Positions 1-40,765 of a DNA stretch of 40,765 nucleotides are shown piece after piece (position 1 is the stretch's first letter; each line of letters begins with the position of its first letter). Made by a program: the position numbers and the translations under genes. Origin of the DNA: a virus. Below the pieces are notes generated by a model, which searched no databases, was not told the origin of the DNA, and saw nothing but the letters and a program-made list of their open reading frames with translations. The stretch is taken from positions 1 through 40,765 of the IMG/VR virus record IMGVR_UViG_3300020201_000047; one strand, written 5' to 3'.

Positions 1-20
1 CCTTGCTTATTGGTGCCCAT
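1..20 (-). CDS. possible start of the next early gene (truncated by window edge)
   Basis: An ATG on the minus strand (positions 20-18) directly abuts the last unit of the pentamer array and opens a frame reading M-G-T-N-K-Q to the window edge. The GAGG/AGGC units just before it could serve as a ribosome site. Only six codons are visible, so the product is unknown. In context it would be the next gene of the early operon after the 147-residue protein. Confidence 0.3.
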
Positions 21-234
21 GCCTCGCCTGCCTTGCCTCGCCTCGCCGCGCCAAGCCAAGCCCCGCCAAGCCGCGCCTGCCGTGCCTAGCCTAGCCGCGC
101 CATGCCTAGCCCCGCCTCGCCTGCCGTGCCGTGCCGCGCCGGGCCCTGCCGAGCCCTGCCGCGCCACGCCGAGCCTGCCTAGCCACGCCGGGCCTGCCGA
201 GCCGTGCCTTGCCACGCCACGCCACGCCTGCCGA
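21..234 (-). repeat. 44-unit degenerate pentamer array, (N)NGGC on the minus strand
   Basis: Read on the minus (mRNA-sense) strand the segment is an unbroken series of 44 units ending in GGC. Thirty-eight units are 5-mers (NNGGC) and six are 4-mers, always AGGC. The two variable bases take 12 of the 16 possible dinucleotides (GC 5, GT 5, GA 4, AC 4, TA 4, TC 4, TT 3, AA 2, AG 2, CC 2, GG 2, AT 1); CA, CG, CT and TG are absent. The array begins three bases after the stop codon of the 238-681 gene and ends exactly at a possible ATG (18-20), so it fills the whole intergenic space. The period is not a multiple of three and does not look coding. GG every five bases gives potential for two-tetrad G-quadruplexes in the transcript. 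Confidence 0.9.
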
Positions 235-237
235 GTC

Positions 238-681
238 TCAGGCCGCAAGCCGGCCGAGGGATTCGGCCGCGTTCCACACCTGCGCCAGCTCCTGCAAGTG
301 CCCGTACTTTGTGCGCAGTGCCTGCAATCCCCGCAGCGCGTCCTCGACCAGTTCGGCGCGCTTGGTCTGATCAGACAGCACCGTCAGAATCGGACGGTAG
401 ATATTCGTGCCACGGTCTGAGGACAGCGACACATACGCGCGCACTGCCCGGTCCTGTCCGTCCACCGGGATCACGCGCACCACGAGCCGGAGATACGCCT
501 GCGCTTGCTGCTCGCGGTACTTCGGCCCGGCCTTCTCGTCGTCCCACTCGAACAGGCCGTGCAGGGCGGTCGCGGGGTCGGACGCGAACTCCACAATGGC
601 GGCTGGCGTCACGGAGTCGCCGCTCCGCTGGACCAGCGCGTCCAGCTCCGCGCGCCGCAGGGGCGTCAGAGGATACGTCAC
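238..681 (-). CDS. conserved phage early protein with FEWDD motif
   Basis: This 147-residue soluble protein starts at a GTG that overlaps the stop of the upstream gene (GTGA), so the two are probably translationally coupled. A central motif, H-G-L-F-E-W-D-D-E-K-A followed by YREQQAQAYLR (about residues 41-64), resembles a family of small phage hypothetical proteins found in early/recombination operons; this match is from memory, not from a search. The rest is predicted mostly helical, with a basic and acidic mix and no membrane segment. No catalytic motif was recognised and the function is unknown. The pentamer array begins three bases after its stop codon. Confidence 0.8.
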   Translation of the reverse strand: MTYPLTPLRRAELDALVQRSGDSVTPAAIVEFASDPATALHGLFEWDDEKAGPKYREQQAQAYLRLVVRVIPVDGQDRAVRAYVSLSSDRGTNIYRPILTVLSDQTKRAELVEDALRGLQALRTKYGHLQELAQVWNAAESLGRLAA

Positions 682-1325
682 GCCGCCTGTTCCTGCTCAA
701 CGAAAAACATGCCGTACCCCATCCCCGCCGATTGCTTGCTGTCCGGGCGCCCTTCGCCGATGCCCACCTGCGCCCCTGCGCGCATTAGCAGGTTGATTAC
801 ATCGGTCGCCGTGAATTGGTCGGCGTCGTACGTCAAGCGCACATCCGCGCCCCACTTGCGCCACAGCGGACGCGCGCGAATATCGATCACGCCGGTTGCG
901 TTCCGGACCACCATCGTGGACATCTCGGGGTCGGGCGCAATCAGATGCACGAGCGGCGTCCCGTCTTTCACGCAATAATCGTCGTTCTCCACGAAGACAG
1001 AGAGCTTGGCTTTCGTCATCTGGAAGCCCACCAACCGGCACGCAGAGATCATCGCGGCGCGAAACGCGGGCGCCGGAATGCCACAGCGCCCATTAGACCC
1101 CACGTGCTGCGCGTCCGCGAAATCTTGCGGGTAATTCCGCGCGGCGTGCTGCTTCTTTCCGCGACCCGTGCTGCCCTCTTGCTGCTTCGCCATGTACTCG
1201 CCCTTCTTGGAAAACCGATGCTGCATGTACGGCGTCTTTCCGGTGATGCGCACCGCGACCAGCCGCAGATTAGGTGCTTTGATCGTGATGGTCTGTGCTT
1301 GTGCTACTTCCGGGTTGGTGCTCAT
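678..1325 (-). CDS. conserved phage early protein, possible recombination/nucleic-acid-binding role
   Basis: The ATG at 1325 is preceded by AAGGAG at good spacing, so it was chosen over a longer upstream frame whose extra residues look random. The 215-residue product has an N-terminal ITGKTPYMQHRFSKK segment (about 27-41), and near the C-terminus a glycine-rich GIGEGRPDS loop followed by GMGYGMF (about 188-207). I recognise this arrangement from a widespread phage early family, often near single-strand annealing genes. The glycine-rich loop before a final beta strand resembles ferredoxin/RRM-type RNA-binding folds (as in RAMP proteins), but that is speculative. It lies third from the early promoter and is coupled to the next gene. 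Confidence 0.8.
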   Translation of the reverse strand: MSTNPEVAQAQTITIKAPNLRLVAVRITGKTPYMQHRFSKKGEYMAKQQEGSTGRGKKQHAARNYPQDFADAQHVGSNGRCGIPAPAFRAAMISACRLVGFQMTKAKLSVFVENDDYCVKDGTPLVHLIAPDPEMSTMVVRNATGVIDIRARPLWRKWGADVRLTYDADQFTATDVINLLMRAGAQVGIGEGRPDSKQSAGMGYGMFFVEQEQAA

Positions 1326-1397
1326 CCGAATCTCCTTGGCCGCAGTACGGCCCCTGTGTATAGTCGTGCCCCTCCGCGCGCTCCGCGGGGGTAGTGC

Positions 1398-1416
1398 GGG
1401 CCCTTCGAGCGGGCCC
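1398..1416 (-). other. small hairpin in early mRNA between HTH gene and next gene
   Basis: GGGCCC, a seven-base loop and GGGCCC can fold into a six-pair hairpin. It also forms an 8-bp direct repeat (GCGGGCCC at 1396 and 1409). There is no T-run, so it is not a clear terminator; it may slow or process the transcript. The rest of 1326-1464 shows only the ribosome site of the next gene. Confidence 0.35.
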
Positions 1417-1464
1417 ATATTCGCGGGCATGCCGTTTCTCTTGCCCTGCTTAGCACGGTCACGC

Positions 1465-1677
1465 TTAGGCGACCCGCTCCCGTCGCAGCGCTTTGGCGGC
1501 TCTCTCCACGTCCGCTCGAGACACATAGCTGGTCCCGTCGATGACCTTGAGCCGGTACAGCCCCCTGGCGGCGCGTTGCAGGATCGTGTTCCGGTGCACC
1601 CGGCCGAGCATGCGACCAGCCGTCGTCGGCCGGATCCATTCGCTTTCGTGCAGGTCTTCCGCTCGGCGGTTTCGCAT
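1465..1677 (-). CDS. small helix-turn-helix DNA-binding protein (Cro/excisionase-like)
   Basis: This 70-residue basic protein is the first gene after the early minus-strand promoter. Residues around WIRPTTAGRMLGRVHRN followed by Y-R-L-K-V-I-D-G-T-S-Y-V-S-R-A-D-V form a MerR/excisionase-type winged helix-turn-helix: a helix pair that reads the major groove, then a beta hairpin and a helix. A TTG at 1704 would add nine residues; the ATG at 1677 was preferred although neither has a strong ribosome site. Its position opposite the repressor suggests a Cro-like or excisionase role. No integrase is visible to support the second. Confidence 0.7.
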   Translation of the reverse strand: MRNRRAEDLHESEWIRPTTAGRMLGRVHRNTILQRAARGLYRLKVIDGTSYVSRADVERAAKALRRERVA

Positions 1678-1730
1678 GGTTTCTTTGTGGCGAGTCGTGC
1701 GCAAAACGTGCGCGTTTCGTTCGTGCGCTG

Positions 1731-1759
1731 ATAATGCAGCCGAATTATTCGGCTGTCAA
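1731..1759 (-). promoter_or_regulatory. early lytic promoter (sigma-70 type)
   Basis: On the minus strand, TTGACA (1759-1754) is followed by a 17-base spacer and CATTAT (1736-1731). This is a perfect -35 with one mismatch in the -10 hexamer. It fires toward the helix-turn-helix gene and the early operon. The divergent repressor gene begins 22 bases on the other side. Confidence 0.8.
1737..1755. promoter_or_regulatory. palindromic operator inside the early promoter
   Basis: CAGCCGAAT T ATTCGGCTG is a perfect inverted repeat with 9-bp arms and one central base. It occupies the entire spacer between the -35 and -10 boxes of the early promoter, so a bound dimer would exclude RNA polymerase. The adjacent repressor gene is the obvious candidate partner. 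A TGATAAT at 1729-1735 could be the -10 of the repressor promoter; its start would then fall in the operator, giving autoregulation. Confidence 0.75.
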
Positions 1760-1780
1760 GGGCCAACATTCGTGTTTCTC

Positions 1781-2218
1781 ATGGAACCGCCAGAAAATCG
1801 AGAGTTTGCGGAGCGGTTGCGGGGCGCCATGCGGCGGAAAGGCATGCAAGGGAAGGTCCTTGCGCCTCTCGTTGGCGTAGTCCCGGGGACGATTTCCGAA
1901 TGGCGAGCGGGCAAGTTCGTCGCCGAGGGCGACAACTTGGACGCGCTTGCTGGTGCGCTGGGCGTGACATCCGAATGGCTGCGCCACGGAGACCGGCAAG
2001 CGGGGGCCGCGCTGTCTGCGTCTGAGTTGCGCGGCTACGCGATTGCAGTTCGCGACATGCTGGAGAGTGCGCGAGTCTCCCAGCAACGCATTATTGACGG
2101 TTTGGGGTCACTGGCCGCGCGTCCCCAACCCATAGCCACCACCCCCTCTACACAAAAACGGCCCGCCGTTATCCCCGGGGTGGTCTCACCGGACAAGAAA
2201 CAGGGCGCGCGGGCTTGA
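1781..2218 (+). CDS. XRE-family phage repressor (CI-like)
   Basis: This 145-residue protein has an N-terminal XRE-type helix-turn-helix (about residues 9-66): RLRGAMRRKGM, then APLVGVVPGTISEWRAG and LDALAGALGVTSEWLRHGD. The C-terminal half contains a helix (RGYAIAVRDMLESARVSQQ) likely to mediate dimerisation, and ends in a low-complexity tail. There is no LexA-type Ser/Lys peptidase domain, so induction by RecA cleavage is not expected. The ATG has no obvious Shine-Dalgarno and lies close to the promoter region, so initiation may be weak or leaderless. It is divergent from the early operon and sits beside the palindromic operator. A role as the lysogeny repressor is inferred from context. Confidence 0.85.
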   Translation: MEPPENREFAERLRGAMRRKGMQGKVLAPLVGVVPGTISEWRAGKFVAEGDNLDALAGALGVTSEWLRHGDRQAGAALSASELRGYAIAVRDMLESARVSQQRIIDGLGSLAARPQPIATTPSTQKRPAVIPGVVSPDKKQGARA

Positions 2219-2458
2219 TGGATTCACCACGCCACGCCACCGCCAGAAGTCGTCCACGGCCGATTGACCAGCCAAGGCGACCGGAAGGGCGCTTAAGCAC
2301 TGCGCGGTCCGGTGGTCGCCCACGACGCAGAACCACACCATTCCATCCGCGTCCGGTGGGAGGCGGTGCACGCCAGGCTCGCTGGCCCACTCCCCAAAGA
2401 GGTCCACGGCGAGGGCAACGACAGAAGGCGCAAGGGCAGGGGCGGCGGTGAAGGGCAC
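2186..2458 (-). CDS. possible hypothetical protein convergent with the repressor
   Basis: A minus-strand frame gives a 90-residue product with a varied, protein-like composition (for example VDLFGEW, GMVWFCVVGDHR, AVDDFWRWRG), unlike its low-complexity shadows. Its last 33 bases overlap the 3' end of the repressor gene. The GTG start chosen at 2458 has no clear ribosome site, and the frame stays open upstream to 2644. No family was recognised. It may be a real small gene or a chance open frame in GC-rich DNA. Confidence 0.3.
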   Translation of the reverse strand: MPFTAAPALAPSVVALAVDLFGEWASEPGVHRLPPDADGMVWFCVVGDHRTAQCLSALPVALAGQSAVDDFWRWRGVVNPSSPRALFLVR

Positions 2459-2620
2459 GATAGCTATACGAAGGCCGGGGCAGGCATGGCACGCAAATGC
2501 TCGGCGTCGAGCACCAAAGGGCGTGGCGAAAGGTTCGGATTCCCTTCGGCATTTTTCGGTGTGGTTTATCACACTACCCGCGCGTCTCGGCGGCGCGCAA
2601 CGGGCCGCACGCGTGACAGC

Positions 2621-2680
2621 GCACGCCGTTGGCAACCACCGCACGCCGTTGGCAATAAGTGTCAGCGCAGTGTCAGCGCA
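2621..2680 (+). repeat. two pairs of direct repeats upstream of the secreted-protein gene
   Basis: GCACGCCGTTGGCAA occurs at 2621-2635 and 2641-2655 (20 bp apart, about two helical turns). TGTCAGCGCA occurs at 2660-2669 and 2671-2680 (11 bp apart, about one turn). Helically phased direct repeats just upstream of a start codon look like activator or repressor sites for the gene at 2709. I could not find a convincing -10/-35 pair. The rest of 2459-2620 shows nothing I can name. Confidence 0.55.
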
Positions 2681-2708
2681 ATAACAATTTCAACCGAGGT
2701 CAAGCATT

Positions 2709-3224
2709 GTGAAACGGGGATCAATTGTACTGGCAGTGGCACTCGCGCTTTCACCGATCTGTGCGAACACGCAGCCGCTGTCGGTCGCGGTTGTCGGCGA
2801 TGGTTGGGAAGCGTTTCGCGGGATCGAATACCAAGGCGGGGATGTCGGGCTCACGAAAAAGAAGCTGGGCGCGATTGTCATAACCGACTCGTCTGTGGCC
2901 TTCCACGAATGCGAAAACGGTGGGTGCTACCCGACGAAGGGCAAGCCGCCGTTCAAGGGGCCGCCACTGCTTTACATCGCGCTGCGCGGCATTACGTCGG
3001 TCAATTCGAGCTCGCAGGTCAAGGACGTCGGGGGCTTTGGTAAAGCGCTCATGGGCAATCTCGCCGGCGACACCGAGCAGGAAGCTGTCGTAATTTCGTA
3101 CGAGACAGCAACGAGTGCTGAGGCACCATTCTTCAAGACGCAAAAGGCGCAGTCCGCGGCAGTAGTCGCCAAAATCAATTTTCGGCGAAGGAAACTGACG
3201 GTGAAGGGAGACAGCGGTCGGTGA
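2709..3224 (+). CDS. secreted PH-like domain protein, candidate lysogenic-conversion gene
   Basis: The GTG start gives a 171-residue protein with a classic signal peptide: MKR, a hydrophobic core VLAVALALSPI, and a likely cleavage site near CANTQ. The mature part has alternating strands (LGAIVITDSSVAFHE, LLYIALRGITSVNSSSQVKD, EAVVISYET) and ends with a helix FFKTQKAQSAAVVAKI. This is the strand-then-helix order of PH/GRAM-like domains that sense or bind surfaces. Similar secreted proteins occur, to my recollection, in chromosomes of GC-rich environmental bacteria. It is expressed divergently from phage lytic genes, beside the repressor, as expected for a gene used during lysogeny. Partner and function are unknown. 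Confidence 0.75.
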   Translation: MKRGSIVLAVALALSPICANTQPLSVAVVGDGWEAFRGIEYQGGDVGLTKKKLGAIVITDSSVAFHECENGGCYPTKGKPPFKGPPLLYIALRGITSVNSSSQVKDVGGFGKALMGNLAGDTEQEAVVISYETATSAEAPFFKTQKAQSAAVVAKINFRRRKLTVKGDSGR

Positions 3225-3339
3225 AGCCATTTGGTGTATGGGGCGGTGATGGCGCTTCTCAAGTGCCCGACTGTGGCCGGGACGTGAGGCGCAGTCACCT
3301 AGGGCATCCCGCACGATAGGGCGGGGCGTCACGCGGGTG

Positions 3340-3525
3340 TCAGCTCATCCCCGCCAACCGCTCCACCAGCGCCCGCAGTTGCGCGTCCCGAATCTCGCTC
3401 GCGCCCGCCAGCCACCGGCGCACCGTGCGCTCGTTGACGCGCACCAGAGCGGCCCATCGCCGCGCCGACAGGCCACTGTGGGAGATGGCCTGTCGGATTA
3501 ATTCGGCGTCAGTCACGTGGGTCAT
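3340..3525 (-). CDS. mini helix-turn-helix protein at operon end
   Basis: This 61-residue protein is essentially one helix-turn-helix: LIRQAISHSGLSARRWAALV, then VNERTVRRWLAG and a final helix LRALVERLAGM. The NERxxRxWLxG recognition-helix signature recurs in two other small proteins of this zone (3999-4511 and 6341-6553). It starts three bases after the stop of the zinc-ribbon gene, in the same operon. It is probably a DNA-binding regulator of its own or a neighbouring operon; this is inference. Confidence 0.75.
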   Translation of the reverse strand: MTHVTDAELIRQAISHSGLSARRWAALVRVNERTVRRWLAGASEIRDAQLRALVERLAGMS

Positions 3526-3528
3526 GAC

Positions 3529-3900
3529 CTACGCCTCGCAATCGTCGCAGTGGCCGCGCAAGGTCGTGTCGCGGTGATCGCCACAGCGTGGGCACGTGAA
3601 CCGCGGCGCGGGCGTAACCGGGCGAGGCGGACACACGGCGGGTGCCAGTCGAATCATTTGATTCCAATCTGTCCCGGTCTGCACCTGCCGCCCGGCCACC
3701 AGTGCGGCGATCACCTCGTCTAGGCCCCACGCCGGGCCAGTCGGCTGCCCCTGTGCCGGGATACCCAGCAACGCGAAGACCCGCGCGCTCTCACGGACGG
3801 CGCAGCCCAAGTACGCGGCCACGTGACACTCTTCTACGTCGGTAAAATTGCCTGCGCTCATCCTGCGCTGGAGCGAGAGGATCTCTGTCGTCGCGGTCAT
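3529..3900 (-). CDS. small protein with C-terminal zinc ribbon
   Basis: The ATG at 3900 is preceded by GGAG within the CGGAGACGACA leader that recurs before another operon of this zone. The 123-residue product is helical, with conserved-looking aromatic residues (WGLDEVIAAL, TDWNQMIRLA). It ends in a treble-clef/ribbon pattern CPRC-x11-CDDC (Cys 103, 106, 118, 121) that should bind zinc. It is first in a two-gene operon whose second gene is a mini HTH regulator. The family is not recognised; nucleic-acid or protein binding is likely from the zinc ribbon. Confidence 0.75.
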   Translation of the reverse strand: MTATTEILSLQRRMSAGNFTDVEECHVAAYLGCAVRESARVFALLGIPAQGQPTGPAWGLDEVIAALVAGRQVQTGTDWNQMIRLAPAVCPPRPVTPAPRFTCPRCGDHRDTTLRGHCDDCEA

Positions 3901-3919
3901 TGTCGTCTCCGTCCGTGCC

Positions 3920-3933
3920 GGGCTGGATTGCCC
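3920..3933 (-). other. leader hairpin before zinc-ribbon operon
   Basis: GGGC, a six-base loop and GCCC fold as a short stem in the 5' leader, shortly upstream of the GGAG ribosome site. Similar GGC-rich stems precede the ribosome sites of the other three accessory operons. Confidence 0.5.
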
Positions 3934-3943
3934 TGACACCATA

Positions 3944-3972
3944 TATCTAACGGGTAGGGCATTCGCTGTCAA
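3944..3972 (-). promoter_or_regulatory. sigma-70 promoter of the 3340-3900 operon
   Basis: TTGACA (3972-3967), a 17-base spacer and TAGATA (3949-3944) on the minus strand. This gives a perfect -35 and a -10 with two differences from TATAAT. It lies about 45 bases before the zinc-ribbon gene and reads only that operon. Confidence 0.8.
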
Positions 3973-3998
3973 GGCCTCACCCGAAAATACCTGCGCGC

Positions 3999-4511
3999 CT
4001 ACTCGACACGCTCGCGCCCGTCCACTCGGCGCCGCATCACCACCGCGATTTCGTCCGGTGCGAGCGCGAGCGTCCGTTCGCCATCCGCGACGTCCAGCCG
4101 GACCACGCGGGCGACCTGCTCCACCCGACTGGCGGGGATCTCGGCCGGTACCCCCTCCGGCCCCGGCAGCCAGTCCCGGAGCGAGCGCTGCCCGATCCCG
4201 AGGTAATCGGCGAGCGCATTTTTGCCGATGCCTGCCGCGGCCAATAGCTCGGTCAAGCGCTGGTGCGTCTCCGGCCACACGGCGGGGCGCGGGCCGCCAG
4301 CGGCTGCCTCGGCCAGCACCTCGCGCTCGGCGTCGCTCCACTCGGCCTGCGAGTCCCGCAGGGCCTGCGCGGCTACGCGGGCCACACGCTGAGCGACAAT
4401 CGGCGACCCGGCCTCAATCGCGCGCATCGCCTTGAGCGCGCCGTCCAGAGCCGCCGGGGATTTCCCGGCGACGAGCTGGAGGAGGGAGCGGTGCAATTCC
4501 GAGTCGGTCAC
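3999..4511 (-). CDS. helix-turn-helix regulator, 170 residues
   Basis: A GTG overlaps the stop of the upstream gene (GTGA). The N-terminal 75 residues are an alanine-rich helical region that may be a dimerisation or partner-binding part. Residues 84-117 (RLTELLAAAGIGKNALADYL, then GIGQRSLRDWLPG) are a helix-turn-helix with the same SLRDWL recognition helix as the 6341-6553 protein. The stretch after it (RVEQVARVVRLDVADGE) also matches that protein. It is the last gene of the operon that begins at 5287. A transcriptional role is inferred. Confidence 0.75.
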   Translation of the reverse strand: MTDSELHRSLLQLVAGKSPAALDGALKAMRAIEAGSPIVAQRVARVAAQALRDSQAEWSDAEREVLAEAAAGGPRPAVWPETHQRLTELLAAAGIGKNALADYLGIGQRSLRDWLPGPEGVPAEIPASRVEQVARVVRLDVADGERTLALAPDEIAVVMRRRVDGRERVE

Positions 4512-5287
4512 GTGGCGGCCGTCGACACCCACACGGTCACGACGTCGTAGCCGCTGGCGCGATCGGACGCGACGTCTTGCGGCGAGACATACCGCCACGT
4601 GCCCTCGCCGTCACGGTAGGCGGGGACGGCTCCGGTCGGCGCGGCGGCCTTACTTTCGTCCGCCAGCGTAGCGCTGCACGTGCCCGGCAGGACGCGGCCC
4701 GTGTCGTAGTCGATGACGGTGGCCACGCGCGCCACGAGCCCGGCACGGGTTGCGAACTGCTCCGCGTCGGCCCGCGTCGAAAACGTGACGTACTCGCTGC
4801 CGTTCGTCGGCTCACCACTCTCGGCGTAGGCGAGCACATAGACGCCTGCGTCGAGGCGGAAAAACACCTGCTCGCCCTTGGTGATCGCGCCGTTGCTGTT
4901 GTGCACGGTGTGGGTCGCGGTCAGTATCTGTGATTCGCCGAGCGCGTAGAACGTCAGGGCGGGCGCCTTCTCGTCCTCTTCGTCTTCTTCGTCTTCCTCG
5001 TCTTCCTCGTCTTCTTCGTCCGACCACGGGTAGTCGATCGCAAGCTGCATCCACACACGTCCGACGATTTCACGCAATTCGACGATTCGCTGGTCATCTA
5101 CTGGGGACCCGTCCGCCAGCCGGGCCGACACACTGTTCAGCGAGCCGCTGACAATGTGCAGCTCGGCGTCAGGGTAGGCCGCCTGTAGGGCTGCGACGTA
5201 GCGCGACGCCGCGGCGTCATTGGTGAGGCTGGTAAGATTCGCAGCGTCGTGGCTGCTGACGAAAATCTGGGCGATTGGCTCTTGCAT
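4508..5287 (-). CDS. hypothetical protein with acidic DEE-repeat linker
   Basis: The ATG at 5287 follows the same CGGAGACGACA-type leader as the 3529-3900 gene. The 259-residue protein has two folded parts joined by a very acidic linker, SDEEDEEDEEDEEDEEDEK, at about residues 89-107. The N-terminal half is mixed alpha/beta (AQIFVSSHDAANL, AELHIVSGSLNSVSARLADG). The C-terminal half is beta-rich (TFYALGESQIL, YVLAYAESGE, YDVVTVWV). It has no signal peptide or membrane segment. Such acidic tracts can mimic DNA or bind basic proteins, so an anti-host or anti-restriction role is possible but untested. Confidence 0.75.
   Translation of the reverse strand: MQEPIAQIFVSSHDAANLTSLTNDAAASRYVAALQAAYPDAELHIVSGSLNSVSARLADGSPVDDQRIVELREIVGRVWMQLAIDYPWSDEEDEEDEEDEEDEEDEKAPALTFYALGESQILTATHTVHNSNGAITKGEQVFFRLDAGVYVLAYAESGEPTNGSEYVTFSTRADAEQFATRAGLVARVATVIDYDTGRVLPGTCSATLADESKAAAPTGAVPAYRDGEGTWRYVSPQDVASDRASGYDVVTVWVSTAAT
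4971..5020 (-). repeat. 9-bp tandem coding repeat (Asp-Glu-Glu units)
   Basis: About five copies of a 9-bp unit (GAC GAR GAR in frame) encode the acidic linker. Third-position differences between units show that it is not freshly expanded. Copy-number change would stay in frame and only alter linker length. Confidence 0.75.
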
Positions 5288-5298
5288 TTGTCGTCTCC

Positions 5299-5340
5299 GG
5301 CCGGTGCGGCCTTGAGGGTGGCGTCGGCAGCGGTGCGCTG
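5299..5340 (-). other. leader with two hairpins before the acidic-linker operon
   Basis: Reading the transcript, CAGCG-cac-CGCTG (5340-5328) is followed by GGCC-gcacc-GGCC (5311-5299), immediately before the GGAG ribosome site. The layout parallels the two-hairpin leaders of the plus-strand operons at 5568 and 6635, though the sequences differ. Confidence 0.5.
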
Positions 5341-5353
5341 CTTGACTTGAGGT

Positions 5354-5382
5354 AATGTAGGCGCGTACGCCGCTAATAGCAA
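5354..5382 (-). promoter_or_regulatory. sigma-70 promoter of the 3999-5287 operon
   Basis: TTGCTA (5382-5377), a 17-base spacer and TACATT (5359-5354) on the minus strand. It is about 65 bases before the gene start and is divergent from the plus-strand promoter at 5536. Confidence 0.65.
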
Positions 5383-5407
5383 GGGGCGCCGCAAAGATAG
5401 CTATGCA

Positions 5408-5454
5408 ACCCGCGCGTGCATATGCATTATTGCTAATGCACGCGTTTCCCGGTC
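5408..5454. repeat. dispersed repeat R1, copy 1 (47 bp, with nested inverted repeats)
   Basis: Identical to 7930-7976. It contains a 9-bp inverted repeat (CGCGTGCAT at 5413, ATGCACGCG at 5436) enclosing a second one (TGCATTA-TTGC-TAATGCA, 5423-5440). It lies between the divergent promoters at 5354 and 5536 and overlaps repeat R2 by four bases. It may be a regulator binding site or a recombination remnant. Confidence 0.85.
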
Positions 5455-5499
5455 AGGTCGGTACGACCAGTCGGCTCGCGGCGTACTCCAGAGCCACCG
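5451..5499. repeat. dispersed repeat R2, copy 1 (49 bp)
   Basis: Identical to 8566-8614. It contains GGTCG-GTA-CGACC and a looser GGCTC/GAGCC inverted repeat. Here it is fused directly to R1, whereas the right-hand copies of R1 and R2 are separated by 589 bp. The rest of this 337-bp non-coding stretch holds the two divergent promoters and their leaders. Confidence 0.85.
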
Positions 5500-5535
5500 G
5501 GTCCAAACATTTCCGAAATATTTACGATTCCCCCA

Positions 5536-5564
5536 TTGCGGAATACATGCCACCGATGTATACT
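5536..5564 (+). promoter_or_regulatory. sigma-70 promoter, copy 1 of a duplicated promoter/leader
   Basis: TTGCGG, a 17-base spacer and TATACT. The block from 5519 to 5551 is identical to 6586-6618, and the -10 with the downstream TCTGGTGTGGGGCAA is also conserved. Confidence 0.85.
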
Positions 5565-5567
5565 TCT

Positions 5568-5613
5568 GGTGTGGGGCAAATGACCCTACACCACCCCTCA
5601 CAGGGCACCGCCC
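5568..5613 (+). other. two-hairpin 5' leader, copy 1
   Basis: The first stem pairs GGTGTGGGG (5568-5576) with CCCTACACC (5584-5592), with one G-U pair. The second is GGGC-ACC-GCCC (5603-5613), placed directly before the GGAG ribosome site at 5614. Both stems persist in the second copy despite base changes, including a G-U that moves position. This suggests selection on RNA structure. Confidence 0.65.
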
Positions 5614-5624
5614 GGAGACGACCA

Positions 5625-6020
5625 GTGATTGCACTACGGTATGAGCACCCGACCAATGGGCAGTACAACGAGACAGTCGCGGTCCTGCCGGGCGAGCGCC
5701 GGGTGGTCGTGAACACGCAGTACCGAGCGGTATTGCCGGTTGGCGGACACATCCCAACGGTGGGCGCCCTCTTTGATGCGCACCGGACTGGCTGTCCGCA
5801 GCTGATCGTGATGGGCGGCCGTTGCACCTGCGCCGCAAACGCGGATATCATGGCCAGCGCAGGCGATTTGGTCGCCGAGGCCCGCCCGCACGGTAAATTC
5901 GGCGCCGCGCCGCGCGCCGTGCCGCTCGAGGTTCCGGCCACGGTCCCACCTACAGCGATCGGCTGGTGCGACCGCTGCGACTCGTACTGTTACGGCGACT
6001 GCACGGCGAGCGAGGCCTAG
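5625..6020 (+). CDS. cysteine-rich accessory protein
   Basis: The GTG at 5625 lies seven bases after GGAG, the same spacing as in the duplicated leader at 6681-6692, so it was preferred over the longer frame that reads through the promoter. The 131-residue product has an N-terminal beta-rich half (NETVAVLPGERRVVVNTQYRAV), a CPQL...GGRCTC segment (Cys 57, 67, 69), and a C-terminal WCDRCDSYCYGDC cluster (Cys 115, 118, 122, 126) that should bind a metal. It is first of three genes ending in a mini HTH gene. Function unknown. Confidence 0.7.
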   Translation: MIALRYEHPTNGQYNETVAVLPGERRVVVNTQYRAVLPVGGHIPTVGALFDAHRTGCPQLIVMGGRCTCAANADIMASAGDLVAEARPHGKFGAAPRAVPLEVPATVPPTAIGWCDRCDSYCYGDCTASEA

Positions 6021-6023
6021 GCG

Positions 6024-6344
6024 ATGGGCTCCAATTGCATTATCGACATGGACAACGGCATCATTGTGCTGCAGTTAACGGACGCCGTGGGCCGCCAGTA
6101 CCAACACAGCTACAACGGTCAAAGTGCGCAGTTGGCGTACGACGTGCGCGAGGCGCTCAAGCCCACGCTTGATCTGCGCGAGTGGGACGGCGATGAGACC
6201 GAGGATGACGGGTGGGTCGAGGTCGAGGATTGGATGGCCGCTTACGATATCGCGGACGTGGCAGCGATGAGCGCAAGCGACGCCGAGTCGATTGGGAGTG
6301 GCGCACTAATCGCGCTGGTCCGAGCGTTGACGACCGGCGCGTGA
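6024..6344 (+). CDS. acidic hypothetical protein
   Basis: The ATG follows the previous stop by three bases. The 106-residue protein opens with short strands (CIIDMDNGIIVLQLTD, QYQHSYNGQSAQLAYDV). It has an acidic centre (WDGDETEDDGWVEVEDW) and a C-terminal helix. Its stop overlaps the next GTG start (GTGA). No family was recognised. Its small size, acidity and early-type promoter fit an accessory or inhibitor protein, but that is only a guess. Confidence 0.7.
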   Translation: MGSNCIIDMDNGIIVLQLTDAVGRQYQHSYNGQSAQLAYDVREALKPTLDLREWDGDETEDDGWVEVEDWMAAYDIADVAAMSASDAESIGSGALIALVRALTTGA

Positions 6345-6553
6345 CCGACCCCCGCGCCCAGCTCTCGGCCCTCCACCTGCAATCCGGCCTCTCGCTCCGC
6401 GAATTCGCGCGGCGAGTGATGGGCCGAAATGAGCGATCCCTGCGCGATTGGCTCGGCGGCCGACCGATGCCCGCGGATCAAGCGGCCTGGGTCGCGCGCG
6501 TGGCGTCCGTCGACGTGACCGATACCACGATTACCGTCCGCGTCGCGCGCTAG
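6341..6553 (+). CDS. mini helix-turn-helix protein at operon end
   Basis: The GTG start overlaps the previous stop. The 70-residue product contains LSLREFARRV, then MGRNERSLRDWLGG (HTH, about 17-40), and a tail VARVASVDVTDTTITVRV. The recognition helix and the tail resemble those of the 170-residue regulator at 3999-4511, so the two probably share ancestry. It is the third and last gene of the operon driven from 5536. It may repress its own promoter or the duplicated one at 6603, whose -35 lies 50 bases downstream of the stop. Confidence 0.75.
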   Translation: MTDPRAQLSALHLQSGLSLREFARRVMGRNERSLRDWLGGRPMPADQAAWVARVASVDVTDTTITVRVAR

Positions 6554-6562
6554 CGAAGCCGC

Positions 6563-6583
6563 TATGCACGCGGTTCGTGCATA
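6563..6583. promoter_or_regulatory. inverted repeat upstream of the second duplicated promoter
   Basis: TATGCACG-CGGTT-CGTGCATA, with perfect 8-bp arms, ends 20 bases before the -35 box at 6603. The half-site (GTGCAT/ATGCAC) also makes up the inverted repeats of R1, so one regulator may bind both places. Confidence 0.6.
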
Positions 6584-6602
6584 TGTATTTACGATTCCCC
6601 CA

Positions 6603-6631
6603 TTGCGGAATACATGCCGCTGGTGTATACT
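6603..6631 (+). promoter_or_regulatory. sigma-70 promoter, copy 2 of the duplicated promoter/leader
   Basis: TTGCGG, a 17-base spacer and TATACT, with both boxes and spacer length the same as at 5536. The spacers differ at only a few bases near the -10. Confidence 0.85.
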
Positions 6632-6634
6632 TCT

Positions 6635-6680
6635 GGTGTGGGGCAACCGGCTCCACACCACCACTCACAGGGCTTCGCCC
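6635..6680 (+). other. two-hairpin 5' leader, copy 2
   Basis: GGTGTGGGGC (6635-6644) pairs with GCTCCACACC (6650-6659) around a five-base loop, followed by GGGC-TTC-GCCC (6670-6680) and GGAG. Loop sequences differ from copy 1 while the stems are kept. Confidence 0.65.
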
Positions 6681-6691
6681 GGAGATAGCAA

Positions 6692-6961
6692 ATGACACAG
6701 ACCACGAAACTCACCGTCAACCAAGCGATCGTCATCCAAGCGATCGAACGCGCAAACACCCTACTGGCGATCACGGGCGACGGCTACGCACACGCAAAAA
6801 CACTCGCGGAAATTATCGCGCGCCACGAAGGCACGCGCCGTGCATTGCATCGGTACGCAAACGGCATTGTGCGGGTTGGCATTTACGACAAGTCCGGCGC
6901 GCTGATCGCGGATTTTCACGGGACGGAGTCGGATCTCCACATCGCCTCCGGAGAGGGCTGA
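6692..6961 (+). CDS. small hypothetical protein
   Basis: The ATG lies seven bases after GGAG. The 89-residue product has a helical first half (VNQAIVIQAIERANTLLAI, AKTLAEIIARHEGTRRALHRY) and a beta end (GIVRVGIYDKSGALIADFHG). No motif of known function was seen. It is first in the operon with the PLD-like and P27-like genes, so it may act with them or be an unrelated cargo gene. Confidence 0.7.
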   Translation: MTQTTKLTVNQAIVIQAIERANTLLAITGDGYAHAKTLAEIIARHEGTRRALHRYANGIVRVGIYDKSGALIADFHGTESDLHIASGEG

Positions 6962-6964
6962 GCC

Positions 6965-7594
6965 GTGGGCGTCCCATCAGCCATTACCACGCGCCGACAA
7001 CGCGCCGTCGAAAGTTTTCAGACCGCTGCGGAATGCATCGGCACGATTGAACCGGGCGCCTCGCTATTTGCGATCACGCGCGGCCAATTCTCCATGATCG
7101 ACGCTATTCTCGCCTGCCTCGACCAAACGGGGCCGGCGCACGTCTCGCTCTGGACCTGGACCATCGCGGAATATGAAATCGAGTGCATGGAGCGGCTGCA
7201 GAACGATGGCCGGCTGACCGGCGGCACGCTCGTCATTGATCACGGGGTGCGCAGGGTGCGCAAAAACGAAATCATCAAACAGTGGCAAGAAAATTTCGGA
7301 CCCGACTCCGTGCGCTACGTCGTGAATCACTCGAAAATCGCCACGATTGAAAACGAACGATTCCGGTTACTGTTGCGTGGCTCGATGAACCTCAATTTTA
7401 ATCCGCGATTCGAACAATTCGACCTGACCGAAGGTGGCGCCGATTTCGATCTGGTGAAACGCATCGAGGGCGAGCTGCCGATCCTCCCGCACTCCGTGAG
7501 CGGGGAAGACGTCTACAAGGCCAGCAAAGTCGCGAACGCCTTCGCGCCCGAGCAACTCGCCATGTTTTCGGGGGCGAAAGTATGGGCAAAATAG
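6965..7594 (+). CDS. phospholipase D-superfamily nuclease-like protein
   Basis: The GTG start follows a GGAGAGGG ribosome site. The 209-residue protein has one HxK motif, NHSKIATIEN at about residues 121-130, followed by RGSMNLNFNPRFEQFD (138-153). This is the H-x-K-x4-(D/E)...G-S-x-N layout of the PLD superfamily. The usual Asp of the HKD motif is replaced by Glu or Asn. A single motif suggests it works as a dimer, as in Nuc-type nucleases. It overlaps the P27-like gene by 13 bases, so the two products probably act together on phage or host DNA. Nuclease activity is inferred. Confidence 0.75.
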   Translation: MGVPSAITTRRQRAVESFQTAAECIGTIEPGASLFAITRGQFSMIDAILACLDQTGPAHVSLWTWTIAEYEIECMERLQNDGRLTGGTLVIDHGVRRVRKNEIIKQWQENFGPDSVRYVVNHSKIATIENERFRLLLRGSMNLNFNPRFEQFDLTEGGADFDLVKRIEGELPILPHSVSGEDVYKASKVANAFAPEQLAMFSGAKVWAK

Positions 7595-7854
7595 ACATTC
7601 TGGCGGAGCTGCAAAAAGACAACCTCCACGCGTCCGCGATCGCGCTCAAAGTGTTTGCCGACGCGCTCGGCGTGTACGAGGAGGCGTCCCGCAATGTCGC
7701 GCAACACGGGGCGATCGTGATGCACCCGCGCACGGGCGCCCCCATGGAAAATCCGTACCTGAAAATACAGACCGCAAAAGGGGCGGTTATTGCAAAAATG
7801 CGGACAATAGAAGCGAAGCGGGTCCTTGTGCTGCTCCAGCGCGAACCCGTGTAA
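7582..7854 (+). CDS. P27-family-like terminase small subunit homologue
   Basis: This 90-residue protein reads ILAELQKDNLHASAIALKVFADALGVYEEASRNV, then GAIVMHPRTGAPMENPYLKIQTAK. That resembles the core of P27-type small terminases: a helix pair, the G-x-x-x-x-H/N-P-x-x-G-x-x-x-x-N-P loop and a following helix. It is shorter than usual (commonly 120-150 residues). It sits about 32 kb from the large terminase, which has its own small-subunit-like partner. It is translationally coupled to the PLD-like gene. It may be a specialised DNA-binding partner of that nuclease rather than a packaging protein; family assignment is from memory. Confidence 0.65.
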   Translation: MGKIDILAELQKDNLHASAIALKVFADALGVYEEASRNVAQHGAIVMHPRTGAPMENPYLKIQTAKGAVIAKMRTIEAKRVLVLLQREPV

Positions 7855-7871
7855 CGCAAAAAGCGGCGCCG

Positions 7872-8147
7872 CTACGCTCCTTCTACGCTCAAAAATCTGC
7901 CCCCTGTAGGGCACAACACTTGAGGTAATACCCGCGCGTGCATATGCATTATTGCTAATGCACGCGTTTCCCGGTCCCCTTGGTACACCATCACGATACC
8001 ACCCGGATTGGTCCGCTGCCATTCGCGCGTGTAGCGTCTGGCTCGTTCGGACTTGCCCGGCGTCCGATTGCCGACCATCAGCAGGCCGCGTGATTCCTGG
8101 ATGCTGGCCTTCCGCCGCTTCGCGCGGCGGGCTTGGCGGGCGGTCAT
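7872..8147 (-). CDS. basic hypothetical protein, 3' end altered by repeat R1
   Basis: The ATG overlaps the stop of the upstream gene (ATGA). The 91-residue product has a very basic N-terminus (MTARQARRAKRRKAS), then RTPGKSERARRYTREWQRTN. Its residues from about 58 to 73 (DRETRALAIMHMHARV) are encoded by repeat R1. The same peptide is encoded by R1 copy 1, where no such gene exists. The natural C-terminus may therefore have been replaced by repeat insertion or recombination. It is the last gene of the long minus-strand late operon. Function unknown. Confidence 0.55.
   Translation of the reverse strand: MTARQARRAKRRKASIQESRGLLMVGNRTPGKSERARRYTREWQRTNPGGIVMVYQGDRETRALAIMHMHARVLPQVLCPTGGRFLSVEGA
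7930..7976. repeat. dispersed repeat R1, copy 2
   Basis: 47 bp identical to 5408-5454, including the nested inverted repeats. Here it lies inside the 3' part of a minus-strand gene. Confidence 0.85.
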
Positions 8148-8455
8148 GGATTCGCCAAAAAACGGCGCATATACACCACGGCATCACGCATCGGCCACTG
8201 CACCGAGTTTTCGTACTGAGCGCGGAGCCATTCGACGGCGCGGTGTTTGTGCAAGTCGCGCACGGTGATCGTGTGCGCATTCGCGCGCGTGACGCGCTGT
8301 AGGCGGTCGCCGTCCAGAGTGGGGAGCGTCATGACGGTACCGCGCTCAATGGCGAGCGTCATTGTTCTGACAGAGGTCGTATCCGACAGGGCGTTATAGT
8401 CGCAAGCGTGCGACACCACGTAGACCATTCGCTGATTACCATTCCCGTCAACCAC
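8144..8455 (-). CDS. hypothetical protein next to repeat R2
   Basis: The GTG at 8455 has a GAAGG ribosome site seven bases upstream. The frame is open further upstream through repeat R2 but has no ATG/GTG/TTG there. The 103-residue product includes YVVSHACDYNAL, TMTLAIERGTVMTLPTLDGDRLQRV and a helical end HRAVEWLRAQYENSVQWPMRDAVVYM. No family was recognised. It is coupled to the next gene by ATGA. The 173 bases before it (8456-8628) hold R2 and a CCGACG/CGTCGG inverted repeat. Confidence 0.55.
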   Translation of the reverse strand: MVDGNGNQRMVYVVSHACDYNALSDTTSVRTMTLAIERGTVMTLPTLDGDRLQRVTRANAHTITVRDLHKHRAVEWLRAQYENSVQWPMRDAVVYMRRFLANP

Positions 8456-8565
8456 CGAAACACCTTCCCGTGTTGATGTGGCCAGCTCCGACGTAGTGCT
8501 AGATACACCCGTCGGGGGCGACTCTCTAATACTAGCGGTTATTTCGGATTGGACCAGCGCGGTCA

Positions 8566-8614
8566 GGTCAGGTCGGTACGACCAGTCGGCTCGCGGCGTA
8601 CTCCAGAGCCACCG
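8566..8614. repeat. dispersed repeat R2, copy 2
   Basis: 49 bp identical to 5451-5499, in the gap between two minus-strand genes. It is preceded by an extra GGTCA, giving a short GGTCA-GGTCA-GGTCG run. Confidence 0.85.
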
Positions 8615-8628
8615 CGACCCGCACGGCG

Positions 8629-9006
8629 TCACCCGGGCGCAGGCGTAACGAGATCGAACAGACTCCACGGCGCCCAGATTGTTTTGCGCTCGTCTCCGTC
8701 CGCCATCTCCACGGAGATCAGCGTCGCCGAGCGACCGAGGATCGGCGTAGACTGGTCGGCCGACAGCCCGCGCCGCAGCACCTGGCGCCCTATGGTCCAG
8801 TCGGCCGGTACGTCCGGCATCATCTGAGGCGGCAGCGTCCCGGTATCGGCCGCGCCGGTTGGCGCGTTCGGAAATTGGAGGGTGCCGTTGGGCAGCTTCC
8901 GTACGTGGTCCGCGACCGACTGAATCATGGGCAGCAGCTCGGCACGTAATTGGGCGACGGTTTGTCGTTTCATGGGTGGTGGGCGAGAGAAAACAGCGGG
9001 GGTCAT
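8629..9006 (-). CDS. hypothetical phage protein
   Basis: The ATG at 9006 overlaps the previous stop (TAATG); an internal ATG at 8973 has no ribosome site. The 125-residue protein has a helical start (QTVAQLRAELLPMIQSVADHV). Its second half is beta-rich and Trp-containing (ADWTIGRQVL, LISVEMADGDERKTIWAPWSL), ending close to R2. It lies in the operon with the HELAH and metallophosphoesterase genes. No function assigned. Confidence 0.65.
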   Translation of the reverse strand: MTPAVFSRPPPMKRQTVAQLRAELLPMIQSVADHVRKLPNGTLQFPNAPTGAADTGTLPPQMMPDVPADWTIGRQVLRRGLSADQSTPILGRSATLISVEMADGDERKTIWAPWSLFDLVTPAPG

Positions 9007-9311
9007 TATCCAAACTTTTCGCGCATCCGGGCGACGGAGAGCGCATCACACAGGGCTTCGACCAGGTCGTCCTGAATGCCGTTGCTCAGGCCGGAATCGT
9101 CGAGCGCCACATGCGCGAGCTCATGATAATATATCTTCCACGCGTGCCGTGGGGTGCATGTCGAGTCTACGGTAATCGTGCGGGTGTGCTCTTCCCACAG
9201 CCCCCACGCCTCTACGCCGCGCTCCATCAGCGGCGTGCGCCGGATGACCGTGACCGGGCCACCGGGCGCCATGGCTTCTTTCGGCAGCGTCGGGTATTTG
9301 CGAGGAGCCAT
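9006..9311 (-). CDS. HExxH zinc metallopeptidase-like phage protein
   Basis: This 101-residue protein contains YYHELAHVALDD (HELAH at about residues 66-70), the zinc-binding HExxH of gluzincin/ImmA-IrrE-type peptidases. A downstream E-A-L-C-D-A in a helix may supply the third ligand. The ATG overlaps the metallophosphoesterase stop (TGATG). Small phage HExxH proteins of this size are often annotated near structural or late genes. A role in processing or in cleaving a host regulator is possible. Substrate unknown. Confidence 0.75.
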   Translation of the reverse strand: MAPRKYPTLPKEAMAPGGPVTVIRRTPLMERGVEAWGLWEEHTRTITVDSTCTPRHAWKIYYHELAHVALDDSGLSNGIQDDLVEALCDALSVARMREKFG

Positions 9312-10690
9312 CACGCCGCCACCAGCGCGGTGTGAATATCCGTCTCTCCGTACGCGCGATGGAACGCAAATCCCTCGGCCCCTTTCAAATTCCCGACGTA
9401 CCCGAGCTGATGATGCCAAGAATCCGTGCCACTCAGCGAGCGGCAGCGCCGGATGGTGACGCCCACTTCTTCATGGACATCGCTGGTGAGCGGGCGCACG
9501 ACCGCGCGGTGTGTTTTCGCTTTGAGCGTGTGCAGGTGGCCCGTCAGCCAGACGCGGCAGGTAGTCACGGCCCACGCCTCTTTCGCTTCGTGCGCCATGA
9601 GCATCGGCAATTTCTCGTCTTTCTCTTTGTCGCCGTGCGTCAAGCCAATCAAACAGCAGCCCCATTGCTGATAGTGGCGCAAGCGGTCCGGGTTCACCAC
9701 CTCGACATCATCCGTGAGCGCGTACATCGCGGCCAGCACTTCGCCGGCGTGCCATGTTTGCACGGTGTCGTGATTGCCCGGTTTAATCCATACGGAGACA
9801 GGGGCAATCCCACGCCATCCTTCAATCACTTCGCGCAACAGTGAGACCCCCGCACGAAACACTTTGCGGTAGCGCCCATCCACCTCTTGCGGCGTGCCGG
9901 CCGTCGTGGTGTTGCTCGTGTTGTCGGCCGTGAAAAAGTCGTCGCCCACGATCAGCGCGACTTTTTCCGGACGCAACCCCGCAGCCCGTTGCATCAAATG
10001 CCGATGCGACTGACGCACGCGCTCGAGCGCAATGTGCAGATCGTAATGCTCGCTTGTTTCGGGCGCCCACGCCATTTTCCCCAGGTGGGGCTCTCCCATG
10101 GTGGCGACGTAGAGATAGCCGCTCTCGGTGGCGTGTCGCGAAATCGGGCGCAGCGGTTTGATGTGCCGCTTGAGCCCATCGATCAGCCCACGGCGTGCGT
10201 GCACGGGCGCCTGACTCCGCCGTCTGAACGCCGCTTTGACTTGATACAGCGTGCGCGGCTCGGCCACCGTGCCGCCGCCCCAGGCGTTGCACGTGAAGCC
10301 CACGACCTCCCACAACAACGCATTGACTTCGCAAATGGTACATAAATCTTCGAGCGTGCGCACGGGCTCGAAGAGCATTTGCGTGAGCGTCGCGCGCTCG
10401 CCTCGGTCGGCCACCGACCATTCGCGTGTGCGCGGCCCCTCTGCTTTCGCAGTGACGGCGGCTTCCAGCGGTCTGTGCACGCGAATTGGACACCGCCCTA
10501 ACGGCAGTGCCCCCCTCGCCCGGAGCGCCGTGACTTTGAGTTCCACGCTGGCGAACGTGCGGCCAAGGTGCCGCGCCACTTCTGCCGTGGGCGTGTGCGC
10601 GCTTTTGAGCTGTGCGAGCGTCGCCACGTCCGTGTCCGTCCATGGCCGCTTCGGGCCGCGCGCGCCGGTCCCGCCGGGGCGATGCGTCAT
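9311..10690 (-). CDS. metallophosphoesterase with N-terminal Myb/SANT-like DNA-binding domain
   Basis: The ATG at 10690 overlaps the previous stop (ATGA); upstream codons look random. The 459-residue protein begins with a Myb/SANT-like helix-turn-helix (about 16-60, RPWTDTDVATLAQLK, then VARHLGRTFASVELK). The C-terminal domain carries the calcineurin-like metal-site motifs: MGEPHLG (199-204), VGDDFF (248-253), PGNHD (304-308), THGD (351-354) and TGHLH (383-387). The first Asp of the usual DxH is Glu here. Related enzymes are DNA nucleases (SbcD/Mre11) or phosphatases. Fusion with a DNA-binding domain favours a nuclease or DNA-repair role. Confidence 0.85.
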   Translation of the reverse strand: MTHRPGGTGARGPKRPWTDTDVATLAQLKSAHTPTAEVARHLGRTFASVELKVTALRARGALPLGRCPIRVHRPLEAAVTAKAEGPRTREWSVADRGERATLTQMLFEPVRTLEDLCTICEVNALLWEVVGFTCNAWGGGTVAEPRTLYQVKAAFRRRSQAPVHARRGLIDGLKRHIKPLRPISRHATESGYLYVATMGEPHLGKMAWAPETSEHYDLHIALERVRQSHRHLMQRAAGLRPEKVALIVGDDFFTADNTSNTTTAGTPQEVDGRYRKVFRAGVSLLREVIEGWRGIAPVSVWIKPGNHDTVQTWHAGEVLAAMYALTDDVEVVNPDRLRHYQQWGCCLIGLTHGDKEKDEKLPMLMAHEAKEAWAVTTCRVWLTGHLHTLKAKTHRAVVRPLTSDVHEEVGVTIRRCRSLSGTDSWHHQLGYVGNLKGAEGFAFHRAYGETDIHTALVAA

Positions 10691-10911
10691 CCGGCGCGTC
10701 TCAACCCCGCCAAGGGGAGGGGCGCAATCACTTGGCGACAATGACGGCATCGCCCTTTCTTGTGCGTCCTCCATTCGCGACAATGCGGACAGCGGGCGAG
10801 AGTTTCCGACGTACTCGGTCCGCACGGCCGCGCCTGTCGCATCCGGTCCTCGCGGTCTTCCGTGTGCTGAAGCTCCGCGCGGGTGAGTGCCACCGCCGGC
10901 GCTACCCGCAC
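10687..10911 (-). CDS. small zinc-ribbon protein
   Basis: This 74-residue protein has a C-terminal CPHC-x10-CRHC zinc ribbon (ARCPHCREWRTHKKGRCRHC). The chosen GTG at 10911 has GAGGG upstream. Its stop overlaps the metallophosphoesterase start, so the two are probably made together. It may bind nucleic acid or the phosphoesterase. Confidence 0.65.
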   Translation of the reverse strand: MRVAPAVALTRAELQHTEDREDRMRQARPCGPSTSETLARCPHCREWRTHKKGRCRHCRQVIAPLPLAGLRRAG

Positions 10912-10933
10912 GCGCCGCCCTCGTCTATCAGGC

Positions 10934-11308
10934 TCATGCCGCCAGCGCTTCGCGCTTCTCGTACCACGCGCCGGTGGCGAAGTCGCGCGAGCTCGCCGGG
11001 ACGATCATGATGAGGTACGGCGGCGCGCTAGGCATCGTGAAGAGTCCGTTCAGCAGCGCATACGTCAAATTGGCAGCGGGAATCGAGACCTCCCAAATGC
11101 CGCTTGCGCCGGAGTAGGCGACGGTGCACGTCAGCGCCGCGTCGGCCGTGGTCGCGTTGTGCGCGTTCGTGGTGGCGAAAAAGCATTGCGGGGGCGTGCC
11201 GACGACCGTGTACGGGATTTCATCGCCGTTCGTGTCGGTGGTGTTAAACGTTATTGGCATGAAAAATTTGCACGCCACGTAGAGCGTCGGAATGACGGAG
11301 AGCGCCAT
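10934..11308 (-). CDS. phage protein, probable virion component
   Basis: The 124-residue product is beta-rich with many short Thr/Ala strands (MPITFNTTDTNGDEIPYTVVG, ALTCTVAYSGASGIWEVSIPA). It resembles small tail-appendage proteins and has no catalytic motif. It lies downstream of the host-range genes in the same operon, 22 bases before the zinc-ribbon gene. Structural role inferred from context only. Confidence 0.65.
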   Translation of the reverse strand: MALSVIPTLYVACKFFMPITFNTTDTNGDEIPYTVVGTPPQCFFATTNAHNATTADAALTCTVAYSGASGIWEVSIPAANLTYALLNGLFTMPSAPPYLIMIVPASSRDFATGAWYEKREALAA

Positions 11309-11317
11309 CGGTGTACC

Positions 11318-11521
11318 TCAGCGAATGAATTTGATTTTGGGCCGCGTGTCGACCTGGTGGTCCACGACGGCCGACGTGTCATGACGCGGAGACACCAGCG
11401 CGCCCGAGTAGCGCTGCTCTCCGAGCCGCGCGAAAATGAGGGTATCGGCGCCGGCGACCGCACCGGTGCCGAAATAGCCCACGCCGAAATACCCCGCGCC
11501 GACAAACCCTGCGCCGTACAT
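11318..11521 (-). CDS. small Gly/Phe/Tyr-rich phage protein
   Basis: The ATG at 11521 follows the upstream stop by two bases. The 67-residue protein starts with MYGAGFVGAGYFGVGYFGTG, a repetitive aromatic-glycine stretch typical of short tail or fibre-associated proteins. It then has a polar second half ending in KIKFIR. Its place among host-range genes supports a virion role. Confidence 0.65.
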   Translation of the reverse strand: MYGAGFVGAGYFGVGYFGTGAVAGADTLIFARLGEQRYSGALVSPRHDTSAVVDHQVDTRPKIKFIR

Positions 11522-11523
11522 CG

Positions 11524-12186
11524 CTAGCGGACGCTGCCGGCCGTGAGCGTCACCGACGAGCGGTTGCCGATCCCGTCCGTCGTGGCGGCGATCGCGTTGG
11601 CGTTGTCGGCGAGATTGCGGAACACCGGCGATGTCGGCAACCCGCTGGCCTTCGCCAGCGACACGCAGGCCATCAGCGCCGTGATCTCCTCGAAAGTAAG
11701 GGACCCCATTTTCGCATTGTAGACGCGCGCGAAAATGGCCGCGACGATTTCCGTCACCGCGTCGGTGGCGAGCGCGCTCGCGGTCACCGTGTTCGCCGCC
11801 ATGCTGGTGACATTGACGTCGGCCGAATATGCGGCGCGCGGATCGCTGCCTGTAATCTCCACCGTGCAGTGGGACCATGCGACATCCGCAATCCCACTGA
11901 TTTTGAAGGTCACGTTATCGACGCCCGCCAGCAACGCGGCGTCCGGCCCGTCCAGCCGGTATACGCCGGCGCCGACGTGCACGAACCCGCCGCTGCTCCA
12001 CGCGCCTGATGGCGTCTGTGTGACTAGCGTGATCGCGACGGCCGCCGCGCCGTTGCGCACATACTGCGCGACAATGGTCGCGGTGTTAAACAGCCCCGCG
12101 GTATACGGCAGACTAGTAGAAATCGTCTCGGCGCGAAAATAAAATGGCTTGCTGGTCGCACCTCCAGCGTAGGATGTATCAACCAT
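11524..12186 (-). CDS. probable tail appendage protein
   Basis: The ATG at 12186 (MVDTSYAGG) is chosen because upstream codons look non-coding. The 220-residue protein has an N-terminal beta-sandwich-like region (KPFYFRAETISTSLPYT, VYRLDGPDAALLAGVDNVTFKISG). Its C-terminal part is helical (AVTEIVAAIFARVYNAKMG). The pattern matches tail or baseplate appendage proteins seen after tail hub genes. No enzyme motif. Confidence 0.7.
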   Translation of the reverse strand: MVDTSYAGGATSKPFYFRAETISTSLPYTAGLFNTATIVAQYVRNGAAAVAITLVTQTPSGAWSSGGFVHVGAGVYRLDGPDAALLAGVDNVTFKISGIADVAWSHCTVEITGSDPRAAYSADVNVTSMAANTVTASALATDAVTEIVAAIFARVYNAKMGSLTFEEITALMACVSLAKASGLPTSPVFRNLADNANAIAATTDGIGNRSSVTLTAGSVR

Positions 12187-12191
12187 GGCAA

Positions 12192-12956
12192 TTACCAGTA
12201 GAGGTGGTACGACTTGTACGACGAGGCGCTCGCGACGGCGCCAGCAAACCGATACGGACCGCGTCGTGCAAGAATCCGGCGCCAGTCCGGTGCATTCGCT
12301 ACATCGCACGCGCTGGTCGTGCTCGCGCTGGTCAGGTCGCGACCATTGCCAGATTCGTCCGGCACCGTGACCGCACCGGTCCCGGCCATGCGCCAATTGC
12401 GCTCATAAAACAGGCGCTGTGAACAGGCGGGGACGACCGCGGTGGGATCGCACAGTGTCGCCATTTGACTGTGTGCCAACGCGAGCGCTCGGAATACGCG
12501 AATATCCCACACCTCGCAGCGGAGCGGCGACGTACCGCCCGCGTCATTGCCGACCGCCGTGCGGCGTGTCCCGGACACGACCGGTGCCTGCGTGTACGCG
12601 ACGCGCTGCTGCAGCTTACCGTTTCGATAAAAGAATACGCCCGCGCCATCGTACATCACCCCTACATGCACCCACCGGCCAAACGGGACCAACCCGTCGA
12701 TTGACGACACCGACGACGCGCCGGATGCGGGACAGCCGAGATTGATCGCGCCGCGCGTAGACAGAAAAACGAACACCCCGTTTCGTGGTGTCGCGGCGTC
12801 GTTGGTGTGCGCCCAGATATAGGTACTGCCCGCGGTCGAGATCTGCCGCACCCAGGCGCCCCACGAAAAAGCGGCCGCGGTCTGGTCGAGCGCGGTGATC
12901 CCGGTTGCGACCGCCGCGTGAACGGCGGTCGCGGAGTAATTGCGGGCGGCGAGCAT
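12192..12956 (-). CDS. LamG/concanavalin-like lectin-domain tail protein
   Basis: The 254-residue protein carries a laminin-G-like jelly roll at about residues 20-190. The fingerprint is SWGAWVRQ, then GVFVFLSTRGAINLG, GRWVHVGVMYDGAGVFFYRNGKLQ and AVGNDAGGTSPLRCEVWDIRVF. Such domains bind glycans, so the protein probably contributes to host recognition. The last 60 residues (NWRMAGTGAVTVPDESGNG) look like the usual end of these modules. It starts just after the stop of the upstream tail protein. Confidence 0.8.
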   Translation of the reverse strand: MLAARNYSATAVHAAVATGITALDQTAAAFSWGAWVRQISTAGSTYIWAHTNDAATPRNGVFVFLSTRGAINLGCPASGASSVSSIDGLVPFGRWVHVGVMYDGAGVFFYRNGKLQQRVAYTQAPVVSGTRRTAVGNDAGGTSPLRCEVWDIRVFRALALAHSQMATLCDPTAVVPACSQRLFYERNWRMAGTGAVTVPDESGNGRDLTSASTTSACDVANAPDWRRILARRGPYRFAGAVASASSYKSYHLYW

Positions 12957-12957
12957 C

Positions 12958-13425
12958 CTACTGCCCTTCGTCCGTGATCGGCAGGACCTGCACCAGGTGA
13001 TCGCCGTTCGTGGTGCTGACCGTCTGCCCCGAGTTATTGAAGACCACCACCGAGTATTGCGGTCCGGGCTCGTTTGCCACAAATGTTCCGTTGAGTTGCG
13101 TTGCCGTCGACGCGCGCGCATAGATCGCCCCGAGCCATTCGACTTGCACCGGCTCTGTGGCCACCGCGGCGTCCGCCGTGCCCAGTCCGTCGTCGGACAC
13201 GTCCGGACTTCCGGCTAACCGGCGCACCAATCCGACCTTATACGGAGCGCCGGCTGTTGGCGCGGTCGCCCCCGTGGTGATGCGCACCGCCACCAGCACC
13301 GACCGCGCGCGCGTCGTCGTGTTGACAATCACCGCCGTGATGCGCCCCGCACCATTTGCGACGGATCCAAAGGTGAACGACGGCGTGACCAGCGTCTCGA
13401 ACGTCGTGAGATTTTTCGTGGGCAT
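12958..13425 (-). CDS. tail-associated protein
   Basis: The 155-residue product is beta-rich throughout (ITAVIVNTTTRARSVLVAVRI, PVQVEWLGAIYARA, YSVVVFNNSGQTV), consistent with a virion beta-sandwich. It lies between the lectin-like and hydrolase genes and has no signal peptide or catalytic motif. Structural or adhesin role inferred. Confidence 0.7.
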   Translation of the reverse strand: MPTKNLTTFETLVTPSFTFGSVANGAGRITAVIVNTTTRARSVLVAVRITTGATAPTAGAPYKVGLVRRLAGSPDVSDDGLGTADAAVATEPVQVEWLGAIYARASTATQLNGTFVANEPGPQYSVVVFNNSGQTVSTTNGDHLVQVLPITDEGQ

Positions 13426-13458
13426 CAGGACCTATCCGTGGTGATGAGAAAAAGCCGA

Positions 13459-14427
13459 CTACAGGAGCATGCCGGACAACCGACGCCCGCGCGCGGTCGG
13501 ACCCACCGCACTCGGCGCCGGCAACGCGCGCGCATTGAACCACGCGCGGATCGCGGGCCAGTGTGTCGCGTTAAACGGCACGTTCGCAATCGAGCCGTGA
13601 TCAAGGTCGTTCATCTCGCGCAGGAAAAACCGGTCGGTCGTCAGCACGTCCATCGTCGTGGACGAATTGGCCACCGACTCGCGCGCGACCCCCGGCGACG
13701 CGGCGTTGAGTGCGGTAATAAGCGGGCTGTAGTCGTTTAATCGGCGCCCCCAATCGGTCGCATCGAACTCGGGACGGTTCGACGTCGTTTCCATCCACGC
13801 GATGTTGGTGGTCAGCAGGCGGCCCGCGACTTCCGCGAACAGCACCGTGTCCGGGATCGGAGACACCGTGTTCGGCACATACGCGGGATTCGCCAGCGCA
13901 ATCCCCGCCGGCAGCGTCGCGTAAATGCTGTTGCTCGCATTGTCCGTCAGGTCCGGTGAGTTGAAACTCCCGTCCACACCCGCGCAGGCGTTCCACAAGC
14001 TCGGATCGCGGTACCAGAGATGTTTCATCATGATCGCGCCCGTCGAATACCCGCATGCGTTGATCTGTCTGGTGTCGATATTGAACCCACGCGCCTGCTC
14101 GGCCTCGACAATAGCCCGATGAATCGTGTATGCCGCCAGCTTCGCGGCCAGTGAGTTGGTCGGGATCGCGAAAAACACCACGAACCCATCGACCTCTCCC
14201 GCGTCCGTGCGCACTCCAAACGCATCGGCGCGATACGACGTCATGGCGGCCGCCGCGTTCGCGAAATCATCTTCGAACTTGCCGGACTGGTGTAGCCAGA
14301 AATACAGCGGCAGCGCGGTCGCCACCGACGCGCCCGCGGGAATGCGCATCTGGTAGGAGAACGTGAAGCCGCCGCGCGCAATGGTCCGGAGCGGGTCATA
14401 CCCGTTAATCACGTCATAGGCCGCCAT
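13459..14427 (-). CDS. alpha/beta hydrolase, candidate tail esterase or depolymerase
   Basis: The 322-residue protein shows an alpha/beta-hydrolase core: strands before LYFWLHQSG and GFVVFFAIPT, then the nucleophile elbow INACGYSTGAIMM with Ser at about 128. A late MNDLDHGSI segment can supply the catalytic His at about 277. The arrangement resembles esterases and PHB-depolymerase-type enzymes. There is no signal peptide. Being inside the host-range block, it may deacetylate or cleave capsule or envelope material. Its ATG overlaps the stop of the beta-helix gene by one base. Confidence 0.75.
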   Translation of the reverse strand: MAAYDVINGYDPLRTIARGGFTFSYQMRIPAGASVATALPLYFWLHQSGKFEDDFANAAAAMTSYRADAFGVRTDAGEVDGFVVFFAIPTNSLAAKLAAYTIHRAIVEAEQARGFNIDTRQINACGYSTGAIMMKHLWYRDPSLWNACAGVDGSFNSPDLTDNASNSIYATLPAGIALANPAYVPNTVSPIPDTVLFAEVAGRLLTTNIAWMETTSNRPEFDATDWGRRLNDYSPLITALNAASPGVARESVANSSTTMDVLTTDRFFLREMNDLDHGSIANVPFNATHWPAIRAWFNARALPAPSAVGPTARGRRLSGMLL

Positions 14428-16253
14428 TAGCGCACCACGCCCGCAATCGCCTGCTGAATCGCGAGCAGATTCGCGCCGGCTGCATTGCCGATCGCTCCTG
14501 CGTCGTAATCCTGCGGTCGCGCACCGGGCAGGGCGTTGCGCAGAAACACGCCGCCCGGCATGAATACATCCAACGTCATGCGGCCCGCGCCCGTCGCGTT
14601 GCCCGTCAGGACGTAGCTGCTCGTCATAAAGACGTTGTCCGTGATCGTCGTGCGCGTCTGCGGCTTCCCGTCGAAGGACACCGCTTTCTGTGCAGGTCCG
14701 CCGCTGAAGCTGTTGCGATCAATCGTGACATCCACCAGGTCGGCCAGCAATTGCACGCCGACGCCCGCGGCGCCGCTGAATGGATCGCGGCCGACGTTCT
14801 CGAACACGTTGTTGAACAGCACCACGCGTGACGTCGGATGCGTCGGCATCGTGCCACCGTTGTAGGCCACGCGCGCCAGAATATTGGCACCGGACGTGCT
14901 GTTGCGAATCACGTTGTTCGTCACCATGACGTCGGCCACCGTCGTCCACGCCCACGCTGTGTTGTTGTCTGCCAGCGTCTGGAACAGGATGGCATAGCCC
15001 ACCTGCGCGTCAGCCCAATGATTTTCGATCACGTTGCCCTCGAACAACACTCGCTTGCCGTGCTTGAGTTCAAAGGCGGCCTTCACCGTCCAGACGCCAC
15101 GCCCCCACGCCAGCGGCTTGTAGATGTAATTGCGCGTGATCGTGATGTCGCTCGGCGAGACGTTGGCGATCCGCGGATCGGCGCCCCCGAACATGACGCC
15201 CTGACCGGACGCCTCAATACGATTGTTGTCGATCAGGAACGGGCCCGGCCCATTCCAGCCACCGACCCCCTGCGCGTCGTTCCCTTTGCCGTGGCATTCG
15301 GTCACGGACGAGTGAATCAAGGCAAGCCGCATCCCATTAAACGCGACGCAGCGCGAATTCCCCACGGTCGTCGACCCGCGAATTTGCACGCGGTCGAGTA
15401 CGATGTCTGTCGGCACCGCAGCGAGCGTGGTCTCATCACCGCGCCCCAGCACCACGATGCCGTAGTTCTGGTGGCCCGTCGTCGGCGCGTGCGCGATCTG
15501 CAGACACACCACGCGCCAGCGTGCTGCGCCCGGTGCGGTGCGCAAGGCGGGATCGGTATTCAGCGTCTGAAGCATCGCGGCGTGGCCGCCCGCGGTAACG
15601 CGCACACCAACCGCCGGCGGCGTGGCGCATCGCACCACCACCCACCCACCCGACTGTTGCACAGGCAACACAAAATTCCCGGTGAACACGGCGCCGTCCG
15701 CCAGCACCAGCTCGTCCCCCGACCGCGCCGCGTTGAGCGCCGCTTGCAAGTCGGCGCCAGACGGCACCATCACGCGCCGTGTACTCACGGGGTACGGCAC
15801 CGTGAACGTGGCGGGTGGTGTGGGGACACGCCAGCTCCCCGTGGGTCCCGGCTGAGAAGGCGGTACGACCACGCGCGCGGAGATAAGCCGCTGCGTGATT
15901 TTCGCGTTGGGGTACGTCGTATACGACAGCGTCAGCGCATCGGCTTTCGCGGCCGGCGCGGTCTGTCGCGGCCAGCGCACCGTATCCGTGGCATTGGCCG
16001 GTATCACACGCACACTGCGCCGCGCGCCATAGCTCCACGCCACGCGCGCACTGTCGTGCGTGGTGCCGCCGGCTCTTACCGTCAGCACCAGCGAGTCGGC
16101 GCGCGTGCTGTCGATGCGCACCGTCTGGGCGCCCGTGCGCGTCGTGCCCATCGCGAGATACACTAGCAGCGCCACCACGAATGCTGCGAAGGACTCGCGC
16201 GAGCCCACGGCTCGGTGCGCGATAAAGAGGGCCGCTCGATACAGGCGATTCAT
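14427..16253 (-). CDS. secreted right-handed beta-helix (pectate-lyase-like) protein
   Basis: The 608-residue protein has an N-terminal export signal: basic start MNRLYRA, hydrophobic FAAFVVALLVYLAM at about 22-35, and a likely cleavage after TGAQ near residue 43. A linker beta region follows. From about residue 165 come parallel beta-helix coils, with repeated asparagine-ladder units such as ITITRNYIY, VLFEGNVIENH, VMVTNNVIRNS and VTIDRNSFSG. This is the fold of pectate lyases and phage depolymerases. A signal peptide is unusual for a phage tail enzyme and suggests capture of a host secreted gene. Substrate is unknown, probably a polysaccharide. Confidence 0.8.
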   Translation of the reverse strand: MNRLYRAALFIAHRAVGSRESFAAFVVALLVYLAMGTTRTGAQTVRIDSTRADSLVLTVRAGGTTHDSARVAWSYGARRSVRVIPANATDTVRWPRQTAPAAKADALTLSYTTYPNAKITQRLISARVVVPPSQPGPTGSWRVPTPPATFTVPYPVSTRRVMVPSGADLQAALNAARSGDELVLADGAVFTGNFVLPVQQSGGWVVVRCATPPAVGVRVTAGGHAAMLQTLNTDPALRTAPGAARWRVVCLQIAHAPTTGHQNYGIVVLGRGDETTLAAVPTDIVLDRVQIRGSTTVGNSRCVAFNGMRLALIHSSVTECHGKGNDAQGVGGWNGPGPFLIDNNRIEASGQGVMFGGADPRIANVSPSDITITRNYIYKPLAWGRGVWTVKAAFELKHGKRVLFEGNVIENHWADAQVGYAILFQTLADNNTAWAWTTVADVMVTNNVIRNSTSGANILARVAYNGGTMPTHPTSRVVLFNNVFENVGRDPFSGAAGVGVQLLADLVDVTIDRNSFSGGPAQKAVSFDGKPQTRTTITDNVFMTSSYVLTGNATGAGRMTLDVFMPGGVFLRNALPGARPQDYDAGAIGNAAGANLLAIQQAIAGVVR

Positions 16254-16888
16254 TGGCGCACCACATGCAAGAGCACCCCTGCGCCCGCCCCGATCACACT
16301 GATCACCACATTCGATTTCCAGGTCCGCTTCGGTCGCGCTACCTCCACGGCCAGCGAATCGCGCACCACGACTACGGCCGTAGCGAGGCCGCGAATCGCT
16401 GCCGTGTCGGCCGCATGCACGGCGTCGGCGCGCTCGGTCACGATCGCGACTTCCGCGATCAGTCGGCCGCCCATCACTTTGAGGCTGTCGTTCTCGGTCG
16501 CTACCGCTTGGCTGGCCGTGGCTAACACGGCCACCGTGGTGTCAGCCCTCGCTGAGTCGCTCAAGCGCTCCAGTGAGGCGGAGAGCGCGTCCGTGGCCGT
16601 GCGGCTCGCGATCACCGCTCGCAGGGCGCGCAATTCTTTCGACTGCCGCGCGCGGGCTTCCCGCAGCGCGCCCGACTCGATGTCGCTGGTATGTTTGGCC
16701 GCGGCGAGAATAGTCACGGCTGCAAGATTGACCGAATCGCGGGTCCTGTCGGCCGCACCTGTGGCGGCTGTGGCCACAGCGGACTGGTGCCAGCGCTGAC
16801 CCTGCACCACGCCAAGCGACACGGCCCCAGCCACCGCGAGCGACAGCCAGACCCAGCGGGGGAGGGCGAGGAGCGTGCGCCAGGTCAT
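16250..16888 (-). CDS. spanin-like membrane protein
   Basis: The ATG at 16888 (MTWRTLLALPRWVW) overlaps the endolysin stop (ATGA). The 212-residue protein has an N-terminal membrane anchor (VWLSLAVAGAVSLGVV, about 13-28). A long alanine-rich helical, probably coiled-coil, middle follows (REARARQSKELRALRAVIA, TATDALSASLERLSDSA). A second hydrophobic segment lies at the end (NVVISVIGAGAGVLLHVV). The position after the endolysin suits an inner-membrane spanin (Rz-like), but the C-terminal hydrophobic segment is atypical. It may instead be a holin accessory. Confidence 0.65.
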   Translation of the reverse strand: MTWRTLLALPRWVWLSLAVAGAVSLGVVQGQRWHQSAVATAATGAADRTRDSVNLAAVTILAAAKHTSDIESGALREARARQSKELRALRAVIASRTATDALSASLERLSDSARADTTVAVLATASQAVATENDSLKVMGGRLIAEVAIVTERADAVHAADTAAIRGLATAVVVVRDSLAVEVARPKRTWKSNVVISVIGAGAGVLLHVVRQ

Positions 16889-17382
16889 GGGGCCGCCCCG
16901 TATTTTTGCCACACCGCGCGCATTCCCTGCGCGCGAAACAGGGCGCGGTCCGCTTCGGTCGGCGACGCTGGACACTGGCCCCACTGCACATGCGGCAAGT
17001 CGGTGCGTGGGCGCTTCCAGCGACCGCCCCACGTCAACCCACCGCGTTCCGCCGCGTCCCCGATCTCATTCCAGAACGAAACTGGCGCATCCCATGGCGT
17101 GGCGTCCTTCTCCACGACATCGACCGCTAATCCAAACCCGTGCCAACTCGTGAGCGCCGTGGGCGCATTCGTGACCTTACCGCGCCCGTCGTCATACAAT
17201 CGGCCGAACCCGTGCAAGAACGCTTGCCGCGGTTCGGTGCGCAGCGTCTCAAACGCCCACTCAGCGCGGCCGCCTTCCAGCGTTTTCAGCATCGCGCGCA
17301 CGGCTGCCGCGAACGCGGGCGCGCACACATCGAGCGAGCGCTGCACGGGGACTTCTGGCGGGACGATTCCGAATTTTGCCAT
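16885..17382 (-). CDS. M15-family peptidase endolysin
   Basis: The 165-residue protein has the VanY/M15 zinc motif S-x-H-x-x-G-x-A-x-D as SWHGFGLAVD (Ser79, His81, Asp88). Downstream are FWNEIGDAAERGGLTWGGRW and DLPHVQWG (His131), giving the second half of the metal site. M15 endolysins cut the peptide cross-links of peptidoglycan (L-Ala-D-Glu or D-Ala-D-Ala type). Its ATG overlaps the holin-like stop (TAATG) and its stop overlaps the spanin-like start. There is no export signal, so it needs the holin. Confidence 0.9.
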   Translation of the reverse strand: MAKFGIVPPEVPVQRSLDVCAPAFAAAVRAMLKTLEGGRAEWAFETLRTEPRQAFLHGFGRLYDDGRGKVTNAPTALTSWHGFGLAVDVVEKDATPWDAPVSFWNEIGDAAERGGLTWGGRWKRPRTDLPHVQWGQCPASPTEADRALFRAQGMRAVWQKYGAAP

Positions 17383-17678
17383 TACGAGGCCCCGCCCGTC
17401 GGCCCGACCTGCGTGATCTCGGTCGTACTCGTCACGCTGGACCGCTGCTCCGGGCCGGTCTTCCCCGTGATGTACGCATTCGACAGGTTGAAGCCGCCAG
17501 CCGCGACCGCGAAAATACCAGACAGCGCCACCACCATCGACGCAATAGCATCGGCCGCCGTGGGCTCGCGCACCGCTTGCAGCATGCCGAACACGGCGAC
17601 CCCCGCGCCGAGGATCATCGTAAACAGCGACAGCAGAAATTTTCGGCCGTAGCGATCGACAAGTGTTGGCTTGCTCAT
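17382..17678 (-). CDS. holin-like protein, two membrane segments
   Basis: The 98-residue protein has two hydrophobic helices (about 14-34, FLLSLFTMILGAGVAVFGML; about 44-62, AIASMVVALSGIFAVAAGGF) separated by a short polar turn, and a polar Thr-rich tail. Size, topology and the adjacent endolysin fit a class II holin that opens the inner membrane at lysis time. Its ATG overlaps the previous stop. Confidence 0.75.
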   Translation of the reverse strand: MSKPTLVDRYGRKFLLSLFTMILGAGVAVFGMLQAVREPTAADAIASMVVALSGIFAVAAGGFNLSNAYITGKTGPEQRSSVTSTTEITQVGPTGGAS

Positions 17679-18010
17679 AGCTCCCCCAAGTGTCCGCGGA
17701 TCGCGGCAATCGCGGTCGCGTGGTCCGCGTTGATTTTCCCTTGCTTGTCCGTGAACGACTCAATCGCGGTCGTGTTCTCGTGCGTGCGTTTCGACAAAGA
17801 ATCGACGGAGCCGGTGAGCTGCTGCACCGACGCGCGGGCCGCTTGTACCTCGGGCAGCACGGTGTCATTGACAAACCGCGCGCTCCGCTTCCCGGCCCAG
17901 CTGAGGAGATACGCCATCGCACCGCTCGTCATCCCGACAATCGTGCCGATGATGATAATCACGGGGCCGTATTCCTTGACGAGCGCGGCCATGCTACCAA
18001 GCGTGGGCAT
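17675..18010 (-). CDS. membrane protein with coiled coil (holin partner, XhlA-like)
   Basis: The 111-residue protein has one strong membrane helix (about 14-37, GPVIIIIGTIVGMTSGAMAY). A predicted coiled coil follows (VQAARASVQQLTGSVDSLSKR, HENTTAIESFTDK). The layout is reversed relative to classical XhlA but the pairing with a two-helix holin is similar. It is first in the lysis cassette, starting with TAATG overlap on the tail gene upstream. Confidence 0.65.
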   Translation of the reverse strand: MPTLGSMAALVKEYGPVIIIIGTIVGMTSGAMAYLLSWAGKRSARFVNDTVLPEVQAARASVQQLTGSVDSLSKRTHENTTAIESFTDKQGKINADHATAIAAIRGHLGEL

Positions 18011-18744
18011 TACAACATCCTCTGTAATTGGGCGAGAGAAGGCAGACCGGGCACCAACTTAAACACGCGATGGAAGGACGATGCGCCCGCGGTCGTGCCG
18101 AGTGCAGAGAGCCGCACACGTGCCGTGGCCCCCCAAGCCGACGCAAGCGAACTCGCGGCGATGGTCGTGCTTTTCACTGGAGCCGCGCCGTTGACGGCCT
18201 GCCATATTTGCACGCTGCCGTCGGCGTAGAGGTAGCCCCACTGGATCACGAAATCGCCAGCGGACGGCGCGATGCCCAACGCGCGGTCACGCACCGTCGA
18301 TCCGTTGTCGTGCTCCACGACGTACGCCGTCCCATTCGAGTACACACGGAAGCGTGCGCCCGTCGCGGCGTCGTTGGCGATAGACCAGAGCGTGACGCCC
18401 GCCGACGCCATCGCTCCGCTTTGGCGAAACTCGTGATAGAACCCAAACGGCTGCGGCCGGAAAGGCGCCGCAAAGTGAAAGCGATCCGAGCTCCCCATGC
18501 GCAAGAACATGGTTTGCACACTGCTAAACCACGGCACGGTCTCAAAAGCGGGATGCGTGTAGCCGAGCGTGAACGAGTTCAACGCGGCGTCGGCAATCGT
18601 AGAGACAATGCCGCGACTGAACACGGCTAGCTGACCGCCAACAGCGGCGGCCTCCACATCACTCGCGCGAAAGTGCAGCAAGCAGCGCGAGACGCGCGTT
18701 CGTTCGGATTGATCGCGCATCGGCGCGATCGCGGGCAGCGGCAT
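18010..18744 (-). CDS. tail tip-associated protein
   Basis: The 244-residue protein begins just downstream of the distal tail gene. It is beta-rich (FHFAAPFRPQPFGFYHEF, ARFRVYSNGTAYVVEHDNG, DFVIQWGYLYADGSVQIWQAVNG), like lectin or jelly-roll virion proteins. No catalytic residues were recognised. It may be a receptor-binding or tip protein. It is the last tail gene before the lysis cassette. Confidence 0.65.
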   Translation of the reverse strand: MPLPAIAPMRDQSERTRVSRCLLHFRASDVEAAAVGGQLAVFSRGIVSTIADAALNSFTLGYTHPAFETVPWFSSVQTMFLRMGSSDRFHFAAPFRPQPFGFYHEFRQSGAMASAGVTLWSIANDAATGARFRVYSNGTAYVVEHDNGSTVRDRALGIAPSAGDFVIQWGYLYADGSVQIWQAVNGAAPVKSTTIAASSLASAWGATARVRLSALGTTAGASSFHRVFKLVPGLPSLAQLQRML

Positions 18745-18745
18745 G

Positions 18746-19537
18746 TCAGTGCTCCCAGTTGCGGCGGTATTCGTACAGCGTCGACACCGAGGCCTCGAGC
18801 GTCGGCATCACGCCCAGCTCCCGGTTCGCATCGCGCGGAAGGATGTGGAACCACGTGCTGCCCGTGTCCCACGTCGGCTGCAGAGTGCGGGCGTCGCCGC
18901 TGTCCACCTTCACGATTTGCTGTGACGCAAGATCGAGAATCATTCGTTCGCCGGTGGCAAGATTCGGCGTAATCGCCAGCTGCCCCCACTGGACGCCTGC
19001 CATACTGCGATAGGTGATGGTCAGTGCGGTGGTGTTCGGGCCGGTGACGTAGAGTCGCCCGTCATGTCCGACCGTACCGACCGAGACACGCGCGGGGGTC
19101 GTGCTCAGCACCAGATGCGTGGGCTCGGTATCCATAAACGCAGCGTTTGCGCACGCGACCTCTACCACGAGCGTCGCTGACGCGTTCAGGAAAGACGGCG
19201 AGCTGACCGTGCCTTCAAACACGCGACACATGCCGCGAATGCGGCGCATCGATGAATGCACGAACGTGACCTCGACCAATCCCTCAAACAGATCGCGCAG
19301 GGTGTCCAGCAGTGCCCCGCGCTCGGCCATGGTGAGACGGAGGCTGGTGCCGAGTTCAAATCGAAGCACGCGCTCGCCGATGGTGCTGACCGGCGCGTGC
19401 ACTCCGCCCGCGCGTCCGGGCAGCGCGAGGAAATCGCGGACGCGATTCAGCCCGGAGACCGAGGGCTGCCCTTGCGTCAGGATCAGCCCGAGCTCTTCGA
19501 TCGGCGTGCCGTTGATGGCGATGCTGGTCAGTGCCAT
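18746..19537 (-). CDS. distal tail protein (Dit-like, siphovirus tail component)
   Basis: The 263-residue protein starts with INGTPIEELGLILTQGQPS, then RVRDFLALPGRAGG. This is the N-terminal ring domain pattern of siphophage Dit proteins, which assemble at the end of the tail tube and hold the tip. The second half is a beta-sandwich (RLYVTGPNTTALTITYRSM). Position between the tail hub and tip genes agrees. ATG at 19537 overlaps the hub stop. Confidence 0.8.
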   Translation of the reverse strand: MALTSIAINGTPIEELGLILTQGQPSVSGLNRVRDFLALPGRAGGVHAPVSTIGERVLRFELGTSLRLTMAERGALLDTLRDLFEGLVEVTFVHSSMRRIRGMCRVFEGTVSSPSFLNASATLVVEVACANAAFMDTEPTHLVLSTTPARVSVGTVGHDGRLYVTGPNTTALTITYRSMAGVQWGQLAITPNLATGERMILDLASQQIVKVDSGDARTLQPTWDTGSTWFHILPRDANRELGVMPTLEASVSTLYEYRRNWEH

Positions 19538-22485
19538 TACGCGACGAGCTCCTCGAAGAAGGGACGATCCCGATCAAACCCGATATCCAGCACCGCGACG
19601 TGTCGCGGGTCGCACGTGATGCGCAGCGCGCGCTGCGTGTCGTTGACGACGCGCAAATACACCGACTGGCCCAGCTCCACCGTCTGCGGAACGACCTGAG
19701 CTCCGGAGATTTGCGAGAGGTCGATGATGGTGCCCGCAATCGGCGACGTGACCATGTGCGCCAGTTGCAGACGGCGCGCGCCGCGCTGCCAGAGCACGGT
19801 CCCGTGAGATGTCGGCGTGAACGGCACGCCCGTTTCGGTGGTGAGCACGACAGAGGCGGAATGCACCATTAGCATGATCAAGGCGTTGACGTGCGTCGAA
19901 TCCGCCGCGGACAGCTTGACGGTTAGCGAGCGGTGCTGCGTAACCGGGACCTGCTGCGTCATCGTGAATGTGACCGGTACGGGCCGTGGGTCGGTTTGAT
20001 ACGACGCGGGGACCGCGACGTTCACCGTATTGGTATACGTCACCGGTCCTACGGGATCGCGCACCTCAAGCGTCACCGGGTAAATGTTCGGCGTCGGCGA
20101 TTTGCTGCTGAAAAAATTCGTGCTAATCGGCACGAACAGCGAGGCGACCACCGTGCACGTCGCCGTGTGCGCGGCGCTGCCCGGTATCGTGAGCACAAAC
20201 GTATCCGACGTGGTACCGTTGACCGTGCGCATCACGTGATACTGCGGCACGTCCAGCGCCCAGCCGTGGGTATTGCGATAGACGCGCAGCCCCGTGTTGT
20301 CACTCAGCGTCCCTGGCGCTGCAAACATCAGCGGGATCGTGCCCGCGCCGCTGCCGTTGAGCGTGGTGGTCGCATTGCAAAAGAACAGGTCCGCGCCCAC
20401 GCTGCCTGTATCAAATGCCGCGAGCGGCAGGATGCGCGCGCGGGTGGGGTACGAGAGGACCGCGCTGGTCGCGCCAGCGCCCGCACCGCTGCTCACGACG
20501 AGGTACGCCACCAGCACGTTGGCGCTGTCCATCCACCGCGCCGCTGCCGTGCCGTACGACTGCGCGAGTCCCCCGGTCCATGTCGCCGTAGCCAATCCGG
20601 CCTCGGAAAATTGGGCGGTCGCGCTGGTCAGCGTTTTGATAACGGTGTCGGTTTTGGTGACCGTGATGAAAAATGGATCGGTCGGCGTGACGCGCACGAG
20701 CGCGTCCGTGGGCAGCGTGATGTCGAGGCACAGCACGCCGCTTTGGGGGTCGTAGTCCCGCCACAAGACGGCGGCGAATGTCTCGCCCGAGAATCGCGTG
20801 AGGGTGACGGCGTCGCCCACGATCAGGGGCGGCGTCGAGGGGACGATGTTGGCGTCGACAAGGCCGTCCGGAGCGATCTGTATCACATCGCCGAACACCG
20901 TTGGGACGCCAAAGAAGTTCCAATAGTTGATGTATTGGGTGGATCGTGCCTTATACGTCCCCCCATACTCAAACTGAATTTTGTCGCCGTTCGTAAGCTG
21001 GCGCGTCACGGTGGCAAACGATTTCAAGTCGAGCGCCATCGCTGCGGCCGCTTGGTTCCCGTCGACGGTGACCGATTGCACGACACCGGACGTGCCGCGC
21101 ATCGAGAGTGTCTGGCCATCGGTAATCGCATAGGCCAATCCGGCGCTCAGCGTCACCGTCGCCTTGCCGTCGCTCTTGATCGTGTGGCCCGCCCCGGAGG
21201 GCGCGGCGCAGAGTGCCGCGCTGACTCCCGTCATCAGCTCGCCCTTCCGAATAATTGCATTCGGCAAAAAATTGTCGACGACGATACTCGTGTCACTGAC
21301 GGAGACGGCCCCGTTCACCATGCCGGTGAGGTCCACGGTATCGGTCACCGGGTGCGCCTCGACCCAGCCGGACGCGCCCGCGGTCCAGCCTTGCACGCCC
21401 GTGATGAACGCGGCATTCCGGACGAAGTTCCGCTCCCCCCGTCCGCCGGATACGTCCTCTTGGCCTGCGACGCTGCCGTACGCCAAGATGCCGCCCGGAT
21501 TCACCATCGCGACCAGCGGCGTGCCCAACGCGTCGGCGACGATGCGCACGTGCAACGCGGTGGTGTTGAGCGACGTCGTGCTGGCCAGCTGTATCGACTG
21601 ATCGCTGACGCGACTCGCCAGAATCTCGCGGCGCGTCGGCGTGGTGCTGGTCGCGAATTCCAGGAACAATCCGTTCAGCTGCCCATCGAACACAATCGGC
21701 ACCACCAACCCGGTGGGGTCCCGCAGCGTCACCCACGCACTGTCAATGACCGACACCTCCCAGCTCGTGTCCGCGATCGTTGCGCGCTCCACGGCCCCTT
21801 CCGCCACGGCACCGAACGGCGTGACGACGGTGAGGATTTCCGTATCGTCCTGCTCACTGGTGTGGCGGACCAGATTCAGGTCGGTCGCGACCACAAACGC
21901 GGTGGCGGCGCTCCCGCGGCGCACCGCGAACGCGAGCTGGTAGCGCGCGCCCGCAGACGGCTGATACAGATACGGCTCGTAGCCAGTCTGCTCGACGAGC
22001 CGCTGTATCAATTGCGCGCGATTCCAGTGCGCGAAGTCGACCGTGCACATGGCGTCCACGTCAATCGGGCCGAGCGTACTGTCGATCCATTCCAGCCCGT
22101 CTACCGCGAGATTGGGCAAGAAATACGTCGTGCATAATTCGGAGATCGTGCCCTCGGCTGCGAATGCGTACGTGGGCACGCCGTCGACGACCTCGCGAAT
22201 CAGCCCCGCTTTGGCAAGGGACGCCCACGGCCCCGCGCCGACAATCCGCGCCCACGCGCCGCTCTCGTCCACGACGAGGGACGTGATGCGATACTCGAAC
22301 ACCCGCGCATCGTCCCGCGTCAGGCGCACGGTGCTGCGGTTTCTGAGCGAGGCCGGCCACGCAATCGTACAGGCAAGCGTGTCGTGATTGTCGACCTGGC
22401 GCACTTGCGTGCATTCGGCCGCCATGACGTGCAAGCGCTCCAGCGCCACGCCAACACCGAACCCGCTCACCACCTCGAGGCGCAT
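19537..22485 (-). CDS. tail hub/tip protein (Tal-like)
   Basis: The 982-residue protein directly follows the tape measure gene. The first 350 residues have the mixed beta domains of tail hub proteins (TVRLTRDDARVFEYRITSLVVDES, then WNRAQLIQRLVEQTGYEPYLY). The rest is a chain of beta-rich modules (GVVQSVTVDGNQAAAAM, LTNGDKIQFEYGG, ATATWTGGLAQSYG) likely to carry adhesin functions. No peptidase motif was recognised. It should cap the tail tube with Dit and contact the host surface. ATG overlaps the tape-measure stop. Confidence 0.75.
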   Translation of the reverse strand: MRLEVVSGFGVGVALERLHVMAAECTQVRQVDNHDTLACTIAWPASLRNRSTVRLTRDDARVFEYRITSLVVDESGAWARIVGAGPWASLAKAGLIREVVDGVPTYAFAAEGTISELCTTYFLPNLAVDGLEWIDSTLGPIDVDAMCTVDFAHWNRAQLIQRLVEQTGYEPYLYQPSAGARYQLAFAVRRGSAATAFVVATDLNLVRHTSEQDDTEILTVVTPFGAVAEGAVERATIADTSWEVSVIDSAWVTLRDPTGLVVPIVFDGQLNGLFLEFATSTTPTRREILASRVSDQSIQLASTTSLNTTALHVRIVADALGTPLVAMVNPGGILAYGSVAGQEDVSGGRGERNFVRNAAFITGVQGWTAGASGWVEAHPVTDTVDLTGMVNGAVSVSDTSIVVDNFLPNAIIRKGELMTGVSAALCAAPSGAGHTIKSDGKATVTLSAGLAYAITDGQTLSMRGTSGVVQSVTVDGNQAAAAMALDLKSFATVTRQLTNGDKIQFEYGGTYKARSTQYINYWNFFGVPTVFGDVIQIAPDGLVDANIVPSTPPLIVGDAVTLTRFSGETFAAVLWRDYDPQSGVLCLDITLPTDALVRVTPTDPFFITVTKTDTVIKTLTSATAQFSEAGLATATWTGGLAQSYGTAAARWMDSANVLVAYLVVSSGAGAGATSAVLSYPTRARILPLAAFDTGSVGADLFFCNATTTLNGSGAGTIPLMFAAPGTLSDNTGLRVYRNTHGWALDVPQYHVMRTVNGTTSDTFVLTIPGSAAHTATCTVVASLFVPISTNFFSSKSPTPNIYPVTLEVRDPVGPVTYTNTVNVAVPASYQTDPRPVPVTFTMTQQVPVTQHRSLTVKLSAADSTHVNALIMLMVHSASVVLTTETGVPFTPTSHGTVLWQRGARRLQLAHMVTSPIAGTIIDLSQISGAQVVPQTVELGQSVYLRVVNDTQRALRITCDPRHVAVLDIGFDRDRPFFEELVA

Positions 22486-25400
22486 CAGATCCGCCCCCCA
22501 CTCAACGCCGTGAGCCCACTGGCGCGCTGCCGCATCGCCTGCGAAATCACTGGCGCGAGTTTGCGACCGAACGCGTCCAGGTCCGCGCGGGTCATGTCGG
22601 GCCCGAAGCCGCTGCCGGCCGTAATGTGCACCTGCGTTTGAAACGTGACCGGGCCCGTAAACGTGCCGAGGCCTGCCGGGAGCGCAGGCACGCGCAACGT
22701 GGGCAGCTGGCCCTCTCCGGCCAGCATCAGGTCGAGCATGCGCCGCTGCACGATCAATTGCGACTGCAACAGCCCGTCAATGCGGATGGCCTGCACGCTG
22801 CTGATGTTTTTGACGGCGCTCGCCACGAACTCGCTGCGGGAGTCTTCCGTCGACGGGGACCCGGCCGCCCCCACGGCGGCGGGGTCACGCGCCACGGCGG
22901 CGGCGGCTTGCTGGTCGTACCGGTCGTTAATCGATTTGACACTCAGCAGTCCGTTCGCGACAATCGTGTCAATGATCGATTGCGATGCACCCAGCGCTTT
23001 CGCCTCAATGACTTTTTGGTTGGTGCGTTGCTGCGATTCGTTGATGTCGGCTTGCCGGTCGTTGCCGGTGAGGCGCAATGATTCGTTGCCGACGTCGGCC
23101 GTCAGGTCGGACAAGCGCGCGGCCGTGTTGAGGATCGCGTCAGCGGCACTCTGTGCGGTGCTGGCGAGCCCGTCGAGACCGCTGTCAATGGCGAGCATGG
23201 CGTCGAGGAATTCGTCTTTCGTGAGATCGAACTTGTCGAACACCCCTTGCTCCGACATTCCATCGATCGTCTTGAAGAATTCAACGAGACGCGTCTTCGC
23301 ATCAGTGATGCCAGCAGCCGAACTGGTGTCGACCGCGCCAAAAAAGTCCGTGATGGCCGGAGCGAGGGATGCTAGGAAGTTCGCAAACGCTTCGGCGCCT
23401 TCCGCATCAGTCACGGCGGTCAGATTGCTGCCGCTCTGCCGCTTGCGTGCACGCTCGGCCGCCTTCTTGGCGATGTTGGCTTCCACTTCCTGCTGCGCTT
23501 CGTCCGTGGCGTTGCCGAGCCCGGAGAGCAGGCCCTTGATCAAGCCGACGATCACCGTCTCCTCTTCGGTCAGGCCATCTTGCAGCAGATTCGTGTAGAG
23601 CCCCTGCAAGTTCGTACGGAACGACTCCGCGCCCGCGCTGGTGCTCAGGTCGACGGAGCCCAGGATGTCGTCCAGGACGCCGTTAAAGCCTTTCGACGCG
23701 TCCAGCGTGCGACCGAATTGCGCGCGCTGGTTCCCGCCGAGGATGGCGTTGTCGTCGTCGACTTTGGACAGCGCGCGTTGCACGCGTTCGGCGAGGGAGT
23801 CAAAGACGTCGGCGGCGGTGGAGAAGATATTGAACAGCGCATCGAGCACCGACTGTTCCTGCTCTGAGATCACACCATCGGCGAAAAACTCTGCGTACTT
23901 CGCGGAAATGGTTGCTTTCAGTGCGTCGATACCGTCCTGCGTGGACAGGTCGATGCCCGTGAACAGCTTACCGAACTTTGCGGTGGTCGCGGTGACCAGG
24001 CCGTCCAGGTAGTCCGCGCCACTGATGCCGAACAGCTTCGCGCGATTCGCGAATTCTTTGAGCGGGTCGCGCTGGTAGGCGTCCGCCGCGGCGGTTTCTT
24101 CCTTCTGGACCTTTTGCAAATAGGCGAGGTACGATTTGCCGGATTCGCTTTGGTCCTTCGCGGCTTCCAGAATCGCGCGGTCTTGCTCCAGCTTCACGCG
24201 CAGCGCCGCGGCTTCCTCGGTCCGGCCTTGGGCGATCAACGAACGCACGCGCAGATCGTCGGTGGCATCGGCGTTGCGCTGGTCGTTGGCCTCCTTAAGC
24301 CTTTGCTCATTTTTCAGAACTTCATCGGCAATGCGCTGCAACTGGTCCGCGAACGCGTTCAGCGATCCGGCCAACTTCTTTCCCGCGCCGCCGCCCGTCG
24401 AAGCAGCGTTTACCGCGGCCGCGCGCAGCGCATCAATCTCTTTCTGCACATCGGCCGCGCTTTGCGACTGGAAATTGCTGCCCGCGCCGGCGGACTTGAA
24501 TCCCACAGATTCAGCAGCCCTGCCAACCAGATCATCGGCATTCTTCAAATTCTGTCGCAACTGCTCTTGTAATCCCGAGCGCTCCACAACCGCGAACTCG
24601 TCCAGTGCGCGGTTAAACTCCGCGGCGGCTGCGCGCATCTGCTTCGCTCGTTCGGCCGCCTTCGTGCCAAACAAATCCAGCGCGCCCGCTAATTCAATCG
24701 CGCCACCGATCACGAGCGCAAATACGTCGGTTTTCGCCGAGAGTTTTTGTGCACTTGACGCGGTCGTGGATTTCCCGACTTCTTGCGCCGCACTCGCGGC
24801 CTTCAGAATCTGCGACAGCTTGATGCCGGCGCTTGCCAACTGGCCGAGCTTCGTGCCGCTCTCGCCCAACCGGTTTGCCAGATCCCCAGCGGCATTGGAT
24901 GCGGCCAGCAGTCCGGCGACCAACAGCGACGACTGGTCAACCGCTTCCTTGATCGGCTTCGCCGGGCCCTTGTCGCGGTTGCCTTCCAGCTGCTTCCGCC
25001 GTCCAATCAACTCCACGAGCAGCGCCTCGGCCTTCGCTTGCGCGATGGTGGAGAGTGTCCCGGATTCTACGACGAGCTTGAGCGCGGCCTGCGTGGTCTC
25101 GAGCGTGGCGAGCGACGCCTTGTACTGGGTGACGGAAATCGTTTGCCCTTCGTATTCCGCATTGCTCTGTTGCTGCGCAATGCCGACGACTTTGAGCGCC
25201 CTTTCGTAGGCGGTCTGCTGGTCGGTGAGCGCTTCAAGCTCCTGCTGTTCTTTCCGGAGTTCCGCCTCGTCCAGTACTGATTGCCAGACCTGCTGCGCTG
25301 CGCCCGCGCCCGCGAGCGCCTTCCGCATCTCAAGGAGTTCGTCGATGCGCTTTTTGTACGCGACCGTCACTTCCCCGGTAGCGCTCCGGCTGATCGCGCT

Positions 25401-27206
25401 GGAGAATTCGTCGTATTTCTTGGTTAACTCCTCGAGCTTGACGGTGCGCAGCCGCTCCACATCGTCGGCCAATTGCGCTGCGATGGTTTTCACGGTGTCG
25501 CGGGCAGCGGCCTGTTTCGTTTTCTCCAGTTTCGGGATGAGCGCTTCCAGTGACGCGACCACAGCCTTGTTGCGCGCGATCGCGTCCTGTACGGGGTCTC
25601 TCGTCGTCCCGAGTGCAGCGCCGTAGTCTCGAATGCTCTTGGCGGCCGTGTCGAAGTCCTTGGCGGCTTCGGCGGCCCCTTTTGCCGCGGATTGTATCGC
25701 GGACTGATCTGGCGCCCCTTTCGGGGCAGCGGCCGTTGAACTCCGGCCCTTTTCGCCAAACGGCGTAAACACGGTATTGTCGAACAAGCCGGAGAGCGTC
25801 GGCGCCTTCGGCGCAACGATGCCATTGCGGCCGTCGAAAAACGCGTTCGCGGCGTTGGTCATGCCCGCGTACCCATCGCGCACGAGGTCTTGTCCCTTGC
25901 GGAACAGGCCAAGGCCGGGAAGCAACACGCCGGTCAGTGTAATGGAATGTCCGAGCAGCGCCTTCGCAGATTCTGTGACGAACTTTGTCAGATAGCCGAA
26001 GCTCTCCGCAAACGATGCGATTTTCTTTCCGTCTTCCTCGCTCGATTTCGTCAAATCGGACAGGGCTTTCGCCAATGCGGCACTCGCGCCAGATGCTTTG
26101 TCGAATTCGCCGACCGCCAACAACAGCGAGTTCTTGACCTGCGTCATCGCGCCGCCAACGGTCAACGCAATCGCTTTCGATTCACTGTCGATGGAGGCGC
26201 CCGCTTTGAGCAGCGCTTCCGTGACGACCTGCGCCGTGATCTTGCCCTCTTCCGCGTACTTGCGCAGTTCACCAATGGTGACGCCCAGCGAATCGGCCAC
26301 CGCCTGCTGTAAGCGTGGCGCATTCTCCGCGATCGAGTTGAACTCATCGCCGCGCAGCACACCGGAGGCCAACGCCTGCCCCAACTGACGGACCGCGGCG
26401 CTCGTTTCGGTCGCGCTCGCGCCACTAATCAGGAAGGCTTGGCCGACCGTTTTCGTGATTGAAACGAGCTGGTCTTGTGACAGGCCCAGCGCCTTCGTAG
26501 AGCGGGCGAGCGACGTGTACAGGGCGACGTTGGCGCCCATCTCCGACCGCGTGTTCTGCGAAACAGCGAACAGCTTCTCTTGCACCGCGTTGAGGTTCTC
26601 GGTGCCCGTCGTCACCAGCGACAGTCGCGAGCGCATGTTGGTGTAGGCGTCGGCCAGCTGGATGGCTTCACGCGTGTACTGCACGGCTTTGTAGGTCACG
26701 GCGGCGCCCGCAAGTCCGCGAAAACTGGCCGCAAGCCCCGCCACTCCGGTGGCCGCTTGCTGACTAGCAGGCGCCGATGTCGACAAGGTCGCGCGGCTGG
26801 CCTCAATCGCCGCGTTCATGCGATACGCCGCGACCTCGGCCTTGCCCATCGACTGCGCGTGCAACTGCTCGGCCGTGGCGGCCTTGCGGAGCGCCTCCGA
26901 TTCCTTGATCGCCGTCGCCGCCAGTCGCTGCAATTCTCGCTCGTGGCGCGCCGCCGCCGTGGCCGCTGCTTGCGCGGCCTTCGCCCCTTGGTCAGTCGTC
27001 CCCGTGCTTTTGCGCTGGGCCGCTTCGAGTTCACGGAACGCCTTCTCCACGCGCTGAATCGGCCCGGCATCGGCCGTGACGGGCACCGACACCGCAGTCT
27101 TGCCTAAGTCCGCAACGATTTTCTCGACACGCCTCGTTTCTTTGTCGAAGGATGCGGCATCGAGTTCCAGTGCGTAATAAAGCCCCTCAAGCCGCGTCGC
27201 GCCCAT
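22485..27206 (-). CDS. tape measure protein
   Basis: At 1573 residues it is the largest gene. Residues 1-160 are helical and Ala-rich. At about 165-350 lies the conserved tape-measure domain (YTREAIQLADAYTNMRSRLS, SGVLRGDEFNSIAENAPRLQ, KITAQVVTEALL). A hydrophobic part follows around 415-445 (ESAKALLGHSITLTGVLLPG), and then long coiled-coil stretches rich in Ala, Lys, Glu and Gln. Using about 1.5 angstrom per residue the tail would be roughly 230 nm, an estimate from family behaviour. The protein fills the tail tube and sets its length. Start overlaps the upstream stop by one base. Confidence 0.92.
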   Translation of the reverse strand: MGATRLEGLYYALELDAASFDKETRRVEKIVADLGKTAVSVPVTADAGPIQRVEKAFRELEAAQRKSTGTTDQGAKAAQAAATAAARHERELQRLAATAIKESEALRKAATAEQLHAQSMGKAEVAAYRMNAAIEASRATLSTSAPASQQAATGVAGLAASFRGLAGAAVTYKAVQYTREAIQLADAYTNMRSRLSLVTTGTENLNAVQEKLFAVSQNTRSEMGANVALYTSLARSTKALGLSQDQLVSITKTVGQAFLISGASATETSAAVRQLGQALASGVLRGDEFNSIAENAPRLQQAVADSLGVTIGELRKYAEEGKITAQVVTEALLKAGASIDSESKAIALTVGGAMTQVKNSLLLAVGEFDKASGASAALAKALSDLTKSSEEDGKKIASFAESFGYLTKFVTESAKALLGHSITLTGVLLPGLGLFRKGQDLVRDGYAGMTNAANAFFDGRNGIVAPKAPTLSGLFDNTVFTPFGEKGRSSTAAAPKGAPDQSAIQSAAKGAAEAAKDFDTAAKSIRDYGAALGTTRDPVQDAIARNKAVVASLEALIPKLEKTKQAAARDTVKTIAAQLADDVERLRTVKLEELTKKYDEFSSAISRSATGEVTVAYKKRIDELLEMRKALAGAGAAQQVWQSVLDEAELRKEQQELEALTDQQTAYERALKVVGIAQQQSNAEYEGQTISVTQYKASLATLETTQAALKLVVESGTLSTIAQAKAEALLVELIGRRKQLEGNRDKGPAKPIKEAVDQSSLLVAGLLAASNAAGDLANRLGESGTKLGQLASAGIKLSQILKAASAAQEVGKSTTASSAQKLSAKTDVFALVIGGAIELAGALDLFGTKAAERAKQMRAAAAEFNRALDEFAVVERSGLQEQLRQNLKNADDLVGRAAESVGFKSAGAGSNFQSQSAADVQKEIDALRAAAVNAASTGGGAGKKLAGSLNAFADQLQRIADEVLKNEQRLKEANDQRNADATDDLRVRSLIAQGRTEEAAALRVKLEQDRAILEAAKDQSESGKSYLAYLQKVQKEETAAADAYQRDPLKEFANRAKLFGISGADYLDGLVTATTAKFGKLFTGIDLSTQDGIDALKATISAKYAEFFADGVISEQEQSVLDALFNIFSTAADVFDSLAERVQRALSKVDDDNAILGGNQRAQFGRTLDASKGFNGVLDDILGSVDLSTSAGAESFRTNLQGLYTNLLQDGLTEEETVIVGLIKGLLSGLGNATDEAQQEVEANIAKKAAERARKRQSGSNLTAVTDAEGAEAFANFLASLAPAITDFFGAVDTSSAAGITDAKTRLVEFFKTIDGMSEQGVFDKFDLTKDEFLDAMLAIDSGLDGLASTAQSAADAILNTAARLSDLTADVGNESLRLTGNDRQADINESQQRTNQKVIEAKALGASQSIIDTIVANGLLSVKSINDRYDQQAAAAVARDPAAVGAAGSPSTEDSRSEFVASAVKNISSVQAIRIDGLLQSQLIVQRRMLDLMLAGEGQLPTLRVPALPAGLGTFTGPVTFQTQVHITAGSGFGPDMTRADLDAFGRKLAPVISQAMRQRASGLTALSGGRI

Positions 27207-28099
27207 TAGGCCGCGGCCCTGGCTTTCGCCTCAGCTTTTTGCAAGCTTTCCCATTTGTAAAACGCCGTTGCCGATGCCATCCCGTGCGACCATTCATGAG
27301 CAAACTGACTCGTCGGGATACCCGCTTCACTGGCCATTATGGCCGCGAACGCATCGGGGGACATCGTTTCAGCGCCGGCGCCCGCGAACGCATGCGTGCG
27401 CGCGACAATCGCTCGCTGTCGCGAATAGGAGACTTCGATGTAGGCGGCGCGCGCCAGAATCAAATCGTGTCCGTCGTATACACGTGTCCACGCGGGGGGC
27501 ATGTGCTCGCGCTGTCCGTCGTCTGGCCACGGCACATCGCTGCCAGGATGTGTGACAATCCATAGAAACTCACGCTCGAGCCTATGCTGGTGTTCCTGGA
27601 ATCGCGCCAACGCTTCAAGGGCCTCGGGCGTCGGTTCCACGTCCTGCAAGAGCGTGGCCTCAATCGCCACGCGACGCGGCACAACCCACCGCAATTCTGC
27701 GTCAAGCATTGACACGCGATCCATTGCATAGTTGCCCTTCGGATAGACCGGACGCGTGGTGCCGTCCGCCATCGGGACATGCACCGGCTTTTCGTAGAGA
27801 GCCGCCTGCAAATCCTGCGCGTCTTGCTCACTCCACCGCGGCAACTCCATCGACGGCGCGACGACCCCGCCCGCATGCAGCCGATGGAGCTGGCCATAAT
27901 ACGAGAGCCACGCGCCGCCGTCCGTGCCCGGGTTTTTCGCGCTGCCGGGCGACTTCCCAGCACGCAACGCGGCGAAGCCCGGATCGTGGAGTAATCCGCG
28001 TTCGAGCTCCTCACACAGTCGCTGCACCGCCTGCGCGGACACACACGAACCCCCGCATAACGCCGAGACGTCATGCGGGGTCGCTAGCACGCCGCTCAC
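27206..28099 (-). CDS. probable tail assembly chaperone-position protein
   Basis: The GTG at 28099 overlaps the tail-tube stop (GTGA). The 297-residue protein lies exactly between tail tube and tape measure, where siphophages encode the tail chaperones. It is soluble, with conserved-looking parts (DAQDLQAALYEKPVHVPMADG, LDAELRWVVPRRVAIEATLL, EREFLWIVTHPGSD) and a final helical segment (FAHEWSHGMASATAFYKWE). I see no clear slippery site producing a G/GT-type fusion. It is longer than usual chaperones, so identity is based on position. Confidence 0.6.
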   Translation of the reverse strand: MSGVLATPHDVSALCGGSCVSAQAVQRLCEELERGLLHDPGFAALRAGKSPGSAKNPGTDGGAWLSYYGQLHRLHAGGVVAPSMELPRWSEQDAQDLQAALYEKPVHVPMADGTTRPVYPKGNYAMDRVSMLDAELRWVVPRRVAIEATLLQDVEPTPEALEALARFQEHQHRLEREFLWIVTHPGSDVPWPDDGQREHMPPAWTRVYDGHDLILARAAYIEVSYSRQRAIVARTHAFAGAGAETMSPDAFAAIMASEAGIPTSQFAHEWSHGMASATAFYKWESLQKAEAKARAAA

Positions 28100-29553
28100 G
28101 CGCGCTGGTAGATCTGGAACGTGCGCGGCTTGAAGCTGAGCTGGATTTTCGCTTCCGCCGCTTGCGTGAACACGGTCGTCAGACTGATCGTGGGTGCGCC
28201 CTGCCACCCGACGATGGTGACGGTCTCGCCCGACTTCGTGAAGCCTTTGAAGACGAGCGTTTGTGACGCGGCCGTGGCCAGCCCTTGGCCCGACAAAATG
28301 GAGGACACCAGCGAGCCCGAGGGCAGCCCCAGCGCCAGCATCACATTCGCGGTCGTGATGTTGTTCGTCTCCCACGCCAGTTCGAGCGGCGCCTGGAGGA
28401 TTTTCTTTCCGAAGGAATACTTGCTCGTCTCGGACCGCAGCACCTGTGAGGACCCGCCGACGTTGACGCGGAACCCGCCCGTCACGCCCAAGTTCGGCAC
28501 CAGCGTTTGTGCCACGAGGGCGACCCCCGACGCATGCCCAGCGCGCACGCTCGTGTACAGATTCAAGTTCAGCGTCGCGACCGCTTGCACCTCGTGAATC
28601 TCGGCCGCGTCGCCGACCCCAAGCTGTACGTACGAGCCCGCCACAATGCCCGTGGCCGACGTCACCGGGATGACATACGCGCCGGCCGCCACAATGCCCG
28701 TCGTGGTCGTGGCCGCGCCCGCCGTGACCGTATTGACCGATGAAATCGAGTCGAACACATCACCGCTATCGCCGGCGAACGTCGCGAGCGTCGTCTGTGG
28801 CGCCCAGAGCGAATTTGTATCATCGATCGCCCACATGGACGCCATGCCGCTGACCGGCAGCGTGGTGAGTGCGCCGCGCGCGAACGAGGCCGAGAACGAG
28901 GTCGGGTCCATCGTCAAGTTGTACAACCGGAGCGCGCCGAACGTCCCGTCCACGCGCTGGAACGGGAGCACCAGATTCAGTCCCGACTGGCCGCCGAATT
29001 CTGACCCGTCGCTGGTCAGCAAGCGCGGCCCGACGGTGCCCGTCTGTTGCGCGTTCGTCCCGTCGCCCTTGAGCAACGAACGCAACACCCCAAACGCCAG
29101 CGCGAAGTTGTCCACTGTCACGTTAGGCGTTGGATAATTCCAGTTGATGTCGCCGTAGCCGGACAGCACCGTGTACGCCGCACGCGCGTCCATGGTGAAC
29201 ACGTCGACGGATTCGCCGGCCACGGAGAATGTAAAGCCCGCCGCTTCCGTTTTCCCGAGCGTGATGCTGTTCTGTTCAACCACCGCTTCGCCGACCGCGT
29301 GCGCAAATTCGGCGCCCTTGCCCAAGACCAGCGACGTGGTCCCGCCCCCAGAGGCAATCGTCGCCAGCTCTTGGGTTTCACCAGAGCCCAGACGAATGTT
29401 GTCGCCGTTGGCGAACGTCGACGCGGCAGCAATCGTCAGCGCGGTCGCGCCTTTGGCAATCGCCGCGTTGACCGTCGAGCTGGCGCCCGACAGTTGGTCG
29501 ACCATGATGTGCACGGCCGTCGGTTTATCCAGCACTTTATCAAGCGCGCCCAT
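28096..29553 (-). CDS. major tail tube protein with inserted beta domain
   Basis: The 485-residue protein is beta-rich and longer than typical tube proteins (150-300 residues). Two similar Ala/Thr/Gly-rich modules are visible: AKGATALTIAAASTFANGDNIRLG near residues 34-57, and IVAAGAYVIPVTSATGIVAGSYVQLG near 280-310. Each is followed by a short strand pair containing E-x-x-x-L/V. These may be decorating domains displayed on the tube. The C-terminal region (TVTIVGWQGAPTISLTTVFTQ, AKIQLSFKPRTF) suits a tube core. Place between neck proteins and tape measure supports the call. Confidence 0.75.
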   Translation of the reverse strand: MGALDKVLDKPTAVHIMVDQLSGASSTVNAAIAKGATALTIAAASTFANGDNIRLGSGETQELATIASGGGTTSLVLGKGAEFAHAVGEAVVEQNSITLGKTEAAGFTFSVAGESVDVFTMDARAAYTVLSGYGDINWNYPTPNVTVDNFALAFGVLRSLLKGDGTNAQQTGTVGPRLLTSDGSEFGGQSGLNLVLPFQRVDGTFGALRLYNLTMDPTSFSASFARGALTTLPVSGMASMWAIDDTNSLWAPQTTLATFAGDSGDVFDSISSVNTVTAGAATTTTGIVAAGAYVIPVTSATGIVAGSYVQLGVGDAAEIHEVQAVATLNLNLYTSVRAGHASGVALVAQTLVPNLGVTGGFRVNVGGSSQVLRSETSKYSFGKKILQAPLELAWETNNITTANVMLALGLPSGSLVSSILSGQGLATAASQTLVFKGFTKSGETVTIVGWQGAPTISLTTVFTQAAEAKIQLSFKPRTFQIYQRA

Positions 29554-29565
29554 GGGATGACTCCA

Positions 29566-29982
29566 CTAAGAGAAAAGGAACGAACACAGGAGATCCGCAC
29601 GGCACGCCGTGCTGGGCGATTCCTGATCATGATCGGGCTCTTCTCGCGAAGGCCGACGACTCGGGTTACCGCACGCGTCAATGGATCGCGCCGCAAACAG
29701 CTGCAGCGTGACGCCCGCGGTATTGAACAGATAGGCCAGCCGGTCACACGCGGCGTCCGCCGTGGCTTGCAGCGGCGCGACACACGCAAACCGAAAGTCG
29801 ATGGTGGTGCTGACGGCATCTTGCCCCGCCAGCTTGTAGACGATCACCGGGATCGCCGGATCTATTTCCAAGTTCCCGGCGGGCAGCGCGAGTTTCGTCG
29901 TGCGACCCAGCACCGTACGGAGCGTGGCATCGCTGTCGAGGATCGCGACCAGGGCTGCTTTGAACTGCTGCACGGTGGCCAT
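29566..29982 (-). CDS. tail terminator/neck protein
   Basis: The 138-residue protein starts MATVQQFKAALVAILDSDATL and continues with PVIVYKLAGQDAVSTTIDFRFACVAP, then ATADAACDRLAYLFN. This helix-strand-helix order is common to tail terminators and gpU-like neck proteins that cap the growing tail. The last 30 residues are polar and Arg/Ser-rich, overlapping the spacer before the tail-tube gene. Start overlaps previous stop (TGATG). Confidence 0.7.
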   Translation of the reverse strand: MATVQQFKAALVAILDSDATLRTVLGRTTKLALPAGNLEIDPAIPVIVYKLAGQDAVSTTIDFRFACVAPLQATADAACDRLAYLFNTAGVTLQLFAARSIDACGNPSRRPSREEPDHDQESPSTACRADLLCSFLFS

Positions 29983-30515
29983 CAGCGCACCGACTGCGGC
30001 CGACGGGATTGCACGAACGGCCCCACGATCAACGCTTTGGTCATCGTATCGGTAGCGACGCGTGTGGTTTCGTCGAACGCGGGCTGCATAAACGGGCGAG
30101 GCGCGATGCGCGCGGTCCCGAAGTTGAGCAGGGCCGCATATTTCGTCGCGACGCCCACCAGCCGCTTGAACACGCCCTCTTTCTCGACGTAGGCCGAGCG
30201 CTTGAGCGCGTTGGTGTCTGGCGCGGGCGGATTGTTGGGCGCCGATGCCCGGTGAAAATCGCTCGGCCGATTGGTGGTGCGCTTTTTGGCGAGGCGCAGA
30301 AACCGGTTGCGCGTTTGTCCGGCGAGCAACGGGCCCGCAATAAGTACGCGCTGCTGTTTATTCCGGACCCGATACAACCGCCCCGTGCCAGGCTTCGACA
30401 ACTGGTGCTGGATCTGAGACTTGAGCGTGAGCGCCAACACATCCAGTGCGGACGGAACCTTTGCAATCACTTTTGCACGAAACTCGGCCATGCTTTTCTG
30501 CGCGGCGGCACTCAT
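29982..30515 (-). CDS. HK97 gp10-like neck/tail completion protein
   Basis: The ATG at 30515 overlaps the preceding stop (ATGA). The 177-residue protein has an N-terminal helix (SMAEFRAKVIAKVPSALDVLALTLK), a basic region (LYRVRNKQQRVLIAGPLLAGQTRNRFLRLAKKR), and the typical ending LLNFGTARIAPRPFMQPAFDE. The last motif is the signature of HK97 gp10-type proteins that join head and tail. Confidence rests on that motif and the gene order. Confidence 0.8.
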   Translation of the reverse strand: MSAAAQKSMAEFRAKVIAKVPSALDVLALTLKSQIQHQLSKPGTGRLYRVRNKQQRVLIAGPLLAGQTRNRFLRLAKKRTTNRPSDFHRASAPNNPPAPDTNALKRSAYVEKEGVFKRLVGVATKYAALLNFGTARIAPRPFMQPAFDETTRVATDTMTKALIVGPFVQSRRPQSVR

Positions 30516-30922
30516 GGGAGCGCCTCGACTTCGAGGCACGGAATCGCGACCGTGACGCCCGCGACATCCGGCATGCCCACGGTCTCGGCCACGAATACGC
30601 GGCCGCTATACGGGCCCGCGGTGACGGTCAGCCCGTCGCCTTGCGCAATGGTCACCAATCCCGACGCACGCGCCGGGATCAACACCACCAGCGTGGTCCG
30701 CGCACTGATGCCGAACACGTGTTTGCGCCTTGCGCTTTCCGGCGATACCAGGAAACACGGCACGGAGACAAGCGCCACATCACTTGTCCAACTGTCGGCC
30801 GTTGAGCCATCCGCTTGGCTGGTCTGCGTCAGCCGAGACACGGAAACCGTAGCACCGAAGCTGCTCGCCAAGGACGACACGACCGGCTGCAAGCCCGCAA
30901 CGATGGCGGCAACCGCGTTCAC
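30512..30922 (-). CDS. head closure/stopper-like protein
   Basis: The 136-residue protein is a small beta-barrel candidate (ATVSVSRLTQTSQADGS, TTLVVLIPARASGLVTIAQGDGLTVTAG, GRVFVAETVG). It sits between the adaptor and gp10-like genes, the usual place for the stopper that closes the portal channel. No enzyme motif. Start overlaps the preceding stop. Confidence 0.65.
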   Translation of the reverse strand: MNAVAAIVAGLQPVVSSLASSFGATVSVSRLTQTSQADGSTADSWTSDVALVSVPCFLVSPESARRKHVFGISARTTLVVLIPARASGLVTIAQGDGLTVTAGPYSGRVFVAETVGMPDVAGVTVAIPCLEVEALP

Positions 30923-31434
30923 AGCATGCCCCCGGAATGCGAGAGCGTGCCCGCGGTCGACAACAGCAACGGGCGCACTTTCGCGAGCACGTCGTCGGGG
31001 ACGCGATCTTTTGCGTAGTCGTCTCGGACTTGAAACGAGAGCCCGCCCGGCAACGTCATCGCGGAGAATTGCGCCAACGGGTCGCTCGCGTTCGTGCGCA
31101 CCCCCGCCTTCCAGAGCGCATACGCGTACTCGAACTGGGCCTCTTTCGCCACGCGAGGGATCGCCGTGCCGTCCAGCGCATCCGGTTCAATGTCTGGGTG
31201 ATACGGAAACACACGCGGGAGCGGCAACCGCTGGTCGGTCTCGGTGCGATACCCGGCCCATTCCAACACTTCCAATCCGCGCATCGCATGAATCAAACAC
31301 TGCTGACGGTCTGCGGTATCCGAGAGTGCCCAGCCCGACGCAAACGGGGTATCCGCGAAATACGCGTTGGCTTCCACGAGGGTGCCTAAAGTGTTGGCGC
31401 TTGCGCCACTCACCGTTGCGTTGAGCGTGGGCAT
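30919..31434 (-). CDS. head-tail connector/adaptor protein (DnaT-like family)
   Basis: The 171-residue protein is mainly helical: NTLGTLVEANAYFADTPFASGWAL, QQCLIHAMRGLEVLEWAGYRT, PRVAKEAQFEYAYALWKAG. The motif Y-F-x-x...W...L..A...L....W.G.R is that of phage connector proteins, sometimes labelled DnaT-like ssDNA-binding. It binds below the portal ring. Adjacent genes agree. Confidence 0.75.
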   Translation of the reverse strand: MPTLNATVSGASANTLGTLVEANAYFADTPFASGWALSDTADRQQCLIHAMRGLEVLEWAGYRTETDQRLPLPRVFPYHPDIEPDALDGTAIPRVAKEAQFEYAYALWKAGVRTNASDPLAQFSAMTLPGGLSFQVRDDYAKDRVPDDVLAKVRPLLLSTAGTLSHSGGML

Positions 31435-31677
31435 TTATTTTTTGCCGCGCGCGAGCGGAGCGGCCACCACAGCTGCAGGCGGCATCGCTTTCGCGGGCTT
31501 GTCGATGGTGTCGCTAATCAGCAGCGCGGCCGGGGCGAGTATCTCGCCCTCGTCAGGGGCCGCCGTAAAAACGCCGCCCGCCAACAGTTCGCGCGCATCC
31601 ACCGGCCAACGCTCGATGCGCTGACCGGTGGATGCGTCCGTCAATGCAACCATGCCGTTCTTGAGCAGGGCGAGCAT
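31435..31677 (-). CDS. small head-associated hypothetical protein
   Basis: The 80-residue protein has a short beta start (MLALLKNGMVALTDASTGQRIERWPVD) and an Ala/Pro-rich end (MPPAAVVAAPLARGKK). It lies between capsid cement and connector genes and abuts both. No family recognised. It may be a minor head protein or an assembly factor. Confidence 0.6.
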   Translation of the reverse strand: MLALLKNGMVALTDASTGQRIERWPVDARELLAGGVFTAAPDEGEILAPAALLISDTIDKPAKAMPPAAVVAAPLARGKK

Positions 31678-32099
31678 CAGGCTTTGGTCGTCAAGACAGC
31701 GCTAAAATTGATGCCCGTGGCAATCGTACCGACGACCTGCGTGTACAGGGACACGTACCGATAGATCGTGCCGTCCACCTGGTTGCTGAACATGATCTCG
31801 CGACGACTGGTCGCCGCCGTGTCCGCCGTCTCAAGCGACGTCGTAGAGTCGCCGAGCGGCAGCGCGCCCAGATTCACCACGGTATTGGCGAAGGTCGAAG
31901 AGTTCGACCCTTGGGCGATGATGACATACTTTTCATCGCCGCTCGCGACCTCGCACGCCGTGATATCAATCACCGCGCGGCCATCGAATCGCGCCGCGCC
32001 CATATCAAGAATCTCGGCACGTGCGGACGTAGCCACCAGACCGGCGGCCTTCATAATCAACTTCGCGTCAAAGACGCTCCCTACTGAATTACGTGGCAT
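31677..32099 (-). CDS. capsid cement/decoration-like protein (Bbp16-type)
   Basis: The 140-residue protein follows the major capsid gene and has the helix-then-beta pattern of Bbp16-type cement proteins: FDAKLIMKAAGLVATSARAEILDMGA, AVIDITACEVASGDEKYVIIAQGSNS, GTIYRYVSLYTQVVGTIATGINFSAVL. Cement proteins bind capsomer junctions and stabilise the shell. A GGAG ribosome site lies 8 bases before the ATG, just past the terminator of the capsid gene. Assignment is from position and pattern. Confidence 0.65.
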   Translation of the reverse strand: MPRNSVGSVFDAKLIMKAAGLVATSARAEILDMGAARFDGRAVIDITACEVASGDEKYVIIAQGSNSSTFANTVVNLGALPLGDSTTSLETADTAATSRREIMFSNQVDGTIYRYVSLYTQVVGTIATGINFSAVLTTKA

Positions 32100-32116
32100 C
32101 AGAATGCTCCGAAGAG

Positions 32117-32147
32117 AAAAAAGGAGCCGGGCGCCGAAACGCCCGGC
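32117..32147 (-). terminator. intrinsic terminator after the major capsid gene
   Basis: On the minus strand GCCGGGCG-TTTCGG-CGCCCGGC forms a perfect 8-bp GC stem with a six-base loop, followed after three bases by TTTTTT (32122-32117). It starts seven bases after the capsid stop codon. Downstream genes presumably rely on read-through, which would make capsid mRNA the most abundant. Confidence 0.85.
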
Positions 32148-32153
32148 GAACCG

Positions 32154-33089
32154 TCAGGCGGCAACCGCGGCGTTCGAGATCGAGCGCAACCGCGCAATCC
32201 CGCGTCCGTTCTCCACGGCCATGCCGCAGAGCCACTCCACGCGGGTACGAAACACCGGCTTCGCGTCGATTTCGCCCAAGTCGCGGACCTCGATCATGCC
32301 GTTCTGCAAGCCCTGCAAATAGCCGTCGCCGACAGAGACGCAGTAGATCGACGTCGCGGTCGTGCCGCCGCCGGCGGCGACTTCGTCAAACGCGATTGGG
32401 TCAGTGCCGTCGTTGTCCGGGTACGCTTCGATCAGCGGAATGCCGTTGTACGTCGTGATCTGCTGGCCAAATTCGTTTTTCTGAAAGTTGATAAACCCGC
32501 CCACCGCGGACGTACGCGCCGCCTGCGTCAGACGCAGCTTCATCGTACGACTCAGCCAGAGCTGTCGGTTCGGGCCAGCCACACTCGCGATCAAGGTGTC
32601 GAGTTTGAACAACGACAGCGGATCACCGCCGGACGAGGCGCCGTTGTCCTGCAACTGCGCGCCCGTACAGCGCACCTGCAGGCCGTCAAATTCGCGACCA
32701 TTGGTCGTGCTGTCGCCCTTGATCAGCTTGGCGGTAATCGTCGCGGCAAGCGACTTGGACTTGATCGATTCCTGGGTCGCGCGCGTGCCTGCTCCGTACA
32801 TCCTGACCAAGGCCACGTCGACATCCAGTTCACCACCAACCACCGTCAGGGCTTCCACTTCGGGATTGATAACGCCCGTGGACTCGGTATACGACTCATT
32901 GATGCCGCGGAACGCGACACCGGGCAACGCACCCTCTTTGTTGTAGCGATAGGCGCCGCCAGGAATGTTCTTAAACGTCAACGCATTCAGAAACCCACTG
33001 GACTGCGCGAACTGCGCGATAATGGACGCGCGCTTGGTTTCGCCGTTGTCGAGCGCGATTTTCACCGCTTCGATCAGGGAACTAGCCAT
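32154..33089 (-). CDS. major capsid protein
   Basis: The 311-residue protein lies between the scaffold and cement genes and has a GAGG ribosome site. Motifs include GGAYRYNKEGALPGVAFRG (N-arm/E-loop-like), LWLSRTMKLRLTQAAR, ITTYNGIPLIEAYPDNDG and a C-terminal VRDLGEIDAKPVFRTRVEWL. These match a group of HK97-fold capsid proteins in podo- and siphophages (P-domain helix plus A-domain). No protease or delta domain is obvious; a separate scaffold is present. It forms the icosahedral shell. Confidence 0.85.
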   Translation of the reverse strand: MASSLIEAVKIALDNGETKRASIIAQFAQSSGFLNALTFKNIPGGAYRYNKEGALPGVAFRGINESYTESTGVINPEVEALTVVGGELDVDVALVRMYGAGTRATQESIKSKSLAATITAKLIKGDSTTNGREFDGLQVRCTGAQLQDNGASSGGDPLSLFKLDTLIASVAGPNRQLWLSRTMKLRLTQAARTSAVGGFINFQKNEFGQQITTYNGIPLIEAYPDNDGTDPIAFDEVAAGGGTTATSIYCVSVGDGYLQGLQNGMIEVRDLGEIDAKPVFRTRVEWLCGMAVENGRGIARLRSISNAAVAA

Positions 33090-33157
33090 GATGGAACCTC
33101 AAACAGAGAATTTGTGAATTCCCCATTCAAGCCGCGCGCGTCATTGCGCTGCGGGAG

Positions 33158-33188
33158 GGGATTCGGGAGCTGGGCTCGACCGAATCCC
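33158..33188 (-). other. long hairpin between scaffold and capsid genes
   Basis: GGGATTCGG and CCGAATCCC (9 pairs) enclose a GAGC-tgg-GCTC stem with a two-base bulge. There is no T-run on either side. It may be an RNA-processing or stability element that protects the capsid mRNA or reduces scaffold translation; otherwise 33090-33266 shows no gene. Confidence 0.6.
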
Positions 33189-33266
33189 TCGGTCACAACG
33201 GCGGTGCGGTGCTACGGCGAAACGGTGCAACGTGGAACGGGATACCGTGGGACCATTGGTGACGCG

Positions 33267-33944
33267 TTACGTGCCTTGGTTTGCGAACTCCAACCCCGAC
33301 GCGGGGTTTTTGAGCAACGACTCGAGCGTCGGCGCGCCCGTATTCGGAGCGCTCGGACCGGTGTTCCCCGGTGCGTTGCCGCCGCTGCCGCCGTTGCCCA
33401 CGAACACTTCTGGAAAATCCGTTTTATACGATTGAATCTGTTTCAGGACATCCGCATTCGGCTTGCCTTTCACGATGAGCGTGCCCGTGTCGTTCACGTC
33501 AAAGTCATCCCCGTACAGCTTCTCGAACTTGCCGAACCGCTCTTTGCGAACACCGCCCTTCTCGCTCAGCGCCATTTCGGTCAGCTGTGTGCGCACTTTG
33601 AGTTGACGGTTTTCTATGAGCGCCGATTCACCGGCGGCCCATTTCGGTTTGTGCTCGTCGACATAGTCGTCGATCGCCTGCTGCACAATCTGCTTTCGGA
33701 CCTCGTCGGGTACGGCGTTGTCCGGATTCTTCGAGGTCTCCTGCAAGCGTTTGAGTTCTCGCGCCGCCTTGGTGGCATTCTTCTCTGCCGCCTCTCGGCG
33801 TGTCCGCTCTTCTTTGACTGACTCGACAAGCTCGGTCGTGTCCCGATCCTCAAATACAACGAAAGTCCCGTCTTGGAGCTGCAGCGCTTCGTCAGCCTGT
33901 TCCGCGGGGATGTCTGCTTTCGTGGGGTATCTGGAAGTCGGCAT
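33267..33944 (-). CDS. scaffold protein (GP20-like)
   Basis: The 225-residue protein has a long charged coiled coil (TTELVESVKEERTRREAAEKNATKAARELKRLQ as a whole, about 36-68). Next is the segment FGKFEKLYGDDFDVNDTGTL, typical of phage GP20/scaffold proteins, and then a flexible Gly/Asn/Pro tail (GNGGSGGNAPGNTGPSAPN). Scaffolds direct capsid assembly and then leave. It is directly upstream of the capsid gene in transcription order. No protease domain is fused. Confidence 0.8.
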   Translation of the reverse strand: MPTSRYPTKADIPAEQADEALQLQDGTFVVFEDRDTTELVESVKEERTRREAAEKNATKAARELKRLQETSKNPDNAVPDEVRKQIVQQAIDDYVDEHKPKWAAGESALIENRQLKVRTQLTEMALSEKGGVRKERFGKFEKLYGDDFDVNDTGTLIVKGKPNADVLKQIQSYKTDFPEVFVGNGGSGGNAPGNTGPSAPNTGAPTLESLLKNPASGLEFANQGT

Positions 33945-34052
33945 ATGGTCAGTTGAGTGTGTCGCCTACGCGTCTGACGGTATGGTACCATTGAGCGAGG
34001 CGGTGGGGCGGACGAACTGTGGGCACTGGGGCCACAGTACCGCAATGGCGCG

Positions 34053-34301
34053 TCACGACCACCCCTTCACCTGCGGGTCGTCGCGCACAGGGATCGCCAA
34101 GCTGGCGGCCGTATGTTGCGTGAGCCCCACCACGTCCGCCAGCAGGACATCGACCGTCGCACCGTACAGATTGAGCCCGTGCCAATGGTGCTGGCCTCGC
34201 TCCCATGCATCACGGATGGTCTCGTAACTGGCCAGCGGCAGCGCCCACACGCTTCCGTCCCTGCAATGCACGGTGAGGTGAGGTGCGTCGGTCAGGGTCA
34301 T
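34053..34301 (-). CDS. small accessory protein in head module
   Basis: The ATG at 34301 overlaps the stop of the next gene upstream (ATGA). The 82-residue protein begins MTLTDAPHLTVHCRDGSVWALPLASYETI and has a Trp/His-rich centre (WERGQHHWHGLNLYG). It is the last of a seven-gene block of tiny proteins before the scaffold. No family recognised. The 104 bases up to the scaffold gene show only a weak CTGTGG/CCACAG hairpin. Confidence 0.65.
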   Translation of the reverse strand: MTLTDAPHLTVHCRDGSVWALPLASYETIRDAWERGQHHWHGLNLYGATVDVLLADVVGLTQHTAASLAIPVRDDPQVKGWS

Positions 34302-34450
34302 CCAAAGACCGCCCACGCAACCGCGCCCACGATCCCGGAGAACATCGCCACACACCAAAGGCAGCCATACAGTACCTCCCCCCGCTCTTTCGCGAACTCC
34401 TCCGCGAATACGTCCGGATGGGCAAGGCGCTGTCGCTCCAGTGCGCTCAT
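34298..34450 (-). CDS. tiny single-span membrane protein
   Basis: A 50-residue protein: MSALERQRLAHPDVFAEEFA, then a membrane helix VLYGCLWCVAMFSGIVGAVAWAVF at about 26-49. Both ends overlap neighbours by ATGA. Too small to assign; may be a host-membrane effector. Confidence 0.65.
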   Translation of the reverse strand: MSALERQRLAHPDVFAEEFAKERGEVLYGCLWCVAMFSGIVGAVAWAVFG

Positions 34451-34638
34451 CGGCCCGGACGGAGAAGGTCCGACAAAAAATCCGGGACCGGCGTGTGCTT
34501 GCGCGTTACGCGATCGAGATTGACGGACGCGGCCGCGAACCGTGCGATCACGGGCGAGAGACGCTTGATCTGCGCATCGCTCAGCCCTTCCGCCCGGAGC
34601 GCGGCCAGGACGGCGGATTTGCACTGCGCGAGCGTCAT
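34447..34638 (-). CDS. small helical hypothetical protein
   Basis: A 63-residue protein (TLAQCKSAVLAALRAEGLSD, then IKRLSPVIARFAAASVNL) predicted all-helical with a basic tail. The start overlaps TGATG with the previous stop. Coupled to neighbours on both sides, which argues that it is real. Confidence 0.65.
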   Translation of the reverse strand: MTLAQCKSAVLAALRAEGLSDAQIKRLSPVIARFAAASVNLDRVTRKHTPVPDFLSDLLRPGR

Positions 34639-34808
34639 CACCGCCCCCGCCGACCGTTCGCCCACGCGTATTCGAGCACCGCTATCACCCAGACCACCGG
34701 CCAGAGCGCGCACACGACCAGCGTTTTTCCGAACGCGCTCCGGCCAGCCACCACGGTCGCATGGAACGTCAGCGAAAACCCGAGCAGATACCAGAGCGAG
34801 CGCGTCAT
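34638..34808 (-). CDS. small two-span membrane protein
   Basis: A 56-residue protein with two hydrophobic segments (LWYLLGFSLTFHATVVAG and TLVVCALWPVVWVIAVLEYAW) joined by a short basic loop. ATG at 34808 overlaps the previous stop. Function unknown; could be a superinfection-exclusion type protein, which is only a guess. Confidence 0.65.
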   Translation of the reverse strand: MTRSLWYLLGFSLTFHATVVAGRSAFGKTLVVCALWPVVWVIAVLEYAWANGRRGR

Positions 34809-35011
34809 GGGCCGTCCGCCTTCCATTCGGTCGACGCGATCCGCTCGACGAATTGCAATCCGCCGAGCACGGGGCGATACACGAAGGTGGCCCTGATGCG
34901 GACGGCATCGACCAACGGATTGGCGACGGCGTAATCGCCAGTGGTTAATGGCAACGCCTGATGTTTGGTAATCAAATCGCCGCAGCAGGGACCGCCGATG
35001 TAGGTGCTCAT
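34805..35011 (-). CDS. small hypothetical protein
   Basis: A 68-residue protein with a Cys-Cys near the start (YIGGPCCGDLITKHQALPL). The beta-rich rest includes VRIRATFVYRPVLGGLQFVER. The start overlaps the previous gene's stop (ATGA). No family recognised. Confidence 0.6.
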   Translation of the reverse strand: MSTYIGGPCCGDLITKHQALPLTTGDYAVANPLVDAVRIRATFVYRPVLGGLQFVERIASTEWKADGP

Positions 35012-35175
35012 GGCTTCCGCCGTGCGCGCCACACCGTCACCACCAACGCGAAGCCACGCGCGGTACACTGCGCGAAATACACGCGGCCACGCCGGATCGT
35101 CCCCGCGCGCAGCATCTGTCGCACGATACCGCATTCGAGCACGGCGCGTGTGTCGCGGTTGCCATGCCCCTTCAT
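35008..35175 (-). CDS. small basic hypothetical protein
   Basis: A 55-residue, Arg-rich protein (AVLECGIVRQMLRAGTIRRG, then ALVVTVWRARRKP). Overlapping start and stop with neighbours support translation. Basic charge suggests nucleic-acid contact, unproven. Confidence 0.6.
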   Translation of the reverse strand: MKGHGNRDTRAVLECGIVRQMLRAGTIRRGRVYFAQCTARGFALVVTVWRARRKP

Positions 35176-35558
35176 GATTCCGCCTCCAGCGCCGCAATCA
35201 ATCGCGCCACGTACCATTGCGCCTTCTTCACGTCTTGCAGCGCGTCGTCTTTCAATCCAGCGCGCCAGAGATACTTGATCGCGTTGCCTTTGCAATACTG
35301 GAGGAACCCATCCCCTGTGGCTGCTTCGATTGCGTCAATGCATTCTACCTTGCCCCGCCGATAGTGCGGCGGGTGGGTAACGGGGTCTGGCGCAACCGTC
35401 GCCGCGATCCGCTCGTCTTCGGCGGCGAGGCCTTCGGCCGAAAGAATCGACCCGTCTATTCGACAGGCATGGGTACACGCGCACGGCGCCCCATTCCCGA
35501 ACCCTTCAACGGCCGCGACGCCGGGGTAGACACGGCAATACCTTGACTGTGGAATCAT
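35172..35558 (-). CDS. DUF3310-family protein (SaV-like)
   Basis: The 128-residue protein carries the DUF3310 signature at about residues 64-120: PPHYRRGKVECIDAIEAATG, FLQYCKGNAIKYLWRAGLK and DALQDVKKAQWYVARLI. The family is widespread in phages, sometimes labelled nucleotide kinase-like, with no settled function. The N-terminal 55 residues contain CACTHACRI and a basic part that is not in the family core. Normally it belongs to early or accessory regions; here it lies inside the head operon. Confidence 0.85.
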   Translation of the reverse strand: MIPQSRYCRVYPGVAAVEGFGNGAPCACTHACRIDGSILSAEGLAAEDERIAATVAPDPVTHPPHYRRGKVECIDAIEAATGDGFLQYCKGNAIKYLWRAGLKDDALQDVKKAQWYVARLIAALEAES

Positions 35559-36577
35559 GACAACCTCGCGATAAGTTGGTCCAACGATACCCGCCGTCCA
35601 TCGGTGCCAATCATCTGCGCCAGTGTGACGTCCCCCTTCCGATAGAGCTCCGCTTTCGCGTTGCCCAACACGTCGTTCTGTACCGCGGCCGATTGCGCCC
35701 GCAGCCATTCGTCATACGACACGCGCCGACCGAGCGTGTCTTGGGTGACGCCGATGACGGAGAGGTCGGGGACAGGGACGAGTGCGCTGCGGCAATTCAC
35801 GTGTGCCGGTGGCTTCGGGTGCGTGGTGTCACTGACCTCCCACGTGCGACCATCGAGCCCGGCGCAGATATCGGAGGTCCGAACGTCGATGACACTCTCC
35901 CATCGCACCACCAGCATCACGTCCGCCATCTCGCGGTGCTCGAGTGTCGCGGCTTCTGTGGACACCGCCGTCATCGCGGTGCGCACCGCCGCGCGGACGC
36001 CATGCACCTGCGTGCGAAACAGCGTTTTGATACCCGGGTCTCGCGCAATCACCAACCGCGACACTTCACGCGGGCCCATCCCTTGCAGCAATCCGGACTG
36101 AATGGTGGACCGTGCGCGCATCAACGCCGACTGCGCATCGCGCTCCCACCACGCGCCCAGCTTGATGCCGCCGATGTCGACGGTCGCCACAATATCGGCA
36201 AACCGCGCCGCCTGGATCAACTGCGCGCGCCCCGGCACCCCCAATACCGCGCGCAGCGTTTGAGCCTGCGCATGCATCACCTGTGCTTCGGCCGCCCCGT
36301 ACTGTTGCAATTGCTGGCCGACCGAAAAGCGCGCCGTTCCTTGCACTTCCGCGAGCCGTGACTGAGCCCACCGCATCAGCTGGTCCAGCCGTTCTTTCTC
36401 GGCTGCGCTCGTCAGTCCGCTGTCCAACAACCGGTTGGCCAGTTCGTCGTAAAACCTCTCCAAGAGCGTCGCCACGTCACTGACCACCACATTGCCGTAG
36501 CCGTGCCGCGCGATCAGCGCTTTCAGTTGCCAATCGGGACCGAACGGGACCCCGTCCGGCATGCCGGAGAACGCCAT
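35555..36577 (-). CDS. minor head protein (SPP1 gp7/MuF-like)
   Basis: The 340-residue protein shows the MuF-type fold signature. A long helical part ends with LLQGMGPREVSRLVI, then TLFRTQVHGVRAAVRTAM, and a zinc-like end WESVIDVRTSDICAGLDGRTW...PKPPAHVNCRSALVPV (about 225-272). These proteins bind the portal, enter the head and can be ejected with DNA. No effector domain is fused to the C-terminus; the final 70 residues look like a short extension (YDEWLRAQSAAVQNDVLGNA). Start follows the previous stop immediately. Confidence 0.85.
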   Translation of the reverse strand: MAFSGMPDGVPFGPDWQLKALIARHGYGNVVVSDVATLLERFYDELANRLLDSGLTSAAEKERLDQLMRWAQSRLAEVQGTARFSVGQQLQQYGAAEAQVMHAQAQTLRAVLGVPGRAQLIQAARFADIVATVDIGGIKLGAWWERDAQSALMRARSTIQSGLLQGMGPREVSRLVIARDPGIKTLFRTQVHGVRAAVRTAMTAVSTEAATLEHREMADVMLVVRWESVIDVRTSDICAGLDGRTWEVSDTTHPKPPAHVNCRSALVPVPDLSVIGVTQDTLGRRVSYDEWLRAQSAAVQNDVLGNAKAELYRKGDVTLAQMIGTDGRRVSLDQLIARLS

Positions 36578-36733
36578 TTAGGCGCGGCCCTTAGTCGACA
36601 TCGGCCCACTCAACGTCAGCAATCCATCAGCGTGCATGGCGATTGTGAGTGTATTCGTGTCGGTCGCGGTCACGTCCGCGGGCGAGGTGTCCAAGAGTGA
36701 GACACACAGCAGCGGGCGCACCACACTGTTCAC
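36578..36733 (-). CDS. small head-module gene between portal and MuF genes
   Basis: A GTG at 36733 overlaps the portal stop (GTGA), and its TAA is followed directly by the ATG of the MuF-like gene. The 51-residue product reads MNSVVRPLLCVSLLDTSPAD, then TNTLTIAMHADGLLTLSGPM. Perfect junctions on both sides make it a convincing short gene even though it matches nothing I know. It may be a small head-vertex or regulatory protein. Confidence 0.7.
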   Translation of the reverse strand: MNSVVRPLLCVSLLDTSPADVTATDTNTLTIAMHADGLLTLSGPMSTKGRA

Positions 36734-38265
36734 CGCGGCGTCGCTGCCACCGAAGGCGCCGGGTCCACCAACGACAGCGGCGGCGCATTCAGCGCGAGCG
36801 CTTCGACCTCGCGGCCGACGTTGAAGCCCTCGGGGAGCACGCCCCCGTCAATGAGCAACTGCAAAAACGTGGCGAGCGTCAGCGTATTGTCCCGCACCAT
36901 GGCGCTGAACGCGCCCGCCGACGTGGCGTCCAGCACACGCGCATCAAACTTGGTGTTGATCGTCATGACCGGCGCATCAACTTTCTCGATACCCTCGTAC
37001 CACGCCGTGATCTCCAACAACAGATTCAGCCCATCGTTGATCCCAACGCCCGCCGTGCCCAACGTCGCGAGCTTGCCGTGGTTATCGATCGCGGCTTCGG
37101 TCGCGCTCATTTGCGCACTCTTGCCTGGCACGAGAAACCCAAGCCCCTGTTGGTCCATCTCGACCATCTTTTCGTGTTTTCCCCTCTCCAACTGCTCCAG
37201 CCCTTTCCCGCTCGGTCCAATCCACGCGGCGCTGCCACCCATCTTCAAGTGCAGCGCCTTCAGCGGGCCGATCTGGATTTGACCCGCGACAGGCTTCGCG
37301 GCCGTGTGGCCCGGACCGGGTTGCAGGTCGCCAACGATGGTCATCTGTTCGAACCCACACACTTCGCGATTAAACGTCAGGTTCGTGGCGTAGCGCCAGT
37401 AGCTCAGATTCGCGAAACAGGTGCCCGCGAACGGCAACGTGGACTGCATCGTGCCCAACTTCCGGCCCGCGTACGCGATCGCGACGGGCAAAAAATCTGC
37501 GGCCTTTCCGTTCCGGTTCCGAAACGCGCCGCTTTCGATGACGCGGAACTCGTCTTTCCCGCTCGCCACGTTCGATTGCACCAACTCACGCACGATATAC
37601 ATGGCCTGCATTTTGCCATCGGTACCAATCATCAAGCGCAGATCGCGGAAGCGTTGCGCAATAGATGGGCCGAACTCACCCGCTTTCACCACGCGTGCCT
37701 CTTCCGCCAGCGTCAGTTGCGTCAGCTTCTGGTGGTTGTTGACCGCTTCATCGTTCCAGCAGATCGCGGACGCGCGCGCGTAGAGCGACCACTTCGGGCG
37801 CATGTCTTGATCGTTCGCCGCGTTCGATTCCAATTCCTTGCCCTGCGCATCGCGCGGGCGAGGCGTGTAGTCGACCAACCCGATCGCGAGGCCGTGCCCC
37901 ATCGCGAGTTCGGCATACCGTTTCGCGAGGACCGTGTACTTGGTGCCCGCCATATCGGCGTTGTCGAGGATGGCCGCGAGCGCCGACTCTGAGCTGTTCC
38001 ATTCCATCACGGGCGGCTTGGTAAATAACATGCCCACCGCCGCACCCAATGTGCGGCTCAGTCCTTCAAAGACCGGCTCGCACACGGACCGGATCGCGTA
38101 CACGTCGGGATCCTCATGTTTCCACTTGCGGAGGTACGTTGCGGCGCGCGCGTGAATGCGCGGCGTGCCGCACAACACATCGTCAAACGTGGTCAGCATG
38201 GGCAACATCTCGGCCACCTCGGGACGGATATAATTCGGCTGGGTCGGGTCGGTCGAGGTTTTCAT
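36730..38265 (-). CDS. portal protein (DUF4055 type)
   Basis: The 511-residue protein has the long helical-rich layout of phage portals: EDPDVYAIRSVCEPVFEGLS, LGAAVGMLFTKPPVMEW, HGLAIGLVDYTPRPRDA, LLVPGKSAQMSATEAAIDNHGKL-like wing and stem parts, and a C-terminal crown. The similarity is to the DUF4055 group often found next to PBSX-like terminases. It forms the dodecameric vertex that DNA passes through. ATG overlaps the terminase stop (ATGA). Confidence 0.85.
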   Translation of the reverse strand: MKTSTDPTQPNYIRPEVAEMLPMLTTFDDVLCGTPRIHARAATYLRKWKHEDPDVYAIRSVCEPVFEGLSRTLGAAVGMLFTKPPVMEWNSSESALAAILDNADMAGTKYTVLAKRYAELAMGHGLAIGLVDYTPRPRDAQGKELESNAANDQDMRPKWSLYARASAICWNDEAVNNHQKLTQLTLAEEARVVKAGEFGPSIAQRFRDLRLMIGTDGKMQAMYIVRELVQSNVASGKDEFRVIESGAFRNRNGKAADFLPVAIAYAGRKLGTMQSTLPFAGTCFANLSYWRYATNLTFNREVCGFEQMTIVGDLQPGPGHTAAKPVAGQIQIGPLKALHLKMGGSAAWIGPSGKGLEQLERGKHEKMVEMDQQGLGFLVPGKSAQMSATEAAIDNHGKLATLGTAGVGINDGLNLLLEITAWYEGIEKVDAPVMTINTKFDARVLDATSAGAFSAMVRDNTLTLATFLQLLIDGGVLPEGFNVGREVEALALNAPPLSLVDPAPSVAATPR

Positions 38266-39524
38266 AAGCTGATTGAAGAGAATCCGACGCTGGCTTGTTC
38301 TTCCAGCACATTGAACTCTTGCCAGAGGAGGTACCCGCCGGCGTCCGTGAGATGGTCATATCCGGACTTCTTGTCGGGCTGACTCGTGTCTTTTTTGTAC
38401 GTCTGCATCGACATGGCCGTGATGTAGGATTCCGCGCGCGGATGCACCCGCAACCGACGGCGCTCCCCATCGAAGCACATCTCTTGCACGTTGTTGATGC
38501 GATCGACGACGAGCGGGTTCGCCAACGGCGCGCGCACTTCAAACCCGGCGCGTTCCAAGATGGTGAAGTCGGTTTGTCCAACCGGCGCGCTACTATGCCG
38601 CGCACGGCCCGATGCGTCTGGACACATGATGATTGTGCGGCCGGGGTAGCGCGTGCGCAGCTCGTTCGCAACTTCCTGCGTGTCCGAGCTGTCAATTTCC
38701 AACGCGTCAATGACGTGGCATTCGTCGCCGACACGGACCGCAATCACCACCGACATCGGGTTGACGTTGAAGTCTTGGCCGACCAGCAATTCCGCGCCGG
38801 TATCACTCACCGATTCGTCCACGTTACCAATGGGGAATGGCTTGTCGACGAATCGCGTATACATGCGGCCGCCGCCGCCGAGGAAGAACGCGCCGTCCCA
38901 GATATGGTCGTACGCGTCTGGATCAAGCGCCTTCAAGCGCGCCGCTTCTTTGCGCATCACGTCCGGGCAAAACGGATTATCCCGGTAGGTCGTATGCACC
39001 AGAAGAAAGTCTTCCGTCAGCTCGGCGAACAACACCTCGACCGGGTCGGTCTTCCGGTGCGGGTTCCAGCTAAACCACAGCTCAGAGCCGTCCGCGCGAA
39101 TCGTCGGAATCAGCATATCCAGCGACCGCTGGCTGATGCTTTGGGCTTCTTCGACCCACGCCACCTCGAAGCCTTCCAAGGACTTGATGGAATCAACCGT
39201 GTGGTCCTGCATGCCCTCAAAAATCACCACCCCGTTGCCGTACTTGCTGCGGATTTCTGTCGCCAGTACCGAGAAGTGCGACGAGACGCCCATCTCCTCA
39301 ATTTTCGCCTCAATAAGTGACTTGGCCGAAAATTTGAGCGAACGCTGCACCTCGCGAATGCACACCATGCGCGCGTTCGGGCGGCGCACCATGCGCTCCA
39401 CGAACTCTTCCGCCATAAAGTGCGACTTTCCGGAGGACCGGCCGCCTTTCGCGCCCTTGAAGCGCGCGGGGCGCTGCAGGGCCACGCCCCACCGCGGGAT
39501 CTGGCGCCGCAGTTTAATCCGCAC
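38262..39524 (-). CDS. terminase large subunit (Terminase_3/PBSX type)
   Basis: The GTG at 39524 gives 420 residues and an 11-bp overlap with the small-subunit gene. The ATPase part has Walker A GGRSSGKS (27-34) and Walker B VAWVEEA (121-127). Coupling residues FSWNP follow at about 151-155. The C-terminal RNase-H-like nuclease begins at LLVGQDFNVNP (Asp251) with further acidic residues at VIDALEID and CPDASG (Asp303). The enzyme cuts and pumps DNA through the portal. Full-length compared with the family. Confidence 0.93.
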   Translation of the reverse strand: MRIKLRRQIPRWGVALQRPARFKGAKGGRSSGKSHFMAEEFVERMVRRPNARMVCIREVQRSLKFSAKSLIEAKIEEMGVSSHFSVLATEIRSKYGNGVVIFEGMQDHTVDSIKSLEGFEVAWVEEAQSISQRSLDMLIPTIRADGSELWFSWNPHRKTDPVEVLFAELTEDFLLVHTTYRDNPFCPDVMRKEAARLKALDPDAYDHIWDGAFFLGGGGRMYTRFVDKPFPIGNVDESVSDTGAELLVGQDFNVNPMSVVIAVRVGDECHVIDALEIDSSDTQEVANELRTRYPGRTIIMCPDASGRARHSSAPVGQTDFTILERAGFEVRAPLANPLVVDRINNVQEMCFDGERRRLRVHPRAESYITAMSMQTYKKDTSQPDKKSGYDHLTDAGGYLLWQEFNVLEEQASVGFSSISL

Positions 39525-39894
39525 GCGCGTCAACAATCTCGTGCGTGATCTCGATGGCCAGCGGGCCGCCGTCCTCGCCGTGGTGCTCGATGGCTTGCAC
39601 CGCTTTCCCGTGTCCAAACTCGGCCGCCATTTTGTACGCGGCCAAAAAATGCGGGTGCTCGGCGCTCTTCAGAATCTTCGCCAGCTCCCGATGCGTCCCG
39701 ACATTGGCGACCAGCAATTGCATGCGGCGCTTAAATTCATTTGGCTTGCGCCCCGAGCGGCCCTTCTTGCCGCCGCCGTGCGAGCCTTTGCTGATCGGCA
39801 ACCGGGCGCCCCCGTGTTTCGGGGCCGGCGCAAATTTTTGCGCAGTTTTTTCCGTCAGCGTCTGGGGCGCGATCGTCGCGGGATGAGTAGGCAC
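39514..39894 (-). CDS. terminase small subunit-like protein
   Basis: The GTG start at 39894 is the first plausible one after the previous gene, though no clear ribosome site is seen. The 126-residue protein has a basic N-terminal region (GGGKKGRSGRKPNEFKRRMQ). The helical part AKILKSAEHPHFLAAYKMAAEFGHGKAVQAIEH (read as two segments) is typical of small subunits that precede PBSX-type large subunits. It should recognise packaging-site DNA. Note the second small-subunit-like gene at 7582-7854. Confidence 0.75.
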   Translation of the reverse strand: MPTHPATIAPQTLTEKTAQKFAPAPKHGGARLPISKGSHGGGKKGRSGRKPNEFKRRMQLLVANVGTHRELAKILKSAEHPHFLAAYKMAAEFGHGKAVQAIEHHGEDGGPLAIEITHEIVDARAD

Positions 39895-39956
39895 GCCGCA
39901 GTATGGTGGATTCCAGCACCGGGGAGCCGGCGGACCGTGGGCGTCCCAGCCACACC

Positions 39957-40271
39957 CTAGGCTGCGACCTGTTGCTCCGGATGACGGACGGAGTGCGCGA
40001 GCGTAAACCAGCGGGGCTTTCCGGGCTGCGGGTTGTGCTCGATCAGGTAGCCTGCCGCGACCAGCCACCGGAGTGCGCGGGCGACGTTGGAGCGGTCGGT
40101 GCGTTCGTCGCCGCGCTTCGCTTTTTGGTTGAGCTCATGCTCGACCCAGCCGAGCTTGCACTCGCGGCGCTGCCAGCGGTCGAGGTGGTCGTAGCAGAAT
40201 TTGTAGACGCGCATCAGGGTCGGCGTCACTCGGCTGTCTTCGCGGAACGCCTCGGAGGCGGGGAAGCTCAT
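39957..40271 (-). CDS. winged-helix DNA-binding protein
   Basis: The 104-residue protein contains helices TPTLMRVYKFCYDHLDRWQR and KLGWVEHELNQKAKRG. A recognition-like segment DRSNVARALRWLVAAGYLIEH follows, and then a beta wing (GKPRWFTLAHSV). This is the replication-initiator/MarR-type winged helix used in small phage regulators. It sits between RusA and terminase genes, possibly as a late-gene regulator. Role inferred. Confidence 0.7.
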   Translation of the reverse strand: MSFPASEAFREDSRVTPTLMRVYKFCYDHLDRWQRRECKLGWVEHELNQKAKRGDERTDRSNVARALRWLVAAGYLIEHNPQPGKPRWFTLAHSVRHPEQQVAA

Positions 40272-40345
40272 GTGTCGTCGGGAAAGGGGGCGCGCATACC
40301 CGCGCGAAGGTACCGCGTGTCACAAGGGGTGACAAGGGGCGGCGG

Positions 40346-40765
40346 TCAGGCGGCCTGCATGTGCACCTCGATCCGCGGGTGGTCGCGGTCCAGCCGCTTG
40401 TAGGTGTGCAGCTCAACGACCTGGCGGTCGTTGTGGAGCACGCCGGCGGCTTCGAGCGCGTCCAACACCGGCTTCTGGAAGTTGTCCACGTCGCCGGTGT
40501 TGCGGGCGCGGTAGATGTGTAGCGTGAGCACTACGTCGCTTTTTGTGGTCGGGTGTTGCCGTTGCGCCACAAGTTGCTCGACCATGCTGGCCTGCCACTG
40601 GATCGCGGGGGCGGCCTTGATCAAGGCCACCCGGTTGCCGAACCGGACAATGCGCTTGGAGTTGGTGCCCGACATCGGGGCGCCGCGGAGGGTGAAGGAT
40701 TGGGGCGCGGTGTGCTCAGGATCGGCTGTACGGGGGTTTGGGTCTGTTTTGGCACGGACGGGGCG
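40346..40765 (-). CDS. rusA: RusA-type Holliday junction resolvase, 5' end cut by window
   Basis: The C-terminal 109 residues from the ATG at 40675 contain the RusA core VDNFQKPVLDALEAAGVLHN followed by DRQVVEL, with the conserved Asp residues of the active site. The frame stays open upstream to the window edge, and the segment FTLRGAPMSGTNSKRIVRFG looks like the first strand and loop of the RusA fold. The true start is therefore probably beyond 40765. RusA resolves branched DNA before packaging. It is the first late-side gene in this window. Confidence 0.8.
   Translation of the reverse strand, partial: RPVRAKTDPNPRTADPEHTAPQSFTLRGAPMSGTNSKRIVRFGNRVALIKAAPAIQWQASMVEQLVAQRQHPTTKSDVVLTLHIYRARNTGDVDNFQKPVLDALEAAGVLHNDRQVVELHTYKRLDRDHPRIEVHMQAA

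Follow-up and report, generated by a model that had tools for sequence, protein, structure and literature searches.

VIPR has recently been described as a phage-encoded relative of CRISPR that consists of an ancestral RAMP protein, Vipr, and a small accessory gene (PMC13142463, bioRxiv 2026.04.26.720920). In that preprint, the guide RNAs (vrRNAs) are built from alternating GGY and NN, with 9-16 repeats per vrRNA and an invariable 3' tail, and the NN pairs read double-stranded DNA and pass over one base in every unit, usually the codon wobble base (PMC13142463). According to the same source, the system represses competing phages, a small RNA co-purifies with Vipr, and the encoding genomes are mainly phages and proviruses (PMC13142463). 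Class 1 CRISPR-Cas systems, with their Cas7/Csm3 backbone, resemble the system analysed here in the RAMP fold, RNA-guided recognition and periodic unpaired positions. The latter, however, lacks CRISPR repeats, spacers, Cas1/Cas2 and a multi-gene effector, and its code is interrupted at every unit.

Here, we analyse a 40,765-base IMG/VR virus record (the window, meaning the whole stretch of DNA studied), which includes terminase and Gp7-like capsid genes and carries a degenerate GGC repeat close to one end. Homology and gene association together make it almost certain that this repeat is the guide-RNA (vrRNA) array of a phage VIPR system. We assign the array to VIPR because the genes upstream of it encode a Vipr protein, matching PDB entry 36pp, and a small partner.

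The Escherichia phage SUSP1 (type II VIPR; PDB 36pp) resembles the window in its Vipr family, in a small accessory gene directly after vipr, and in phage-encoded GGY/NN guide RNAs with arrays in the flanking intergenic regions. Its accessory protein, however, belongs to another family, and it has four separate vrRNAs of ~100 nt, whose tails are long and structured and whose anchors mix GGT and GGC, whereas the window has one unbroken 44-unit GGC array with AGGC units and shows no tail before the contig stops. Mycobacterium phage Quico, Gordonia phage Ecliptus and Cyanophage Cy-LDV1 share with the window a Vipr with a phrog_15946-like partner as well as long GGC arrays, in which AGGC recurs at intervals of roughly 7-14 units. 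In Quico the array precedes vipr, and in Ecliptus and Cy-LDV1 it lies between the genes or follows them; its NN content is unrelated to that of the window. These three phages are called VIPR here by homology, and their records do not carry the VIPR name.

Structure of the array

The array occupies positions 21-234 on the minus strand. Read from 234 to 21, it parses directly into 44 units without remainder, namely 38 NNGGC and 6 AGGC, exactly as counted and placed in the preliminary description. It starts 3 bases past the TGA of the gene at 681-238, and an ATG stands at its end. When the window was simulated 60 times with a third-order Markov model, no run exceeded 6 units and the longest was usually 3. 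A tandem-repeat scan found only this short-period array. The array is neither a product of chance nor an assembly artefact. A CRISPR array was considered and rejected, since the same scan found no 23-47 bp identical repeats with unique spacers. The array region had no match in Rfam.

Twelve of the 16 possible dinucleotides occur in the variable slot. The absence of CA, CG, CT and TG, which had been pointed out before, is real in the window but carries little meaning, because the arrays of relatives use all 16 and because C in the first NN position is generally depleted across them (14%, against 27% at codon position 1). The ATG at the end of the array had been proposed as a candidate start codon. 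The triplet is there, but its role as a start is doubtful because ATGGGC (15-20, minus strand) is itself a 6-nt NNNGGY unit and the SUSP1 arrays end likewise in ATGGGT; on sequence grounds it more probably belongs to the RNA's end, either as a terminal 6-nt unit or as the beginning of a 3' tail. The contig ends 20 nt beyond the array, and any 3' tail is therefore cut off. In locus L003 (654-1199) and in SUSP1 (L128) the arrays close with a 6-nt unit of this kind (ATGGGC/ATGGGT), after which comes a repeated tail; these arrays differ from the AGGC type.

GG tracts every 4-5 nt could also make the array a G-quadruplex or another self-folding RNA or DNA element in which NN is an unconstrained loop, and the DNA fold of the region is indeed better than that of shuffled sequences (z -3.5), a result left without explanation. 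The RNA fold, on the other hand, is no better than that of shuffles (z -0.64), which speaks against the two-tetrad quadruplex that had been suggested as the function. Self-folding also leaves unexplained the C in GGC, the spacing of AGGC, the codon bias of NN, the RAMP gene and the target matches reported below, and we consider it very improbable.

The vipr operon

The array directly follows two overlapping genes on its own strand, at 1325-678 and 681-238. The first of these (678-1325, minus strand) encodes the Vipr protein, with 215 aa, membership of phrog_4652 and a RAMP/Cas7 fold; the identification draws on PHROG, a PDB profile match, AlphaFold and Foldseek. The second (238-681, minus strand) overlaps the end of vipr and encodes a Vipr-associated protein of 147 aa belonging to phrog_15946. 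Neither phrog_4652 nor phrog_15946 has a function assigned in PHROGs, and searches of Pfam, NCBIfam and PADLOC did not yield a usable name for the two proteins. Upstream of the operon lies a divergent HTH repressor gene (1781-2218, plus strand), recognised by Pfam HTH_3 and PHROG repressors.

A profile grown from the 215-aa protein of the window and one homologue served to recognise the Vipr family in other contigs, and the profile of the family comprises 62 sequences, all of which match phrog_4652. In the PDB this 62-sequence profile matches one protein, 36pp_D, the 'SUSP1 Vipr protein' (E 1.8e-45). It was this match that supplied the name of the system; literature searches by the wording of the repeat returned nothing. 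The AlphaFold model of the window's Vipr (pLDDT 91) has its best Foldseek matches among Csm3, Cmr and type VII Cas7 RAMP proteins. The model of the partner protein (pLDDT 94.5) has no significant structural match in the PDB, where its best, weak matches are winged-helix regulators. The partner protein has no homology to SUSP1 vap1, and its family is common to the Quico, Ecliptus and Cy-LDV1 phages. Genomes scanned with the window's protein held no close relative, and megablast of the window against phages found no relative.

The presence of a Cas7-like RAMP as the neighbour bears on the earlier proposal of a recombination target, in which the array would be the DNA or RNA target of an adjacent annealing or recombination protein. 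Some annealing proteins cover a number of nucleotides per subunit that resembles the 5-nt periodicity, and RusA is found near some arrays. The protein linked to the array is, however, a RAMP homologous to the solved Vipr, with no single-strand annealing protein adjacent. The variable NN would be pointless in an annealing target, and near-identical phages differ in NN. There is accordingly very little chance that the array serves recombination. The other early suggestions, an RNA scaffold or a protein-binding array, came close to the guide-RNA reading, in which the RNA would be bound by the RAMP protein.

Elsewhere in the window, positions 6965-7594 (plus strand) encode a protein with a phospholipase-D-like HSK motif (VVNHSKIATIEN) and no Pfam match, and a 9-nt repeat present six times at 4967-5020 encodes an acidic EDE stretch.

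Association of array and gene across relatives

The association was examined from both directions. For the pattern-first set, IMG/VR was scanned for GGC-NN repeated eight times, which yielded at least 120 contigs. Among the pattern matches listed, 85 of 120 contigs carry the Vipr family by the profile from the window's protein and one homologue, compared with 1 of 114 unrelated IMG/VR control contigs, and in 83 of these 85 the nearest array lies on the strand of the gene. Such arrays are thus not scattered at random without regard to genes, an outcome that the preliminary description had named as evidence against its reading. The protein-first set comprised 110 Vipr loci (80 from IMG/VR, 29 from genomes and one further close relative). 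A same-strand GGY array was present within about 2 kb in 96 of these loci and an opposite-strand array in 1, while 1.24 Mb of far control sequence contained one GGY chain. The earlier view of the array as non-coding, tied to an early gene and associated with a protein was right. The accessory gene (phrog_15946-like) was found in 97 of the 110 loci. GGC makes up 86-93% of the anchors, and its share is unrelated to contig GC (r 0.08).

Three pairs of loci whose vipr genes are 98.7-99.4% identical at the nucleotide level (L177/L179, L201/L202 and L227/L238) differ in NN by whole blocks. In such near-identical phages the spacing of GGC is kept and blocks of NN are duplicated, lost or replaced, so that the change in copy number anticipated earlier does occur. 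Block-wise change of NN at a kept register would be expected of guides under selection. The duplication and deletion of modules between close relatives would also suit a microsatellite made by slippage, or an assembly artefact, without function. The array type nevertheless recurs, with anchor, strand and neighbouring gene unchanged, in hundreds of contigs and in named phage isolates; this refutes slippage as the sole cause, as had been argued from the fixed anchor, and we give a functionless origin practically no credence.

The Vipr family is present in 27 Mycobacterium phage records. The isolates Quico (L130, NC_028751.1), Ecliptus (L131), Pseudomonas phage LESphi2 (L129) and Cy-LDV1 (L127) each have Vipr together with GGY/NN arrays, and in all four the Vipr gene is annotated as 'hypothetical protein'. 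The longest array seen, in L216, is a single chain of about 236 GGY sites (1.3 kb) that lies about 48-1335 bases past vipr, between vipr and the accessory gene. Further, 35 pattern-first loci (e.g. L113, L023, L067 and L093) have no Vipr in the fetched stretch and are often near a contig end; several of them have arrays of 28-36 units, and some may be solitary.

AGGC units and guide modules

The 535 arrays analysed together contain 878 units of 4 nt, of which 813 are AGGC. Between one 4-mer and the next there are most often 8-10 five-mers, and about three-quarters of the intervals fall at 7-12, where under random placement the counts would fall off steadily. In the arrays of relatives, the first 4-mer is mostly the second unit and the last is mostly the final or second-last unit. 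The window conforms exactly: its first AGGC is the second unit, within the head TCGGC-AGGC (226-234, minus strand), and its last is the second-last unit. From these positions the array splits into five modules of 6, 3, 10, 8 and 9 units, all on the minus strand. Read as putative guides, module 1 (196-225) has the NN pairs GT GT GT AA AC TC, and module 2 (177-191) has CC GT TA. Module 3 (123-172) reads TC GT GC AG TC AG CC GC AC AC, module 4 (79-118) GA GG TA AT GC TA TA AC, and module 5 (30-74) GC TT GG TT TT GC GA GA AA. With 6 and 3 units, the first two modules fall short of the 9-16 repeats published for a vrRNA, and together they may be one 10-unit guide broken by the loss of 1 nt.

Judging from the spacing, the positions and the two clear target matches described below, AGGC probably separates one guide from the next. 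A more specific proposal, which we put forward tentatively, is that AGGC acts as a punctuation word that shortens the register and is unread on the target, bounding tail-less guides within one transcript, with the modules as swappable cassettes. VIPR itself has recently been described, and the preprint already mentions staggered arrays; what seems to be new here is the meaning given to the 4-base units. Alternatively, the system could be VIPR with AGGC as no separator, the vrRNAs overlapping and a guide running through AGGC as a mere register shift. This has in its favour that a supplementary figure of the preprint is on 'staggered arrays with overlapping vrRNAs' (PMC13142463) and that the window's modules of 6 and 3 units would join into one 10-unit guide. 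Against it, AGGC spacing equals the length of a single guide, arrays start and finish with AGGC, and neither the two clear target matches nor the suggestive third extend beyond the AGGC on either side. We regard a guide that runs through AGGC as rather unlikely, although not negligible.

Targets of the modules

Modules of 8-14 units, delimited by AGGC or by the end of an array, were scanned against 2.2 Mb of loci, allowing skips of 0-3 bases. A module of L151 (Sphingomonas soli) matches the vipr codons EDMVRVGM in three other systems at 16 of 16 letters with skip 1, and a 10-unit module of L136 matches the vipr codons DVVNLFSRVG in L207 at 19 of 20, also with skip 1. Both matches are codon-phased, the skipped base being the wobble base, and they are bounded by AGGC on either side. 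By our own estimate, the chance expectation over the whole scan is about 0.2 for the L151 match and 0.02 for that of L136. Each set of shuffled guides gives about 0.8 matches to vipr with one mismatch, so that the L136 case draws on length and phase as well as on the count. The two stretches concerned (L151 11055-11161 and L136 7625-7712) are guide modules aimed at conserved vipr codons elsewhere, that is, VIPR against VIPR. In addition, an 11-unit module of L176, reversed, reads VAVAYVRVSTD, which is like the start of a serine integrase, and has two mismatches to one in L030; this case is suggestive.

The two clear matches, with the suggestive third, come from 687 modules tested. An all-against-all scan of the 2.2 Mb of loci showed no excess at any skip length beyond the vipr and integrase cases, and vap genes were matched by modules no more often than by chance. 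Among the phases compared over 642 modules, codon positions 1-2 in the sense direction gave the closest fit to NN usage, with a modest r of 0.49. The window's own modules had no convincing target in IMG/VR. Exact one-skip searches of IMG/VR returned none for module 3 and none for module 4, and for module 5 an exact skip-1 search returned five contigs that represent one locus, a low-GC gene for an acidic protein, which is probably a chance match. Subsets of 8 units of module 3 matched 45 and 69 IMG/VR contigs, and these extra matches follow chance.

A variable-length translational spacer, one of the roles first considered for the array, is not supported, since it does not account for the neighbouring RAMP gene, the common strand, the spacing of AGGC or the target matches. 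The same holds for the quadruplex, recombination-target and slippage readings.

Proposed working and significance

For the array of the window we infer transcription, RNA binding, DNA targeting and the separation of guides by AGGC. The array would be transcribed on the minus strand together with vipr and the accessory gene, and the Vipr RAMP protein would coat the RNA with one subunit per 5-nt GGC-NN unit. The NN pairs would then pair with double-stranded DNA, leaving one target base unread between one NN and the next, and the outcome would be repression of genes in competing phages or prophages. AGGC would mark where each guide module begins and ends, and the 44 units would hold about five modules.

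A puzzling repeat is hereby assigned, with near certainty, to a just-described RNA-guided system that is thought to predate CRISPR. Arrays of this type occur very commonly among viruses with many different hosts, laboratory phages of Mycobacterium and Gordonia among them. The AGGC rule would allow long arrays to be cut into guides and their targets to be predicted, and the vipr genes of rivals are among the targets found.

Follow-up and report, generated by a model that had tools for sequence, protein, structure and literature searches.

Small phage operons closed by mini-HTH genes: candidate autorepressed counter-defence cassettes with a leader RNA

Why would a phage close several short operons, each with its own small helix-turn-helix (HTH) gene? 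The question is raised by an uncultured virus of bacteria, known from an IMG/VR record of 40,765 bases (~64% GC), the whole of which is referred to below as the window. Its minus strand carries tailed-phage packaging and structural genes, and three operons, at 3900-3340 and 5287-3999 on the minus strand and at 5625-6553 on the plus strand, are each closed by a small HTH gene. A comparable arrangement is known from anti-CRISPR (acr) loci: Aca proteins are mostly HTHs of 60-65 aa encoded downstream of acr genes, and they repress through a core-promoter inverted repeat, predicted for every Aca family and in some cases accompanied by a second similar one (PMC9410906, PMC8434428).

Organization of the three operons

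The gene lengths and order given in a preliminary description of this DNA, which had proposed three operons ending in a mini-HTH gene, were confirmed. The order is c1-h1 in operon 1, c2-h2 in operon 2, and c3-c3b-h3 in operon 3, and all seven genes have a gene-like GC content by codon position:

3529-3900, minus strand: c1, cargo gene of 123 aa with C-terminal CxxC pairs, no family
3340-3525, minus strand: h1, mini-HTH of 61 aa
3906-3910, minus strand: ribosome site GGAGA of c1, read from the sequence
4508-5287, minus strand: c2, acidic cargo gene of 259 aa (pI 4.2, net charge -29) with EED repeats, no family
3999-4511, minus strand: h2, 170 aa, an N-terminal domain and a C-terminal mini-HTH
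5625-6020, plus strand: c3, Cys-rich cargo gene of 131 aa with a GTG start, no family
6024-6344, plus strand: c3b, acidic cargo gene of 106 aa (pI 4.05), no family
6341-6553, plus strand: h3, mini-HTH of 70 aa with a C-terminal beta-hairpin

The HTH genes h2 (start 4511) and h3 (start 6341) each overlap the preceding gene by a 4-nt GTGA, and h1 starts 3 nt past c1, with an alternative GTG start at 3516. The GGAGA ribosome sites described earlier are present ahead of the first gene in all three operons (c1, c2, and c3). Likewise, the SLRDWL and VARVxxxDVxD motifs attributed to two of the HTHs are common to h2 and h3, and the TVRRWLAG of the third was found in h1. An in-genome search identified h2 and h3 as paralogues (40% identity, E 5.5e-6). 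h1 is a member of the same broader family; it matches the A2 profile, of which it is itself a member, with an E of 1.1e-22.

Two local features accompany these genes. A tandem repeat at 4970-5020 encodes the EED-type acidic run of c2. Between c2 and c3, the pieces 5408-5464 and 5451-5504 are 93-96% identical to 7930-7986 and 8566-8619, respectively, in two genes on the minus strand (near 7.9 and 8.6 kb), a pattern that would fit copying of DNA from one site to another.

The HTH family in other phages

The family was sought with profile searches and with a pattern matching DNA that encodes [ND]ERTVRRWL. Relatives of the window HTHs were found in about 40 distinct phage loci, some on contigs binned as Gemmatimonadota. 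Unrelated phages thus have the layout in common, and the cargo is hypervariable; the preliminary description had proposed looking for the same HTH with other cargo genes. Most genomes carry one copy, while the window genome carries three; one relative (locus L062) has both domains of h2. The same gene order occurs in the annotated phages Pan3, EPP-1, BUCT541, and Aval (the HTH gene is unannotated in Aval). More direct searches returned little: a single-sequence search of IMG/VR with h3, c1, and c3 gave no direct relatives, tblastn of h1, h2, and h3 against the annotated phages gave no match, and, in a search of 200 genomes from the same phylum as a Gemmatimonadota MAG, the HTH profile matched only the two already known. 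Relatives of this phage's major capsid protein were found, but without the HTH genes.

The position of the HTH gene was compared with that of other small genes of the same loci. Operon position and overlap played no part in the choice of loci, which were found via the HTH itself. The next gene lies on the opposite strand in 20 of 40 loci, compared with 44 of 234 other small genes (p=5.6e-5); when a gap of 100 nt or more is accepted as an alternative, the fractions are 29/40 and 86/234 (p=2.5e-5). HTH genes also overlap the gene before them somewhat more often (19/42 versus 66/234, p=0.024).

These results bear on the reading that the HTH genes encode ordinary phage decision regulators, similar to Cro or CII, and follow small genes only incidentally. 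The weak matches of h1 to phage repressor families would suit such a role. Nevertheless, the last-gene bias exceeds that of other small genes, three copies reside in a single genome, relatives have dyads in the operon's own promoter (see below), and no CI-type protease domain lies next to the HTH; we therefore regard it as decidedly improbable.

We also compared the HTHs with Aca families, as proposed earlier. The AlphaFold2 prediction for h3 (pLDDT 95.9) comprises four helices and a beta-hairpin. By profile, the nearest solved structure is Aca1 (E 0.007, a marginal sequence similarity), and the nearest PDB folds to h3 are Aca2 entries (Foldseek probability 0.93, E 0.26). That these are the nearest structures favors an Aca-like reading; the weakness of both matches, for a fold as widespread as the HTH, counts against it.

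Promoters and inverted repeats

All three operons have a -35/-10 pair with a 17-nt spacer. In a 9-of-12 consensus scan, however, none of these promoters qualifies, so that the "strong promoter" noted earlier is weaker than stated. The promoter elements, read from the sequence, and the candidate operators are:

3967-3972, minus strand: P(c1) -35, TTGACA
3944-3949, minus strand: P(c1) -10, TAGATA
3926-3964, minus strand: P(c1) inverted repeat GAATGCCCT-N21-AGGGCAATC around the -10, candidate operator
5377-5382, minus strand: P(c2) -35, TTGCTA
5354-5359, minus strand: P(c2) -10, TACATT
5358-5375, minus strand: P(c2) spacer dyad TAGCGGCGTACGCGCCTA, 82% complementary, candidate operator
5536-5541, plus strand: P(c3) -35, TTGCGG
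5559-5564, plus strand: P(c3) -10, TATACT
5543-5561, plus strand: P(c3) spacer dyad ATACAT-N7-ATGTAT, candidate operator
5402-5422, no strand assigned: dyad TATGCA-N9-TGCATA, 19 nt upstream of the P(c2) -35
6563-6583, no strand assigned: second TATGCA-N9-TGCATA dyad, 19 nt upstream of the P(d1) -35, P(d1) being the promoter of a fourth operon

In the window, all three promoters have imperfect core-promoter inverted repeats; these are clear in many relatives, in which a dyad lies within the -35/-10 spacer or over the -10. Examples are AGGGCAATTGCCCT-ATACT (L068), AGGGCATATGCCCT-ATATT (L076), CGGGCATATGCCCG-TATAT (L058), ATGTCCTACATTACGGACAT (L201), TAGGGCCAATGGCCCTA (L218), and TGGGGGCATATGCCCCCA (L267). 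The mean dyad score was 5.09, compared with 4.10 for shuffled sequences, with the highest replicate mean no greater than 4.64. Among the matches listed from a leader-first scan (see below), promoters of operons with an HTH gene scored higher than those of HTH-negative matches (p=0.014). Moreover, HTH similarity correlates with promoter similarity (Mantel p=0.0015, pairs below 75% identity), a correlation to which common descent of whole cassettes could contribute.

Two observations count against autorepression through these repeats: several promoters of HTH-containing operons lack a clear dyad, and the spacer dyads of operons 2 and 3 in the window are either imperfect or without counterpart in relatives. 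The right arm of the P(c1) inverted repeat is also the core of the RNA leader described below, and the P(c3) spacer dyad is nearly preserved in P(d1). The dyad TATGCA-N9-TGCATA, with exactly two occurrences, before P(c2) and P(d1), is an activator-like candidate site.

A fourth operon behind a promoter copy

The preliminary description had missed that the c3 promoter-leader recurs ahead of another operon:

6586-6685, plus strand: second copy of the c3 promoter-leader (89%), in front of d1
6692-7854, plus strand: fourth operon, d1-d2-d3, without an HTH gene at its end

The first gene, d1, encodes 89 aa. It is followed by d2 (6965-7591), a PLD-type endonuclease (phrog_16945, 9e-32) situated between d1 and d3, which is TerS-like (Terminase_4, 1e-5). 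This operon has the promoter-leader yet no HTH gene, an arrangement that counts against the reading as autorepressed cassettes.

A structured leader RNA

Each of the three operons begins with a leader that is predicted to fold:

3913-3941, minus strand: class-I leader of operon 1, with an outer stem, a bulged A, and GGGC-AAUCCA-GCCC, recognized by its fold, its match to model R1, and family covariation
5299-5311, minus strand: operon 2 leader hairpin GGCCG-CAC-CGGCC (z -2.64), then GGAGA
5567-5593, plus strand: operon 3 leader hairpin 1, whose stem in the second copy differs by pair-keeping changes
5603-5618, plus strand: operon 3 leader hairpin 2, GGGC-ACC-GCCC and GGAGA, class II

The hairpins reported earlier for c1, c2, and c3 all recur here, that of c3 as UGGUGUGGGG...CCCUACACCA together with GGGC-ACC-GCCC; the covariation of the leader and its sharing among phages go beyond that observation. 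The sequence GGGCNNNGCCCGGAG occurs twice in the window, against 0.02 expected. Class-I leaders consist of an outer stem, a bulged A, and a GGGC/GCCC stem with a six-base AAUCNN loop, located before the ribosome site, while class II is defined as GGGC-NNN-GCCC-GGAG and is found before operon 3 and d1, and also in L062, L117, and L192. The operon 1 leader matches R1 with 37.1 bits (E 2.9e-6), its row having been in the training set.

We scanned IMG/VR for AGGGCAATCNNGCCCG, blind to HTH genes, and obtained at least 80 loci with at least 78 distinct matches. Among the matches listed, an HTH gene lies downstream in 19 of the 27 that form the outer stem, compared with 2 of the 51 that do not (p=5e-10), and none has an opposite-strand HTH within 3 kb. 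Leaders with an HTH gene have 81% of their outer-stem cells paired, compared with ~40% in the rest of the matches listed. Class-I covariation was 0.386, compared with 0.104 (sd 0.024) in shuffles, which overstate significance since the leader sequences are partly related, and with at most 0.096 in slid controls, which retain that relatedness. In Rfam 15, the leader reaches no model, the sole match being a tRNA elsewhere in L233. R1 gave one weak match on the annotated relatives, indicating that their leader sequence differs.

As an alternative to control by the HTH, the leader may be a passive or host-read element of phage early operons, such as an mRNA stabilizer or a ribosome stand-by site, with the HTH acting on DNA only; we consider this a serious contender, if short of probable. 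The RNA core AGGGCAAU is constant while the DNA dyads vary by HTH class, which counts against dual control by the HTH in that it argues against one surface recognizing both, and some leaders have no HTH gene in their own operon (d1, and extra copies in L114). On the other hand, the linkage between leader and HTH is strong, and in one subgroup (L064 and L068) the DNA half-site AGGGCAAT recurs in the RNA core. A general host leader was rejected, as R1 matched, among 149 bacterial genomes, only the one already known to hold the motif.

In one phage (L179, L114), four class-I leaders lie inside 2.7 kb, and a single regulator may therefore serve several operons. R1 also matches weakly, at 18.6-20.8 bits, in four capsid relatives of the window phage (L003-L006), each time ~305 nt upstream of the capsid gene.

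Cargo genes

The window cargo c1, c2, c3, and c3b gave no recognized family and no match to a known anti-CRISPR. Among 50 cargo proteins compared, relatedness is limited to a single pair, and three have a clear named family: an ArdC anti-restriction protein with a metallopeptidase domain (L267, 6e-35), a P22 Gp17-like superinfection exclusion protein (L131, 1.5e-27), and an HD metal-dependent phosphohydrolase (PHROGs match). A PADLOC search gave weak matches only. Anti-defence types thus account for 2/50, thin support for a counter-defence role. Acidity was rejected as a mark of DNA mimicry, the cargo being just slightly more acidic than background (p=0.04).

The cargo also speaks to the toxin-antitoxin option of the preliminary description, in which the second gene would be an antitoxin-type HTH. 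Overlapping gene pairs with an HTH second gene fit this reading, HigA2 antitoxin is among the weak fold matches, and weak matches include Xre-type antitoxin models. However, no toxin family was detected in the 50 cargo proteins (Pfam, PHROGs, PADLOC), modules hold one to five unrelated cargo genes, and similar regulators are paired with unrelated cargo; for these reasons, we judge it unlikely. HigBA-type systems share the HTH second gene and autorepression (here proposed), but differ from the present modules, in which no toxin was found and cargo number and identity vary.

Proposed mechanism and relation to known systems

We consider it probable that the three operons are cargo cassettes of the anti-CRISPR/Aca kind under autorepression, most likely with counter-defence cargo and with added control at the RNA level. 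The earlier interpretation is partly supported. Its self-regulated acr-aca-like modules find good support in the last-gene position, the promoter dyads of relatives, the tracking of promoters by HTHs, Aca1 and Aca2 as nearest structures, and the ArdC and Gp17-like cargo elsewhere, while counter-defence remains a candidate role for the window cargo. When naked phage DNA enters the cell, the promoter would fire immediately and produce a burst of cargo. The last gene, its translation coupled to that of the cargo, would yield a small HTH dimer, whose binding to the core-promoter dyad would switch the operon off. At the stem-loop before the ribosome site, translation is probably damped as well, either by the HTH protein, in the manner reported for Aca2, or by another factor, given that in one subgroup the AGGGCAAU core matches the half-site of the DNA operator. 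The cargo would be freely exchanged among phages, and c1, c2, c3, and c3b may serve counter-defence.

By analogy, the cassettes may act as acr-aca operons (Aca1-Aca10) do, with which they share small cargo first, a 60-70 aa HTH gene last, and a core-promoter inverted repeat (clear here in many relatives, imperfect in the window), sometimes with a second similar repeat (PMC9410906, PMC8434428). They differ in that the cargo of the window and its relatives includes no known acr, in the marginal similarity to Aca1 given above, and in the leader RNA family, which is absent from those descriptions (PMC9410906, PMC8434428). In archaeal viruses, anti-defence genes have conserved early regulatory sequences, and a common promoter signature likewise marks many small anti-defence genes that are unrelated to one another; these are archaeal viruses and promoters, and the abstract mentions neither a mini-HTH nor an RNA hairpin (PMC11065993).

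A closer parallel may exist for the RNA. The class-I leader, including that of operon 1, is a covarying stem-loop beside the cargo ribosome site, the arrangement expected of Aca2-type control. Aca2 of phage ZF40 is reportedly an RNA- and DNA-binding HTH (Birkholz, 2024), said to act on a promoter dyad and on a stem-loop of related sequence adjoining the ribosome site. The systems would thus share an HTH regulator, a promoter dyad, and a stem-loop with related sequence, but Aca2 has a long C-terminal dimerization domain, whereas most of the HTHs here span 56-72 aa and have no more than a beta-hairpin, and binding of the leader RNA is for them a candidate function.

More tentatively, and as a possibility we would not call likely, a previously undescribed, phage-only leader RNA may mark a large class of interchangeable counter-defence cassettes among phages infecting Gemmatimonadota and other hosts. 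In each cassette, a minimal HTH would control transcription (at the -10 dyad) and translation (at the bulged-A hairpin); the leader could then serve as bait for anti-defence genes yet to be recognized. Such genes are small, fast-evolving, and poorly reachable by homology, and a conserved frame of leader and mini-HTH around hypervariable cargo would expose them via their control region, even in phages without known relatives. Should a 60-residue HTH indeed recognize DNA as well as RNA, it would be very small for a dual regulator. The idea is testable in cultured phages with the same layout (Edwardsiella EPP-1 and Klebsiella BUCT541). The cultured Klebsiella and Edwardsiella phages at loci L319 and L318 have this layout with a differently spelled leader hairpin, and their spacers contain the palindromes TTCCGATTATCGGAA and TTCCTAAATTTAGGAA.
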